This document shows, one piece after another, positions 1 through 64,000 of a DNA stretch of 64,000 bases; position 1 is the first letter of the stretch, and the number at the start of each line of letters is the position of its first letter. The translations under genes were made by a program, and so were the position numbers. Location of the stretch: assembly GCA_015146655.1 (NCBI GenBank), contig VKHL01000082.1, positions 1 to 64,000 on the forward strand, given 5' to 3'. A model generated the notes under the pieces. The model saw only the letters and a program-made list of their open reading frames with translations, was not told where the DNA came from and did not search any database. The DNA comes from Ochromonas danica (taxonomy: Eukaryota; Sar; Chrysophyceae; Chromulinales; Chromulinaceae).

Positions 1-80
1 AAGTAAAGTAAAGTAAAGTAAAGTAAAGTAAAGTAAAGTAAAGTAAAGTAAAGTAAAGTAAAGTAAAGTAAAGTAAAGTA
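1..80. repeat. (AAGTA)n pentanucleotide array
   Basis: About 16 perfect tandem copies of AAGTA run from the window edge to about base 80, so the array probably continues to the left. The unit is not a classical telomere repeat. The bases just after it (about 110-135) contain a few CCTAAT-like steps that only loosely recall telomeric DNA. It reads as an ordinary microsatellite. Confidence 0.95.
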
Positions 81-278
81 AAAACGAGAGGGCCGAGAGT
101 CCGAGAAACCTATCCCTAATCCTAATCCCAACCAACGTGTAATGTAATGTGTCGAGGCGCTGTTGGATTCCCCCAACGTATACCCCAAATGTGACGTCCA
201 TCAGTAATAATATTATAATTCAGAGTGTGCGAGAAGGAAATGGCAGAAAACCTTCTAAACTATACTTCTTTACCATAG

Positions 279-658
279 CTAGAGAGAAGAACTGTGTTGA
301 CTGCACTTTTGCTTCGTTTTGTCTTCGGCCATGAAAATGTCAGCAAGCAGGCTTTGGTGGTTGATGATATTCGACGCTATCTTATGAACATTTTGTTCTT
401 GCGCGACCAACATCTCCCTTCTCTCTTGGAAATCATTCGTCTCCAAGCGCTTCTTCATCTGTAAATTACTGAGTATTTTCCACAGTTCGCCCTCTCGAAG
501 GCCTTGTCTCGCGACATACAATAAAGACAGAGCATTGCCAATGAGATCTCCAAAGCCACTCACCGATTCACCTCCTCGCAAATACAGTGGAAGCTGCATG
601 AAGTTCTCCGAAGGGTCCACTTCCAGAATGGTGGATTGTCTGGTGTCTGGGAAATCAG
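279..658 (-). CDS. partial exon, NACHT/TPR-type (NPHP3-like) fragment
   Basis: An open frame on the minus strand has a good splice acceptor at its upstream side (a run of T then CCCTCCAG, with AG at 660-659) and a TAG at 279-281. The translated piece, about 125 residues, contains the pattern LSLLYVARQGLREGELWKIL. This resembles the helical segment after the P-loop ATPase in NACHT/TPR and nephrocystin-3-like proteins (LLAVSREGLSEDELLEL type). I could not find the upstream exons that would carry the P-loop, and the last residues may be intron read-through. It may be the 3' end of a split gene or a relic. The family call is by eye; the exon itself is plausible but unproven. Confidence 0.35.
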
Positions 659-1474
659 CTGGAGGGAAAAAAAATTTTAGCCATTCCCTCCCGTTTTGTC
701 TCGGCTGTGAACGTCCCTCTGGTCTGTTCTGTGTATGTGGTATGTATGTATTCGAAAGAACTTCCCACGAAGAGTCAAGGCGAGGGAGGGGGGCTTTCCA
801 CAGGGCGAGATCCTACAAGATTCTTGTACAAGATCCCACTGCTAATAGAGTACATTAGTAATTAAACCTTCGGCAATTTCACTCACTTTCAAGAGTTTTT
901 GTGTGATTATGAATTACGTAGATCATCAAACACACAGTATAAACTACTTAATCATGGATTTCTGTTGTGGTCCAGACACTGCCACTGTTTAACCTCGCGA
1001 GACACTGCTGTCATTGACTTGTGAGTGGGCTGATTTGATGCATTACCTTTTAAGATGGCATTGTCGCAACCGCTTGTCTCAGCTGCTAGTGTCTTCCCAA
1101 AAGACGAGGAGGCGATGGGCTTTGATGACCACCTAAAGGGCGTTCCAGCTTCTTCTGCGTCATGTCATGTTATGTCAAGCTTCCACCTTTATTTACGATA
1201 ACATATGGTATGGTGTACCGAAAATGAAAATAAGTCCAGAAAATAAGGTTTTAATTCTACCCAGCGATTCAGAGCCTTTTCGAAAGACGATTTATGATCA
1301 ATACATTCTTCCGCTCCGTGGCATGGTTTTCGGTGGCATCGATATCTAATTCTTGCACAGTGAACAAAGTTCTGGCTTAACTTAACTTAACTTAACTTAA
1401 CTTAACTTAACTGGTCAACAAGAGAAGGCAAAAAGCAAAAAGCAAAAAGAAAACACAACACCTACTTATCCACC
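659..1474. other. intergenic region with one short open frame
   Basis: No recognisable gene lies here. A plus-strand frame of 43 codons starts at an ATG at about 1054 and ends at about 1185; it shows no family motif and is probably noncoding. The stretch also holds the CTTAA array at 1376-1412 just upstream of the mS37-like gene. Confidence 0.5.
1376..1412. repeat. (CTTAA)n pentanucleotide array
   Basis: Seven perfect copies of CTTAA plus two bases. It lies 62 bp upstream of the start codon of the small mS37-like gene, so it falls in the expected promoter or 5' leader of that gene. It is a different pentamer from the AAGTA array at the window edge. Confidence 0.9.
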
Positions 1475-1802
1475 ATGAGGCTAGCTCCATCAAGCGTAAG
1501 TATTACCCTTAAGGATCTCAAGGTTGCCAAGGTCACGAAGAAGGTCAGAGTCAATCCTTGCACACCTGAGCTTGAAGCCTACATCAACGCCATCGCCGAG
1601 CACGGTGGAGATAAGAAAATCCCTCTCCAGATTGCTAAGGCATTCTTTGATTGTTCGGAGAAGCAGGTATGAAAGCAAACGTAGTTTTTTTTATTCCTTT
1701 GCTATGCTTAAGCTCTGTCTCTCTCGTATTTCTCTGCAGGGCAAGAAAAATGACGCCAACACCACCAACTATCACTTGAGCAAGTTTGTGATTCGCAAGT
1801 AA
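1475..1802 (+). CDS. small mitochondrial ribosomal protein mS37-like (CHCHD1 family)
   Basis: Two exons, 1475-1666 and 1740-1802, flank a 73-nt intron (GTATGA to CTGCAG, phase 0) and encode 84 residues. The start is the ATG in CACCATGAGG. The protein is basic at its N terminus and has Cys29 and Cys60, 31 residues apart. That equals the distance between the outer cysteines of the twin CX9C motif in CHCHD1/mS37. The two inner positions, 10 and 21 residues after the first Cys, are Ala and Pro, so only the outer disulfide pair would remain. The C terminus (NYHLSKFV) fits the short basic tail of mS37. In that family the protein sits in the mitoribosomal small subunit after import through Mia40. 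The family call rests on spacing and size, so another small CHCH-derived protein is possible. Confidence 0.5.
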
Positions 1803-2226
1803 AATAGAAAGAGCTGTAACTCTAATTAGATTCGTTCGCTAAAGCACGCTTGAAGATATATTTTTGAGGTTGCCAGCACAATCTCCAGAATGAATCAGAG
1901 GACATATGACAAAGGAAGCGCCAGCCAACTGGAATATGAAAGTCGCACAACTTCGTTATCAGGCAATTTGATGATGTGAGGAAAAGAAAGATAATCTCCA
2001 AGCCCTAAGTATTTCGCAAGTCCCATGATCTTAAGAACATGATTTTTGTGACGAAGAAAGAGAGTTTATTGCTCAGAGTGATTATTAACAACAGTGGAAG
2101 GGTATTAAAGGTCAGTTGAAGGGAAAACTGTGGAGTACTTCCGGCAACAACATCTGTTGCCATACCAGAAGTTGGAGGCAAAACTAGTTGACTAGACATT
2201 CGCTAACAGGCTAGACATGTATGTTT

Positions 2227-3719
2227 CTACAGCAAGTCAGCAACGTTAGCGGGCATCTCTTCAATCTGTGTATTGTAGAACGCCTCAATATCACGCATGT
2301 ACTTCACGTCAGACTTGATGATGAAGTTAATGCTCACACCTTTTCTACCGAAACGACCAGAACGTCCGATGCGGTGGATATAGTTCTCACGATTAGGAGG
2401 CATATCGTAGTTGATCACAAGAGACACCTGCTGCACATCGATACCACGTGCAAGGAGATCAGTAGTGATGAGAACACGAGAAGATCCAGAGCGGAATTCA
2501 CGCATAATAGCATCTCTTTCGCGCTGATCGAGCTCTCCATGCATGGAAGAAACAGTGAAGTCCTTCTCCAACATCTTCTCAGTCAACCAATCCACCTTCC
2601 TACGAGTATTGCAATAGATGATAGCCTGTGTGATAGTTAATGTTGAGTAAAGGTCACAGAGAGTATCAAACTTCCATTCTTCTCTTTCGATAGCAATATA
2701 GAACTGCTTGATACCCTCAAGTGTGAGCTCATCCTTCTTCACCAAAATACGGATAGGATCTCGCATAAACTTCTGAGTAACCTCAAGGACATCAAGAGGC
2801 ATAGTAGCAGAGAATATAGCACACTGAACAAATTCGGGCAAGTACTTGAACACGTCGTAGATTTGTTCTTTAAAGCCTCTGCTAAGCATCTCATCAGCTT
2901 CATCAAGAACGAAGAGCAGAACATTATCAAGCTTCAGTGCTCTACGAGCAATCATATCATGGACACGTCCAGGTGTGCCAACGACGATATGAACACCTTC
3001 TTGAAGAATACGAATATCCTCGCGCACGGCGGTACCACCAACGCATGCATGAATGCGAATATTCATGAAGTCGCCAAGAGAGGAGATAACTCTGACAATC
3101 TGTTGCGCCAACTCTCTGGTAGGGGCTAAGACAAGGGCTTGGCAATCCTTGACGGCAAGATCTAACTTCTGAAGAATGCCAACAGCAAATGTGGCAGTCT
3201 TACCAGTACCTGCAAGATATCATCACAAGGAACAGTTAGATAAGTTTTTTTATAGGTCAAAGAAAAATCAAACACAAATATAAATTAATGGTCATTTTGT
3301 TAAGGTATTTTCAACACTGCCTAGGGCATCAGCCTCGAAAGATGGTATTTTGATGTGTAATCATTCCATGTACTATTTCTTTCCACAAGAAAAATATTCT
3401 CTCCGGCCATTACCTGATTGGGCCTGAGCAATCACATCCTTGCCAAGCAAAATAGGCTTGATAGCACGCTAAATGCGGAGAAAAATATTTTGTTAAGGGT
3501 AAGTACAATGCGGATACTCTTCCAAATAAATATTGGCAATCGCACCTGCTGAATGGCCGAGGGACGCTCGAAACCATAGGCATAGATACCTCTCAACAAG
3601 TCATTGTTGAGATCCATGGCATCGAAGGTTGGGGTGCACTCATCCCAATTGGTGGTGATTTCGAGGTCCTCCACAGGGTTCTGGGGCTCGGTCTCAACGG
3701 GGGCAGTCTCGTCCGCCAT
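2227..3719 (-). CDS. EIF4A: eukaryotic initiation factor 4A, DEAD-box RNA helicase
   Basis: Three exons (3719-3546, 3468-3414, 3209-2227) encode 403 residues, the usual length of eIF4A. In order the protein has the Q motif ([12 protein letters not shown]), Walker A (AQSGTGKT, split by the second intron), [13 protein letters not shown], the DEAD box (VLDEADEML), [12 protein letters not shown] and [13 protein letters not shown]. It unwinds mRNA leaders in the cap-binding complex eIF4F in the cytoplasm. Introns are 77 and 204 nt with standard borders. The start follows eIF4A practice, with an acidic N terminus ([12 protein letters not shown]). The sequence fits eIF4A better than the exon-junction paralogue eIF4A3, because the N terminus and the [12 protein letters not shown]-type C terminus are those of eIF4A. 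Confidence 0.96.
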
Positions 3720-4909
3720 GACCTAGAATGTTCCTTCTAGTAATGGTAGAGTTCAAAAAGCAACTTCAGCAGGCAGTGCAGAAAGGAAATGTCTTCGACA
3801 AATAGCGAAGGTTCCTCTCAAAAGCGAATGAAGGTCTGAGCAATGGAGTTGATCGACTGGCTGGCCACAAGCCACAAGCAGCCCACCAGCCCACCAGCGC
3901 CACCACAGAGAGAGAGGGCCAGGCAGGCACGCGCTTCTCTGTGGCTCGCCACAAACACGGCCTCTGCAACCCACTCTGTGACCTGCCCACTTGCGGGACG
4001 TTCTCACTCCCGAAAACCGAAAACGCCGCACCAGATCTAGATATCTAAATCTGGAGTTTTATCTCTGTTGATTTTGCTGCTGCACGTTATGATTGGCCTT
4101 CGCTCCAGTATTTCTGAAATGAGGTAAGGTGGCATTAATGAAGTGTTTGAGCGAGTATTTGATAGTCTGGGTTCGCTTGGCCTTCAGCATTCCTCCATGA
4201 GGCAGACAGAGATAGATCGAGAATAGATAGAGATGGATCTCGTTGACATGACGAAATACTGTTGTATGACATAGAGAGGTCTGTGTCATATTCTGTGTTT
4301 GGAAGGTTAAGCTATGTCACGGAAAGATACAGTATGTCCATTGATACTAAGAGATGCAATCCATGGGTTGTTTTGGGACGACGAATGAGATTGAATTCAT
4401 TCGCTTCACATGCCATTTGAGTGTTTTAATGAGTGTTTTCATCAATGAGATGAAATGAAATGAACCGAAGCGAACAAAAAGTGCGAGAGACTCCAAGGGG
4501 TTCGAGTTGAGACACTGGAATCGTTTTCATCTCTCCCATTGTCTTTTGTATATACAGTATCTGTGCGATCGCAAATCGGTTATCGTGGCAAGACTATCTA
4601 TCGAGCAGGATGTCTGCCCTCAAGGGTGGGACCGCTTAACTGTGCGACAACAGCCTCTCATATTCATCGTTGCTTTTGCTGTCTTAACACTTTAATCTTC
4701 CGCCCCTAATGCCTCCAGGAACTGTTTCCGGAGCGACTGTTGTGTGCATCATATTGTGAAAGTAATTATAATTTAAGTGTTGAATGACAGTAATGTCGAT
4801 AAATGCAATTTCTCTTCTCCCGTGCAGCCTGGAAGATCCAACAGAAGATGGTCTATACTTAATGTTTGCTTCGAGAGATATATATTGGATAGATTTAAAT
4901 ATATATATA

Positions 4910-4946
<37 letters not shown>

Positions 4947-5411
4947 CTATTCATCTATAGCGATGATAACTCTATAACACTAAAGTGTTGCCGGTATGCC
5001 AGAGTAAAGTTGGTTTACCAAAACATGCTAGAACTTGGAGCACCATCGGCAGAACGAGACAAACTGGCGCACATACAGCAGAGGGGAAGCGTTTCGTTTG
5101 TAACGGCTGGCAAGGCATAACCGTCCCCACCACACAGCCAGACAGACAACAGCAGCACAGAGCACAGCAGTGGACAAAGCGAGAGAGGCGCTGTGCTCGC
5201 TGTGCTGTGGCGGCGGTTGCTAAAATCACATCGATATCATTCCCCCTTTTACACTATTCCTCAGTTCTGTCGGCCAACTCGACTTGCCGACTCCTTGCCA
5301 TTGATTTGTAGAATATTCTTGGCAAATGTATCTTTGAATCTGACCCTCTGAAGAAGCGTTATCTTTTTATCTTAAGCAAGTCAGAAAAAGTATCTTTCAG
5401 CGAAGAAGACA
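3720..5411. other. long divergent intergenic region
   Basis: This 1.7-kb spacer lies between the starts of eIF4A (minus) and the ankyrin-like gene (plus). It holds short open frames on both strands but none with recognisable domains or splice logic. An AT dinucleotide array lies at about 4898-4943. The first 300 bp on the eIF4A side are C/G-rich and the middle is A/T-rich. I see no RNA gene here. Confidence 0.6.
4898..4943. repeat. (AT)n microsatellite
   Basis: An almost pure AT/TA dinucleotide run of roughly 45 bp, interrupted once by AATATAA. It sits in the spacer between eIF4A and the ankyrin-like gene, about 470 bp upstream of the latter. Confidence 0.9.
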
Positions 5412-7990
5412 ATGGCAGCAGTTGCCCCACTAACAACTTTACCGAATGCCAACCAAGACACCGGGAGGCCTGGTCAACAACTATTACCTGGATATGTTGT
5501 GAAATTATTGAAAACTCTAAAAATTCCATTCGGCACTGATCGCACAATGAGTGGCGTCGATGTCGACCCCACTCTCAATCTCATCTCTCACATTATCGAC
5601 TGTTTAGGCGCACTGCGCGATGTAAATAAAGTATACCGTGCTAAGGGGTCTCTAGCAGCGCGTTCAGTTGGCACTCGAGTACTTTATGGGTACACATCTG
5701 AATTGGGCAACATCCTGTTAGATGCCATCACATTCGACCCGCCGGCCGACTTGACTGACTCCTGCGTCTACTACGCTCAAATAGCGGGATCAATTCTTAA
5801 TGTATTTCCTGAGATCGCAGCTCAGGTAACTCCTTCCACAGGGAAGGTTCTACTTCATCACACCGCGTTGAAGACCTCGGCAGTCATGTCCACCGAGGCT
5901 ATCAAGATGGTCCTCAAGGCTTTCCCTGCCGGCGCCTGGACTGCTGATCGTACCGGAGCTCTTCCATTACACTGGGTTACGCACAACGCAAATTGTAATC
6001 AAGCTATGGTATCTTCTTTGATTGCCGCCAATCCCAAAGGGCCCTGGGTGGCAGACGTGGATGGCTACTTGCCCCTGCACTGGGCAGTCAACCAAGACGA
6101 ACCTAATGTTGATGTAGTGGCAGCGTTGGTAGCAGCTAACCCTTCAGCCGCGTCCAAGGCATGTAATAAAGGTTCCCTGCCAGTGCATTGGTGTGTGAAT
6201 CGTGACAAAGTGCACATGGGAGTGTTACGCGCACTGATACAGGTAAAAGCATCTTTTGTTATACGCTTACATGAGATCGATTCAGTAATAGTTATTTGAT
6301 TTAGGTTCATCCTGATGGCGTGCGCACGTTTGATAAAACTGGGTGGCTGCCTCTGCACCAGTGCGTTAATCGGTCCAACATCACCATTGAAGCTATGCAA
6401 CAGCTTATCGAGCTTTATCCGCAAAGTTTGCAATGCCCTAATAGTAACGGACAGTTACCCCTTCATCGTGCTCTGGATCAGAGCGAACCCAATCTGGATG
6501 CCGTGCACATTCTCTTGCAAGCATTCCCTGGTGCAGCCAAAGTGGCTGATGATGAAGGATATCTACCGTTGCATCTTGCTTTAGATTGTGCTCGCCCAAA
6601 TGTCAGTATTGCCACTCTCCTATTGGAAAATTACCCCGAAGGCGCATTTCATAAGTCCAAAGATGGTCTCTTGCCTATGCATTGCATTATCAGTGCCATG
6701 CATCCAGTCGTTGAGATTATCCAACAGCTGTTGCAAATATTTCCCGATTCTTGTGAGAGCATGGCTGTCGATGTGATTCCTGTTGATGAAAATGCAGATC
6801 CAGAGACCTGGCAGGGAGAATGGGTTGAGAAACGCTGGACTCCGCTATCCAGGGCCATAGACAGAGGAATGGATGCAGTTGTCATTCTCTTCCGTGATGC
6901 ATTGAATGGGAATAAAACGGAGAGTCGGGCTGCACCGCGTCCGCCAAGTACCGCGACAAATCGCACCTTACAGCCGCAGTCACAACCGCCAATTCACAAT
7001 CTCAGCCATCTGGCTCTCACCCCGCGAAAAGATGATCAAGGCAACTCTTCAAATCAAGACCCTGCTGCGTTTCCTACCGTTGATCCTGGACCATCTACCT
7101 CAAGCATTGAAGGAACGATGCGCAACCGTCTTATTCTTGGTGGTACATTGGACATGGATGAGGATGGACAAGTGCAGCGAGCGCAGCCCCCGCCAACCGG
7201 GTCGTCTCCATCGCGAGGAATTGCTGCGGCTAATGAAGAGGGTGCGACGGAGTTCCCCCCTCTCAATAGTAGTGCTGCACGGTTGGTTCCATTATCTCGG
7301 CCTCCTTCTCAAGGCGGAATACCTCCTCCTGTCAAAGATAGAGCACCTGGAGGATTGCGTGGTCAAACAACTCCTGGGTCTGATCTGAGACCACGAGATC
7401 GTGACCATCGCCACCAAGGTCGCGATGAAGATCGCGAAGGTAGACACCGATCACGTAGTAAAATGCGTCACAGAGATCGTGAGAGAGATAGGGAGAGTGA
7501 TCGTGAATATCGCGAGCGGGAGAGTCGGCACAGAAGCCGTCGCTCTGATCGTGAGCGAGAACGCGGTCGAGACTCATCCTATTATGATGACGATGACGAA
7601 GCCTATGAAAGACCTCGTAGATCATTGTCTCGTAACAAGGATCGAGAGCGGGAAAGAAGCGGCAGTCGGCACAGAGATCGAGATCGAGAGAGGAAAGAAC
7701 GTGAAAGAGATACTCGTCGACCTCCCGCTGACCGAATTTATGAAGAGAATGAATTTGACTATGAAGATCCGCTCTCACAAGCACCACATCATAATAATCA
7801 ACAAGCCGCCACGAATGGAAGGTCTGCGCCGAGTGAGCCTCCGCCGAAGTCGCTGAGAGAGGCTACTAATTCCATTGGTCGAACGCAAAGTGGAGGCGGT
7901 CGACAAGATGATCCTTACTCGCGTAGTAGGGACTTCACTAATAGTCACGATGCCCAAGATGCCGCGATAGAACTTGATCACCTCGTGTAA
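5412..7990 (+). CDS. ankyrin-like LPLH-repeat protein with Arg/Asp-rich tail
   Basis: Exons 5412-6242 and 6305-7990 (62-nt intron, phase 0) encode 838 residues. From about residue 183 to 405 there are seven ankyrin-like repeats, each with a core such as ALPLHW, YLPLHW, SLPVHW, WLPLHQ, QLPLHR, YLPLHL or LLPMHC, followed by a helix ending in LLxxxP. This LPLH form is common in stramenopile proteins and usually mediates protein binding. From about residue 640 to 755 the chain is rich in RDRE, RERE and RSR dipeptides, like the charged tails of SR-type splicing factors; an acidic, Pro-rich C terminus follows. The layout suggests a nuclear adaptor that binds through ankyrin repeats and joins RNA-processing assemblies, which is inference. 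The plus-strand tail is continuous with no further intron. Confidence 0.85.
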
Positions 7991-8371
7991 GACTAGATGC
8001 TGTCGCTGCTATTCCGTATCCCAATCAGTTAGATCATCTAACGATAGACGAGTGCTCTTCCAAACTGGATTCGACGCTCTGCTAATTTGCTAGTTCTCTA
8101 AGCTTTCTTCTGGTATTTGAGAAGTATTTCTTTTGAATAAACTGTGTGGTGTTAACCTTTTTAATTTTAAGAATATGGATAACGATTAAGTTTGTCCAAT
8201 AAAAATTGGACTGAGAAGAACGATTCCCTGAGTGAACGAAAGAGGAGAACATATTGCACCATGCTAGATGAATCTCCACCTTCTGGAATCTAACGTTAAC
8301 AAGGATAAGAAACAATAAACAACCATCACATTCAACCACTCAAAGGCATCCAATAAGATATGTAGTGCGTT
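7991..8371. other. convergent intergenic spacer
   Basis: The spacer lies between the stop codons of the ankyrin-like gene (plus) and the FYVE-DENN gene (minus) and must hold both 3' untranslated regions. An AATAAA-type motif occurs near 8136 on the plus strand. I see no gene. Confidence 0.6.
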
Positions 8372-11300
8372 TTATCTAGATGCAATCCCATCTACAGGAA
8401 CACCTGAAGGTGGCGTCACGGGTGGAAGTAGACTGGAATCAGGTACAGGAAGAAGATTAGGACTGGGGCCTGTCTTATTAAACCACGAAGTAGCTTCCAC
8501 CTCTTTGCCTGTCTGCAAATCTCGATGCACTGATTTAAGGATGAGTTTGGGCTCATCAGGGGAGTTTTCCACTTCCAATGTTCGAGTTAAGACCATTTCG
8601 AAGCTGCCATCAGCAGCTCGTCTCTGTAGCACCAATGCACCGTCTTGCCAATACGCTTTGTGAAGAAAGCTACGACCATTTAATTCAACTGCCTGGAAAT
8701 CTGCCCCAATAGTCACCAAATTGTCCAAATTTATAGGCCCACCTTTCTCTTGCAGACGAAATGCTTTAAGTGCGGGAGGATCCATCGTGATGGTGTGCGT
8801 TAAAGCCATTTGGGCAGCCAGCTTACGCTGCATAAAGCCTGCTCCAGTGGCACCAATAAAAGCCTCAAAGTTATGAGTCTTCGTGCGCTGCCACACTCCA
8901 GAGAGGTCGATGTTTTGGATAACTCTCTTTTCAGAAGTATCTTCCACCACGATAGGCGAAGAGTCATTTTTGATAGCTTCTGGTGGAGAATGAGGGCTGG
9001 GTCCAACTAACTCATACTCTATGTGGGCCACAACTTCCTTTCCAGTCTTCAATTCATGATATTTGGCCTCCTATTTATGGGAATTAGTGGAATAGCATAA
9101 GTACAATGGGTATTTTACAAAATATGGTCAAAGTGGGGGAGCATACCGTCTTCAGAGTCTTGCCATTATTTATCAACCAACGCGAAACAATCAACTCGTA
9201 GTTTTCCTCCGGAGTCTTGAGTTTTCGAATAACCAATCGACTGCCTTTCCAACGTGCTTGATCAAGAAAGGTGTTCTTTGCAGTAGCAGTAGCAATCTCT
9301 GTTCCGTCAAGGAGGTAAGTTACATCTGAATCGATGGGACCACCCTTCTCTTGAAGACGAAAGACAGAGAGATCTTGAGACATGGTAATAGTGTGAACCA
9401 TAGAGATGGAAGAGGCCAATTTCCGTTGCACATAGCTAGCTCCTTGCACAGCAAGAAAATTCTCGTAGTTTTCAAGCTTAACACGTTTCCAAACACCTGA
9501 TAAATCCATGCGCTCGCCATTGGTCTCACTTTCATCGACCTTCGCGTTGTTGGGAGTTTCCTGGTCAATCACACTTCAGAAGTTTTAGTAACACATTCAA
9601 ATTCACAGAAAATGGACAAGAAGTAACAAACTCACTTCCTTTCTTGGACTGATCCAGACGGTTCGTCTTGAGGAAAGAAGCTATTGACCAGGTCTTCCAA
9701 TTGTGCAGGTGCACGTTCAGGAACAGGCAGCAAAAATCCTGCTGCAACAATAAAAAGCGGCGGCATGCCGAAAACATAAAGTATAGCGTAGCCAACCAGA
9801 ATAAACACCCACATGGCAACCATTGGCAGATTCTTTTTACAGCTGCTTGGATTGACAATCAACCAACAACGTAAATCATCCAGCCCAAGAAAGAGCATAC
9901 CCTTCTCCTCCGCAATTTGCAGCAAAGCCAAACGCTCACGCTCCTTCTCAAATTCCTTTCGTTCGCGATCTGGATCAACGCGACTGGCCAAGTGCACACT
10001 GGCAATGGGTTGAGGAGGGGAAAAGTAAGCTGCTGTTAAAGTCCTGAGGTGATCTCGCAACAACTGATCGCCAAGCGCGCAGCGATCATCGCCCGATAAC
10101 TTCTTGATGCGTTGCAACATCTTTGGCATCGAGACAGTGGAGAGTTCCTTTCGGCAAACTAAAGCGCTCTTGCGGGTTCCTTTCTCCAACCACTTCTGAT
10201 AGCACTTGCCGAAGCTTGTGTCTGTGTTCACAGCAGCTTTATCTTCTCCTATGAAATAGTAGTCAGCAGCGTTCTGAGTGCGCAGCCCACGCCAAACAGA
10301 TGTCGTCTGACTGGATTCATCTCCATTGCTCACTTCAAGAGGATAAATAAACAGAGCAGCTGAGAAGTCCTCCAGCTTTGACAACAGCGATGATTCTGTT
10401 CCTCCAACAATCATGGCTCGGCCACGGGAAAGCAATCCATTGCGTTCCTCTAAGTCACCGACTTCTCCATTCCGATTCTTCAGCTGAGCTGTTGCGGCAA
10501 GGACGAGAACGTCAGAGTCTTCCGATCGAATGAATGGTCGAATATCTCCAACTGAGGCCGCAGGTATTAGCAGAGAAGCCAGACCCAGAGCAATATTGGA
10601 GCACATTGCTGCGTTCGGAGCAATGACGACTATATCTTGTCCAGTAACCAGAATCTCCCACAAGCTCCAGATATGCTGTACCAAACCGAGTGGACCAAAT
10701 ACAGAAATAAGGTTAAGAGAGGACAAGAGAGCAGTTAAAGGCATATTGGCGACGAAGGACGAGGCAATATCAGCTTCAACTATATGACTCAAAGTATCCC
10801 CAAATGCGTGAAAGTAAGCCAATGTTCCTGGGATGGCAGGTGGCCAAAGGACGCTCTGACTGTGTGCAACACTCAATACATTGGCGACAATGTCGTTATC
10901 CAACTCAATGCCAACACTCCCAAGAGATAGTTGCGAAGAGTTATTTTTCTTTTGCTTCATGATGGACCAGAATTCATCATCAGGATTTATCGTGATTGAG
11001 TATAGATCGGACGGGAGCTCTCTTATTTCGGAATTCTCTGACTCATCATCGGAACTGTGGTGCATCTCTCGAGCTTGCCAAAGTAGCGCTTCATCTAGCT
11101 GCTCAAGAAGTCGAAAAGCAAGCTGAGGGAAAGGCCAACGAGAGACTATTACCATAGCTTGTTGGCAACTCGAAGCCTGGAGGGAGATGGAGCTCTTGCC
11201 CGAAGCCAGCTGGTTGTTCAAAGGAGTGTTGGAATCGAAGTACTGATAATGACAGAAACAGTTATAGAAGACAGTCGCGACAGAAACAGCCGTTCCAATG

Positions 11301-12263
11301 GCTTTGTCTCCATTTTGACTGCGAAATATCGATCCAGGCAACGATTTGTCTCGCACACGAAACATGAACTTTTCGTCAATGTGGGCGATTAAACCGGATT
11401 GCATGGGGCGAAGGCAGCTGCTCAAGATATCTTCACAAATTGGGGACGACAGGTTGCAATCTTCCGGTCGCATGCAGCGAATAGTGGCAGCTGTGGATGA
11501 GGGAAAGGCTTGGTCACCTTCCAGGCGAATAAAGAGGATAGCCTCGATCCAGGGAGGAAGCTGGGATGGGTGGTTGGGATTGGCCGTCACAACCTTGCCG
11601 TGCTGTAGATCCACAGCAGTATTCGCTAACCACAACATAGGGAAGAAAATAGCCATGACAACTCGCTTACAGACTCAGTGACACGTGGGATATCTTACCG
11701 GTGATAACCGGACCGCCTTTGCCACCTTCCTCTTTCTTAGTGGACTTGGAGTAGCAAGAGTTACAAGACTATGAAGCCACGCACCAGATTAAGGAAAACC
11801 ACAAGGAAATGAGTTGTGTGAAGGTATAGTAACTCACTCTCTTCAACGCACCGCCAATTACGATGCGATAAGAAGTGCATTTGTTGCAAAACACGGAGCC
11901 ACATCCTCTACAATGATGCTTTCTAAGAGTGAGAGAGAATTTCTTTTGGCATTGTGCACACTTCACGGCCGCGCGACTACTTTGCCAGCTGTTCTGGCCG
12001 CTGCCCGCGGGCTGTTGTTTTTGCTGCTGTCGTGCTGAGAACTCTTTGGCATCTTGGCGAACGCTTGATCGCCTCCGAGCAAAAGTTTGCTTTTGCAACT
12101 TGGAGATATTTAAAGCCTCTTCCATCTGACCAAACGATGAATCAATTTCTGTCTTCCTAAGCAGATCGATCTTCTCCCCGTGAGGAAAATAATATGGCAC
12201 AGATCGTTCGGAGATATCAGATATGTCTGCTGTGGCAGAAGGAATATTATTGTCCCTCCCCAC
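8372..12263 (-). CDS. FYVE + DENND6-like + membrane segments + two FABP-like domains
   Basis: Five exons keep one frame: about 12263-11838, 11768-11699, 11625-9636, 9573-9147 and 9070-8372. They give about 1,203 residues. Exons 1-2 hold a FYVE-type zinc finger ([22 protein letters not shown]), which usually binds PI3P on endosomes; the upstream WxxD is not obvious. Exon 3 holds a DENN module most like DENND6 ([35 protein letters not shown]), a Rab exchange factor family, then a hydrophobic stretch of about 35 residues, probably two membrane segments. Exons 4-5 hold two FABP/lipocalin-like barrels, each starting DLSGVW and sharing [10 protein letters not shown]. The introns are 69, 73, 62 and 76 nt. 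The N terminus is unsure: no in-frame ATG lies upstream, the first internal one is at 12125, and an acceptor-like site lies at 12285. Two or three separate genes remain possible. Confidence 0.6.
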
Positions 12264-13137
12264 GCAACAGAGGTTGGATAGTTGCTGTGGTTCCGTTGAA
12301 CTGACCCAAGTTCAAGTTCAAGCGCTGCTGTATTTGTATTCAAGAGAAAGAGGTATCGGAGCAGTCTCTTGCCACCACCACCATCATCACTAGACAGTTA
12401 ACTGAGGACATAAGTCAAAATTTAAGATACAACATGTCAATGAAGAGGCGTTGTCCGAGTAAAATTAATAAAATGAGCAAATTCAAATCGCAAGACCATT
12501 TGAATTCAAAATCATCAAAATACAATTGCAAGACCGAAGGCGTGTTAGAGCACCAAACGCTCAGTGAGGGAAGACGATACAACAATACACAGTGGAAAGG
12601 AACAATGTGCTCAACAATCAAATAAGAATCAAGAAGAAGACTGTTCTTCTCTTGATACTAACACTAAAATCAGCCATTGATTGGAACAAAGATCAGGCGG
12701 AAAATGAAGCTAAGATCACCGGGACCTGACGGTAGCTACCCAACAAAACAAAAATACACAACATCCCCATCACATGATCAACACAACATGATCATCCACA
12801 CAGGCTAACAAACTACTGAAGAACTACCAACTGAAGTGGCAAATGTAAAGAAACAACACGTCGGCTATAGCTAACTAACATGCAAACTATCTTCTCAATC
12901 TACGCCAAGCCATTCGATTCATTAGGTATATAATATAGCAATATCACATTAGAAAAGAGCACGGTTATCTCATCAATCATATACAAGCGAGAGACTGGAA
13001 CAAGTCCACCGAATAGAAACAAAGAAATAGTAAGGAGGTGGCTGACCATCACATACTCCAAATACAATGACAGAAAGGGAAAAGGAGCAAAGGCCATCAA
13101 AAAAAGAGGGTTAGGTAGGAAAAATTCAATGGAGGGT
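12264..13137. other. intergenic region
   Basis: The 874-bp spacer lies between the FYVE-DENN gene start and the globin stop codon, both on the minus strand. It must contain the globin 3' untranslated region and the promoter, and possibly a first exon, of the FYVE gene. The 12430-12700 part is A-rich. No convincing coding exon was found. Confidence 0.55.
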
Positions 13138-13956
13138 TCAGGTGTGATTGACCATGCGCGTGTCATGGGACTTCTCTCCCAGCGACTGCATGGAAACTCC
13201 ATGTTCGTCATATTGGGTCAATGCACCAGAAGCCGATCTAGACTCGGCGCCAACACCAGCATAGATATCAAGAGGCTCTCCACCAACGACGAAGTTAACG
13301 TGAGCCTCGCTTTCCAAAACAGTTCCATCAAGCGCATCAGGTAACATATGTTTCAAAGAGTACGCCAATAGGTTAACCCAAGCTTCCATCACAGAAGGGG
13401 TCGCATGGTTCTTCAGGCGAGATCCCATCGTTAAGAGGAATAATTCCAAGAAGACAGCAAACTGCCAAGGTCGCACCTTGTATTTCTTGTGCGACTGCCC
13501 CAACATCTTCAGACGCATCTTCATACCCGGAGTATCTCCGTCACATTTAAGCAAAAACTCCACAATTCGAACAATAATAGCACCCTTGGCGGCAATCTTG
13601 TTCGTTCCAACAGCATGTTTCATTAGAATCTTCTCATATGCACCATTCACGTCCACTTTGCTCAACCGCTCATAGAACTCATTGTAAAACGCGGTGATGC
13701 CGTGGAGTTGTGTTCCATACTCCTCATGCTGTTCCCGCTGGTTGACAATAATCTGCCAAGATTGACGACATAAAGGAAGAAAGCCCTGCTTCAACTGGGG
13801 AACAAGCGGAAAGGTGCTGGGCGTGAAGTGGGCCACCATAACATCCATAGGGATCGTTGATCTGCCAGAGATCCGAACTACCTTGCCGAAAGTCTCGATT
13901 TCTCGCGTCTCATCTGATACCTTGGCAACAGATTTAATACTCTGTGCACATCCCAT
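13138..13956 (-). CDS. globin-domain protein with dual-acylation N terminus (paralogue 1)
   Basis: A single exon encodes 272 residues from ATG 13956. It begins MGCAQS, a textbook N-myristoylation site with an adjacent Cys for palmitoylation, so membrane attachment is predicted. Residues about 55-210 form a globin-like fold: FLPLCRQSWQII (helix A), ITAFYNEFYERL (helix B), then LGQSHKKYKV with His156 as the likely proximal haem ligand, and VRPWQFAVFLELFLLTMGSRL (helices F-G). The spacing matches protist single-domain globins. Such proteins bind O2 or NO; the role here is unknown. A close paralogue lies at 23433-24230. The C-terminal 60 residues are unlike the paralogue and low in pattern. Loss of haem binding cannot be excluded, because the distal residue is not obvious by eye. 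Confidence 0.8.
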   Translation of the reverse strand: MGCAQSIKSVAKVSDETREIETFGKVVRISGRSTIPMDVMVAHFTPSTFPLVPQLKQGFLPLCRQSWQIIVNQREQHEEYGTQLHGITAFYNEFYERLSKVDVNGAYEKILMKHAVGTNKIAAKGAIIVRIVEFLLKCDGDTPGMKMRLKMLGQSHKKYKVRPWQFAVFLELFLLTMGSRLKNHATPSVMEAWVNLLAYSLKHMLPDALDGTVLESEAHVNFVVGGEPLDIYAGVGAESRSASGALTQYDEHGVSMQSLGEKSHDTRMVNHT

Positions 13957-14514
13957 ATTTGCTGCACAGATTATTTATGGACAGTATTAAATAATAAACT
14001 GATGAAGAAACAGACAGAATTCTTGGTTGGAGTTGGAACGGCGGATGGAAAAATTTCAGGTTGCTTGGACAGGAAGTAGATAGTCTACTGTGTACTATAA
14101 TCACACCAGCTAAACTGCTCCTAGAGGTGGTCTGGTCTGCTGGTCTGTCAAAATCTTGATGTCCTCCTCTTTGCCCAGCTCTGCTGCTCTCTCTGCTGCG
14201 CTGCCTCTTCCTCAACCTCCGGACCAAAGCACCAAAAATCACTGATAAAACCTTGAAATTTAGACAATAAAATCGAATTTCCCTCACCGCACCCCACCAC
14301 CAAGTTTTGGGAGTCCATAGAGAAAGAGAACTCATTCTAACAGCAGAAAGCAAACAGAAAGCAAACAGACAGACTGAGAGAAGCTGACCACTCCTTCTTC
14401 TCACCACTGGGCTTGATCTGCGAATTCTCTTGGTTGCTATAGCTATAGTTTTTCTTTTTCCATTTGTTTGATGTTCATTGGGGAATACCTCTCAAACCTC
14501 TTCGTGTCTACAAG
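13957..14514. other. divergent promoter region, globin 1 / ankyrin-like gene
   Basis: The region separates the ATG of the globin gene (minus) from the ATG of the ankyrin-like gene (plus). It must contain both promoters and leaders. A minus-strand frame with a hydrophobic start crosses it, but it overlaps the globin leader and has no family motif. An in-frame ATG for the plus gene also exists at about 14470. Confidence 0.5.
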
Positions 14515-16798
14515 ATGTCTGTTGCTCTTTCCAACCAGCGCATAAATATTGAACAACTACTGCGATCATGTATTGGCCATTTCCAAGGCATGGCTTCCAC
14601 CATTACTTCGTCTGGGCATGTCAATGCGGAGCAGCCGGGCGAGAGGAGCAGCTGCCGCGAAGTGATTGGCCAGATCTATTTCGGTGAGTGCCTTTGTTTT
14701 TCATGCCCATTATATTCTTTGCAAATAATAAAATGATTTTCCTTTCGCTTTCTTCATGTTAGATTCCTCTAACTTGTTGGAGAAGCTGTTGCGGAAAGAG
14801 CATTGGCTGAAGTTGGAGTGTTCCACTGGCTGTGGCAGTGCTCCTACAAACTCTGTTACTGACCTACACAGTCTTTCTGACCAATCAGATCAGCAAGAAG
14901 ACTCAGTTCCACTTCATTCGACTGCAAAGGCAGCTCAGGGCGTTGCGAGTTTGCTAGAAGACATCCTCCTGATCACGTCCTTCGCCTGTTGTGCCGCCTG
15001 GAATAACGTGCGACATCAGCTGGTGAACCAAAAAAGCTCTAGATCGGGATCCGCGGCAACTTCTACGTTATCGTCTACTATACCAAATCATCGTCTCGGC
15101 AGTGGTGACTTCTTGACGCGCAATAAGGAGATCATCTATCCCAAGGACGTCCTCATAGCGCTCGCGCCTTTCTGGGCAGCGACAAATGCTTTTCTCCTGC
15201 TTTGCACTCATAGCAAAGGTGTCTTCACAAAGCTTAGCGTTGAAGCTGAGAGCCACGAAATGAAGCGTCGACTGCTGGCGCTTCAATTTCTCTTGTCGAA
15301 AGAGTTAATCAATTCCGCTTCGATGAACATGAACGAAGACATACTTCGCCATATGACATACTCTCAAACATTGCACATCGAACATTCTTTTAATTATTCG
15401 CTTTACAGTCGACTGAAGAAAACATTAAAGATGCAATTGAAAACGCCGTTGTTTCTGGCAACTTACTTCTCATTGACTCTCCATACTGACCTCTTACACT
15501 TGAAGTTCGAGAACCTTATTCAGCGTGAGTCAAAGAAGATAAAACCTAGTGCTTCGCAATCTAATCTTGCTGTGAGCAACGCAACAAATGCTGAGTCGAC
15601 TTTTTGTGAGAATCTTACCGAAAATAATGAACAAGAAATAATTGTCCAATACGATCTTCTTTCCCTTGCAATTCTGCATGCGACTATGAAGGCAAATCCT
15701 TTCAGCGCCTTGATTCAAGATAACTGCAGTGGTCAGACAGTTGCCTCCATCGCAGCAGCTTACCATGATCCTTCTATGTCTGAATTGGATAATGCAGCTA
15801 TTGTACCAGATGCCATTCATCATGTGGACACCAACTTCGCTCTTGCAATGATGACCATCTTTTGCTACTATGCGCCTTCATCCTTAGCCTTGGCAGATCG
15901 TAACCAACTCTATCCTATTCATCATGCGGCTCGAAAGGGCGAGTCGTCCGTTCTAGCTTTTCTTTGTCGCAACTACAAGTATACTGTCTCTTTGCAGGAC
16001 CTGTCAAACAAATTTCCTTTACATCATGCTATTCTGTCTGCTGCCCATCATGATCCCAAAGTCATTGTCTCTTTGGCAGAGTTGTATCCGAAAGCTCTAG
16101 TTCATGAAGAAAGCAATTCTGCCAAATATTCCTTCAATATTCTTGCTTATGCAGCAAAGCACTGTCCACTGTCACTTGTGCATGCATTGCAAGACGTGGC
16201 AGATTCATTCCAAATTCGTGGAAAGCTATATTCTCCTCGTCTTTCGTCTTCCTCCGGTTCGCCTGCGCCAGTACGCCATGGAAGCAGCGATGGTGACGAT
16301 GGTGAATTTGTTATATTTGTCCAAAATGAGAGGAAGGATTTTTCCACTTTTCGTCCCAAAAGATCTGCGGCTGTTGCTGGAATGAGTGAGAACGATTCGA
16401 TACAGAAAAGAAAGGAGTCCAAGTCGGCTGAGCATCCTGGGTATTTACCTGTGGTAGCTTGGCCTTCCAGACGGAATGACAACAATTTGTTGTGCGTAGA
16501 ATCATCTGGGAATGTGCAGACCATGTCTACCCCAGGAATTTCCGCTCCCCTAATCTCTTCTTCCTCTTCTTCTTCACAGCAACCTAATGGCGATTCGCAA
16601 ACAAGTTCTAGTATGAACCAACTTGCTGTTAAACGAAATGGATTGATTCGAAGTGGCAAAGAGAAAACCTCTTTACATGGAAATGTTGGCAGCAAGAAAG
16701 TTGTTCGTGATGACTCCTTGCTGCTATTGTTAACAGCTGCTAAAGCACAGCCAAACTTCTTTCATGAGAAAGGCCTACCTGCCGTTTCTCAGACCTAG
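14515..16798 (+). CDS. ankyrin-like repeat protein, low-complexity C terminus
   Basis: Exons 14515-14683 and 14763-16798 flank a 79-nt intron (GTGAGT to TTAG, phase 1) and encode 734 residues. Ankyrin-like units appear at about residues 440-520: LYPIHHAARKGESSVLAFLC, then a second unit with KFPLHHAI and VSLAELYPKAL, and a third ending SLVHAL. Upstream lies a long helical region, possibly with more degenerate repeats. Downstream is a Ser-rich tail. The start at 14515 (ATGTCTGTTG) is preferred for its context; the in-frame ATG at about 14470 would add 15 residues. It resembles the other LPLH-type protein in this window only in the repeat family. It is probably a binding adaptor; I do not recognise a specific orthologue. 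Confidence 0.7.
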
Positions 16799-17218
16799 AC
16801 TTTTAGAAGCTCCATGGATATATAATACCCCTTGTTGTCTCCATGACGAAGATGAATTACACATCATAACCATGAATCCACTAGTGACTCTGCGCGCCAT
16901 AGTATTTTGTGCTCCAGATTCATGTATAATCTGATGTGGTTGGTTGTTTTATTTTGTTCACTCCTAACTGAGCCGTAGATCAATATTTCTAAGGCATGCT
17001 TAATCCCATACGATGATACACTTGATTTTGGACTTGCTTTGCTTTGCTTTGTTCATCAAAGCTCAGATTCAATCCACAATACTCAAATCAAACAATCAAA
17101 CAGTTACAGAAACATCTCTCACCCACCCCGCCCATACTATAGAACAGACTATCGTTTACAAACTAAACATGCGTAAACACTCCTTTTAAAAGATGAATCA
17201 ATGCGCCAAGCATTATCA
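16799..17218. other. convergent intergenic spacer
   Basis: The spacer lies between two convergent stop codons and holds 3' untranslated sequence for both genes. A short TTGCTTTGC duplication occurs near 17035-17050. No gene is visible. Confidence 0.6.
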
Positions 17219-19344
17219 TCAGGGACTAGTAGGTGTTGCTTCTTGCTCCAAACCGTCGATATAGTCTTTGAGATTAAAATTGCGAAGGTCGAAGGAGTTT
17301 CGTTGGTGATTAGGCTGAGCAGACATTGTCACGGCTGTTCGTGTTGATCCTCGGCCTCTGCCTCTGCCCGCCCCACCAACATTGGAAAGAATATGTCTTC
17401 GTCCTTCACTAACAGGCGTTCCGCCCTGACTTGAAGTTGAGCCTGCGTTAACAAAAACAACAATTATCAAATTGAAGAAGCACCAATGCCACCACCCTAA
17501 ATAGCATACCTGATGAGCTAGGTGAGGAGAGAGGAGATTGATTCACAACCGTTGCTTGGCCTAAGCGCTGGAAATGCTTTAGTTTATCGGCTTCGTGCCG
17601 CACCTGTTCTCGGCTTAGAGTCCGCGATCGAGACTAGCAGAAAGCGATGATTCGAAGAAATGAAAACAGTTTTGAAAGTTGAAGGGAAGGGAGGACTCAC
17701 CGCAGAGTCAGCATGAGCTCGTAAGACATTCTGAAAGAACTTGACTTTCTCCTCCACAGTGCCAGCGCGAGGTCGTCCATCTTCGCTCTCAACTACAGCG
17801 CGGCTGTCAACTTCACTTTCTCTCCCACTGACATCAAACGGTTCGGCTGATGACAGCCTTTCACTGCCAGAGAGGTTTAAATCCGTCTCTTGTAGACCCT
17901 TCCCACTTGCCGAAGGGCGGCTACTATCAGGCGAGTCACCACCAGAAGACAGAAAGGGAACAGCCGTAGCGACAATATCGCTCAAATGAGGAGCCTCTTC
18001 GGTAAGTAATTTAAAAGAGGGGCCCCTTTTCTTCTCTTTAACCATTGCGGCCAGGCTTGATGGTTCATCCTTGCCTGGCCGACGACTAATTGGTTGCTCC
18101 GCTTTTGCTTCAGAATTGACCTCAGATTCACTGAGTAAGCAAGCGTGTGGTTCAATAGTGGATAAGCCACTCAACTCATTGGTTTCACCACTGTTGACGT
18201 CGCTGTGAGGAGGAACAGCTGGGCTACTCAACGCATTGGTTTCACCGCTGTTGACATCGCTGTGAGGAGGAACAGCTGGGCTACTCAACTCAATAGTTTC
18301 ACCACTGTTGACATCGCTGTGAGGAGGAACAGCTGGGCTACTCAACTCAATAGTTTCACCACTGTTGACATCGCTGTGAGGAGGAACAGCTGGGCTACTC
18401 AACGCATTGGTTTCACCACTATTGACATCGCTGTGAGGAGGAACAGCTGGGCTACTCAACTCAATAGTTTCACCACTGTTGACATCGCTGTGAGGAGGAA
18501 CAGCTGGGCTACTCAACTCAATAGTTTCACCACTGTTGACATCGCTGTGAGGAGGAACAGCTGGGCTACTCAACTCAATATTTTCACCACTGTTGACATC
18601 GCTGTGAGGAGGAAGAGCTTGGTGGGCTGTAGAAGGGGAGGGCTCAGGACATTCCTTTGGACTGGGTGGCAATTGTTCTTCTATTGGATCTATCTGCTTC
18701 TGACCAGAAGGTTCGCTATTTTGCACTACATAATTGCCATTTAGGTGACCTAAAGTAGGCTGAGGAGCAGGAGCAGGAGCAGGAGGTGAAGAGAGGGCAG
18801 CAGGCGATTCCAAGGCGTTGCCAGAAGAGAGTTGAGGGGAGGGCACCTGAACAACAACCTCCTGCCCCTGCTCCTCAGCCTGCTTCTCTTGAGCCTCTTG
18901 CTTTTGTGTTGAGAGGAAAGCGAAGGAGTCTTTGTGCTGCAGCAGGTATTCCGCGACTTCCATTTCGTCGTCACTGTCTGTGGCGTGCTGCAGCTTCGAG
19001 ACACTGTGATGACGTTCCAGCGTCTCCCCCACCTCCTCTTTCTCATTCCGTTGAGGAGAGGAGAGGAGCGAGGAAGGAATGGCAACGGGGTCATGGAAGA
19101 CCGCAGCTGAGATGAGCGGAGAGGAACTTCTCGTCCCGCCGCGAGGGTCATGCACGGGGCTGTACTCCTCCTGCGCTGTCTCTCTCGCCTTCGGCTCTTC
19201 CGCAGGAGGAGACAAGGACAAGCAGTTGTCGGGCGGTTGTGGTGGTGTGAGAGGGATTTTCTCCGAAGATTCGCCTGAACGGTCCACTTTCTCGAGAATG
19301 GTGTGGCTTGACATCTTCTGGCCTTTGCAGCAAAGGGCACCCAT
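17219..19344 (-). CDS. acylated repeat protein with 8 x 19-residue repeats
   Basis: Three exons, 19344-17701, 17633-17510 and 17442-17219, encode 663 residues with all phases consistent. The protein begins MGALCCKGQ: Gly2 for myristoylation and two adjacent Cys for palmitoylation, so membrane anchoring is likely. The rest looks disordered, rich in Ser, Pro and Glu. Residues 245-396 are eight tandem copies of a 19-residue unit beginning PPHSDVNSGE; the DNA copies are nearly identical. A helical segment near residue 535 (VEEKVKFFQNVLRAHAD) and a stretch from the second exon (VRHEADKLKHFQRLGQ) could be short interaction helices. The C terminus contains a GRGRGRG box. I do not recognise the family. 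Confidence 0.75.
18157..18612. repeat. 57-bp coding minisatellite, 8 copies
   Basis: Eight head-to-tail copies of a 57-bp unit lie inside exon 1 of the acylated repeat protein and preserve the frame (19 codons each). Copies differ by a few bases that alternate ETIEL and ETNAL in the product, in an order that suggests duplication of two- or three-unit blocks. The opposite strand is also open across the array, as a by-product of the periodicity. Confidence 0.95.
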
Positions 19345-19666
19345 AATTCGATCCAGGCTAAATTGGAAGGAAGCCTTGATTAGGATTACAGAGCTCTGAC
19401 CAGGTAGAGTGTGGAACAGCCCTCAGCCCCCGACAAGAAGATGGAAATATCTTTCACCAGCTGCACTGTCTTGTCATTTTCCCTCTTAAGTTAAGACATT
19501 TGGTCGGGAAATTGAAAATGGCACTCATTGGAGTTGAAAAGTTGTTTTTCATCGCAGGAGAGAACTTGCTGTGTGAAGCATTTCTGATTTCAACGAAGTT
19601 GTTTTCTGGCTTATTCGTTGATCGCCATTTGTCATGACTGGTCGAATAGGGCCACATGTATTGCCC
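19345..19666. other. divergent promoter region
   Basis: The region lies between the acylated repeat protein (minus) and a small membrane protein (plus). It holds both upstream regions. No motif or open frame of note was seen. Confidence 0.5.
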
Positions 19667-20172
19667 ATGTACAAAGCTAGTAGCCTGCAGGGCAAAGCTT
19701 ACCGGAAGAGTAAGTTTGAAGGGTATTGATAGTACTGGAGAAACTGAACACTGAACGATGTTTGGTCTCTCTTTTGTTTGCCAGGTGGCAGCCCCTTCTG
19801 TGTGCAGGTGCTGATGGTGGTGCTAACGGCGTTCTTGGTCTTCCTGCTGGCCATGGCGCTCTACATGGGCTCACTCTTCCTGCAGTCCTCCCTCTCGGTA
19901 AGAAAGATGATCTTCCTTCCTCTTTCTGGCTAATTATCTCTCCCCTTCAATAGGACTTCTCCGACACTTTGCCTGGAACGAGGAATGTGCTGCAGAAATG
20001 GAGCGGACTGGACTTGACAGCCTTGGGTCGACCGCCTCTCACCAATGCATCTTCAGAAGTGGTGGAGCGGCTGCAAAGATGGGACAATGCCACTCGATCT
20101 TTTGCTACGAACTACTTGCGAGTGCACCCCCTCTCTCCACCCGCTGCGAAGGCCTCTGTTGCCTCCCAGTGA
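19667..20172 (+). CDS. small single-pass membrane protein, unknown family
   Basis: Three exons, 19667-19709, 19785-19897 and 19954-20172, encode 124 residues. The introns (75 and 56 nt) have GTAAGT/GTAAGA donors and CAG/TAG acceptors. A short basic N terminus (MYKASSLQGKAYRK) leads into one hydrophobic helix at about residues 20-46 (VLMVVLTAFLVFLLAMALYM). A soluble tail of about 75 residues with two NxT/S sequons follows. Basic residues before the helix favour an N-in orientation, so the tail would face the lumen or outside. I do not recognise the family. The consistent splicing and clear hydrophobic helix make it a likely real gene. Confidence 0.6.
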
Positions 20173-20368
20173 TATATGGTGCGGATGATGTGCTGGGGAT
20201 CTGATAGAATGAAATCTGATGGAAATTCCTTTTCCGTCAAGTTGTACATAATCACTTAAACAGTTAGAAAGAGCTAGAGGCAGCGAAGAGGGGAGCGAGC
20301 TTAAAGATCTAATCTCTTCAAAACGAGAGCGACAGGTTGACAGTCTCTCGACTTGCCATTGGAGTCCT

Positions 20369-21462
20369 TTAAAGCCGAGGAAAGAATGAGTCCACAGCAG
20401 CTCGTAGAGTTTTCTCATGCTTGGGAAAGAGTTTGTCATTACTCTACGAAGAGAGACACGGGAGTGAGTACATTATGCGCTCGATTGGTGACAGATGGCA
20501 GAGATGACTTACTGTGGCCTGCACGGACCAAAGCTGTCCACGGTTGACGCAAAGACTGTACAGCTCCATCTGCCGTGTCGGTCTGTAACAAATGACATCC
20601 ATTCAACAGTTAATGGGAGATCCACTACTATCGGTGAGCTTCAACTCACTTATCGTTGCGCTGGCCAGGCCTGGGCAGCTGATCGTTAATTGGATTTGAA
20701 AAGAGGAAGTCGTAGAAGATGACACCGTTAGTCTCTCTCTTCCGCGCACTAACCACTTCCCCTCCTCTATACAAGCCATCCATCGATCAAGAACAGCAAA
20801 CAAGAGGGATCATATAACATCGGCAGACCTTTTCTTGGCAAGCTTCTCACCCACGGCCTCCAATGAGCCGTAACTCACTATGCTGTCTTTGTCAGCTGCT
20901 GCCGCGACGCTTCCCACTACGACGTTCTCGTCCACTGATATAAAGGAGGCACATTCAACTATTATTCTGGCCAGAGATGGTCTGGGAGGAGGAGGAGCAC
21001 TCACCATCGAAGAGGGAGGAGAACTTGACCGCATAGCCAGTCCCCACACCATCGAACTGGTTGAATCCAAAAGGTCTGTCAGCATAGCACTATGTTAAAC
21101 ACTCCAGTCGCTCAATGACAAACAGGGAGGAGCGCTGACCGCAGCAGTTTGAAGCCTCGGGAGATGTCGCTGAAGGCCTGCACATCGTTGCTTCGCTGTG
21201 TGTAGAGGGGCACTTGCACCACGTCATCATTCAACGCCTGGACGGCTGATCCAGGGAGACTCAGAGAGGCTACAACAGCCAAGGAGGCAATGACTTGACG
21301 GGAACTGCGTAACAGCCAAGTTGCAGGAGATGTGATGGAAGGTGAAGAAGACATTATCAGGGAGGAACACGACAAGCGCGACGCGCAAAAAGAATGCGCA
21401 GACCAAGCCCGTAGGCAGGGAAGAGTGATGAGAAAGAACAAAAGGGTGGAGATAGCGATCAT
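20369..21462 (-). CDS. PsbP-domain thylakoid lumen protein
   Basis: Six exons (21462-21140, 21075-21005, 20934-20829, 20748-20650, 20582-20513, 20443-20369) join in frame to 247 residues. The N terminus is tripartite: a secretory signal (MIAISTLLFFLITLPCLRA), a Ser/Arg-rich transit region, then a second hydrophobic signal ending GSAVQA before LNDD, as expected for import through the outer membranes of a secondary plastid and on into the thylakoid lumen. The mature part matches PsbP: GFKLLRPFGFNQFDGVGTGY, VDENVVVGSVA, SYGSLEAVGEKLAKK, ETNGVIFYDF, and a C terminus ending LRAAVDSFFPRL. PsbP proteins stabilise the oxygen-evolving complex; PsbP-like paralogues help assemble photosystems. Which one this is cannot be told by eye. 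Two donors are GTC rather than GTA/G. Exon density is much higher than in neighbouring genes. Confidence 0.88.
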
Positions 21463-21680
21463 CACGTCTCTCAGTAGTGTCTCAGTAGCAGTGCAGTACT
21501 GCAAGCAACAATCTCTCTGATCTCACTGTGTCAGACTTCTTCTTCTCCTCCCTGAAGTGACAAGAGGAGCCAAAAGTCCAGATCCGCAAATTTCCAGATA
21601 GACTTCAAGTCTATAGACAAGTTAGTGATTTTCATAATTGCTGGATTTGCATTTTTCTTTTTCCTTTCTTCTGTAAAGCT
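21463..21680. promoter_or_regulatory. shared upstream region of PsbP and CbbY genes
   Basis: Only 218 bp separate the divergent start codons of two genes whose products both carry plastid-type targeting signals. Any promoter elements must be shared or closely packed. I did not identify a specific motif. Confidence 0.5.
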
Positions 21681-23023
21681 ATGAGATCCTTGGCCTTGAC
21701 AATCATTCTCTTCGTCAGTTTCCACCTTTTCGTGGTGGAGAGCTTTCAAGCCCAGCGAAGGGCAGGAGCGAAGTTTTCGTCCTCAGAAGCGTCTCTCCGC
21801 TCGTCTTCAACCTCTTCTGCCAGTCTCTCAGGACCCGCGCTGAAGAGAGAGTACGGGCTGTTCTTCGACTGTGATGGAGTTATCGTGGAGACCGAAGAGC
21901 TCCACCGCATCGCGTACAATAAAGCCTTTGCGTTCTTTGGCCTGCGGATGCCTACGGACGGCAAGGCGGTGGAGTGGGACGTGGCCTACTGTGAGTGCTC
22001 TGTGACTTACTGCTCGACTTCTTCGTCACTCACCATCTCCTTCTCTCTCCTCGCCTATGAGAACAGACGACAAGCTGCAGAACACGGTGGGCGGAGGCAA
22101 GCCCAAGATGAAGTACTTCTTCGGCCAGGAGAAGCGAGTTTGGCCCATCCAGACCAAACCTTATCGAGCCCCGCCACGCACTGCTGCTGACCAGGACCGC
22201 CTCGTGGTAAACTACTTGTTCCCTTGTGGTAATGGTTGTTTAGAGCTCTTTCTCACTTCTGCGTTGGTGCTGGACAGGATGCGCTGCAAGACAAGAAGAC
22301 AGAGTTCTACGTCTCTTTGCTGGAACACGGAGCTGAAGTTCGCCAAGGTGTTCTTCCTTTCATGGATGCTGCCTTGGCTCATCCCCAGATTAAGGTGGGT
22401 TGGGAGTGTGGAACTGTGATTTTGGTAATGGAGTGATGTGATGTGTGACTGTGCAAAGGTGGGAATCTGCTCTGCAGCGACAAAGCAAGGCTTTGAGAAA
22501 GCCACGAGCTGTCTGCTAGGTGTAAACAGACTGCAGGGGATGGATGTTATCCTTGCTGGTGATGATGTAGTGGAGAAGAAGCCCAATCCGCGCATCTATC
22601 AGGTCGCTGCAGAGCGACTGGGATTATCTCCAGATCGTTGCGTCGTTATCGAAGACTCAATGGTGGGACTAAAGGCTGCCAAAGCGGCTGGTATGAGGTA
22701 ATAATGTGCTTCCCTATTTAACATTAATCACTCTCCATCATCTAGGTTGATTTCTGTGTTCTAGATGTATTATCACCTTCACACAAAGTACAAAGAATGA
22801 AGATTTCATTGGTGGAGGTGCAGATCTAGTACTTCCCAGCCTCGCTGGACTAAAAGCAGAGGATATATTCATCGCAGTGCAGGAAGGTATTCCGTTGAGC
22901 AGCTTGGTAACCCCTTCTGATGCAGACCATTCATCTGCAAGCAAAGCGAAGTGCGACTCATCGCCCAAGAAGAAATCTTCTACTGACTGGACCCCCAATT
23001 CACTCCTCACTCCCCGAGATTAG
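21681..23023 (+). CDS. CbbY-like HAD phosphatase, plastid-targeted
   Basis: Five exons (21681-21990, 22067-22206, 22278-22394, 22459-22697, 22765-23023) encode 354 residues. A signal peptide (MRSLALTIILFVSFHLFVVES) is followed directly by Phe (SFQAQRR), the pattern of heterokont plastid import. The HAD motifs are present: motif I FFDCDGVIVETE with Asp63 and Asp65, motif II at CSAATKQ, the motif III Lys in EKKPNPRIYQ, and motif IV VVIEDS. The cap sequence (EELHRIAYNKAF) and overall order match CbbY, which in plants hydrolyses xylulose-1,5-bisphosphate, a misfire product that inhibits Rubisco. The roughly 40-residue polar C-terminal tail is an addition. Fourth-exon start and phases agree with the motif order. 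Function as a Rubisco protector is inference from the family. Confidence 0.88.
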
Positions 23024-23432
23024 AACTATGGCGTTTAGCCTCTCGAGACAGTCATCTCAGCGGTCTTCGATCATTACATTGCTTCTCCCTCATTTGTTTC
23101 GCCAAAAGTAATCATTTCATTAGGATGCATGGATTTAACTGTCTTTAAACTATCCTTTCTTCCAAGCTGCAGACACTGTAGAAAGAAGACTTTGCTTCTG
23201 TTTTGTACGAGTGCTTATTTAAATTTACACATTTAAATACTAACATGACGACGATGGAATTGCGCATAAGCGATTGGAGATTGCAAGATCATCTGCAGCA
23301 TACCAAAGGCCTTCTACAACCTAATTCCGAGTTTATTGCACAAAATTTGAAATCAATTCATTGCAACTAAGTACCAAAAATGTACCGCAGAGAAACTAAG
23401 TACGCGTCTAATCTAGTTCATAATTTCGATCT
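23024..23432. other. convergent intergenic spacer
   Basis: The 409-bp spacer lies between the CbbY and globin-2 stop codons and holds both 3' untranslated regions. No gene or notable repeat is visible. Confidence 0.6.
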
Positions 23433-24230
23433 TCAATGTATATTCGCCGTCTCTAGTTGTCTAGAAGATGCTTCTTTCAAATGGGTCGTCGAATAAGTTT
23501 GCAGCGCTGCCTCGGACATTCTCCCCAAGGCCAACTCGTCCTCTGCACAGAGCCCCTCTTCGTTCAAGACGAAGTTTACATGCGCTTCCGATTCCACAAC
23601 AATGCCGTCAATAGCGTGTGGAAGCATCGCCTTCAAACTGAAAGCAAGCAAATTCACCCATGCCTCCATGATGGAAGGCGTGGCGAACTTCTTCAACCGC
23701 GAGCCCATAGTCAGCAGGAACAACTCCAAGAAAACTGAGTATTGCCAAGGACGAATAGCCTTGTGCTTGTGAGATATTCCTAGTATCTTGAGCTTCTTTT
23801 TTGTTTCAGGAGTGTCTCCATCGAAACGCAAGAGGAAGTCGACAATGCGCACGAGAATTGCACCTTTCGCGGCAATGCGATTGGTTCCCACGGCGTGCTT
23901 CATCAAGATCTCCTCGTAGATACCTTTGGAATCTACCTTTCCAAGGCGCTCATAAAATTCGTTGTAGAAAGCTGTGATCCCTGCAACATGAGTGCCATAT
24001 TCTTCATGCACTTCATTCTGAGCCACAATGAGTTGCCAAGATCTGCGGCAAAGAGGCAAGAAGTCGGGTTTTAGCTGCGGCATCAAAGGAAACGTGCTGG
24101 GAGTGTAGTGGGCTATTTGCACTTCCATTGGTAAGTGGGACTTGGATGACACCTTGACCAGGCGAGAGCGTGAATTCACTTCGTGGTGCTGCTGCTCCTC
24201 GGCTGAGATTTTGGATTTGACTGCCCCCAT
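23433..24230 (-). CDS. globin-domain protein with myristoylation motif (paralogue 2)
   Basis: A single exon from ATG 24230 encodes 265 residues. The open frame continues upstream, but the ATG giving MGAVKSKIS is preferred because it yields an N-myristoylation signal like that of the paralogue at 13138-13956. The globin region (about residues 55-205) is highly similar to that paralogue: FLPLCRRSWQLIV, ITAFYNEFYERL, KHAVGTNRIAAKGA, and His154 in LGISHKHKAI as the likely proximal ligand. It lacks the Cys at position 3, so it would rely on a basic patch for its second membrane contact. It is transcribed divergently from the cyclase-like gene, 436 bp away. O2/NO binding is a family inference; no catalytic partner domain is fused. 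Confidence 0.8.
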   Translation of the reverse strand: MGAVKSKISAEEQQHHEVNSRSRLVKVSSKSHLPMEVQIAHYTPSTFPLMPQLKPDFLPLCRRSWQLIVAQNEVHEEYGTHVAGITAFYNEFYERLGKVDSKGIYEEILMKHAVGTNRIAAKGAILVRIVDFLLRFDGDTPETKKKLKILGISHKHKAIRPWQYSVFLELFLLTMGSRLKKFATPSIMEAWVNLLAFSLKAMLPHAIDGIVVESEAHVNFVLNEEGLCAEDELALGRMSEAALQTYSTTHLKEASSRQLETANIH

Positions 24231-24666
24231 TCCTGCGGTCCAGCTGCGATAAAAGCACTTGGTGGTGAGTGCAGTGGATAATGGTGGTGAAGATTGGGGT
24301 GCAGGGCAACACTCACAGGAAATACCAATGGCGCCACAGAACAAGACAATGAGCTGGAGCTGAGCTTCGGAGCTGGTGGTGGAAGAGAAGGCGAAGGGAA
24401 CAAACATCAACTCTGGAAGCCAGAAGTCAGTGCAGTGGGGCGGGAACCTTGAGACTTTTAATTCCTGTTTTCGCACTTTCCGCGAAGTGCAGACCGGGAG
24501 GTGTGCGTGTGTGCAAAGAAGCAAAATCAAAGTTGAAAGTCTGTTTTCCTGGAAGAAAAGCCTTGAACGTTGAGAGGAGCGGAACTCTCAGCTGGTTGAC
24601 GTGTTGTCGCAGGACAAAACTAAAGAAGAACTTTGTATGACATCGAGAGTTTCTTCTTCATGAAAA
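24231..24666. promoter_or_regulatory. shared upstream region, globin 2 / cyclase-like gene
   Basis: The 436-bp region lies between divergent start codons and contains both promoters and leaders. Parts are open on the minus strand, upstream of the globin ATG, but show no domain. No specific element was recognised. Confidence 0.45.
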
Positions 24667-27600
24667 ATGACAGATCAAGCTATCTTCTTCCCCACTCAAC
24701 CAATAAAACCTTTGGGATGGGCTGTAGGGGCGGCCTTGATTTCCTCTTTCCTCCAGAGCCTTAAAAATACTGCCCCAGCAGGTGGGCAAGAAATCGACTC
24801 CACGGAAGCCTTCATACAAGCAACCATTTCTAGGATAGAAAATGAAGCCTTAATTCAGATACTGGAGGAATATGGTTGGAATAAATTTGTCTCGAAATTC
24901 CAGTCTGCAGAGGTGGATCTGCAGGGACTGCGTCAGGCTTTGCTCAAGCCCGCCATGGGCTGCTCCCACAGAGTCTCTCTGATGCATCGCTGTAGCTCAC
25001 AGGCGGCTAGCTTTTTACCCAGTCTTGCTCTGACTTGCTTGCAGCCTTTTGTCGCATCAGAAGAGAAAATGAGACCGACAACTTTCCGCCTCCAAGCAGT
25101 CGTCCTGCTGGTTGCTTTGGACGGCTTTGAGCAGCTCTGTGAGCCTTTTCAAGCGACCAATAAGACGCATGCCGATAATGTGCAGCAAGGAAGTGAGAAC
25201 TTCTTGAGTAGCCTGACTGAGACTATCTATCAATATGGCGGAGACGTCATGCAGTGGAATTCATGCGGATCGTCCTTCGTCGCTCTCTTCGGTGACAAGA
25301 ACTCTCCTATGGAAAATGATGAATGCAGCGCTGAAGTGATCCTTCGAGCTATTTATTGCGCTCTTCAGCTCCAAGAGGTCAAAAGCGAGAAGCTTGCTGT
25401 TCGTGTAGCAGTCGGTTTTGGAGATTTTGTGTGCGGCTTCTTAGGTGGCTTTCATGATCAATGGCGATTTTTCTTCGCGTTTAATAATCAATCAAATTTG
25501 GCGTCTTGTCTTGAAAATGTGCCAAATGATAGTCTGGCCATTGCGGCGCCTTTGGCATCGAAAATATCGCCCAGTCTGCTCGAGCAGATGGGTGCTTACA
25601 AACTGCCGGCAGGCTACTGTTTTCATCTGTCTCGCGCTATGACTAAGCAAGTAACCGAGAATGTCATTATTCCTGTGGATGAGCCTACTCATTTGGATAA
25701 ATCCGACCGGTTCGATCGATTGGTTGATATGCTCGTTGCATCGCCAGTGTCGCAAGCTTGTCATTCCAATAGTTTGCACTATTTGGCTGAAGTGCGAGAG
25801 TTGACGACAATGTTTATGAAATGGGATAGTTACAATACCACTGACTATGCTGATCTGGCGCAATTACAACGTCCCTTTCTAGAGTGCCAGACGATCTTAC
25901 ATGAATTAGGAGGCTTCGTGAGGCAGTTTCTTGTGGAGGATAAAGGTTGTGTTCTCATCGCTTGTTGGGGGGTGCCAACGGCAGCTTTTCTTAATAATGC
26001 GCACCGTGCTTTATCTGCTGCAGCAAAGATTCGTGCAAAGTTTCATGAGCTTAACTTGCAATGCTCTATTGGCATCACAACAGGCAATGTCTATTGTGGA
26101 AATGTTGGCTCAGAGATTCGTAGAGAGTATGCAGCAGTGGGAGATGTCGTCAATCTCTCAGCAAGGTTAATGTCGAAAGCGCATGGTGGTATTTATGTTG
26201 ATGAAGCAACTTATGCTCGCCTGCCCGTGTTGATATGGTGTTTATTTGAAGAACTGGAGCAATTTAGTCGTTTTAGTGAAGTGCGTCCTGTCTTGATTTA
26301 TTCCTGGATGGGAGATGAGCAATCAATTCCGAATACTCTTGGGAGTGGAGGGGAAGAGTTTCAAGTCAAGACAGTTTGCCGTTCTACCCTTCTGAGGGCC
26401 TTGGATAGAGTTCAAGTGGTTGCCGGGACTTACGAAGACACTTGTCGTGCGCGTACAGCCGGTACTGCGGCTACTGCGGCTACTGCGGCTAGCAGTCGGC
26501 CTGTCTCGGTCGCCACTTCTCTGAGAACCTGGGCCGCCAGTCCTCTTTCCCTGCAAGTCGTTGCCCTCGAGGGCCACTTAGGGTCTGGAAAGCGTACCAC
26601 TGTGCGGTGGCTATTGAGAGAAGCAAAGCTTCGTAATATTCGAGTTGTCCGCGTGGCGCACATTGAGCATCGCCACAGTTTGTTGGAGTACAAAGTGATT
26701 GCGATGCTGTTGCAAGAGTTCATGGGCATTGCTGATGCGGACTCTCATCTTGTGCGTTCCGCCTTGGTCAATGTGCTGCGATTAGTCTACGGCGAAGACA
26801 TGGATGCTATAGAGAATGTGGCCATGCCTGTGATGAAGACGCTCTTTGGGAGTCTTCTCTCTGAGATGTCGCCTGCTGAAGGTCCTGCGAGTCGGAACAA
26901 TGCACGCGCGTCTTCCAAGGCAGTAATCGATGTCTTACATCCAGTTTTCGAAGCTCTCTTGAAGGGAGCGAGCACCATTGTCATTATCGAGAACCTGCAC
27001 TTCTGTGATGAGGGCAGCCTGAACTGCTTGACTGCTTTGATGGATCTCTCCGTTAATGCGCTCTTCGTGTTGGCCCTTGAGCCTCTCGAGCGAAGTCGTG
27101 ATATACCCATCCCTTCTATCAAGCACATCGTCGGGGAAGAACAGGCGCAATCGCCACAGCTACGGAATCAAACCTTTCGCTTGTCTTCTGGGCACCTCTT
27201 TGATATCATGCAAGTCTTCCGCAACAACATTCTCCTGGTTGAGAACTCTACTTACATCTATCTGAATGAGTTCAATCTCACTGATATCGACGCAATGCTG
27301 CATCTGGCCTTGGAGCCGGAAGTCGTGCCCCTCGGTTTAGCGCAATGGGTGCAGCAGCTGTCAGGCAGCAGTCTCACCTGGGCGAATAGTATTATCCAGA
27401 TGATCAAGGCCAATGGCCTTGCCGCCATGATGAATGTCGTGTATGGATCTTCTGCCTCTGGCTCCAAAATGAAGTCTATTAGCTCTTTGGAAGGCCTTGG
27501 CGCAGTCCCCACGTCTTACTCTTCTGATCGACTATTGAATAAGACTTCTTTTGTAGATAGCAGGCTCAGGGCTCAATTGAAGAACCTCATTCTTTGTCGT

Positions 27601-28770
27601 TTTAACCAGCTTACAAACGACGATCAACTTGTCTTGAAGATCGCAAGTGTGATCGGCACTGGGTTTTCCTTTCAGATATTGCAGGGCATTGTCAGCCCCG
27701 CACTGAGAGCACACTTGCATATCTATCTCAGAAAACTGATGGCAGAGAAATGGATCGCCGTAGTTGAGCAAAATAATACCGTTGTGGAAAGTGTGAATGC
27801 GCTTTTCCGATCGGCGGGAGAATCTGCCACAGCAGACAACTCCTCTATGTACATCTTCAGCCATCCCATGGCCTGGGAGACTATATACGAAACAATCCCT
27901 TTGGACGATCGAAATGCTATTCATAAGATCATTGCTGAGCTCTACGAATCAAAGATCAACGACGATCCCAGCCTCATTGATCGTGTGGCGAGCCAATACT
28001 CGCACTGCAGTCAGAGCAAATCGTTTGAATACGCGGTGAAAGCGGCTTGCTACTACCTTCGGCCGGATGTGCAAGACATGAGCAAGTCTCTTGCTCTCTT
28101 GGCTGATTGCCTCACCATGTGTCACTTTGTCATGGATATCAAAGTCCTGCAAACTCTGTTGAAGGCCATTCGAGACATTGTCTTTTGCTGTCATGGAAGC
28201 ATGGATGGCACTGAAGTCTTCATTGATCCTGCGGTCAGTCGAGAGCTATCTATTCGACGGAACCGCCAAAGTGAAGAAGAAATTGAATTACCGATGGACT
28301 TGGAAACGAGCTGCTTGCTATTCTTTTGCTGTGGAGGCCTGGGACAGGTGGCCAATAACAAAGTGCGACCAGGCACAAGCAATGTTCACCCCACCAAGAG
28401 CTCCTCTCGGTCGATTAGTATCAATCACAACTCCCATCGATCTGTTTCGAGGCGATCGGCACGATCTGGACATTCGGTTCAGTCGGTGGGAACCTTTCAA
28501 TCTCAAGTGTCGAGTTACACGATGACCTCTCCCATTTATACCTCGTCAGCCGCTGATTACATCCTTCACAACGTAATGCGGATTGAAAGGGTAGCTGCGC
28601 GCTTGAAAGAGCAGTTTGAAGAGGCGGGAAAGATCGGCATGCTGCCACTCTGGCAGCGAGAGATAGTCTTTGAGGAAGATGTTGTCATCCCTGAACAATC
28701 TTTCAAGTCTGCCACCGCTTTCATTCGCTACGCCAGAGCGTCTTGGATTCGTCCCGCAGCTAACACATAA
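24667..28770 (+). CDS. soluble adenylyl cyclase-like (ADCY10-type) protein, probably catalytically degenerate
   Basis: One exon encodes 1,367 residues with the ADCY10 order: cyclase domain C1 (about residues 140-300), C2 (about 375-545), then a STAND/AAA-type ATPase and a long helical region. C2 is recognised by FLVEDKGCVLIACWG, GITTGNVYCGNVGSEIRREY and VGDVVNLSARLM. The ATPase has a Walker A (GHLGSGKR, 636-643, where the usual Ser/Thr is Arg) and a Walker B (IVIIENLHFCD). In human ADCY10 two C1 Asp residues (FVDISGF and KFAGDALL) bind the metals. Here the matching sites read LVALDGF and SCGSSFV, so both Asp and the nearby Lys appear lost. It may be a pseudoenzyme or regulatory scaffold. The gene has no introns, unlike most neighbours. 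Confidence 0.8.
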   Translation: MTDQAIFFPTQPIKPLGWAVGAALISSFLQSLKNTAPAGGQEIDSTEAFIQATISRIENEALIQILEEYGWNKFVSKFQSAEVDLQGLRQALLKPAMGCSHRVSLMHRCSSQAASFLPSLALTCLQPFVASEEKMRPTTFRLQAVVLLVALDGFEQLCEPFQATNKTHADNVQQGSENFLSSLTETIYQYGGDVMQWNSCGSSFVALFGDKNSPMENDECSAEVILRAIYCALQLQEVKSEKLAVRVAVGFGDFVCGFLGGFHDQWRFFFAFNNQSNLASCLENVPNDSLAIAAPLASKISPSLLEQMGAYKLPAGYCFHLSRAMTKQVTENVIIPVDEPTHLDKSDRFDRLVDMLVASPVSQACHSNSLHYLAEVRELTTMFMKWDSYNTTDYADLAQLQRPFLECQTILHELGGFVRQFLVEDKGCVLIACWGVPTAAFLNNAHRALSAAAKIRAKFHELNLQCSIGITTGNVYCGNVGSEIRREYAAVGDVVNLSARLMSKAHGGIYVDEATYARLPVLIWCLFEELEQFSRFSEVRPVLIYSWMGDEQSIPNTLGSGGEEFQVKTVCRSTLLRALDRVQVVAGTYEDTCRARTAGTAATAATAASSRPVSVATSLRTWAASPLSLQVVALEGHLGSGKRTTVRWLLREAKLRNIRVVRVAHIEHRHSLLEYKVIAMLLQEFMGIADADSHLVRSALVNVLRLVYGEDMDAIENVAMPVMKTLFGSLLSEMSPAEGPASRNNARASSKAVIDVLHPVFEALLKGASTIVIIENLHFCDEGSLNCLTALMDLSVNALFVLALEPLERSRDIPIPSIKHIVGEEQAQSPQLRNQTFRLSSGHLFDIMQVFRNNILLVENSTYIYLNEFNLTDIDAMLHLALEPEVVPLGLAQWVQQLSGSSLTWANSIIQMIKANGLAAMMNVVYGSSASGSKMKSISSLEGLGAVPTSYSSDRLLNKTSFVDSRLRAQLKNLILCRFNQLTNDDQLVLKIASVIGTGFSFQILQGIVSPALRAHLHIYLRKLMAEKWIAVVEQNNTVVESVNALFRSAGESATADNSSMYIFSHPMAWETIYETIPLDDRNAIHKIIAELYESKINDDPSLIDRVASQYSHCSQSKSFEYAVKAACYYLRPDVQDMSKSLALLADCLTMCHFVMDIKVLQTLLKAIRDIVFCCHGSMDGTEVFIDPAVSRELSIRRNRQSEEEIELPMDLETSCLLFFCCGGLGQVANNKVRPGTSNVHPTKSSSRSISINHNSHRSVSRRSARSGHSVQSVGTFQSQVSSYTMTSPIYTSSAADYILHNVMRIERVAARLKEQFEEAGKIGMLPLWQREIVFEEDVVIPEQSFKSATAFIRYARASWIRPAANT

Positions 28771-29601
28771 TACGTTAGGTTAAAATGAATAGATGAACCT
28801 GACCTCTGGTAGCTGTATTATAGTATTTCTGATTATATCTGTCTTTTTGTTGTTGCTTGCTGTCTGTCTGTCTGGCTTGTGTGTCTTGTCTGTGATTGAC
28901 TCGTCTGCAATTGTGAAATGAGGAAACTATCTTTCTTCCAAATTTCCATCTCCAACTGTTATGAAGTTGATGATGGTTCATATTATATCGAACAATGATC
29001 TCGTCTGGATTGCTGTCTAGACTCTATCGTTCTTCTCGCTTGCTGTGAATCCTCCTTCTCGCTCATCCTGCATCCTTTCCTTTCCTTTGTCTGACTCATG
29101 TCTATCCCACCTTCCATCTCTGCCTTCCATCTCAGCGCTTGATTGCTTTATTGTAGTGGTGCTTAGATTAGTGTAGTTAGCTTAGTCTAGTGGATTGAAT
29201 GTTCTTGTCATACCATCATGTGGTCAAATAATGTCTTCATGATCTCTCTAGTCTGTTTTGGTGATCCACCATGTTGATCTTACATATTGAAATGCATCAA
29301 AACTGTCATTGCTTGACTGTTATGGCAGCGAAGACGATGATGCTGAGGACGTGTGTCTGTAAGATTTGGATCGTCCAGTGAGGTTTAGCTCATTAGCTCA
29401 TACTCTGTGTTTTCATCGAAAAGCCTAAATTAAGCGAAATGAATGCTTCCTAATAGTGTTATAGTGTTACATTGCGAAACCAGTAGCGATCGATGGCTAT
29501 GGAGTACTTACAGCATCAAAGAAATGTATTCTAGCTTATCGCGAGTCTTCTACTAAAGACAGCGAGGTCTGTTAACTATTGTGTCTACGGCTAAAGTCTT
29601 G
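28771..29601. other. convergent intergenic region
   Basis: The 831 bp lie between the cyclase-like and ABCG stop codons. The region is pyrimidine-rich on the plus strand near 28830-28890 (TCTG repeats) and otherwise plain. No open frame with domain content was found. Confidence 0.6.
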
Positions 29602-32600
29602 TTAGTGACTGGCCTGACGAGCTCGAAGGCGAACAGCGAGAAGTGCGAGGAGGAAGTAGCCGATGGTGACGACAGCGAGCATGAGGTAATGAAAGCCCAT
29701 CGACCTCGTGCCGTTGCCAGGATTCATGTCGTAGAGGTCAAGCACATCCTCGCCAGTAGCCAAACATGTCGTGCTCGTGGTGCTGTCGTCATCGCAAGAG
29801 AAGGACTGCCCTTTGAAGACTATATTCGTGAGAAGGAAAGCTCCCCACTTCAAGGGAGAGATGCAACTCAATCCTTCGAGGAAGAGCGGCATGTTAAGAG
29901 AGATGTAGCCAGCCATGATTCCTATACCATCACCAACCAAAACACGCAACATTAGCATTACGAATGCACTTATCATAGGCAGGCAAGGGACTTACCCAAG
30001 AAGGAAATGACAACGCTCATGATGTTGACGGAGAAGCCAATGTGAATGAAAGCTGAGCAAAAGGCAACACCAATGGCTTCTCCGACGAAGAGGAAAGCGA
30101 AGACACAATAAGAAACCTCTGCGAAGGCAACGAAAGTCGTTTGCAGGCCAACAGAGAAGACGACGAGGGCGGAGAGAGCCAAAGTCGTGGCCACCAAGAT
30201 GGGCAAGGCGATGCAAAAGTAAGACAAAGCAAAAGCGAGCGATGGGTAGTAGCCGTCGGCATACTCTCGCAGGAAAACATCTCTCTCGGAGGGGAAGATG
30301 GCGACGCAAGAGAGCATTCCGATGAAGCACAGCGCCGTGAGCTCGTAGAGAATGCCAATGCGATTCTGGACTGATGCCTGGTCATCTCCCAGTGGCGCGT
30401 AGAAACAGCAGAGGATGAGCGCGTAGAAGATGCCCTGCGAGAAGCGATTGGTGAGCAGCACGGGCTGTCTCCAGAGGTTCGTGAAGGATCGATCGAGCAG
30501 CAGCAGGACGGACTTGCGCAGAGCGAGGCGTCGAAAGGTCAGATTCCCTCCCTCTACCTCGTCCCTTCCTGCTGGTGACTCTGCTGGCATCTTCTGCTTC
30601 TCATCGTGTTGTTTCTGGAGGAGCAGGAGGTAGTCCTTGTACGCGACAACAAGTCGACGCAAGCGGTCTCGAGACTCTTCTTCCAGCTTCTCGCTGCGGA
30701 ACTAAACAATTCATCACACAATGCAAGTGAGTGCTAAGGATGCGACGGAGCAGGGCAAGGTAGTGTTACATCGATGGAGGAGATGTCCAGCAGGTAGTCC
30801 GCGGGATTGCAAAGCGCCGGGAAAGGCCAGCCAGCAGATCGAAAGTGTCCGTACATCTTCCGCACGGGACCTGCCCAAACCACTTGCCCGCGAGACAGCA
30901 AGAGCACGTCGTCAAAGCATGCGAAGATGTCATAGCGTGGCTGGTGAATGGAAAGGAGGATCGTGCGGTACGACAAAGCCTCTCCTCCTCCTACTACTCG
31001 ATGGGGTTGATGAGCGAGATGTCGTAATAGCAGCACTACACGGCGAGCTGTGTGGGCGTCCAAGCCAGTGGTTGGCTCGTCGAGAAGGCAGACGGCCGGG
31101 TCGGCCAGCAGCTGCACGGCAATGGAAACCCTTCGCCGCTCTCCTCCGCTGATACCCTTCTTACCTCCTCCTCCTCCTCCTCCTACCTGCACATGTGCAC
31201 AGGCAGTGAGGTTGAGCAGTCGCAGCACCTCGCGCACTCGTTGCTCGAAGTTGCTGCCAGCGGGGAGGCGAAGGCGCGCCTGGAAGTGCAGCGTCTCTGT
31301 CACGGTGAGGGAGGGCAAGTGGTAGTCGAACTGCTGCACGAAGCCAATGACAGCTCGCAGCTGTGAGGACGAGAGAAGGCGATGGTTGAAGAGGATCTCG
31401 CCACGACCGCGATAACTGCTGCCGCCAACTGCTCCTCGGTCAGCTTCGTTGTCGTTGTCGGCCAGCTGGGAGGCCAAGGCGAGGGAAGACTGCGGGATGC
31501 GGTTAGCCAACAGAGACAGCAGCGTTGTCTTACCTGATCCGCTGCCGCCCATCATCGCCACGAGGCGACCAGGCGAGACCTGCAAGTTGATGCTGTCCAA
31601 CAAGGGCTTGACCTTTCGGCCACCTTGCAGCATGACGTTCAAGAAGACGCCTCGAGCCTCGATGACCATTCCTCTGCGGTGATCCGCAGCAGCAGCAGCA
31701 GGAGGAGGAGGAGGAGCAGCAAGTGATGGCATAACAGCATCATCATCATTGTCATCGTCATGATCATTCTCTGCTTCCTCATCCTCTGCTGCTTGTGCTG
31801 CTTCTTGGGCGAGGCCGTCGTGTTGGCTGTGATGCGCTGGAGCTTCGAGATCCTTCAAAAGAGAACTAAAGACCTCGTGCTCTGCTAACATCAAGCTCCC
31901 CTCCTCCTCCTCTCCTTCCTCTCCCGCCATCCCGCCTTGCATTGCCATGGCAACTGAACCTGTCGGAGGGAAGCGCAGGGTAGAGAAGGCGACCAGGGCC
32001 ACGAGGAAGTAGACCAGGCCGAGCACGAGCAGCACTGTCCAGGGCACGGTGTAGTCGTCCACGGCCACGCCGTACGAGTTCAAGACGTCGTCGCCCTGCA
32101 CGGAATAGCCCTCAGAGAGGTCCAAGGTGCGATGAGAGAACTCCGTCGTCATGACGAGGCGGTAGGCATAGCTCAAAATAGAGATGTTCTGCACCCATGA
32201 GACGTAGACGGGGATGGTGTCCGGGTTGACGAGGAAGCCCGCGGACAGGGACAGGAAGGTGAAGCTCATGTTGCCCAGCAGCGACGCGATGCTGAAGTCT
32301 CTCTGCAGCGTCACGCAAGACCAAGACAAGGCGTTGATCGTCAAGGCCAACGCGAAGTGCACGGCGAGGAAGATGAAGCAGTAGCTCGCTCCGTCGCGCA
32401 GGCCGCAGCCCCAGTAGATCGGCAGCGCGTACACGACCGCCTGCAGCAGGAGCACAGGCCACGTCACCGCCCAGTGCGCGATATAGTACGCCGAGGAGGC
32501 GTAGAGTCCGTCTTGTAGCTCTCGATCGACGAACTGGGAGAGCTCGCGGCAGTACTTCTCCACCAAGACGAGCATGAGCAGGTAGTACTGCGCGCTGATC

Positions 32601-34016
32601 GAAATGTACGCCAAGCCGCTGCGGCTGCTGATACCCGACGTGTCCAAGGGCAGCTGCCAGAAGATCCCCATGATAAGCACGCCCTCGAACAAGGACTGCA
32701 AGATGGATCCCAGGAAGGTCGACCAGTCGCGTCTCTGGCAGACGGTGAGGCGATGCGTCAAGACGGCGCACTGCCTGGCCCACGAGGTGCTCGGCCGCGC
32801 GCGCTCTTGAGCCACCTCTCCACCGCCCACTTCCTTCAAGAGCAACAGCCCAGCTTGCTTGCTCCTGCGAGAATGGTCTTGACAGGCTAACAGAAAGGCT
32901 TCCAGGCGCTTCTCGCTCTCCTCGCGCCGCGCCGCAGAGGATCGATCGATGGCCGTGAGGTCGATGTAGTAGTCGGCAGGATTGGCGTGCTCTGGACAGG
33001 GATATCCCAGGCGATCAAAGTGGTCGAGCATCTCTGTTACAGGGCCGCAGAAGACGGGCTGCCCCCCTGCGCTGAGCAAGAGCACTGCGTGGAAGAGATG
33101 GAAGATGTCCGCCCGCGGCTGGTGGATAGAGCAAAGAATCGTCGTGTGATAGTCATAGCAGCCACTTTCACCCCCTCCTTCCCCTCCCAATGAGGAGGAG
33201 GAGGAGGAGGAGGAATGTTGTCTCTGGGTCAGGCGCTGCAGGCATTCCATCACTGTGATGGCTGTGAAGGCATCCAATCCAGATGTTGGCTCGTCAGCGC
33301 AAAGAACTGTCATACAGCAAACAGTCCACAGCTGTTAGTCAGTCTGTCAGTCTGTCAGTCTGTCAGTGGCTCAGGGCGAGGGGGGGAAGGGGGAAGGGGG
33401 AAGGGGAAGGGGGGACAGACAGACCTTCGGGGTAGTTGAGGATCTGAATGCCTATGGAGACTCTCCTTCTCTCACCACCGGAGATGCCTCTTCTAGTCTC
33501 AATGCCGTCGCTGCTTCCCACGAGGGAGAGCGCGCACTCCTTGAGGCCGAGGTCCAGCAAGGCGCTGTCCACTGCCTGCTCGGCCAGCGGCCCCACGCCA
33601 AGGCGCAGCCAGGCCGCATACAGGAACGTCTCCCGCACGGTCAAGTAAGGGTGAAGAAAGTCCTCCTGGGCGACGTAGGCCACTGAGCAGCTCTGACTGG
33701 CGCTGGCTGTGCTTGTCTTGCGCAGGAATCGCTTGCTGCCCAGCACTCGATAGGAGGACTGATCGTACCGCCCCGCTATCGCATTGAGTAGTGTTGTCTT
33801 CCCACTGCCGCTGCCTCCCAAGATGCCGAAGAGAGTGCCCGCGGGGATGGAGGCGGTGACAGGCTGCAAGAGAGTCAGCGGCTCATTGCCTGCTGCTGAC
33901 TCAGAGCCCCCCATCCAGGAGGAATGGCCTTGTATTTCGATACCAAAGTCTTCCAAAATGATGGAGACGCCTTGGTTCGCCACGAAAGGCGGAGGTGGAG
34001 GCTCTTCTTTCATCAT
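29602..34016 (-). CDS. full-size ABCG (PDR/White-type) transporter
   Basis: Four exons (34016-33425, 33306-30770, 30701-29996, 29921-29602) join in frame to 1,384 residues. The order is NBD-TMD-NBD-TMD, the reverse layout of the ABCG class. NBD1 has Walker A GGSGSGKTT, signature ISGGERRR and Walker B VLCADEPTSG; its Walker B lies across the first intron. NBD2 has GGSGSGKTT, ISGGERRR and VCLLDEPTTG. Both have IHQPR switch regions. Each TMD has about six hydrophobic helices. A long acidic, poly-Ala/Pro linker (about 660-740) joins the halves, and poly-Ser and poly-Gly tracts interrupt both NBDs. Family members export lipids and xenobiotics at the plasma membrane; the substrate cannot be told. 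The start is the first ATG (34016). All ATPase motifs look intact, so it should be active. Confidence 0.92.
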
Positions 34017-34200
34017 TTTGCCTCTCACAGACACAACGCCATCTTCTATTCCATCTAGTCTAAATCTCCAGGTTCTGGAGATCTGGCCTGAGGCTTAGTG
34101 AAGTTAAGCCCCCTGGCGCAGCGCTCTGCTGTGGTTCTTGTTGGTGTGATGATCACTTGCTTGCTGCTGGGCTTTCATCCGCGATCAATCTCAAATAGCA
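34017..34200. promoter_or_regulatory. 184-bp shared upstream region, ABCG / OSCP
   Basis: Start codons of the ABCG gene (minus) and the ATP synthase OSCP gene (plus) are only 184 bp apart, so the two promoters must overlap. No specific element was recognised. Confidence 0.45.
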
Positions 34201-35085
34201 ATGTTTCGCTTGAGCAAAATTCAGCCCACCATCTTAACTGGTGTTCGCTCGATGAGCGCAGCTGCCAAGACCCATGAGCCCCCCAAGAAGCTCTATGGAT
34301 TAACTGGCCGCTACGCCTCGGCCACCTTCACTGCCGCCAGCAAGGTGAGCGATCGATCCGTGGATCATGTGATGAAAAACCTCCATCCTCTCTCTTTAGT
34401 GAGGAGTCGTTTAGTCTCTTTTAGATGGATTTTGCCATGATCATGGCGGGCTGTCAACTTCCATTTCTCTGTCTCGCCTTCTCTTTCTAGACAGAATAGA
34501 TCTCATTGCTAAACTTGTTTGACATAGGAAGGTGCTTTGGTCCGCGTTGAGGAGGAGCTCTTGGCCTTCGCTGAGCTCGTGAAGAAGAACGCCGGTGTGG
34601 CCACCTTCTTCGCCAATCCCACAGTGCCTCGCCAGGAGAAGGCCGCCAGAGTGTCCTCTCTCTTGGACGAGAAGACCTTCTCTCACATCACCCGCAATCT
34701 CTTCCTCACTTTGGCTGCCAATGGCCGCATTGGCGAAGCCGTCAAGGTTATCAACTCTTTCGAAGAGCTGATGCAGGCTTCTCGTGGAGCCACCAAGGTT
34801 ACCATCATCTCCGCTGAGGCCTTGAAGAAGAAGCAGTTGGAGACTATTCAGCAGGCCATCGTCTCCTATGTTGGGGCTGGCAAGACGGTAAGTACTTGAA
34901 ATGCTAGTTCTATTGTTGGCCTTCAGATCTTATCTCGCTTTTGTTTCTTGCAGATCGATGTTCATGTGCAGGTGGATGAGAGCTTACTTGGTGGTCTGCA
35001 GGTGCTCGTTGGAGATAAGTTCCTTGACCTCTCCGTCGCCTCCCGTGTTGCTTCCCTCACCAAGACCCTTGATGAGGCTCACTAA
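34201..35085 (+). CDS. ATP5PO: mitochondrial ATP synthase OSCP (delta) subunit
   Basis: Three exons, 34201-34344, 34528-34887 and 34954-35085, encode 211 residues; all junctions are phase 0. The N terminus (MFRLSKIQPTILTGVRSMS) is a typical amphipathic mitochondrial presequence. The mature protein matches OSCP: YGLTGRYASATFTAASK, then FFANPTVPRQEKA, a central helical bundle (FLTLAANGRIGEAVKVINSF) and the C-terminal part (VDESLLGGLQVLVGDKFLDLS). OSCP links the F1 head to the peripheral stalk of ATP synthase. The length matches the family. The mitochondrial type is favoured over the plastid AtpD because of the presequence and the lack of a secretory signal. Confidence 0.95.
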
Positions 35086-35378
35086 GCTTTTACAGGAGTG
35101 TAATTAACCAGTGACTTCAGTCTTGTTTATTTGTGTAGAAGCAGCAGCTGGATTTGCATCAGTTGAAGCAAATTGCTCAAAAGAAATCTTGGGTTAACAA
35201 ATAGAACTTCGATTGTTCACTTATTATCTGATTAATATTAGGTGACTGCCTTGTCCGTTTTCCCTAACAACAAATCGGACACGTAGGAGGGGGTTAGGGC
35301 AATGAGGATTCAAGCCAATAACCAGCTCTCCCTCAGTTAGGAGCATTCAAGGTTTGGCATATGCACTACTTCGTGCTC

Positions 35379-36788
35379 TCAATCTCCGTTGATGATTTTT
35401 AAGAGCTCGAGACGAATGCTTTGCCATTTCATCTTATGAATTATTTGATGCCACCATGTGTCATTCTTGTGAGTATTTATCATCATCATAAAGTCAACAT
35501 AGCGGTCTAGTCGTGCCAAGCTTCGAGGCTCCTGCGACAGGCGAGGATATATATCTTTCATTAAGGCATATATGTCGCTATAGATATCTTGGGCACTTAG
35601 CTTACGTCCACAACTAAAATGAAGGATTGGGCGTAGATCAATCCATTTCACTCTGTGCCCCACCACTATAGCATTATCACAGCGACAGCTTCCATGCAAA
35701 AATCCACCTGCATGAAGATGGTGCAATGCTTGCAGCAATCCTGCAGTTTGTGCAGAGCTCATATGTTTACGATGTATTGACTCGCCTCTTTCCATTAGAT
35801 ACGCGGCATAAGGAGTTACTCCGTCCGGCAAAAAGCCTTGGTGATAGCTCTGAGTCTCAATCACACCGACGACATCATTTGGTAGACAAAGGGATAGATA
35901 AAGCAAGTTCTCATATTCCAAATGCAGGTCTATGGCACTTGACCCAACCACCACCTTGAGTGCCAAATCAGCTGACGACTGTTGGTTATCTCTAATAACC
36001 TGCCAAACCTTGCCGTGCCTACCATTTCCAATTAGTGAAGTTTTGAAGGAATGAGTGGAAGAAGAGTAGTCAAGGGAGAGCCGCAGAGCTTTGCAAACGC
36101 TCTCAAGAGCAATCGACCAGGAAATAGGTCGAGGCGGACGAAAGTAAAATTGTATCAATTGTTCAATAAATAGAACCACATTCTCTGACCATTTTATCTC
36201 TTTTTCATATAACAGTCGCCCATCTTCTTGAATATAGAAGAAGCAGTGGCGCTGGCTCAATAAGATCCCTTTCATTGCATGGTAAGTGCTCAATAAAGTG
36301 CGGAAGCACTCTATTTCGTAGGATGTAGCCTCCATACATACCTTCCAAATAATATGAACGTCGTCCCGAGCAGTCCAAATAGAAGGGTGACCAACTTCCA
36401 TGTATAGAAGAGGAATCTCGGTGAGAAGTCCCTTGGCACTATATGTTGTAGCCAAATATGGATGCAAGAGAATCATGTCTGCGCCGCTCACAGATGATAA
36501 ACCGTCACTCCTCTTCTCGAGGGAGCTCACCATTTTGGCCATATTCTTGCTGAAGAACAAGGTCTCCTGCACTCCATGGCTGTGAAGTATGTCTGCCAGC
36601 CATGGACCAAGGAGACAAAGCAAGTCATTCTCGTTGTCGACTAGGACGAGCTCAGTGAGGAGAGCCTCGATGGAGAGGGGCGTAGGACAGTTGTCTACTA
36701 AATAACAAACATAGTTTCTTTCACCAGGATAAACACAACCGGTGGCCATAGGGAAGCTCAATGCGAAGACACTAACCAGAAGCACCAT
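35379..36788 (-). CDS. secretory-pathway protein with kinase-like domain, catalytic Asp replaced
   Basis: A single exon encodes 469 residues from ATG 36788. The first 18 residues (MVLLVSVFALSFPMATGC) look like a signal peptide. Residues 1-240 form a helical N-terminal domain I do not recognise. Residues about 245-400 look like a protein kinase: Gly-rich loop LIGNGRHGKVW, Lys278 in LALKVV, hinge-like YLMERGES, catalytic loop FLHGSCRCDNAIV and a DFG-like VKWIDLRP. The catalytic loop has Ser367 where HGD/HRD kinases have Asp, while Asn372 and Asp384 remain. The domain recalls the compact kinase-like modules of some Crinkler-type and fungal proteins. If the signal is real, the kinase-like part lies in the lumen or outside the cell. 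It is likely a pseudokinase, and the substrate is unknown. Confidence 0.6.
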   Translation of the reverse strand: MVLLVSVFALSFPMATGCVYPGERNYVCYLVDNCPTPLSIEALLTELVLVDNENDLLCLLGPWLADILHSHGVQETLFFSKNMAKMVSSLEKRSDGLSSVSGADMILLHPYLATTYSAKGLLTEIPLLYMEVGHPSIWTARDDVHIIWKVCMEATSYEIECFRTLLSTYHAMKGILLSQRHCFFYIQEDGRLLYEKEIKWSENVVLFIEQLIQFYFRPPRPISWSIALESVCKALRLSLDYSSSTHSFKTSLIGNGRHGKVWQVIRDNQQSSADLALKVVVGSSAIDLHLEYENLLYLSLCLPNDVVGVIETQSYHQGFLPDGVTPYAAYLMERGESIHRKHMSSAQTAGLLQALHHLHAGGFLHGSCRCDNAIVVGHRVKWIDLRPILHFSCGRKLSAQDIYSDIYALMKDIYPRLSQEPRSLARLDRYVDFMMMINTHKNDTWWHQIIHKMKWQSIRLELLKIINGD

Positions 36789-37295
36789 CCAGTGATCCTG
36801 TGCTGTTAGGATCTTTCATTTTCTTAAGTTCAAAGCTGGAATCAACTTGATAATAATAGCGGCAGAGAGGAAAGAAGTGGCTTCAAATTCTCATGACTGA
36901 GCGTGAGAGAGGTCAACAAAGTCTGGAAGGGAATGAGGTGGCAATTGATTGTGACGGACTGACTGACTCATTCCGGGAGAGAATTCGCTGACAAGGGACT
37001 GAAAAGAAAAGAGTGGGGGGAATATGCAGCTTCCCACTTCAGACTGTTCCATGGAACTTTCCAGCCGCAAAACAGCTTTCCACCCAAGGACTACATAATG
37101 CGGGTACAACAGCTGGATTAAAATAATGTTGGATAAAATAGGTGATCTTCACGAAGGGAAATGGATGAAAGAAAAGTGGTTGAAGGATGGCGAACAGTTG
37201 CATCTTCGTTGAAAGAGACAAAAGGGTCATAATGAGACACAAGCGTTTGAATTACTTGCACAGCTTCACTCTCTTCGTCTGAAGGTCTTCCATTA
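36789..37295. other. intergenic region with a possible small spliced frame
   Basis: Between two minus-strand genes there is an open piece starting at ATG 37306 that overlaps the end of the SAP-HNH gene. Its GTAATT site could splice to an acceptor (AATCCAG) near 37110, giving about 90 residues ending at 36891. Nothing in the product is recognisable and the overlap with an upstream gene argues against it. I treat the stretch as probably noncoding. Confidence 0.4.
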
Positions 37296-38321
37296 TTAAG
37301 GACCATCTTCGATCTTCAAAACATCAAATAGAATCTCGTGCATTTGATTGGCAAAGTCTTGAATCGCGAGCGCCTGCCTCTGTCGCAAATCTTTCTCCAT
37401 CATCTCCCAAGTCGTTACTATGGTGTCGGCGATGTTTCGTTGCACAGAGGCTTGCAGACGAGTCTGGCAACGACTGTTGCTCATATAGTCGAAGATGGTC
37501 TGGTCCGGCCGGTAGACCTGATTCGACAGGTCCACCACGGCGCGCTCGAAGGCTCCTCCTCGGCCACCTTTCGCCAAGTTGACAGCGCGAGAGGTTACGT
37601 TGAGGTTGTTACAGGAATTGATTAGTCTGCGGAGGTCTGCTTCCTGTCCGCGAGTGCGGCGCACGGAGGAGGACAAGGACTCCCAAGCGTGTTCGCAGAG
37701 CTGGATCTCGAGGATATGGTCAACTTGAGGCGTTTTGTGTAATTGCCACTCACACAATAAGTAACGATCAGTTGTGTCGCAGAGGTCTCGGAGATGACGC
37801 ACTCCCGCGCGGAAGAGCAGCTTCTCTCCCTCCTCCCTTGACTCCTCCTCTACCGCCTCCGAGGCAACAGCAGGCTTGCATTTTGGCCCAGATCTTGTCT
37901 TTGCCTTTGGTGGAGACGGGGTCTCTCGGGGGAGAGAAGGGGGAGGGTTTGTGGAGGGCGGAGGGGTGGAGATCTCGATCTCGTAGCGTCTTCGAAGTCT
38001 CTCTACAAGCTCCGCCTTAACTCTGGCTGTCTTAGGAAGGCCTAAGTCAGCCAGCACAGACTTGAGCTCGTTGATTGTGAGTTCTTCGGGGAGGAATGGC
38101 AAGTAGAGAGGGGGGAGGTGTGGGCAGGCCTTCAGGATCTCTCCGCGGTGAGGGTGGCCCGCGTCGTGCACCAGAGTCACTTTTATCTCTTCACTAGTGC
38201 AGAGAGTGCAGCGCTTAATTTTATTTTTCTTGTTTTTTGTGGTTCTCCGTTCCATGGGCTTCGTTTGCTTGTCCTCTTTGAGAGAGATTGTATGGAATCC
38301 ACGAAGACTACTTGATTCCAT
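37296..38321 (-). CDS. SAP-domain protein with HNH-nuclease-like region
   Basis: A single exon from ATG 38321 encodes 341 residues. The N terminus is basic and has a Cys/His cluster (RCTLC, then HDAGHPH and CPH) that may bind zinc. Residues about 79-113 match a SAP domain, a DNA-binding helix pair (LTINELKSVLADLGLPKTAR, then AELVERLRRRY). A Pro/Ser-rich linker follows. Residues about 183-255 contain VDHILEIQLCEHAW and, about 35 residues later, INSCNNLNVTSRAVNLAKGG. The Asp-His pair, the following Glu-Ile-Gln and the later Asn/Lys match the spacing of HNH (treble-clef) endonucleases. It could be a structure-specific nuclease in chromatin repair or a domesticated mobile-element enzyme. The family is not certain, and catalytic competence is unproven. 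Confidence 0.6.
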   Translation of the reverse strand: MESSSLRGFHTISLKEDKQTKPMERRTTKNKKNKIKRCTLCTSEEIKVTLVHDAGHPHRGEILKACPHLPPLYLPFLPEELTINELKSVLADLGLPKTARVKAELVERLRRRYEIEISTPPPSTNPPPSLPRETPSPPKAKTRSGPKCKPAVASEAVEEESREEGEKLLFRAGVRHLRDLCDTTDRYLLCEWQLHKTPQVDHILEIQLCEHAWESLSSSVRRTRGQEADLRRLINSCNNLNVTSRAVNLAKGGRGGAFERAVVDLSNQVYRPDQTIFDYMSNSRCQTRLQASVQRNIADTIVTTWEMMEKDLRQRQALAIQDFANQMHEILFDVLKIEDGP

Positions 38322-38623
38322 GGAATTATACCACCAAACAAAATATTGGATTTCCTGGATGTATTTAGATGTCACAAACAAAATATGGTATTTAGATGTC
38401 ACAATGACTTAAGCAAATATTTTCTAGCCTCTTTCTTTAAGTAGTCCAGGGGCACACGTATTGCTCAACTGCAGGTTCTGCTCTGATGCGACTGGTTGAT
38501 TGAGCTCCTCTCACCAATCTCAGAAATGTAATCTGTCACCTTTGCATCATGTCATAGGCTGTGGTCCAGTTAAGTATGGCCACTATCCCCCAGAAAAAGG
38601 GAAGACATTATCTGGCCTGCAGT
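38322..38623. other. intergenic spacer with a short direct repeat
   Basis: The 302 bp lie between the start of the SAP-HNH gene and the stop of NAP1, both on the minus strand. A direct repeat containing ATTTAGATGTCACAA occurs twice near 38366-38404. No gene is visible. Confidence 0.55.
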
Positions 38624-41600
38624 TCACACGTCATCACCCTCCCTCTCCAAGCCCTCCTTGTCCTCATCAAAACCAACTTTGCGGTACACAGTAGCAGGCT
38701 TTTCAGCATAAATAATAGGATCTGTTGAGCGGCACCTTCCGAGCGACAAATCCCCCAGCACAACACGGAGAAAGCTGGGCGTGATAAAGTCTTCCAAGTC
38801 CCGATGACTCAGCAGGGGTTTCGTCAGCTCCACGAAGTACACAAGCATGAAGTACATCGCCTGGTAAGGTGGGTGATTGGAAATAGCCAGTTCATTGGAC
38901 TGGGCAACAAGGAGAACGCGACTGCCATACTGTAGAAAGCTTCGGAGATAGTCGTGGCATCGCGTCCTGGGGGGCAACGCGGCAACACCATCCCCTTCAT
39001 TCTTCAGAGTCTTGCTCACTCGAATAGGATTGTCCGTTCTCTGCGAAGTGTAAGAATACTCACTCTGTGCATCGCTAACGTTTCCTTTGGTATCAGAGGC
39101 CAGCAGAGGAATGTGATGGACCTCGTGCAGGTTGAAAATCATGACCATCAGCTTGGCAAGCGCGAAAAAGACCACGTGTTCGTTCTTCTCAAAAGCGCAA
39201 ATGCGAAGATTGAACTGAGCATGATCATAGAGGCCCCCAACCAAGAGGGCAGCAGCGGCAATAGGGAGCAGGCGCAAAGCTGAGAGATCGTCCTCTGACC
39301 ATTCAATAGACAGGATGAAATCTGTGAGAGCGATATCTCGACCATCTGTCACACCATAGGAGTGCATAAGAGAATAGTAAACATAATGATCCATGGGTAT
39401 TTCGTAGGCCCAAGGATCAACGCAGTGATGGAAGTGGTTCAAGGTGGCGAACAGCAAGCTTCCGTTGGCGTGGCTGCCGCTGGCGAGGCGATGCTCACTG
39501 TGGACAGAGTCGAAAAGCATCTCCCGAAGAGCGAAGATAATGCCCAGTTTTTGCAATGATCGTTGAATCTCTGGGAGGTGTTTCATGCTGTTAGCTGCCG
39601 CGACGGAGAGCAGACACTGGCTTCTCAACAACTTCAAATATCCACTCTCCTCTCTCAGCAGCGAAACCAGGTCTTCAATCTAAAGAACAATCAAAAGGAG
39701 ACCTAAATGAAACCGAATAATGAAATAAAGTACATGGCAATGAAGATACCTCATCAAGCGCGAGACGCAGCAGCTGTCCTTCCAAAAGACGCAATCCGTC
39801 AATACCGAGGAAAGACACCAGACATCGAAGCTCTTCCCGGTTAAGAAACTTCTCTATTGGCAGGCAATCAGCTTTGTTTTCTTCGCGTTCAAAGGCATTG
39901 TGTAGGAAGATATTGATGAAGACCATGCGATAGGGCAGATAGATCAAACCTGAACCCTCAGTCATAATCTCCTTAACCAGCTGATTGAATACCTGCGAGA
40001 TATGATAGATAATAGTATCTTCCTTCAATTCCAGTTGGCTACTTAGGGGCATTCCAATCATTGGGATGCCTTCAAAGTCATTTTTCACCAAATGCGCCAT
40101 AACTCTGTCCTTAATGCTGGTCACACTCGCATCGCTATGATTCTCCAGGATCATATTCAAGCAATCTATTCCCACGTTAAACTTCTTGATCACATAAGAA
40201 AATTTATAAAGCTTTTGATGATCAAAGCGGAAACTCTCCAAGATGGTGGTTTGAAAATGCTCAACCAGCTTCTGCACGACCAGAGCGAGGGGGTAGTAAC
40301 GCTTCGAATAAACGTCAATGTTCCCCGTTATCTCCGGTCCAATATCTTCATTCGACTTCTTCTGCTTATCACCAGAGAGTCGCATATTGAGCACTTTTGT
40401 CAGCAAAGCAATCGCATGAATAGTGCCGGTCAGCTGACTCTTTAGAGCAACCAGTTTCTGAATGCGTCCACGCCATTCCCAGTTGCTCTCCAATCCTGGC
40501 TTTCCATTTTGCCCCGCCTGACTAGGAGAAACCTGATTTGCCAAGGAAAGCTCATAATCCCAAAATTCTTGATATGCTTGTACAACTTTATCAGAGAGGC
40601 TTGTCAGAAGCACTCCAGTGAACGTCACGGCCGACTCTCCAACAGCTTCCTTTATTACTCCTAGCATGTCAGACATTCCAGAGAGAGGCATTGCTTTCAT
40701 CTGGCTTTCTTCTGATTCAGTTGCTTGCACATTAGTTAGATACCTTAGATCTCGGAACAGGAAGGCAGTGGAATAGAGGGCAACAAAGTAAATGTTATTA
40801 ACGCTGTTTGGCTGGGAGGAATTCAAGGAAGATGCTGACACTATGTCCTCGATTGCTCGCCTGCACCATCCAATCTTCTCAATAGGCAAAGCAGAGCGGA
40901 CGACATGATACAAACTGAAGGCACACCGGCATTGCACTATCATGGCTCTCAAGACAGAGAGACTTTCCGCCAATCCCTGCGAAGTAGAAGAAGAACTGGC
41001 CGGCCCATTTCCGCTCGACCAGACAGTGGAAGTGTGTCGTTGCGAAGCTACCCCAGCAGTAACAATTGTTGTGGTGGACAGAGCAGTCTCTCTTCGAGCC
41101 CGCGAGCCTACCCCAGCACTCTCAGCTTGTGCGAGATAAAAAGTTATGACTTGCTCCATCTGATATAGCAAATGCTCTTCTGCTCTCTTAAGAATATATT
41201 CCACCACTTTGGATGGCTTGGGATCATTGGTAACGATCGCTCCAACTTCACTAAATATCCCCTTTAGTCGCTCCATCCCCAGTCTTAGACTCTCTTTTAA
41301 CGGGTTATCAACCGGCCAAGAAAGGGTTAGGGATTCCTCCATCTCATTGGTCAGCAGTCTTCGATGATAAGCGATCACGGCCTCGGTGTGATCTCCGGAC
41401 AGTATGTGTTCTTGGAAGCGATAGAGAACAGCTATACAGTCTGCAAGATTGTTGAAGTTCTTCTGTTTGGGAGAGACGAATAGCGCCTGACAGTCTGACC
41501 GCAAGACAGTGTGTTGATAATGCAGTGCGTAGGATATCAACTCAGATGTCAGCAATCTTCCCACTAGTAGCAGAAGAGGCAGTTTGACAGCGAGCAAAGC

Positions 41601-42892
41601 AGAATATAACCCACATAGTCCGAGCAACTGATTCATCTTCTCGAGGAGGCAAAGCCTCCGGACAAAGGATTGGCCAGCCACCTGGCGATACGAGTTCTGA
41701 CACAATTCTTTTGCCACAGACCGTAGAGTGGAGGGCCGCCCTGATTTCTCAACGTGAAGCTTTGTTAAAATCTCCAATTCGGTGTGGAAATCCACCACGA
41801 GGTCTCTAAAAATAGGGAAGACCATGCGGTAGCTGGTCACAGTGCCGACCAATCGATTCATCGGCTTTTGGAAGAGAGAGGAAGGGTACACCAATGCCAC
41901 GAAGAGAATGAAGTCATAGTAGCTGTCAAGGCGCATCCATTCCTCGATCAGACAGACCGTGCAGCCAGGCCTGCTGGACAGAGCGACAGGGTAGCGCGGC
42001 GGATCTTCCAGGCCACCTCCTTGAAGCAGATCAGTGACAGCCTCGAGCTGTTTGGGGTAGTCAAGGGTTAGATCGATGATCTCTTCGATCATTCCAACAG
42101 CCTGCAGAAGCACGGGCTGCATGGGTTGGAATGTATCGCTCAAATACGACAAGAGATCCTGGCTACTCTCTAACAATTGCAGAAGCAAGTCGATCTCCTC
42201 TTGATGCGTCTGATCAAAGTCCTTGTTCAGGGCTCTCTGTACAGCCAAGTAGATCTCAATGCAGAGGAACTTCTCGGGCATGTGGTCCAACAGGTAAAGC
42301 AGCCGCAGGAAGAGTCGAAAGAGATCCACGAAGCACCACAGCACGACCCGCGGACACTGAGTGAGGGACCATCAAAAGTGAAAAAGAGGGGACAGATCCA
42401 TGAAAGATACGCGTAAGTGAATTGGTGTTAACTTCCCCATTGCACTGAGAGTGCAGTGCAGGTCACAATCATATTCCACCTCCTACCTGAGGAAAAAGAA
42501 TCCAAGCGCTCATGTCCTGCAGCATCTGCAAGAGGAGAGGAAGGAACGCTGCCGCCTGATGGAGGATAGAATAGATTGGCTGCAAGCCTGCCAAGAAGAA
42601 CGAGCTTCGACTCAAGAACTCCTCCCTCCCAGCCACCTGAAAGAGCAAGCCAGTCAACTATTTGCATAGAAACCACACTAGAAAGTCAACAATCCAATTA
42701 GACCTGAGAAAGATCCGCGGGTTGAGGGAATCGCTTCTCAATGCGGATCAAGATCTTGATCAGCTTCGTTTCGCGCATCTCTTGAATAGATCCTCCTTCT
42801 TGACATTCTTCAAGCAATAGCACCTTTGCATGGTAAAGTAACGCAAGGAGACCTTCTCCTTCCTTCAATAAGGACTGAGCTTTGGCCAACAT
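38624..42892 (-). CDS. NCKAP1: NAP1/HEM (NCKAP1) subunit of the SCAR/WAVE complex
   Basis: Four exons (42892-42704, 42636-42487, 42356-39750, 39679-38624) encode 1,333 residues, somewhat longer than the 1,128 of human NCKAP1. Matches are spread along the chain. The N terminus reads MLAKAQSLLKEGEGLLALLY then KILIRIEKRFP, like the KLAEKLTILNDRG and KFIVRKFP parts of the family. CLIEEWMRLDSYYDFILF corresponds to the segment at EKWIIFGF. LLEKMNQLLGLCGLYSALLAV corresponds to TVLSDQPGLLGPKALFVF. LVSFLGIDGLRLLEGQL corresponds to ELLGPYGMKFLSE. With CYFIP it forms the scaffold that holds SCAR/WAVE and activates Arp2/3 at the plasma membrane. All introns are short and phase 0. Divergence is high, so the call is by dispersed motifs; NCKAP1 and the paralogue HEM1 are not separable. 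Confidence 0.8.
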
Positions 42893-43107
42893 CCTTTGAA
42901 TGAAATAGACAAGACCAGTATCAACTATTGTTGTTTTGCTTGGGATTTGGAAAAGGGCTAAATTCGGAGTTAAAAGTCATTCTTTCTAGTTTTCAGATGA
43001 AACGGGCGTTGGGCATGCCATAATCGCATCATAGTCTGGACTAAATTTGTCGCATCATAGTCATCTCAGCACGTTGCTCTTCTCCTTGTGCTTTCATACC
43101 TTTGGTC

Positions 43108-45042
43108 ATGGAAGAGAGAGAAGGCACAGAAGTTGCAGTAGATTTTTCTGGCCGAGAAGAAAGTGATCTCATCCCAACGGAGGAAGAAAATCTCTATGAC
43201 TACTTTACTCTCCAGCCGTTTTTAGTGACAAGAGCGAATGAAACATGTATGGATGGGATTCCAAGTTACCTACTTCCAACTGTTTCTTCCACTCTTCCGC
43301 CTTATCAGCACGGTGAGATCGAACGCATCCGCAACTCTTATCGGACGGGATCGTGTTGCACCATAAAGAAGCTCCCCAATGCACTGCAATCAGGCGCCAT
43401 TCAGTCTCTTCGCAAGAAACAAATTGTGGAGAATCTCATCCTCGCGCATGAACAGCCCTTCAAACCCTCTTCTCGATTGAAAGATCATGTCTTTACTCCC
43501 CACAGCCACATCACAATGAACTACGACAAAACCAGCTACATCAATAAACATGTCGTGGAAGAAGAGAAAGTTCGCACTGACTCTTATTCAAGGAAGCCCT
43601 TTGTGGTTTCATCACGCATTCGATTCAAATTTGAGGATATTTTCGACAATCCCAACTTTGTCTATCCCAATATGGGTCCAGGAGTGCATACGGAGACAAT
43701 GACTCGCTCCGAGTCGATGCCTACTGAGGAGACTAAGTTCTCCCCAGAAGTTACCAAACTAACTCACAAACGCAAGCTGATGATTGAAGAATGGTCAAAG
43801 ATCATATTTCGGCAACTGGAAAAGGATTGGAAAGAATATTCTTTTCGAATACGATTCCTAAAAAGTCAAGAGCTGGTCATTCAGTTCCGAAAGCCTGACA
43901 AGGGAAAAGAGAATGAAAATAGCACATCTCCGACCGTTCCTTTCCCTCCGCCGAACAATGCTCTTCTGCGCTATATGCAGCACCTCGCCACCCATGGGGT
44001 AGCCAATGATTGGCAGCTGCAGAAGCGTGGAGATCGTTGGCATGTTTGGGAGGGAGATAATCAATCGCATGTTAGTCCTTCTGAAGCTGGTGATACTTGG
44101 GAATCTCTACCTTCTTCTGCTTCTGCCTCATCTGCACCAAGTCCAAAGGATGCAGTGAATCAGAATCCTCCACAACAGATGGAAGGGAGTGTAAGCAGCG
44201 GAGATTATGAGTGGTTTGTCCCGCCGAGCGCTGAGGATAGCAACTATGATGGTAACAATAGCAAGGACAATACTAATTTGACACTGAGCAATTCGAGGCA
44301 AACCATAAATACTATCCAACAGTCTCTCAGCAAGAGTGCCAGGAGTTCTCTGTTCCCACCTATTCGTGTCCCCTCCAATTTGGAGCCAATGGCCGAAGAA
44401 ACTTCTCAAGGAAGCCTACAAGATAGCCCAGGGAAAGGTGGTAAAGCAGAGCTTATGGAGCATAATGGAACAGATGAGAAGGTCGTGTATCTCACATTTT
44501 CCTTTTATGCTCCGTGGGTTAAGTCAGGTCAACAAGAGGTGAATAAGAAAAGGAAGGAAGAGGAGAGACATCTTGCACAGCGCTATGCTGAGAAAAGAGC
44601 TTGGCTTTATAACCCTGACCTTGCGCGCAAGATCTACGGAGATAAGAGAAATCGTCATGTGAATGACAAAAACGTGGTGGTGATGAGCGGAGGATTGTTG
44701 GAAGGGAAGGGAAAAGCTCCTTCCCTTGTGCCCCCTCTGACACGCATGTCATCCATGGATGAAACACAGCAATCTGGTCGAATGAATGCTCACAAGGCTG
44801 CACTCGCTATAGCTACAAACGTTGTTGGTGGCAATATTCGTGGAAGTCCTCATTTACTGAAATCTCTTTCATCAAAAAGCGGAGACAGTAATCTCAAATA
44901 TACTTCTAATAATCCAGCATTGATGCCTGGTGGTAGTAGCAATAACAGCGTGGGCAATGCTTCGTCAGCAGAGAATAGGATGCGTCACATCAGTCAAGTG
45001 TTTAGTCACATCGACCTCGACAGAAGAGAGTTTGAAAGCTAA
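43108..45042 (+). CDS. unknown 644-residue protein, conserved-looking N-terminal half
   Basis: A single exon from ATG 43108 encodes 644 residues. It shares a 215-bp upstream region with NAP1. The first 300 residues look ordered, with aromatic and charged patterns such as NLYDYFTLQPFLVTR, LKDHVFTPHSHITMNYDK and SFRIRFLKSQELVIQF. The region after residue 340 is low-complexity (Ser, Asn, Pro). A Lys/Glu-rich helix (VNKKRKEEERHLAQRYAEKR) follows at about 475-500. No signal peptide or membrane segment is seen. I do not recognise the family; the mix of short motifs and disordered tail is common in cilium or cytoskeleton-associated proteins, which is only a guess. Confidence 0.7.
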   Translation: MEEREGTEVAVDFSGREESDLIPTEEENLYDYFTLQPFLVTRANETCMDGIPSYLLPTVSSTLPPYQHGEIERIRNSYRTGSCCTIKKLPNALQSGAIQSLRKKQIVENLILAHEQPFKPSSRLKDHVFTPHSHITMNYDKTSYINKHVVEEEKVRTDSYSRKPFVVSSRIRFKFEDIFDNPNFVYPNMGPGVHTETMTRSESMPTEETKFSPEVTKLTHKRKLMIEEWSKIIFRQLEKDWKEYSFRIRFLKSQELVIQFRKPDKGKENENSTSPTVPFPPPNNALLRYMQHLATHGVANDWQLQKRGDRWHVWEGDNQSHVSPSEAGDTWESLPSSASASSAPSPKDAVNQNPPQQMEGSVSSGDYEWFVPPSAEDSNYDGNNSKDNTNLTLSNSRQTINTIQQSLSKSARSSLFPPIRVPSNLEPMAEETSQGSLQDSPGKGGKAELMEHNGTDEKVVYLTFSFYAPWVKSGQQEVNKKRKEEERHLAQRYAEKRAWLYNPDLARKIYGDKRNRHVNDKNVVVMSGGLLEGKGKAPSLVPPLTRMSSMDETQQSGRMNAHKAALAIATNVVGGNIRGSPHLLKSLSSKSGDSNLKYTSNNPALMPGGSSNNSVGNASSAENRMRHISQVFSHIDLDRREFES

Positions 45043-45252
45043 AGAACTATGTGGCATGTATATAAATTAATTAGCACTTTCCTTCTACTCTTGTGCATCC
45101 TCCCACACAGCGCCCTGTCGCTAAGCCAGCTAGCATGAAACTGCAGCAACATTAACTAACTACAACGATACACCATCATCCCGCGGCTATGGACCTTTAC
45201 AAACCTGTCCTCCTCTTTCATCTCAAGCTTTCTTCTTCAGAAAGAAGATTGC

Positions 45253-46555
45253 TTAGGCCTTGTTGTCGTTAACAATGGAGGCGAGGATGGACTCAATGGA
45301 CTCCGCCACCGAAGCAACATTGCCCAGTCCTCCTTCTCCCGCTCCCGAGACAGAGCCTTGGATAGCGCTACCTAGGCCTGCAACAATGTCCTTCGCAGCC
45401 TCCTCACGAGCCTTGCGCTCGCTTTCCATGCGCTCGTTGTATCGCAAAGCAGTCTCTTCCGCATTGGCGAAGACGGCTTGCATATCCTTGAGCATGTCAC
45501 CAGGGTTAGCTTCCAGAGCCTTGGTGGACAACGCCACCTTTCCAGTAGCCTTATCGTAGTCTAAAACCATGACCTTAATTTCCTGGCCGATGGAGAAGAA
45601 TTTGTCCAGAGACTTGTCGACGCGGTCGTAAGAGATCTGAGAGATGTGCAGCAAGCCAGCCATGCCGCCCTCCAGCTCGAGGAAGACGCCATAGTCACGC
45701 AAGCCAGTGACGGTGCCCTTGATGACAATGCCTCGCTTGAAATCAGGCAAGGACTCGAAGAGCGTGCGCTTCTGACTGACGACCAGCTTGCCCTCCTGCT
45801 CCACCACATCCAACACCTTGACCTGCACATCCAACACAGACTGTTAGCACCTGACCTTCATTTGCAACTAGTAGAGAACCAAGAGAATTTACCTTAATCG
45901 ACTGTCCAATGAGGCTTTCATCAGGAACGCCCACGAAGTGCGAGCCAGGCAAGAAGGCCTGCAAGCCGAAGGCGTCACAGATGGCGCCGCCCTTGTTCAC
46001 GTCCAGCACCACAACATCAAAGCTCTCCTCCGCAGCGCGGGCTTGGAATACTTTCTCCCAGGCAGAGCCGATTTGAGTGGCTCGGATGGAGACGACGGGC
46101 ATGCCCTTGAGCTTGCCGATGACCTCCGCCTCCACCTCCTGGCCCAGCTGCAGGATCTCGTTCACGTGCTTCAGAGGCGTCAAAGAGGCCTCTGCAAGGG
46201 GGAGGTAGCCAGACATCTTGCCGCCCATCTCCAGCAAGGCGCCGTTGTCGTCGAGGTTGATGACCGTGCCGCGGATCACCTGGCCCAGAGTGGGCGGATT
46301 GAAGTCTTCATTGCCCACCTCGCTTAGCAAGCTGTCCATGGAAACAAAATCAAAGGCATCCTCTTCCTCGGTCATGGAGGGCAAGTCCAGTCGGCCACCG
46401 AATTTTTCTCGGACGGCAGTGAGGCCTTTCTTGGACATGGACAGGGCCAGACCTTGTCTTGCAACTTTCGGACCAAACCAGCAACTTAATTGCCAGGAAA
46501 AGGTCTGTGCAATAGCAAGGAGTAGTAAGAAGCAAATAACTGTGGATTGCGGCAT
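45253..46555 (-). CDS. rps1: plastid ribosomal protein S1 (three S1 domains)
   Basis: Exons 46555-45893 and 45822-45253 (70-nt intron, phase 0) encode 410 residues. A closer acceptor would add six residues, but the chosen one yields GQSIKVKVLDV, the usual S1 linker. A signal peptide (MPQSTVICFLLLLAIAQTFS) and a short basic transit region suggest import into a secondary plastid. The S1 repeats are: first, GQVIRGTVINLDDNGALLEMGG; second, a degenerate one (FDVVVLDVNKGGAICDAFG); third, GIVIKGTVTGLRDYGVFLELEGG with GLLHISQIS. Three repeats and this length match plastid S1 (PRPS1), which helps mRNA bind the 30S subunit. The C-terminal 90 residues are helical and Ala/Glu-rich. It shares a 227-bp upstream region with the tRNA-binding gene. 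Confidence 0.9.
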
Positions 46556-46782
46556 CGGAAAGAATTCTCTCTCGAGGTCGGCTAGGCAAGGACGAGAAGT
46601 AAAAGAAGTGGAAGGAGATCATCTCGTGCAGCCACGGTGCAGCCTCACTCACTCACAGTGCAGCCCACAGTGCAGCAGCAGCCCGCTACGCCAGCCAGCG
46701 CGCCTCACACCCTCACTTTCGTATTTTCGCAGTTTAGAACTTCCGTGCTTTCGCACTATCGCACTTTTGTGTTTTCGCACTG
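46556..46782. promoter_or_regulatory. shared upstream region, plastid S1 / tRNA-binding protein
   Basis: The 227 bp lie between divergent start codons. Two repeat families are visible: CACAGTGCAGC-type direct repeats at about 46632-46690, and several TTTCGCAC/TTTTCGCA octamers at about 46720-46782 just before the plus-strand ATG. The octamers could be binding sites, which is inference. Confidence 0.45.
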
Positions 46783-47541
46783 ATGGACGGCCTCATATCA
46801 AAGCCATCGAGAAGAAGAATGAGCAGGTCTGCTTTACAGCTGTTGGATGACCTTATTGCTGAGCTGGAAGTCTGTACAGCGGATTTGAACCTTCCTCCTC
46901 CAGCAGTCCCTGCGCCAAGTGCTGGCGGTAAAGCTGCAGGCAAGAAGGAGAAGAAGGAGAAGAAGGAAGCTGCCACCTCCTCCGCTGCTACTGCTGCTGC
47001 TGCTGCTACTGCTACTGCCTCTACTAGTGAACTCGATGTCAACGGACTGGACCTGCGTGTAGGCCTCATCACCTCAGTGAGCAAGCATCCCACGGCTGAG
47101 AAGCTCTACTGCGAGGAGATCGACGTGGGCGAAGGCAGTCCTCGCCCCATCGCCTCTGGACTCGTGCCCTACTACTCCTTGGAAGAGATGACCAACCGCA
47201 AGGTCATCGTGATCTGCAACCTAAAGCCTCGCAACCTGGTGGGCTTCAAGTCTCACGGCATGGTACTCTGCGCCTCGCATCACGAGGGAGAGGTGAACCG
47301 CGTGGAGTTCATCGACCCGCCAGCCAACTCCAAGCCGGGAGATCGCATCCTTGGCGAGGGTTTGCCCGTGGTGGAGCCATTGTCGGCATCGAAGGCTGAC
47401 AAGACCAAGGCCTGGGACTTGCTGGCCGTGGATCTGCAGGTGAATGACAAGGGAGAAGCCTGCTGGAAGCAAACTCGGCTGGTCACTGCCGCGGGGGAGA
47501 CCTGCACGGCGCCTACTCTTAAGAATGTTCCTGTACGCTAA
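46783..47541 (+). CDS. AIMP1/Arc1p-like tRNA-binding protein (EMAPII fold)
   Basis: A single exon encodes 252 residues. The first 35 residues are helical, followed by a Lys/Glu/Ala-rich linker (KKEKKEKKEAATSS, then an Ala/Thr run), as in Arc1p and AIMP1. Residues about 84-252 are a tRNA-binding OB domain plus its EMAPII-like extension: LDLRVGLITSVSKHPTAEKL, IASGLVPYYSLEEM, NLKPRNLVGFKSHGMVLCAS and FIDPPANSKPGDRI. Members join aminoacyl-tRNA synthetases and boost tRNA delivery. The lack of a catalytic domain argues against a methionyl- or tyrosyl-tRNA synthetase. It is most likely cytosolic, since the start lacks a targeting signal. Confidence 0.92.
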   Translation: MDGLISKPSRRRMSRSALQLLDDLIAELEVCTADLNLPPPAVPAPSAGGKAAGKKEKKEKKEAATSSAATAAAAATATASTSELDVNGLDLRVGLITSVSKHPTAEKLYCEEIDVGEGSPRPIASGLVPYYSLEEMTNRKVIVICNLKPRNLVGFKSHGMVLCASHHEGEVNRVEFIDPPANSKPGDRILGEGLPVVEPLSASKADKTKAWDLLAVDLQVNDKGEACWKQTRLVTAAGETCTAPTLKNVPVR

Positions 47542-47762
47542 TGAGATAATGCTGGCTGACTGCTGGCTCAGAAAGGTCTGATGGATGCGTATGTTGTTTG
47601 CTACTATAATACACCGCACATAGTCTACAACATAAATTAGTCAAGTCAAGAAGAAGAGCAAGTCTGCGAGGATAACCAAAACAAAGCTCAAGAAGCACAT
47701 CGCGACTGATTGCTGGATAGCTTGCTGCGTGGCAGCAGGGAAGTGTTGAGAGCAAGGCTTGT

Positions 47763-50288
47763 TCACACATTGCAGTTGTCATATTCCCAACCTTGCACAC
47801 ATCTTCCATCAAACAGGGAGTGGCCTTTGTTCTTCAGCTTAGGAGGCGCTATGCTGCTAAACAACTTCCTTCTTGGTTCATCTGAGACTTGATCTCGACC
47901 TGCTGGGAAAAGCTGCAAAAGACCTTTCCATAGACTGGAGAGAAATGATTCCTCTTGGTCAGCCTTGTTCCCTTCCTCCTCATTTAACAATCTTCGGTCA
48001 GCATCCACCTCACTGGATCCATCAAGAAGAGAAGTTGCAGGCACCGCAGAGGAGGAAGTACCCGTTAGCACATAGTAGGAACGAATCCTTGAGTTGTCAT
48101 TATTGCGAATGATGCGCATGGACTCGTAGTCCAGACAGTAAATGCATCCAGGCAAAGACATGCAAGTGTTCAACGAGCCCACTCTCGCACATCCATCAAC
48201 GTGTGGGTAGACGGAAATGTATTGGTAGAATTTGCTCGGTATATAGGCATTGCGATAGTAGGTGAATTGCAGTGATTTGACCTCCCAAGCCACAATCAAT
48301 TGACTCTCCGCCTGCGTCCATGCGAAGGCATTGGCCAAGGAGAAAGTGAAGTCAACATAAGTGCTCTGATTGATGGACAATACACGAAACGAAGAGTTGA
48401 ACACCATTGAAGGGAACTTGTCGGCATTGTTCGAAGACTTGCTGGAGAAAGCGAAGCTGATGACGCTTGAGGAGTTGTTCGTGACCCACACTCTGCGAGT
48501 AACATTCACAACACTACCCACAATGAACTCCAAGGGAATGGAAGACGCTGAGAGAATGACCTCAGACTTGTTGAAGCAAGTCGTTCCAACAAAGTCTCCG
48601 CCATTGCAAACACTGCAGGCATCGTATACAGCATTGCCTCCACACACTCCCAAGCAGTCAACCACGTTAGGGTATGAGCAGCACACCGTGCTATTCTCAC
48701 TGTTTCTGGACAGCTTGCTGTAGGAAGTCTTAGCATAGGGGTCGTTGTAAAGACACAATCCACCACAGTCCAGAGAAGAGACATTGCAACAGTAGCTGTA
48801 GCTGTCTTGAACGAAGATATTGGTGAAGTCGTTGTTGCCGCTGATATCATGGGCACATTGAGCGTTTTCGCAGTCCAAGACATCGAAAATATCGTAAAAC
48901 ACGGGGTTCTGCAGGGTTGATATATTCGCAATAGCTGGAGGCCACGGGTGCGAAGAAGTGTTGCTACAGGTGTTGTTGTAGCAGCTGCTGCTATTCTCAC
49001 AGAAGGCACTATTAAGACAAGTGTCTCTTTTGTTCACGCCACACCCCGTGGCCAAGTAGGGGAAGTGATAATTGTTAACAAACAAAGTCATTGCCGTCAT
49101 GGGAATCGCCGTAACCTTCGAAGTATTGTATATGGAAGACCAAGAGAGGGTTAGATTAAAGGAGACAACCTTCATGGAGGGGTGTTTAGAGAATAAAGAT
49201 GACGCTGACTGCATGATTCTCCATCCATTACAAGTGATCAACGTGGTGTTGTCGATGACACAAGGAATCTGTCGCTCGCTTGTTGGCGTCATATTCAATA
49301 AGGAGTTGGTAAACAGCAGCGTCAGATTAATTTGTTGCGCACACGAGAGCAAGATGCTTCTGATGGCCAGCCCCCATTGGCCACTGTCAGTCGTAAGGTT
49401 CGCATTGCTTGGCAGGCTGAAGTTCTGTGGAGTTAGCGTGAATATAGGGCTAATAGGGCAGATTGTGAACGCCCTGCCTGTTTGTAAGCTGGTTAGACTG
49501 GGAGGGTAGATGCCAGTGATGGTGTTCCACACGGTGTTGCTGATCGTCCCTTGCGACACGTCCACTTGCAGACCCGTCGTCGAGGAAAAGGACTTCGGGA
49601 AGCGGTACCCCGTGCAATAGGATCCCACTTTCATGGCGGAGGCGTAGGGTGTGATGAGGTCGTATCGCAGGAAGACGCTGTGGTCGTCGCGCAGAGAGAT
49701 GGAGAAGGTGTTCCTGAGGTTCGTGCCGTAGTAGCAGTACTGCACGAACTGCACCGTGAGAGACTCTCTCTGGCTGTAGACCCGCACGCTGCTATTGGAG
49801 CAGTTGTTGGCGTTGAGGTCCACCAAGTAGCCGGCGATGGTGTTGTAGTAGCTGTTGGTCAGCTGGCAGGTCTTGGTGAGGAAGGTGTTGTCAGGGAAGC
49901 ACGGCGGGGCCTTGCTCATCTGGATGGCGCCATTGGCGTTCACAAAGACGACCTTCACGAGCTGATTGCCGAAGAGGAAAGGGAAGGGCAGGGCCAGTGG
50001 GGCTGCGGGAGAGTCGTCCACTTGCCTCAAGTCCGTCAGCACGGTGTAGGAGGAGGAGGAGGAGGTGGAGGTGGAGGAGGCGAGGGTGGAGGGGTAGGAT
50101 AGGTAGTAGATGGGGGCCGTGGTCGAGGTAGTCTGACTTCCTCCTCCTCCTCCTCCCACAGCCTGCAGAGCCACCGCCAGCCAGCAGGCCAGCACGAAGA
50201 CAGCCCCCACAGAGGGACTAAGACGCGGTTTGCCAGAGATAAAGCAGAAAACTGAAGATACGCTCAACTTCTTCACAGCGCATTTCAT
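47763..50288 (-). CDS. large secreted or type-I surface glycoprotein, Cys-rich
   Basis: A single exon encodes about 841 residues from ATG 50288. A basic start is followed by a hydrophobic segment (VGAVFVLACWLAVALQA) that could be a signal peptide or anchor, then a poly-Gly tract. The rest has many NxS/T sequons and many Cys. A block near residue 570 reads DCLGVCGGNAVYDACSVCNGG, the DCxGxCGG type seen in extracellular protist proteins. No second transmembrane helix was seen. Near the C terminus RRKLFSS could be a processing site. The product is most likely exported to the cell surface or matrix, but its function is unknown. Confidence 0.65.
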   Translation of the reverse strand: MKCAVKKLSVSSVFCFISGKPRLSPSVGAVFVLACWLAVALQAVGGGGGGSQTTSTTAPIYYLSYPSTLASSTSTSSSSSYTVLTDLRQVDDSPAAPLALPFPFLFGNQLVKVVFVNANGAIQMSKAPPCFPDNTFLTKTCQLTNSYYNTIAGYLVDLNANNCSNSSVRVYSQRESLTVQFVQYCYYGTNLRNTFSISLRDDHSVFLRYDLITPYASAMKVGSYCTGYRFPKSFSSTTGLQVDVSQGTISNTVWNTITGIYPPSLTSLQTGRAFTICPISPIFTLTPQNFSLPSNANLTTDSGQWGLAIRSILLSCAQQINLTLLFTNSLLNMTPTSERQIPCVIDNTTLITCNGWRIMQSASSLFSKHPSMKVVSFNLTLSWSSIYNTSKVTAIPMTAMTLFVNNYHFPYLATGCGVNKRDTCLNSAFCENSSSCYNNTCSNTSSHPWPPAIANISTLQNPVFYDIFDVLDCENAQCAHDISGNNDFTNIFVQDSYSYCCNVSSLDCGGLCLYNDPYAKTSYSKLSRNSENSTVCCSYPNVVDCLGVCGGNAVYDACSVCNGGDFVGTTCFNKSEVILSASSIPLEFIVGSVVNVTRRVWVTNNSSSVISFAFSSKSSNNADKFPSMVFNSSFRVLSINQSTYVDFTFSLANAFAWTQAESQLIVAWEVKSLQFTYYRNAYIPSKFYQYISVYPHVDGCARVGSLNTCMSLPGCIYCLDYESMRIIRNNDNSRIRSYYVLTGTSSSAVPATSLLDGSSEVDADRRLLNEEEGNKADQEESFLSSLWKGLLQLFPAGRDQVSDEPRRKLFSSIAPPKLKNKGHSLFDGRCVQGWEYDNCNV

Positions 50289-51632
50289 TTCATCTTTTCG
50301 GTTTTGGTCAGAGAACAAGAGGATCCAGAAATCCAGAATCTGGAAATCTGGAAAGGCTGGTTGAGTTGATGATGGACAGTCTAGATTGAATTGCTTAGAC
50401 TAGACTAGTTCCTACTTGGTACTGTACTGTTGCTGTGAGTTCATTGAAGAAGTTACTGTTAAGCACAGGTCAACTGTGCTGTTACCTTCTGATCTAATGG
50501 ATGATCGATCATCCAAAGCAATAAACTGAATCTAACATGGAATACATGGAGTGAGCTAGTCTACGGTGGAATATATGTCCATGGAATAAGGTGGAATAGG
50601 GTGGAATAGATCAAGTAGTCTATGTCCATGGAATAGGGTGGAATGGATCATGGATGAGATGAGATGGGTATGAGCACACAGGCTGTGTGGAGAAGCTGGT
50701 CCAAATCATCTTAACAACTACTACTAACTAGGTATACACATAGTAGGATAGGCTGCTAGCTACAGTACACTGCCACCGCACTACCTTGGCACCACCTCAT
50801 TCCCTTGATTCTTGATATACAACAGCATCATATTGATTGATTGGCAGCTAAACTACCCTAAACTACACTACCCCAAGCTAAGCTAACAGTAAAATAGGAC
50901 ACAGACACAACTTAGACTAGCTACACCTACAGACTAGCAGGCACACCTCCTCCTCCTCCTCCACTACCTGGCCATCACTACCTCCTCACACAGCAAACAG
51001 TGAGGGAGAGAGTGTGCAGTGAAGTGACAGACACACTCTCTTCTCATGGCACTGCTACCTATCACACCTCTACCTCAGTAGTGGTCGACCACTACCTCTA
51101 CCTGCCCATGCTATGATAGGGTATGATAGACTACGCTATGATATGCTATGTTACGCTATGCAGCCTTGCCTACAGTAGTAGTAGTAGAGAGAGGGTAGGA
51201 GGAGGAGGAGGAGTGACTAGTCCAGGAGAAGCTGTCAGTCAGATAATAAATATAGCAGACCAGTAGAAAGAGTGAAAACAGAACACGTACAGACCACAAC
51301 TAGCAGCAGCAGTAGCACTACCAATAGCAGCTGTAGTGCGAGAGAGTAGTAGAGGTAGCAGGAGGAGGAGCAGGAGGAGGAGGAAACAAAACTAGACTAC
51401 AGTACCCAACTAGACTAGGCTAATCATCTCTCAAAATAGAATATCAACGACTACAACAATAACAAAGAACACTACTACTAGCACTAAGAGTCATCACACC
51501 TCCTCCTCCTCCTCCTCCACCACCACCTCCTCCTCCTAACACTACTGCAGAGATAGCCTATCAACTAGTAGTAGTAGCAGTAGTGGGGACAGTAAGGGTA
51601 GGGTAGGTGTAGGGTAGGTGTAGGAGGTATAA
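50289..51632. other. long repeat-rich intergenic region
   Basis: The 1.3 kb lie between two minus-strand genes. From 50561 to 50655 there are near-copies of GGTGGAATAG and of a block with GTCCATGGAATA. From about 50940 to 51560 there are many short CCTCC, GGAGG, CTATG and AGTAGT runs. I see no gene. The GGA-type runs mark the change to the composition seen in the rest of the window. Confidence 0.6.
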
Positions 51633-54600
51633 CTAGGTGTGCAGGGCGTACATCTGGTACAAGATGTCGACGTTGTAGGCCTGCGAGAAGGGCCGCAGCA
51701 CTTTCGACCACAACGAGGCGTTGTGCGCGCGGCAGGAGAGCAGCACGTCGTGGATGGCTTTGGCGATGTCGGCGGGCACGTCGTGGTAGGCGATGGCCGC
51801 GCACAGCAGCGAGTAGAGGTTCGTCTTGTTGTCCAGCAGCAGCTCGGGGTGGTGGTGCAGCACAGACAGCATGCCAGAGAAGGCTTGGTACCTCTCCAGA
51901 GAAGGGCAGGGATAGGTCAAGATGCTGAGGCAGGGATAGGATAGGTCACATTAGTGGTGGTGGAGGAGGAGGAGGAGGTGCTCACCTGCACCAATCTGCG
52001 AAGAATTCGTCGGCTAGCTCTGCGACTTCATAGGGACAGACTATCGCACAGCGAGCTATTGTGACGGCAATGTTCACCTGATCATAACAACATAACACAG
52101 CATAGCATAGCATCAGTAAGTGTAACAGTGTGGAGGAGGAGGAGGAGGAGGAGGAAGGAAGGATGAGTAGTGGATAGCTTACCTTGAGGTTGTCGTTCAT
52201 CTCGATGGACTGCAAGGCTGTGATGAGCTCGACCATAATGCGATGGATGTAGCTCTGGAGGAAGCTGACTAAGAGGCCGTGGCCTCCTCCTCCTCCTGCT
52301 CTGCTACCGTTGGTACCCGAGGCGATGGCTGCGTCCTCAGCGAGCAGGCGGCTGTGCAGAGACATGACGAGCTCTCCGATGGTCCAGGCCGCGTTGTTGC
52401 ACACCAGCGGGTAGGCCACGTCCAGGTTGGCGATGCAGCAGGCCATCAGCTCCGCCACTAGCCCCGCACTGTTACCGCTACCGCTACCACTACCACTGAT
52501 GCTGATGTGGCCGCTGCTGCTGCTACCCAGGCTGCGGGCTAGGGCTTGACTAGTGCTGCCTAACAGAGTGAGAGGCTGCAGAGTGACTCCCTCCCCTCCT
52601 CCTCCTCCTGCTGCTACCCCAGGCTGGTAGTTGACCAGCACCTCTACTGAGTGCTTGGCCAGCTCGCCCAAGAGCGAGAAAGCCGATTGGCGGCACTCTG
52701 GCAGGGGGTCTTTGCATAGCACGCCGAGGACGAGGTAGAGCAGCAGAGAGGTAGTGCGGGGCAGGAAGGTAGCGCCGAAGGCTAACGCGAAGGACTCGCT
52801 GAGCGATGACATCACATCACAGGCGCAGATGGCGTAGTCCTTGTGCAGCAACACCTCCTCCTCCTGCTCCTGCTGCCGCGGGTGGTGGCTGAGGATGACG
52901 AAGATGTACTCGGCAGTCACGCGGTGCTCCAGGGCCTGTGCACAGAGTAGCCCCTCCTCCTCCTCCTCCAGCCGCTGGGCGAGGTACTGCACGAGGTGGC
53001 CGTTGACTTGTCCCTGCAAGGCTCTCAAGAGGCTGGCCACTTGTTGAGAAGGCAAAGTGGCGAGCAGCATGAGCTTGAGGCAGCGGTAGAAGACATACGG
53101 CATGTAGGCCTCCACCTCCTTGCCGATGAGGGAGAGCAAGGAGGTGTAGCACTCGAGGATGGGGAAGAGGCGGTGGTCGTCGTCGTCTAGCGCGGCGAAG
53201 AGGCGGCAGATCTTCGGGAAGTACAACTCGATGTACAGCAGGCGGCAGCGGTGCTCTGCCATCGCAATAGCCGCTGTGGTAGCCGCTGCCTCGCCGCCTC
53301 GGAGGTGGGGGCGGAGGAGGAGCAGGAGGTTGGCTAGGCTGCTGTCCAGCTGCTGCAGCAAGGACATGATCTGCGGGTGGATGGTAACGCCGTAGAGGCG
53401 CAGCTGACCGCTCAGCCCCCGCAGCAGACCGTGTGATAGCACATGATTGCTACCGCTAGCCGTGGTCAAGGAGGGCAGGAAGGCGAGCTGCAAGGTGTCT
53501 GCCAGCGTGCCGATCGTGTCGATGAGGATAAGCTGCGCCTTGTTACCGTAGTGGTCGAAGGCGTGGTGGATGTAGCACAGGATCACTGCCAGGTGGCTGT
53601 ACAGCAGGTTCTCTTCTTCTTCTACCTCTTCTCCCTCTTGACTACCCGCGATGATGGCAGAGGGGAGGGCTCGGTTAGGAGAGGGCGGGGTGAGCGGCGA
53701 GGTAGGAGGAGGAGGAGGGAGGAAGGTAGTGAAGGAGTTCTCGATGAGGATGCACAGCGCTGAGCACGCCGCGATCTGCACCTTTGGCGTGGGGTCGAAC
53801 ATCGTGTTGAGGATGGCGTAGAGCGATTGGATGTAGAAGCGACTGCCTTGCTCGGCGCTGAAGCCTACCGACCCCTCCTCTCCTCCTCCTCCTCCACCAC
53901 CTCCTCCTCCTTCCTTGCCCGCCTCGATGATGTTGCTGTAGAGGCGAGAGAACTTAGAGAGCACCCAGCAGGTGATGGACCGCATCTCTGGCAGCGGGTC
54001 GAGCAGGTTCTGCAGCAGGAAGGGGAAGAGCTGCGGGATGTAGACGAGCATGTGGTCCAGACAGCCATTGCACAGCGCGCCGAGGGCTAGCATGCCCGAC
54101 TCTTTGATGAGGATGTCTCGGTAGGGGCTGTTGCTGTTGTACAAGGCGGCGACGGGGTGCTGGCAAGTCTCCGAGGCGGAGAAGTAGTTCTGTATGAGAG
54201 GTAGCGCGATGGTTAGCACTAGCTGGCGGTCGTAGGCCTGCGCGAGGTTGTCCAGCAGCAGCGCGGCCTGCTTGCGAAGCGTCCACTTCTGAGAGGCGTC
54301 GTCTTGGTCGTTGTAGTCGTGGTCATGGTCAGAGGAGGAGGAGGAGCGGTGGTGGATGGGCTGCAAGGTCACCTGCTTGGCGCCGGTGGACTCCTCCTCC
54401 TCCTCGATGCGCTCCGCCTCCATCTGCTCTGGCGTGAGGTACAGCCTCGTGATGATATGGTGCACGAGGCGAGAGAGCACAGGCAGGAGGATCTTCCTCG
54501 TCTGCGTCTCGACCAGCAAGGCCATGAAGAACTCGCAGGCCTCCATGGCCACGGCCTCGTCCTCGCCGTCCATCAGCATGGTCAGCATGTACTCCACGAT

Positions 54601-55632
54601 GCTCGTCATGTACGGCTCCAGCAAGGCGATGTGCAGGCAGGTGATGACAGTGAGCGACTGGCAGACTTGCTTCCTGATGGACGAGTTCTGGTCCTGTCCC
54701 AGTGCCGCGATGCCTTCGATGAAGCGCTGCATGTGAACGACTAGCGGATGAGACAGATTGGCCTGCGGGGAGTGCAGTGACACTCCTCCTGCTCCTGCTC
54801 CTCCTCCTGCTGCTACTGCTGCTGCTCCTGCGCTGTCGAAGGACGAGTTCCTGGACCGCAAGCCGTTGATGGGCAGCGAGTTGGGCCCCTCCAAGAGGTA
54901 CAGCAGGCAGTTGTAGCACTCGAGGGCGTGCAGTCGAATGGCGGGCAGCGGCGCGGCGAGCAAGGCGATCAATCTGGGCACGAGGGAGTCCAGAGGCCTG
55001 AGGCGGTCCTCCGCGGCCATCTTGCTCGACGAGTCCTCGCACACCCTCTGCATGGCTAGCAGCGCGCCGTCCAGCAGCTTGGGCTGTGTGGAGAGAAGCG
55101 AGAGGTCGAGCAGCGAGATGATGTACACGATCAGCGAGGCCCAGTCAGAGCCTTCACTGTCCTGCTGCTGCTGCTGCTGCTGCCCCGCCATGGAGGAGGA
55201 GGAGCACTCGGTCAGCTTGCCGATGAGGATGGCCGCCGTCTTGCGCAGATCGTCGCTGTCGTCTCCGAGGACGACTACCAGCACCTCCTTGATGCGGCGC
55301 TGCACCTCCTCGGTCAGAGCAGAGAGGTGCGGGAGGACGGAGTTCTTCAGAATGAGTCCGCTGAGCTGGCGCAGGTCCACGAGGATGTGGTAGTGCATGC
55401 CGTAGGCGAAGACGTGGAGGATGTGCAGGATGAAGGCGGTGGAGGAGGGGGAGGAGGAGCAGGAGGGCGAGGTGAGCGTCTCCAGCGAGGCCAGCGCGGC
55501 GCTGTGGTCTGGTCGCGTCGGATCGCGCAGCGCCTGTAGCAGCAGCACAGCCTGCTGGAGGTCGCGCTCATTGGGCGACCAGCTGGACTCCAAGGAGGAG
55601 GAGCAGGAGGAGGAGGGGGGGGTAGTGGCCAT
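51633..55632 (-). CDS. TNPO1: transportin (karyopherin beta-2) nuclear import receptor
   Basis: Exons 55632-52183, 52077-51986 and 51924-51633 encode 1,277 residues. HEAT-repeat landmarks match transportin along its length: WSPNERDLQQAVLLLQALRDP, LSGLILKNSVLPH, AMQRVCEDSS, IVEYMLTMLMDGEDEAVAMEACEFF, ITCWVLSKFSRLY, ESGMLALGALCNGCLDHM, LIDTIGTLADTL, CNNAAWTIGELV, and a last exon ending in the transportin-like C terminus (LWSKVLRPFSQ). It imports PY-NLS cargoes such as RNA-binding proteins. It is about 390 residues longer than animal transportin because of Ser, Gly, Pro and Glu-rich insertions in loops between repeats, several made of GGA/TCC trinucleotide runs. The long acidic loop that helps release cargo is probably represented by the EEEEESTG region. 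Confidence 0.9.
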
Positions 55633-56215
55633 GGTAGTGTCTCTCAGTGTCTCTCAGTGGTACAAGTACTGTAGGGGAGGGGAGGGGAGGGCCTCTCAGT
55701 CTCTCAGTGTTGTCAGTCAGTCAGCGAAAGAAGACGAGAAGCAACAACAAGCACGTCCTTCTGCTGCTTCTGCTTCAACTTGTGTTGCTTTGAATTTAAT
55801 TCCTTCCTCTCAGTCAAGGGAAGGCGACGATAAAGGCGATGACAATGACGATGACGACGATGAGATCTCAATCAAATCATCGAATCCACGCCAAGACAGC
55901 TCACACAGCCACAGCCCATTGCAGGCCCCGCCAGGAAGAAAGCCGACTTCACTGAGTGAGACTAGACCTGTTTAACTCGATAAATCAGAGTTCAGAAAGA
56001 GCGACTTTGAAAAGAGAGAAAGGCGGGTTGTGGTTGCTGAGCCACAGAAAGTCGATGTTTGCTTGCGCGGGATGGTAATAATACTTTGGCTTGCCCCTCT
56101 GCCCCTGGCGGGTGGTTTGCTTGTTGTCATCAGATTTGATTTGATTGGCTATCAGAGCTATCAGAGCTATCGCAGGCAGTAATAGTAATAGTGATAGAGA
56201 TAGCTAGTGTGTGGA
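55633..56215. other. divergent promoter region, transportin / RBM25
   Basis: The 583 bp lie between the start codons of transportin (minus) and RBM25 (plus). CTCTCAGT repeats occur at about 55636-55720. An open plus-strand frame crosses part of the region, but it is antisense to the transportin start and carries no domain. No gene is inferred. Confidence 0.5.
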
Positions 56216-59200
56216 ATGCAGCCAGGACGAGGTTACCCCCCCTTCCCCCTTCCCCCAGGGGTCCTTTTACCCCCGGGAAGCTATCCGCCGGGCTACCTGC
56301 TCCCTCCTGCTCCTGCTCCTCCTGGCCTGCCGGGGATGATGCCTCCCTTCCTGCCTCCTCCTGGTGCGCCATATGGCATGGTGCCTGGCCTGCTACCCCC
56401 CGGGGGCCTCCCCCCTCGCCTCGTCTACCCCCTGGGGCTGCCCCCTGTCGCTCCTCCTCCTCCTGCGCCTACTTTGGGTCCTCCTGCAGGCTTTGGCTTG
56501 GCCCCGCAAGTGATTGCCAGCGCCGCGCCAGTGCTGCGCATCCCCCCGGCCCCCTCCCTCACCCCCTCCTCCTCCTCCTCCTCCATCAACGCCAGCAACA
56601 GCATGCAGGTCTTCAACACCAACAACACGCAGTTCGCCTTCCTCACGCAGACCAGCAACCTCCTCAACAGGCACATCTTCACTAACGCACAGGCTGGTCT
56701 GCCCATCACCATCGTGGCCGGTACACCTCCTCCTCCTCCTCCTCCTCCTCCTGTTAGCAGACTGATCATGCTTGGCTCTGTGTGTGATAGTGAATATCCC
56801 TCTGGACTTCCCTGACAACAAGCTGGCGAAGATGTTCGAGGTAGCCCTCCTCCTCCTCCTCCTCCTAGGCTGCTGTGTTACACGTTACCCTCCCTCTGAC
56901 TCTTCTCCCTTCTGTGTCAGGCTTGTGGCAAGATCACCAAGTACGTGCGACCGTCTGACCCCATCTCTCTCTTGCCTGCGGTATGACTCTTCTACCTCTT
57001 CTCCTACTGCTACACCTCTGACTGACTGTGTGCTATGTACTGTGCACTGTGTGTGTTGTAGACGTTCGCTGTCATCAGTTATGCTCAAGCAATCTGTGCT
57101 ATGCGCGCTGTGAATCTCTTGCGCGACTACCTCGTCAACGAAGACACTGACGAGCGCATCGACATCAAGGTAACACACACTACACTATGCCATATACTAT
57201 ACCCTATACACTGTGTACTATATAGACTATACTATATACACTATACTATACACTATATACTATACACTATATTACACTGTATACTATATACACTATACTG
57301 TATACACTGTATACTATATACACTGTACTGTACTACCCTATACTATACACTATACTATATACTATACTATACCATATACTATATACACTATACTATATAC
57401 TATACTATATACACTATATACTATACACTATATTACACTGTATACTATATACACTATACTATACTATATGCACTATATTACACTGTATACTATATACACT
57501 ATACTATATACACTATACTATATACACTATATTACACTCTATGCTGTATACACTATACTATACACTATATTACACTGTATACTATATACACTATACTGTA
57601 TACACTATATTACACTGTATACTATATACACTATACTATACACTATATACTATACACTATATTACACTGTATACTATATACACTATACTATATACTATAC
57701 ACTATATTACACTGTATACTATATACACTATACTGTATACACTATATTACACTGTATACTATATACACTATACTATACACTATATACTATACACTATATT
57801 ACACTGTATACTATATACACTATACTGTATACACTGTATACTATATACACTGTACTGTACTACCCTATACTATACACTATACTATATACTATACTATACC
57901 ATATACTATATACACTATACTATATACTATACTATATACACTATATACTATACACTATATTACACTGTATACTATATACACTATACTATACTATATGCAC
58001 TATATTACACTGTATACTATATACACTATACTATATACACTATACTATATACACTATATTACACTCTATGCTGTATACACTATACTATACACTATATTAC
58101 ACTGTATACTATATACACTATACTGTATACACTATATTACACTGTATACTATATACACTATACTATACACTATATACTATACACTATATTACACTGTATA
58201 CTATATACACTATACTGTATACACTGTATACTATATACACTGTACTGTACTACCCTATACTATACACTATACTATATACTATACTATACCATATACTATA
58301 TACACTATACTATATACTATACTATATACACTATATACTATACACTATATTACACTGTATACTATATACACTATACTATATACTATACACTATATTACAC
58401 TGTATACTATATACACTATACTGTATACACTATATTACACTGTATACTATATACACTATATTACACTCTATACTGTATACACTATACTATACCCTATACA
58501 CTATATTACACTGTACTGTACTACCCTATACTATACTATACCCTATACACTATACTATACTGTACATACTATATACACTATATTACACTGTATACTATAT
58601 ACACTATACTACACACTATACTATACTACATACTACACCATATACTATACTATATACACTGCACTGCACTGTACTACACTATATATCATACTATGCCACA
58701 CTACACTGTACTAAACTAAACTATACTGTATACTATATACACTGTACATACACTGTACTACACACTATACCATATACTATACTACAGCACATAGCATACT
58801 ATGCTATACTATACTATATGCTATATACACTGTACTATATACACTATACTATATACACTATACTATACTATATATACTATACACTATATTACACTGTACT
58901 GTACTACCCTATATATCATACCATACTTTACTTTACTCACTGACTAGTCAATCGTGTTGATGGTGTTGTTGTTGTAGTTGGGCAAGAAGGAAAAGGTCGC
59001 CATCGAGTCTATCCACAAGGTAACACTAACCCTCCTCCTCCTCCTCCTCCTCCTCCCTCATGATAGTGACATGCTACTGCTACTGTTGTTGATTGACTAG
59101 AGCGAGCAGGAAGCTGTGCAGTCTCTGCCTGCTGACGCCCACCTCGACGACGTCTACGAGCCAATCCGCCAAAGCATTGCTAACGCGCTGCGAGGCGTGG

Positions 59201-61461
59201 GGCAGGCGGTACCTCTCAACCTCACCGCCCCGCAGCCGCCCCCCGCCCTCCTGCAGATGCAGCAGGACGTCAACGACAAGGTCAGCGAGGCCTTCTTGAG
59301 CCACCTCGAAGCAGGAGCAGCAGCAGGAGGAGGAGGAGCAGTGAGTGAAGGCAGCGCAGGAGGAGGAGGAGGAGGAGGAGAGTCTACCACTGCTCCTACC
59401 GCCTCTTCCTCTTCTGTTGCAGCTAACGAAGGAGGAAGTGTCGATGGCCAAGTGCCAGTAGAAGGAGGAGGAGGAGGAGGTAGTCTTCCTCAGAACTACT
59501 ACGACTTCCTGCAGAAGAGTCAGGAGGCGGGGGAGGAGGAGGTGGATGTAGACCGCGGAGAGTCCATCCTCTTGTCAGAGATTGGACGCTTCCGAGAGAG
59601 ACAAATGCAACGCGACCAGTAAGAACACTACCTCTATCTCTACCTCTCTACCTCTACCTCTACCTCTTCTTCCTTTAGTCTGTAGTGGTAGTGTAGGGTA
59701 GGGTAGTGGTTAAGGCCACATAGACTATATGGCCTGGCCTAGATGGCCTAGACAAAGGAGGAGTTGGTGGAAAGTATGAAAACCAGAGTTTCAACTCTCA
59801 ACACACTAGGCCACATGGCCATGGCCTAGGCCATATGGCGTATGGCCTGGAACCCCTCCCCTATCCCTACAGCAGCTAGTCTCTTCTCTCTAGGCGATTA
59901 TGTTAATCTCTATGGTGTGTGTGGTGTGTGGTTAGGATGCTGGAGGAGCAGCGACGAAGTAAGATCAAAGAGCGCATCCGCCAACTGCAAGAAGCCAAGA
60001 AGGTGAGCTACCCGATGAGTGCACAGCACACTAACACTGCTACCCTCTAGAGGCTCACTGTTGTGTCATTGCTGGGCGACAGGCTCAAGCCGCGGAAAAG
60101 GCCGCCGCCATCGCCGCTGGCACTTCCACGGCAACAGAAGGAGCAGGAGGAGGAGGAGGAGGTAACAAGGCAGCAGGCGAAGACAAGAAGAGAAAGTGAG
60201 TGCTGCCTTTCCTTTCTAATCTCATTGACTCATTGACTCATGCTCGTCTTGTTCTTGATGATGATGGTAACAGGTTGGAGGAGGAGGAGGGGGAAGACCC
60301 CGCAGAGGTAGAGGCCAAGCGAAGGCGAAAGCTTCAAGTGCTACAACTGCTCTCTGGAGCCACTGTGACAGACACTACCACCACCGCCACACCCTCGAAC
60401 CATCCCATCCGCATCGAGTTGCGATCCACTGGAGGAGGAGGAGGAGGAGCAGGGACTACCGCTGCAACCTCCTCCTCCTCCTCCTCCGCTGCTCCTGCTG
60501 GGTCAGCCTCCTCTGGTGTGGCTACCGGCCGTAAGTTCGGCATGACGAGCAGTGCACTAGACGAGGACGACGACGACGAGCCTCGCCGCGAGATCGTCTT
60601 GTTGAGCTACACGGAAGAGGAACTGCGCGAGATGGAAGCCGCCGACCAGTCGCACGCCAACAACTACCCGCTGGGGCAGCAGCAGCAGCAGGAGGAGTCT
60701 TTGGAGGAGGAGTACCGCCGCAGCAGACAGCCTGCTTCTGTCAAGGGTAGCAAGGCGGTGGTGGGGGTGGGGGCGGCGGGGGGTATCGCCCCGGAGATCC
60801 ACCAGCGAGTGCTAGCACAGGCACACCTCATCTCTCAGTCACTCAACAAGATGCTCGCTGGGGCCGCCCCTCCTGCTACTACCACTACCACTGCCACAGG
60901 GGCAGGAGGAGTGGCCACGGCGTTGGCTGCTACCTCTGCCTCGAGCAGTGGTGGAGGAGGAGGAGGAGCTGGTACTGCTCCTGCCCCCACAGCTTCCTCA
61001 GCAGTTGAAGCTGTTCAAGCCGCAAAGCGATCGCTCGAGCAGATCGTGGACCAGATCCCCACAGAGAAGTTAGTCCTCCTCCTCCTCCACCACCACCACC
61101 ACCTCCTCCTCCTCCTCCTGCTTGACATGTCTGTGTTGCTAACGCTTGTCTCGTGTTTAGGGAAGCGCTCTTCGCCTTTGCAGTCAACTGGGACGTGCTG
61201 GATCGCCATGACGTGGTTCGCTCTGTGTTGAAGGCGTGGATCGTGAAGAAGATCGTGCAGTATCTGGGGGAGGAGGAGGAGAGCTTGACGCACTTCATCG
61301 TTAGCAAGCTGTCCGCGCACTGCTCGCCGCTAGACCTCGTGCAGGAGCTGTCCATGGTCTTGGACGAGGACAGCGACACCTTCGTCTGCAAGCTATGGAG
61401 AATGGTCGTCTACTACTCCTTGCTCAAGTCTGCTGAGGAGAAGGACCAGCGCAGCACTTGA
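56216..61461 (+). CDS. RBM25: RBM25-like splicing factor (RRM and PWI domains)
   Basis: Ten exons (56216-56720, 56791-56840, 56921-56980, 57062-57169, 58978-59019, 59101-59618, 59936-60002, 60083-60195, 60274-61068, 61161-61461) join in frame to 852 residues. A Pro/Gly-rich N terminus leads to an RRM (about residues 164-260: IVAVNIPLDFPDNKLAKMFE, TFAVISYAQAICAMRAVNLL, IDIKLGKKEKVA). A Glu/Arg-rich helical segment follows (QMLEEQRRSKIKERIRQLQEAKK), then a low-complexity Gly/Ser/Ala region. The last 100 residues are a PWI domain (FAVNWDVLDRHDVV, WIVKKIVQYLG, FVCKLWRMVVYYSLLKS). RBM25 binds RNA and tunes splice-site choice with the U1/U2 machinery. The fourth intron is 1,808 nt, over ten times the others, and is mostly a tandem repeat. 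Exon 6 is rich in poly-Gly. Confidence 0.9.
57180..58935. repeat. TATACAC-type tandem array in RBM25 intron 4
   Basis: About 1.75 kb of intron is built of short variants of ACTATATACACTATACT. A higher-order pattern is visible: the segment starting CTGTACTGTACTACCC recurs at about 57323, 57850 and 58240, and landmarks such as TATGCAC recur 527 bp apart. Copies over hundreds of bases look identical by eye. The plus strand has almost no stop codons in any frame, so long Tyr/Thr/Ile frames appear but are artefacts. The array starts within 15 nt of the 5' splice site. Confidence 0.97.
59690..59875. repeat. GGCC-rich palindromic cluster in RBM25 intron 6
   Basis: The intron contains many overlapping inverted copies of TAGGCCA, ATGGCC and GGCCTAG, separated by a segment (about 59776-59805) with GAGTTTCAACTCTC. 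The cluster could fold into alternate hairpins. The central motif matches the arm ends of the hairpin element at 62709-62833. Confidence 0.6.
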
Positions 61462-61780
61462 GTGGGTAGCAGCAGGAGGAGGTGATGATAGTGCTAGATG
61501 GTCTATCTCGTAGTCAGCAGACAGTAAACTTGCTGTACTATCCTATACCAGTACTAGCCTACTACTGTAGTGCAATGTAGTGTAGCAATGTAGTGCAATG
61601 TAGTGTAGCTACACTACAGTGTCTACAGTGTAGCGCAGTTAGTTTACATGTTGTGCTCTTGCATTATTATCATGTGTAAATGTGTAGCTAACTAACCAGT
61701 TAACTAACACTAACACTAACACTAACACTCTAAGCAAAGTAAACTACCTGCTATTATCTCAGATCAGATCTCATCCAACG
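61462..61780. other. convergent intergenic spacer with short repeats
   Basis: The 319 bp lie between RBM25 and the dioxygenase-like remnant. Direct and inverted copies of TGTAGTGCAATGTAGTGTAG occur at about 61565-61625, and an ACTAAC run lies near 61705-61730. No gene is visible. Confidence 0.6.
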
Positions 61781-62360
61781 TTAACAATCCTTCTCCTTCT
61801 CCTCATTGTTTGGTAGTGTGGTGTTGTTATCAAGCAGTGCTGTATCGTCAAGCTTCCTCCTCTTCTTCTTCCTCTCTTCGTTCACTTTCATCATGCGCTC
61901 TCTTCTTCTTCTTGTGACGTCTCTGTGATCGTCAGTGCGTGTGAGGAATGCTTCTGTTCTCTCTTCTTGACTGGTTTCCTCGCCTTTAAGGTAGACCATG
62001 ATGCCATCATCACCTTGGTCACCACGAACATAACCTTCACAATCAAAATAATGTAAACTCATCACCACGCTATCTCCTCCTCCTCCTCCTCCTCCTCCTC
62101 CTCCTCCTGCTCCAGCATGAGGTTTGTCGCCACGCAATATGACCGTGTCACCTGAATCAAATTGAAGCTCTTCACTCCTCGTTGATCCTTTAGTCTCCAT
62201 GATCAGTCTGCTATTGTCTTCTAGGAATACAACGCATACGAAGCACTTCGCTGTGTGGATGGTTGGGATCGTAATCGTAGTGGCTGTCTCGAGCCAAGCA
62301 TCCGCCACTCTCTGAGCACAGCATTGACATCGGAGATTGCGTCAGTCCATTGTGTGGATA
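61781..62360 (-). pseudogene. decayed 2-oxoglutarate dioxygenase-like / jelly-roll gene
   Basis: The minus strand keeps a long frame from about 62308 to 61781. It contains KCFVCVVFLEDNSRL, then FDSGDTVILRGDKPHAGAG, and after a poly-Gly run VVMSLHYFDCEGYVRG. RGDKPHAG with the preceding LEDNSRL matches a protist jelly-roll (2OG-Fe oxygenase-like) family, in which an HxDYDP motif precedes this region. That motif is present here (SHYDYDPN, 62288-62262) but in another frame, and a helical piece (TDAISDVNAVLREW) further upstream is in the third frame. The two shifts are not explained by clear splice sites. A separate open piece at 62594-62416 may be a first exon. Either the gene is broken or the assembly has small indels. 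The Lys/Arg-rich C terminus is likely an NLS or disordered tail. Confidence 0.4.
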
Positions 62361-62900
62361 CAGACGCTGGAGAACCTCATTTGCTTCAGTTGAATGTCGG
62401 GGTCATCACCACTACCTTTGTTGATGGCTTTGATGTTGTTGGATGTTGTCGTCATTCTTCATCATCATCACTCTTCTCTTTAATTCATCGATAATGGCTT
62501 GGCTTGGTGTCTTGATAGCTTTGCGAAGGACATAGAATTTTGTATAGAGTAGTGCTTTTCTTATTACCATAACCTTTCTTCCAATGGATTCCATTCCACA
62601 TAATAGAATAGTATTTAGTACATGTACTAGATCTAGATCTACTTGTAGTTTGATTTATTTTGATTTGTTTTCATTTGATTTGACGGAAAATAGCATATTT
62701 TCGATTTTGGAGAGTTGAAACCCGCGATTTTGGACTTTTCCTCTCCATTTTTCCCCTTGACATGCGCGGGAAAATTGGTTTTCTTTTGGAAAAATGGAGA
62801 GGAAAAGTCCAAAAACACGGGTTTCAACTCTCCCAAGAGCTTCTTCCACATCATCACATGCATCATCATACAGTAGATGAATGATCTCGATGATCTCTAG
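62360..62900. other. divergent spacer with a hairpin element
   Basis: The region lies between the dioxygenase-like remnant (minus) and the F-box/LRR-like gene (plus). It includes a minus-strand open piece at 62594-62416 of unclear status, a CTAGATCTAGATCT stretch near 62628, and the inverted repeat at 62709-62833. No other gene is visible. Confidence 0.45.
62709..62833. repeat. 44-bp-arm inverted repeat (MITE-like hairpin)
   Basis: The left arm 62709-62752 and right arm 62790-62833 are reverse complements over 44 bp with two mismatches, around a loop of 37 nt. Each arm ends outward in GGAGAGTTGAAACCC. The AT-rich flanks give no clear target-site duplication. The size and outer ends suit a foldback element or a transcribed hairpin. 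Confidence 0.85.
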
Positions 62901-64000
62901 ATGTCGATGACGATCTTCTTCTTCGGCTGGCAGAGAGACTTGCTTCGCTGTGTGTTGACAGAATGGCTGCAGTGGAAAGACATCTCTCAATGGGATATCG
63001 CCTGCTTGGGTAGCTGTCGGTCTGACTGGCTGCACCTCTTGGCAGGCATGACTTGGCGGTCTCTAGGAGAGGGAGGAGGAGGAGGAGGAGGAGGAGGAGG
63101 AGAGTCCCTGGAAGACAGCAGCAGGAGGAGGAGTTGGTATCGCTGGACACGTGATCGCTGTCTCTACTTGTCCGAGCTGTCTCTGTTTCAGACAGTGGAG
63201 GTGGAGGACGTTCTCTCTGCTGCTGCCGAGGACGCAATGGTCTGCCGGGCAGTGCGCTGTCTGCACCTTTCCTACGAGGAAGAGCAGGAGCAGGAGGGGG
63301 AGAGTATCTTCGTTGACAGAGTGTCGTCTCTGTTGGATCGATGCGTCAGTCTGGAGGAAGTGGTCCTCATCGATACCGCCTCACTAGTGCAGACCTTATC
63401 ACCACCTCCTCCTCCTCCTCCTCCTCGTCATCATCATGGTCCGGTAGGTCTGAGAAGAGTGGCGGCCAATGGCAGCGCTGCCAGAGCCCTCGCCACGTCA
63501 GCGTCTTTCTTCTCGAGACACGCGGCCACTCTGCAAGACCTCGCGCTACTGCTTGACGATGACGACGATGGCCAACAGACCGCGTCAGTCTTCTTCGCTC
63601 ACCTGAAGAGAGAAGGCATTCGTCTCCGCACCTTGACCTTGTCATGCCCTGGCCTCCTCCTCCTCCTCCCCCTCCTCCTGCACCACCTCTCCTCGCATGG
63701 CATGGCTCTGCAAGATCTCTCTCTCGCAGGTCAGACCCATCGTGACGATGGTGACATGGCTGTGACAGTGACGGGAGAGCTGCTGGTCTCTCTGCTTGGC
63801 TGCTGCCCTGCCTTGCAGTCTCTGGAGGTCTACCGCTGCTCTGTGTGCTACCTCGCAGTGCTGCCCTGCCTCTTCTCTCTCCTTCTACCCAACACTAGCC
63901 TGCGATCTCTTCGTCTAGATGGTCTGCTGCTGACTGTGTGCGAGAAGCGAAAGCAGGTGGTCTTCTCTCTGAATACGTCCTCAGCACTGCCTCGCAGCTG
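62901..64000 (+). CDS. F-box/LRR-like protein, cut by the window edge
   Basis: An open frame starts at ATG 62901 (preceded by an in-frame TAG at 62898) and has no stop before the window ends: 366 codons seen. Residues about 10-60 (RDLLRCVLTEWLQWKDISQWDIACLGSC) recall the F-box-like heads of protist LRR proteins. Then come a poly-Gly run and leucine-rich units: VRCLHLSYEE, LEEVVLIDTAS, LQDLALLLDD, LRTLTLSCPG, LQDLSLAGQT, LQSLEVYRC and LRSLRLDGLL. Spacing between units is irregular because of low-complexity inserts (PPPPPPPRHHH, DDDDD). Such proteins often select targets for SCF ubiquitin ligases. No intron is needed in the part seen. Confidence 0.7.
   Translation, partial: MSMTIFFFGWQRDLLRCVLTEWLQWKDISQWDIACLGSCRSDWLHLLAGMTWRSLGEGGGGGGGGGGESLEDSSRRRSWYRWTRDRCLYLSELSLFQTVEVEDVLSAAAEDAMVCRAVRCLHLSYEEEQEQEGESIFVDRVSSLLDRCVSLEEVVLIDTASLVQTLSPPPPPPPPRHHHGPVGLRRVAANGSAARALATSASFFSRHAATLQDLALLLDDDDDGQQTASVFFAHLKREGIRLRTLTLSCPGLLLLLPLLLHHLSSHGMALQDLSLAGQTHRDDGDMAVTVTGELLVSLLGCCPALQSLEVYRCSVCYLAVLPCLFSLLLPNTSLRSLRLDGLLLTVCEKRKQVVFSLNTSSALPRS

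Follow-up and report, generated by a model that had tools for sequence, protein, structure and literature searches.

A spliced open frame of Ochromonas danica that probably joins a FYVE zinc finger, a DENND6-like core, a membrane hairpin and two FABP-like barrels in one chain

Here we describe a gene of the photosynthetic alga Ochromonas danica whose predicted product would combine a FYVE zinc finger, a core related to DENND6, a hydrophobic hairpin and two barrels of the fatty-acid-binding protein (FABP) type. The gene lies in contig VKHL01000082.1 (assembly GCA_015146655.1); the window, i.e. the whole stretch of DNA that was analysed, comprises the first 64,000 nucleotides of this contig, and all positions refer to it. 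The gene and all features described below are on the minus strand.

Splicing and translation in silico yielded five exons (11838..12311, 11699..11768, 9636..11625, 9147..9573 and 8372..9070), which are joined by four introns into a single open frame, at least 1157 codons long and with no internal stop, the stop codon ending at 8372. Intron 1 (69 nt; 11769..11837; GTGAGT...TAG) interrupts the FYVE domain, intron 2 (73 nt; 11626..11698; GTAAGA...TAG) lies between exons 2 and 3, intron 3 (62 nt; 9574..9635; GTGAGT...AAG) separates the DENN/hairpin part from the barrels, and intron 4 (76 nt; 9071..9146; GTATGC...TAG) lies within barrel 1; the acceptor is thus TAG in three of the four introns and AAG in intron 3. 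Exon 3 encodes the DENND6-like part and the membrane hairpin and has a coding score of 0.14 bits per codon in its own frame and negative scores in the other five; exon 4 encodes a linker and most of barrel 1, and exon 5 the end of barrel 1, barrel 2, a tail and the stop. The four introns and their consistent phases had been proposed in the original prediction and hold in the spliced frame. Position 12284, at which it let the gene begin, is not a demonstrated start: the frame is open up to 12311, and the first in-frame ATG, at 12125, was taken as residue 1 of a 1157-aa model. A further exon possibly lies upstream of exon 1.

The contig also carries globin, ankyrin, Nckap1 and helicase genes. 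With these genes on the contig and a G + C content of the stretch of 46%, which is inside the range of the window, contamination was rejected as a source. Searches of viral contigs with exon 3 and the barrel alignment, and of prokaryote genomes with exon 3 and barrel 2, returned no relative; algal orthologues are not expected in either collection.

The FYVE zinc finger (aa 47-105; 11742..11987) matches the Pfam model PF01363 with 54.5 bits (cut-off 27.8), and a whole-genome search also matches here. All eight zinc-binding cysteines are present (56, 59, 72, 75, 80, 83, 98 and 101), the last two being encoded by exon 2. The PI3P signature of FYVE domains consists of WxxD, R+HHC+ and RVC; the algal domain has RKHHCR, retains the tryptophan in the form of WxxS instead of WxxD, and has RSC in place of RVC. 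Such an atypical FYVE domain, with neither the D of WxxD nor the V of RVC, need not bind PI3P. The FYVE domain of protrudin is said to bind phosphoinositides other than PI3P (PMC7769939).

The cDENN core (aa 421-491; 10511..10723), a stretch of approximately 70 residues, is DENND6-like with a z score of 16, and none of 1000 shuffles reached its alignment score. The sequence of human DENND6A used here was checked solely via its own Pfam hits; with this query, 21 of 72 residues of the core are identical, the core is detected by both BLAST and HMMER, and a genome-wide tblastn search at E ≤ 1 returns this locus alone (E = 1.4e-4). The Pfam DENN model (PF02141) scores the algal protein below its cut-off of 23.4 (12.8 bits, E = 0.11), and a genome scan with this model at E ≤ 1 listed 12 other places and not this locus; the DENND6A query itself also falls below the cut-off (22.5 bits). 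The algal core scored z 14 against DENND6A and no higher than 6.3 against any of nine further DENN loci in this genome, translated in six frames, which comprise an Avl9-like locus and 8 of the 12 PF02141 places. A candidate longin/uDENN part (aa 145-287; 11123..11551) aligns weakly with DENND6A and AVL9; for the stretch ahead of the core, 46 of 1000 shuffles reached the alignment score, which is not significant, and for the stretch after it, which is without signal, 545 of 1000 did so. A comparison of exon 3 with DENND6A/B by hhalign gave no match (score 5.3, with 40 shuffles reaching up to 9.6), a PDB search with the same exon returned four matches, all to light-harvesting alpha chains over the hairpin (E 0.88-1.2) and none to a DENN protein, and a single-sequence fold prediction of the exon (662 aa) was unusable (mean pLDDT 34.8). 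By both the tblastn search and the z scores, DENND6 is the closest to the core among the DENN families tested, in line with the original designation as DENND6-like; the DENN module that had been predicted is supported as far as the significant core is concerned, but not as a complete three-part module, as the flanks lack a significant signal.

DENND6A has been reported to be an exchange factor for Rab14 and Rab34 (PMC3383995, PMC10830484). According to a 2026 preprint, it is an Arf-family GTPase-activating protein (GAP) that acts on ARL8B by means of an arginine finger, with no RAB14 exchange detected; the arginine is located between longin strands 4 and 5 (AVL9 R111, aligned with DENND6A R166; PMC12803157). 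In the best alignment, which is weak in this stretch, the algal protein has alanine at this position (SLQASSCQQ vs TLKRGYFQK); the Avl9-like protein of the same genome retains the arginine. Given the preprint, Rab exchange was dropped as the default reading, and the predicted role in Rab activation is doubtful, since DENND6A would be a GAP and the GAP arginine also seems to be missing. Because the activity of DENND6A is contested and this arginine is seemingly absent here, binding of a small GTPase is the safest reading of the DENN part. This part probably belongs to the DENN-GAP group, as an altered or non-catalytic member, and not to the Rab exchange factors.

The hydrophobic hairpin (aa 719-755; 9719..9829) consists of 37 residues in two segments around the motif FGMPP, and its Kyte-Doolittle hydropathy of up to 2.22 over 19 residues is the maximum of the protein. 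Its topology would place the N- and C-terminal ends of the chain both in the cytosol, and the membrane that it enters would most likely be that of the endoplasmic reticulum (ER).

Barrel 1 (aa 805-947; 9005..9509), which is split by intron 4, and barrel 2 (aa 979-1125; 8471..8911) are 38% identical to each other. In phmmer searches of the PDB, barrel 1 matched intestinal FABP (E = 8e-7), with no match at E ≤ 10 for the reversed sequence, and barrel 2 matched intestinal FABP (1dc9, E = 5e-6; 1ifc, E = 9e-5) and RBP2 (7mfx, E = 6e-6); a two-sequence profile of the barrels reached E = 5e-8 to FABP/RBP structures, and the PDB matches listed for both barrels all belong to the intracellular lipid-binding protein (iLBP) family. 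A tblastn search of the whole genome (E ≤ 10) yielded no further barrel. The Pfam models PF14651 and PF00061 did not match the protein (E ≤ 10, with filters dropping most matches above 0.1), and barrel 2 gave subthreshold hits to unrelated models only (E = 0.12 and 0.24). Over the genome, Lipocalin (E ≤ 1) and Lipocalin_7 (E ≤ 10) found nothing, the latter being a model that is silent also in control genomes and therefore little informative. A fold prediction of barrel 2 together with the barrel 1 exon (mean pLDDT 48.4) shows barrel 2 as two helices followed by a strand meander, and a Foldseek search with this model gave 923 matches at E ≤ 10, headed by avidin-like chains, with none at E ≤ 0.001 and no FABP among the best 50. 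The ligand carboxylate residues of the family are R106 and R126/Y128. Both barrels retain an arginine aligned to the buried R106 of intestinal FABP, which would fit an acidic lipid ligand, whereas no alignment was obtained for the C-terminal pair. By these matches, both barrels are homologous in sequence to the FABP/CRBP/CRABP (iLBP) family, whose origin has been placed after the divergence of animals from plants and fungi (PMC10909404).

The likenesses of the FYVE domain, the cDENN core and both barrels are more than chance, and the domain identities and their order agree with the original prediction. The architecture is likely; for its mechanism, we tentatively favour a hairpin-anchored membrane-contact protein that reads PI3P and a small GTPase and whose FABP barrels carry lipid. 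The hairpin would anchor the protein in a single membrane, that of the ER being the most likely, with both ends cytosolic, and the N-terminal FYVE domain would read PI3P on endosomes or the vacuole. There the DENND6-like module would bind a small GTPase and so add a second contact that checks identity, and the two cytosolic barrels past the hairpin would load and unload small lipids such as fatty acids between the apposed membranes. A bolder form of this explanation is a one-chain lipid conveyor at a membrane contact, with a PI3P reader, a DENND6-derived GTPase sensor that would have lost the GAP arginine in a genome in which no clear ARL8 was detected, a hairpin and two barrels that shuttle fatty acids; we regard it as rather unlikely, and if true it would place intracellular FABPs outside animals and point to an older origin of the family or to gene transfer.

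It is possible, though slightly less likely, that the same protein is instead an endosome-resident GTPase regulator, with FYVE domain and hairpin on one membrane, the barrels acting as lipid sensors that switch the DENN part, and no lipid movement between membranes. Tandem barrels beside a bilayer would suit sensing as well as transfer, and Avl9-type DENN proteins are reported to function as GTPase regulators (PMC12803157), but the best alignment, itself weak, shows no conservation of the GAP arginine, the region past the cDENN core is without signal, and no clear ARL8 was found in the genome (20 matches at E ≤ 1e-5, all with at most 37% identity).

It is unlikely that the locus comprises two adjacent genes, one for a FYVE-DENN-hairpin protein ending at a TGA that overlaps the intron 3 donor and one for a tandem FABP starting from the methionine of MDLSGVW (9509). 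FABPs are normally free proteins and usually start at the position corresponding to this methionine, the acceptor of intron 3 is AAG, and this intron has one open frame, which continues neither exon 3 nor exon 4 and whose coding score is slightly positive (0.16). A neighbouring CAG acceptor (75 nt) was rejected because with the GTGAGT donor it breaks the frame; paired with either of two weaker donors, at 9688 and 9649, it preserves the frame, and eight GT/GC-AG pairs (45-140 nt) connect the frames of exons 3 and 4, two of them with the GTGAGT donor. Against two genes, the 60 nt that separate the methionine from the AAG acceptor are open and strongly coding-like in the barrel frame, with equal or higher scores in 0.056% of the controls (19,784 overlapping open 60-mers outside long ORFs), and the 62 nt before them have four stops in the exon 4 frame, a G + C content of 32% and a GTGAGT donor. 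Moreover, approximately 120 nt (9631-9510) would have to hold both a 3' UTR and the next 5' UTR, and barrel 2 shows that the domain needs no methionine here. The gene model holds, and FYVE domain, DENN part, hairpin and both barrels are probably in one polypeptide, as had been predicted.

That the middle is not DENN at all, so that a FYVE-hairpin-FABP protein would enclose a large unrelated region with a chance or very remote likeness to cDENN, is suggested by the weak Pfam score, the non-significant flanks and the searches with hhalign and of the PDB, but is likewise unlikely given the z score of the core, which no shuffle equalled, and the unique genome-wide match of DENND6A.

Returning to the preferred membrane-contact protein, its parts are known and their combination is new: in line with the original prediction, which knew of no such described protein, this domain order did not appear in the titles and abstract openings of the papers listed. 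In protrudin-PDZD8, the best-described analogue, tether, GTPase contact and lipid carrier are divided between two proteins. Their natural fusion in one chain would directly hint at a shared process, and it would link DENND6, whose activity is disputed between Rab exchange and Arf-family GAP, to phosphoinositide-marked membranes and fatty-acid handling. DENND6A is not known to contain a FYVE domain, a hairpin or FABP barrels. DENND6A/FAM116A, a member of the monomeric DENN-GAP group (PMC12803157), resembles the algal protein in its cDENN core, whereas the algal GAP-arginine position is alanine (in a weak alignment) and the part after the core is unrecognisable. Protrudin (ZFYVE27), an ER protein with a hairpin, a FYVE domain and Rab binding that moves lipid together with PDZD8 at ER-endosome contacts, likewise combines membrane hairpin, FYVE domain and small-GTPase contact in one chain; in contrast, the domains listed for it include neither DENN nor FABP and place FYVE last, and lipid transfer is left to PDZD8, a separate SMP protein (PMC7769939). 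The algal protein may thus be a one-piece analogue of protrudin-PDZD8 in the way it works, with no homology claimed. It also resembles the proposed class of transmembrane membrane readers (protrudin, Snx13/14), which combine an anchor with a lipid-reading domain able to contact a second membrane; the text of that proposal never mentions DENN, FABP or fatty acid binding (PMC9692390). Among the iLBPs (FABP, CRBP, CRABP), both barrels match FABP and RBP2 structures, and barrel 1 also CRABP2, with the best matches covering about 95-119 residues; unlike this family, which is described as animal, they stand in tandem, beside a membrane hairpin and in an alga, and the two algal barrels would put to the test the view of FABPs as an animal invention (PMC10909404).

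The gene lies on the minus strand, and splicing and translation of its five exons from 12311 to 8372 gave a single uninterrupted frame, as the original prediction had proposed. The four introns (69, 73, 62 and 76 nt) have the donors GTGAGT, GTAAGA, GTGAGT and GTATGC and the acceptors TAG, TAG, AAG and TAG, respectively. The protein encoded from the first in-frame ATG (12125) comprises 1157 aa; a further 62 codons are open upstream, where an extra 5' exon may lie, and the N-terminus is provisional. Under a codon model for which 12 long ORFs of the window, excluding this gene, served as the training set, exons 2–5 scored above zero in the frame used here and exon 1 about zero; all alternative frames scored lower than the one used. 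We conclude that the observed FYVE-DENN-hairpin-FABP arrangement is real and probably the product of one gene.

The predicted FYVE zinc finger (aa 47–105) was recovered with PF01363 at 54.5 bits (cut-off 27.8) and retains all eight cysteines and the RKHHCR motif, with WxxS and RSC replacing the FYVE signatures WxxD and RVC. The genome contains 34 FYVE matches at E ≤ 0.001, this one included; 31 of them were flagged above the cut-off (1 of the 31 only together with its neighbours). Four FYVE matches of near-equal score lie on one strand within 8 kb of a contig of the host assembly (G000:C80:76643-84498), and may be either a tandem FYVE gene family or a single multi-FYVE gene. The double hydrophobic segment was located at residues 719–755, which have the highest hydropathy of the protein (2.22 over 19 residues), as two segments flanking FGMPP with two lysines immediately ahead. 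With an even number of crossings, or with a re-entrant hairpin, the barrels would come to lie on the same side as the FYVE/DENN part, in agreement with cytosolic roles for both.

Both FABP-like barrels were likewise borne out. Barrel 1 (aa 805–947) matched intestinal FABP best (E 8e-7), followed by CRABP2, FABP9 and RBP2 (best 60 of 93 matches at E ≤ 0.1), and barrel 2 (aa 979–1125) matched intestinal FABP (1dc9, E 5e-6; 1ifc, 9e-5), RBP2 (6e-6) and FABP5 (best 60 of 146 matches); the two-barrel profile reached E 5e-8, with 60 matches in all. By name, all matches listed for barrel 1, barrel 2 and the joint profile were iLBP-family chains, among which we count myelin P2, ReP1-NCXSQ and a chain that carries only the name Lipid Binding Protein. 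Reversed barrel 1 gave no matches at E ≤ 10, and neither barrel was recognised by Pfam lipocalin-type models. The arginine aligned to the buried ligand arginine of I-FABP is kept in both barrels, the only two places matched by barrel 1 in the whole genome (tblastn, E ≤ 10).

The proposed DENN module stood in part. The Pfam DENN match in the gene had an E-value of 0.11, and the subject locus was not among the 12 places found by PF02141 over the whole genome at E ≤ 1. A human DENND6A sequence, validated solely through its own Pfam hits, which include Avl9, DENN and SPA, had this locus as its sole match in all 31.2 Mb on 337 contigs at E ≤ 1 (E 1.4e-4, 31% identity). In Smith-Waterman comparisons with DENND6A, none of 1000 shuffles reached the score of the whole module (z 13) or of its 71-residue core (aa 421–491; z 16), whereas 46 and 545 of 1000 reached those of the stretches upstream and downstream of the core; control values were 143 and 115 for two neighbouring genes and 398 for the barrels. 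The core reached z 14 with DENND6A but at best z 6.3 with nine further DENN loci from the same genome, namely the Avl9-like locus and 8 of the 12 found by PF02141, so that, judged by sequence comparison, the core is DENND6-like. With hhalign, even the core was not matched to DENND6. The full longin/uDENN-cDENN-dDENN triple is a candidate only.

Rab activation, the role originally assigned to this part, is to be dropped or held open: earlier papers ascribe to DENND6A nucleotide exchange on Rab14 and Rab34 (PMC3383995 and PMC10830484, also as cited in the preprint named next), but excerpts of a 2026 preprint (PMC12803157) present it as an ARL8B GAP with undetectable exchange on RAB14. The same excerpts make Avl9 an Arf1 GAP and place the catalytic arginine between longin strands 4 and 5. 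AVL9 R111 (in ITRETVQKS) aligns to DENND6A R166 (LKRGYFQKS), and an Avl9-family locus that served as control (G000:C35:202145-202909; PF09794, 43.6 bits) has an arginine at the proposed GAP position (VRRGAIVKS). The subject protein reads LQASSCQQA there, in a weak alignment, and has likely lost the GAP arginine. Human ARL8B matched 20 places in the genome at E ≤ 1e-5, with identities of at most 37%; ARL8 sequences are as a rule strongly conserved, and a true ARL8 would be expected far closer. A DENND6 relic that binds a GTPase yet lacks GAP action would fit both the probable loss of the arginine and the want of a close ARL8.

In the proposed mechanism, the hairpin would anchor the protein in the ER or endosome membrane, the FYVE finger would contact PI3P membranes, the DENN part would contact a small GTPase, and the two tethered barrels would carry lipid. 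The leading alternative is a GTPase regulator that resides on a single membrane and senses lipid.

The weak link of the gene model is intron 3 (9574..9635), at which two adjoining genes might be split. A split would accord with the AAG acceptor and with the methionine of barrel 1 (9509), which lies at the site where free FABPs begin. A CAG close to the acceptor does not preserve the frame when paired with the GTGAGT donor, but would do so with the weaker donors at 9688 and 9649. However, the 60 nt from the acceptor to this methionine are coding-like in the barrel frame (0.395 bits per codon): among overlapping open 60-mers, 0.056% of the 19,784 located outside the long ORFs of the window, and 0.3% of the 7,733 coding ones, score at least as high. 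The GC content of the intron is 32%, its donor follows the consensus, and four stops interrupt the exon-4 frame; one open frame scores 0.16 and matches neither flanking exon's frame. We regard one gene encoding a single polypeptide as probable.

Elsewhere in the genome, 47 light-harvesting-family matches and two modest, side-by-side silicon-transporter matches (46 and 32 bits) would suit a photosynthetic alga, which may plausibly be an ochrophyte. At G000:C224:8673-16382, four light-harvesting-family matches share one score and follow each other at intervals of exactly 2407 bp; they represent either a tandem array of recent origin or a repeat of the assembly. The window also contains two minus-strand globin-domain ORFs about 10 kb apart (13138-13974, 36.1 bits; 23433-24587, 20.9 bits, slightly under the Pfam cut-off of 22), and a plus-strand open frame of 1368 aa (24664-28770) in which a partial cyclase catalytic domain (45.4 bits) precedes an AAA_16 match (26.1 bits, under the cut-off of 32.6), the order found in soluble adenylyl cyclases. 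Two adjoining minus-strand frames (38624-42371) align with the model for Nckap1, a WAVE-complex subunit, at positions 125-364 and 861-1111 out of 1119.

The domain order, predicted to be new, was matched by no FYVE-DENN-FABP protein in the titles and abstract openings, from few subscription journals, of the listed papers on DENN, FYVE, FABP, DENND6/FAM116/AVL9, stramenopiles, diatoms and protists, and FYVE has no occurrences in the main text of a 2012 DENN-evolution paper (PMC3521125). The protein is a new combination of known parts. In excerpts of PMC7769939, the FYVE finger of protrudin is said to bind phosphoinositides other than PI3P, and caution is therefore due for the PI3P step. Protrudin, which in these excerpts unites a hairpin, a FYVE finger and Rab contact in one protein, would together with PDZD8, the partner that supplies lipid transfer, be the nearest working analogue.
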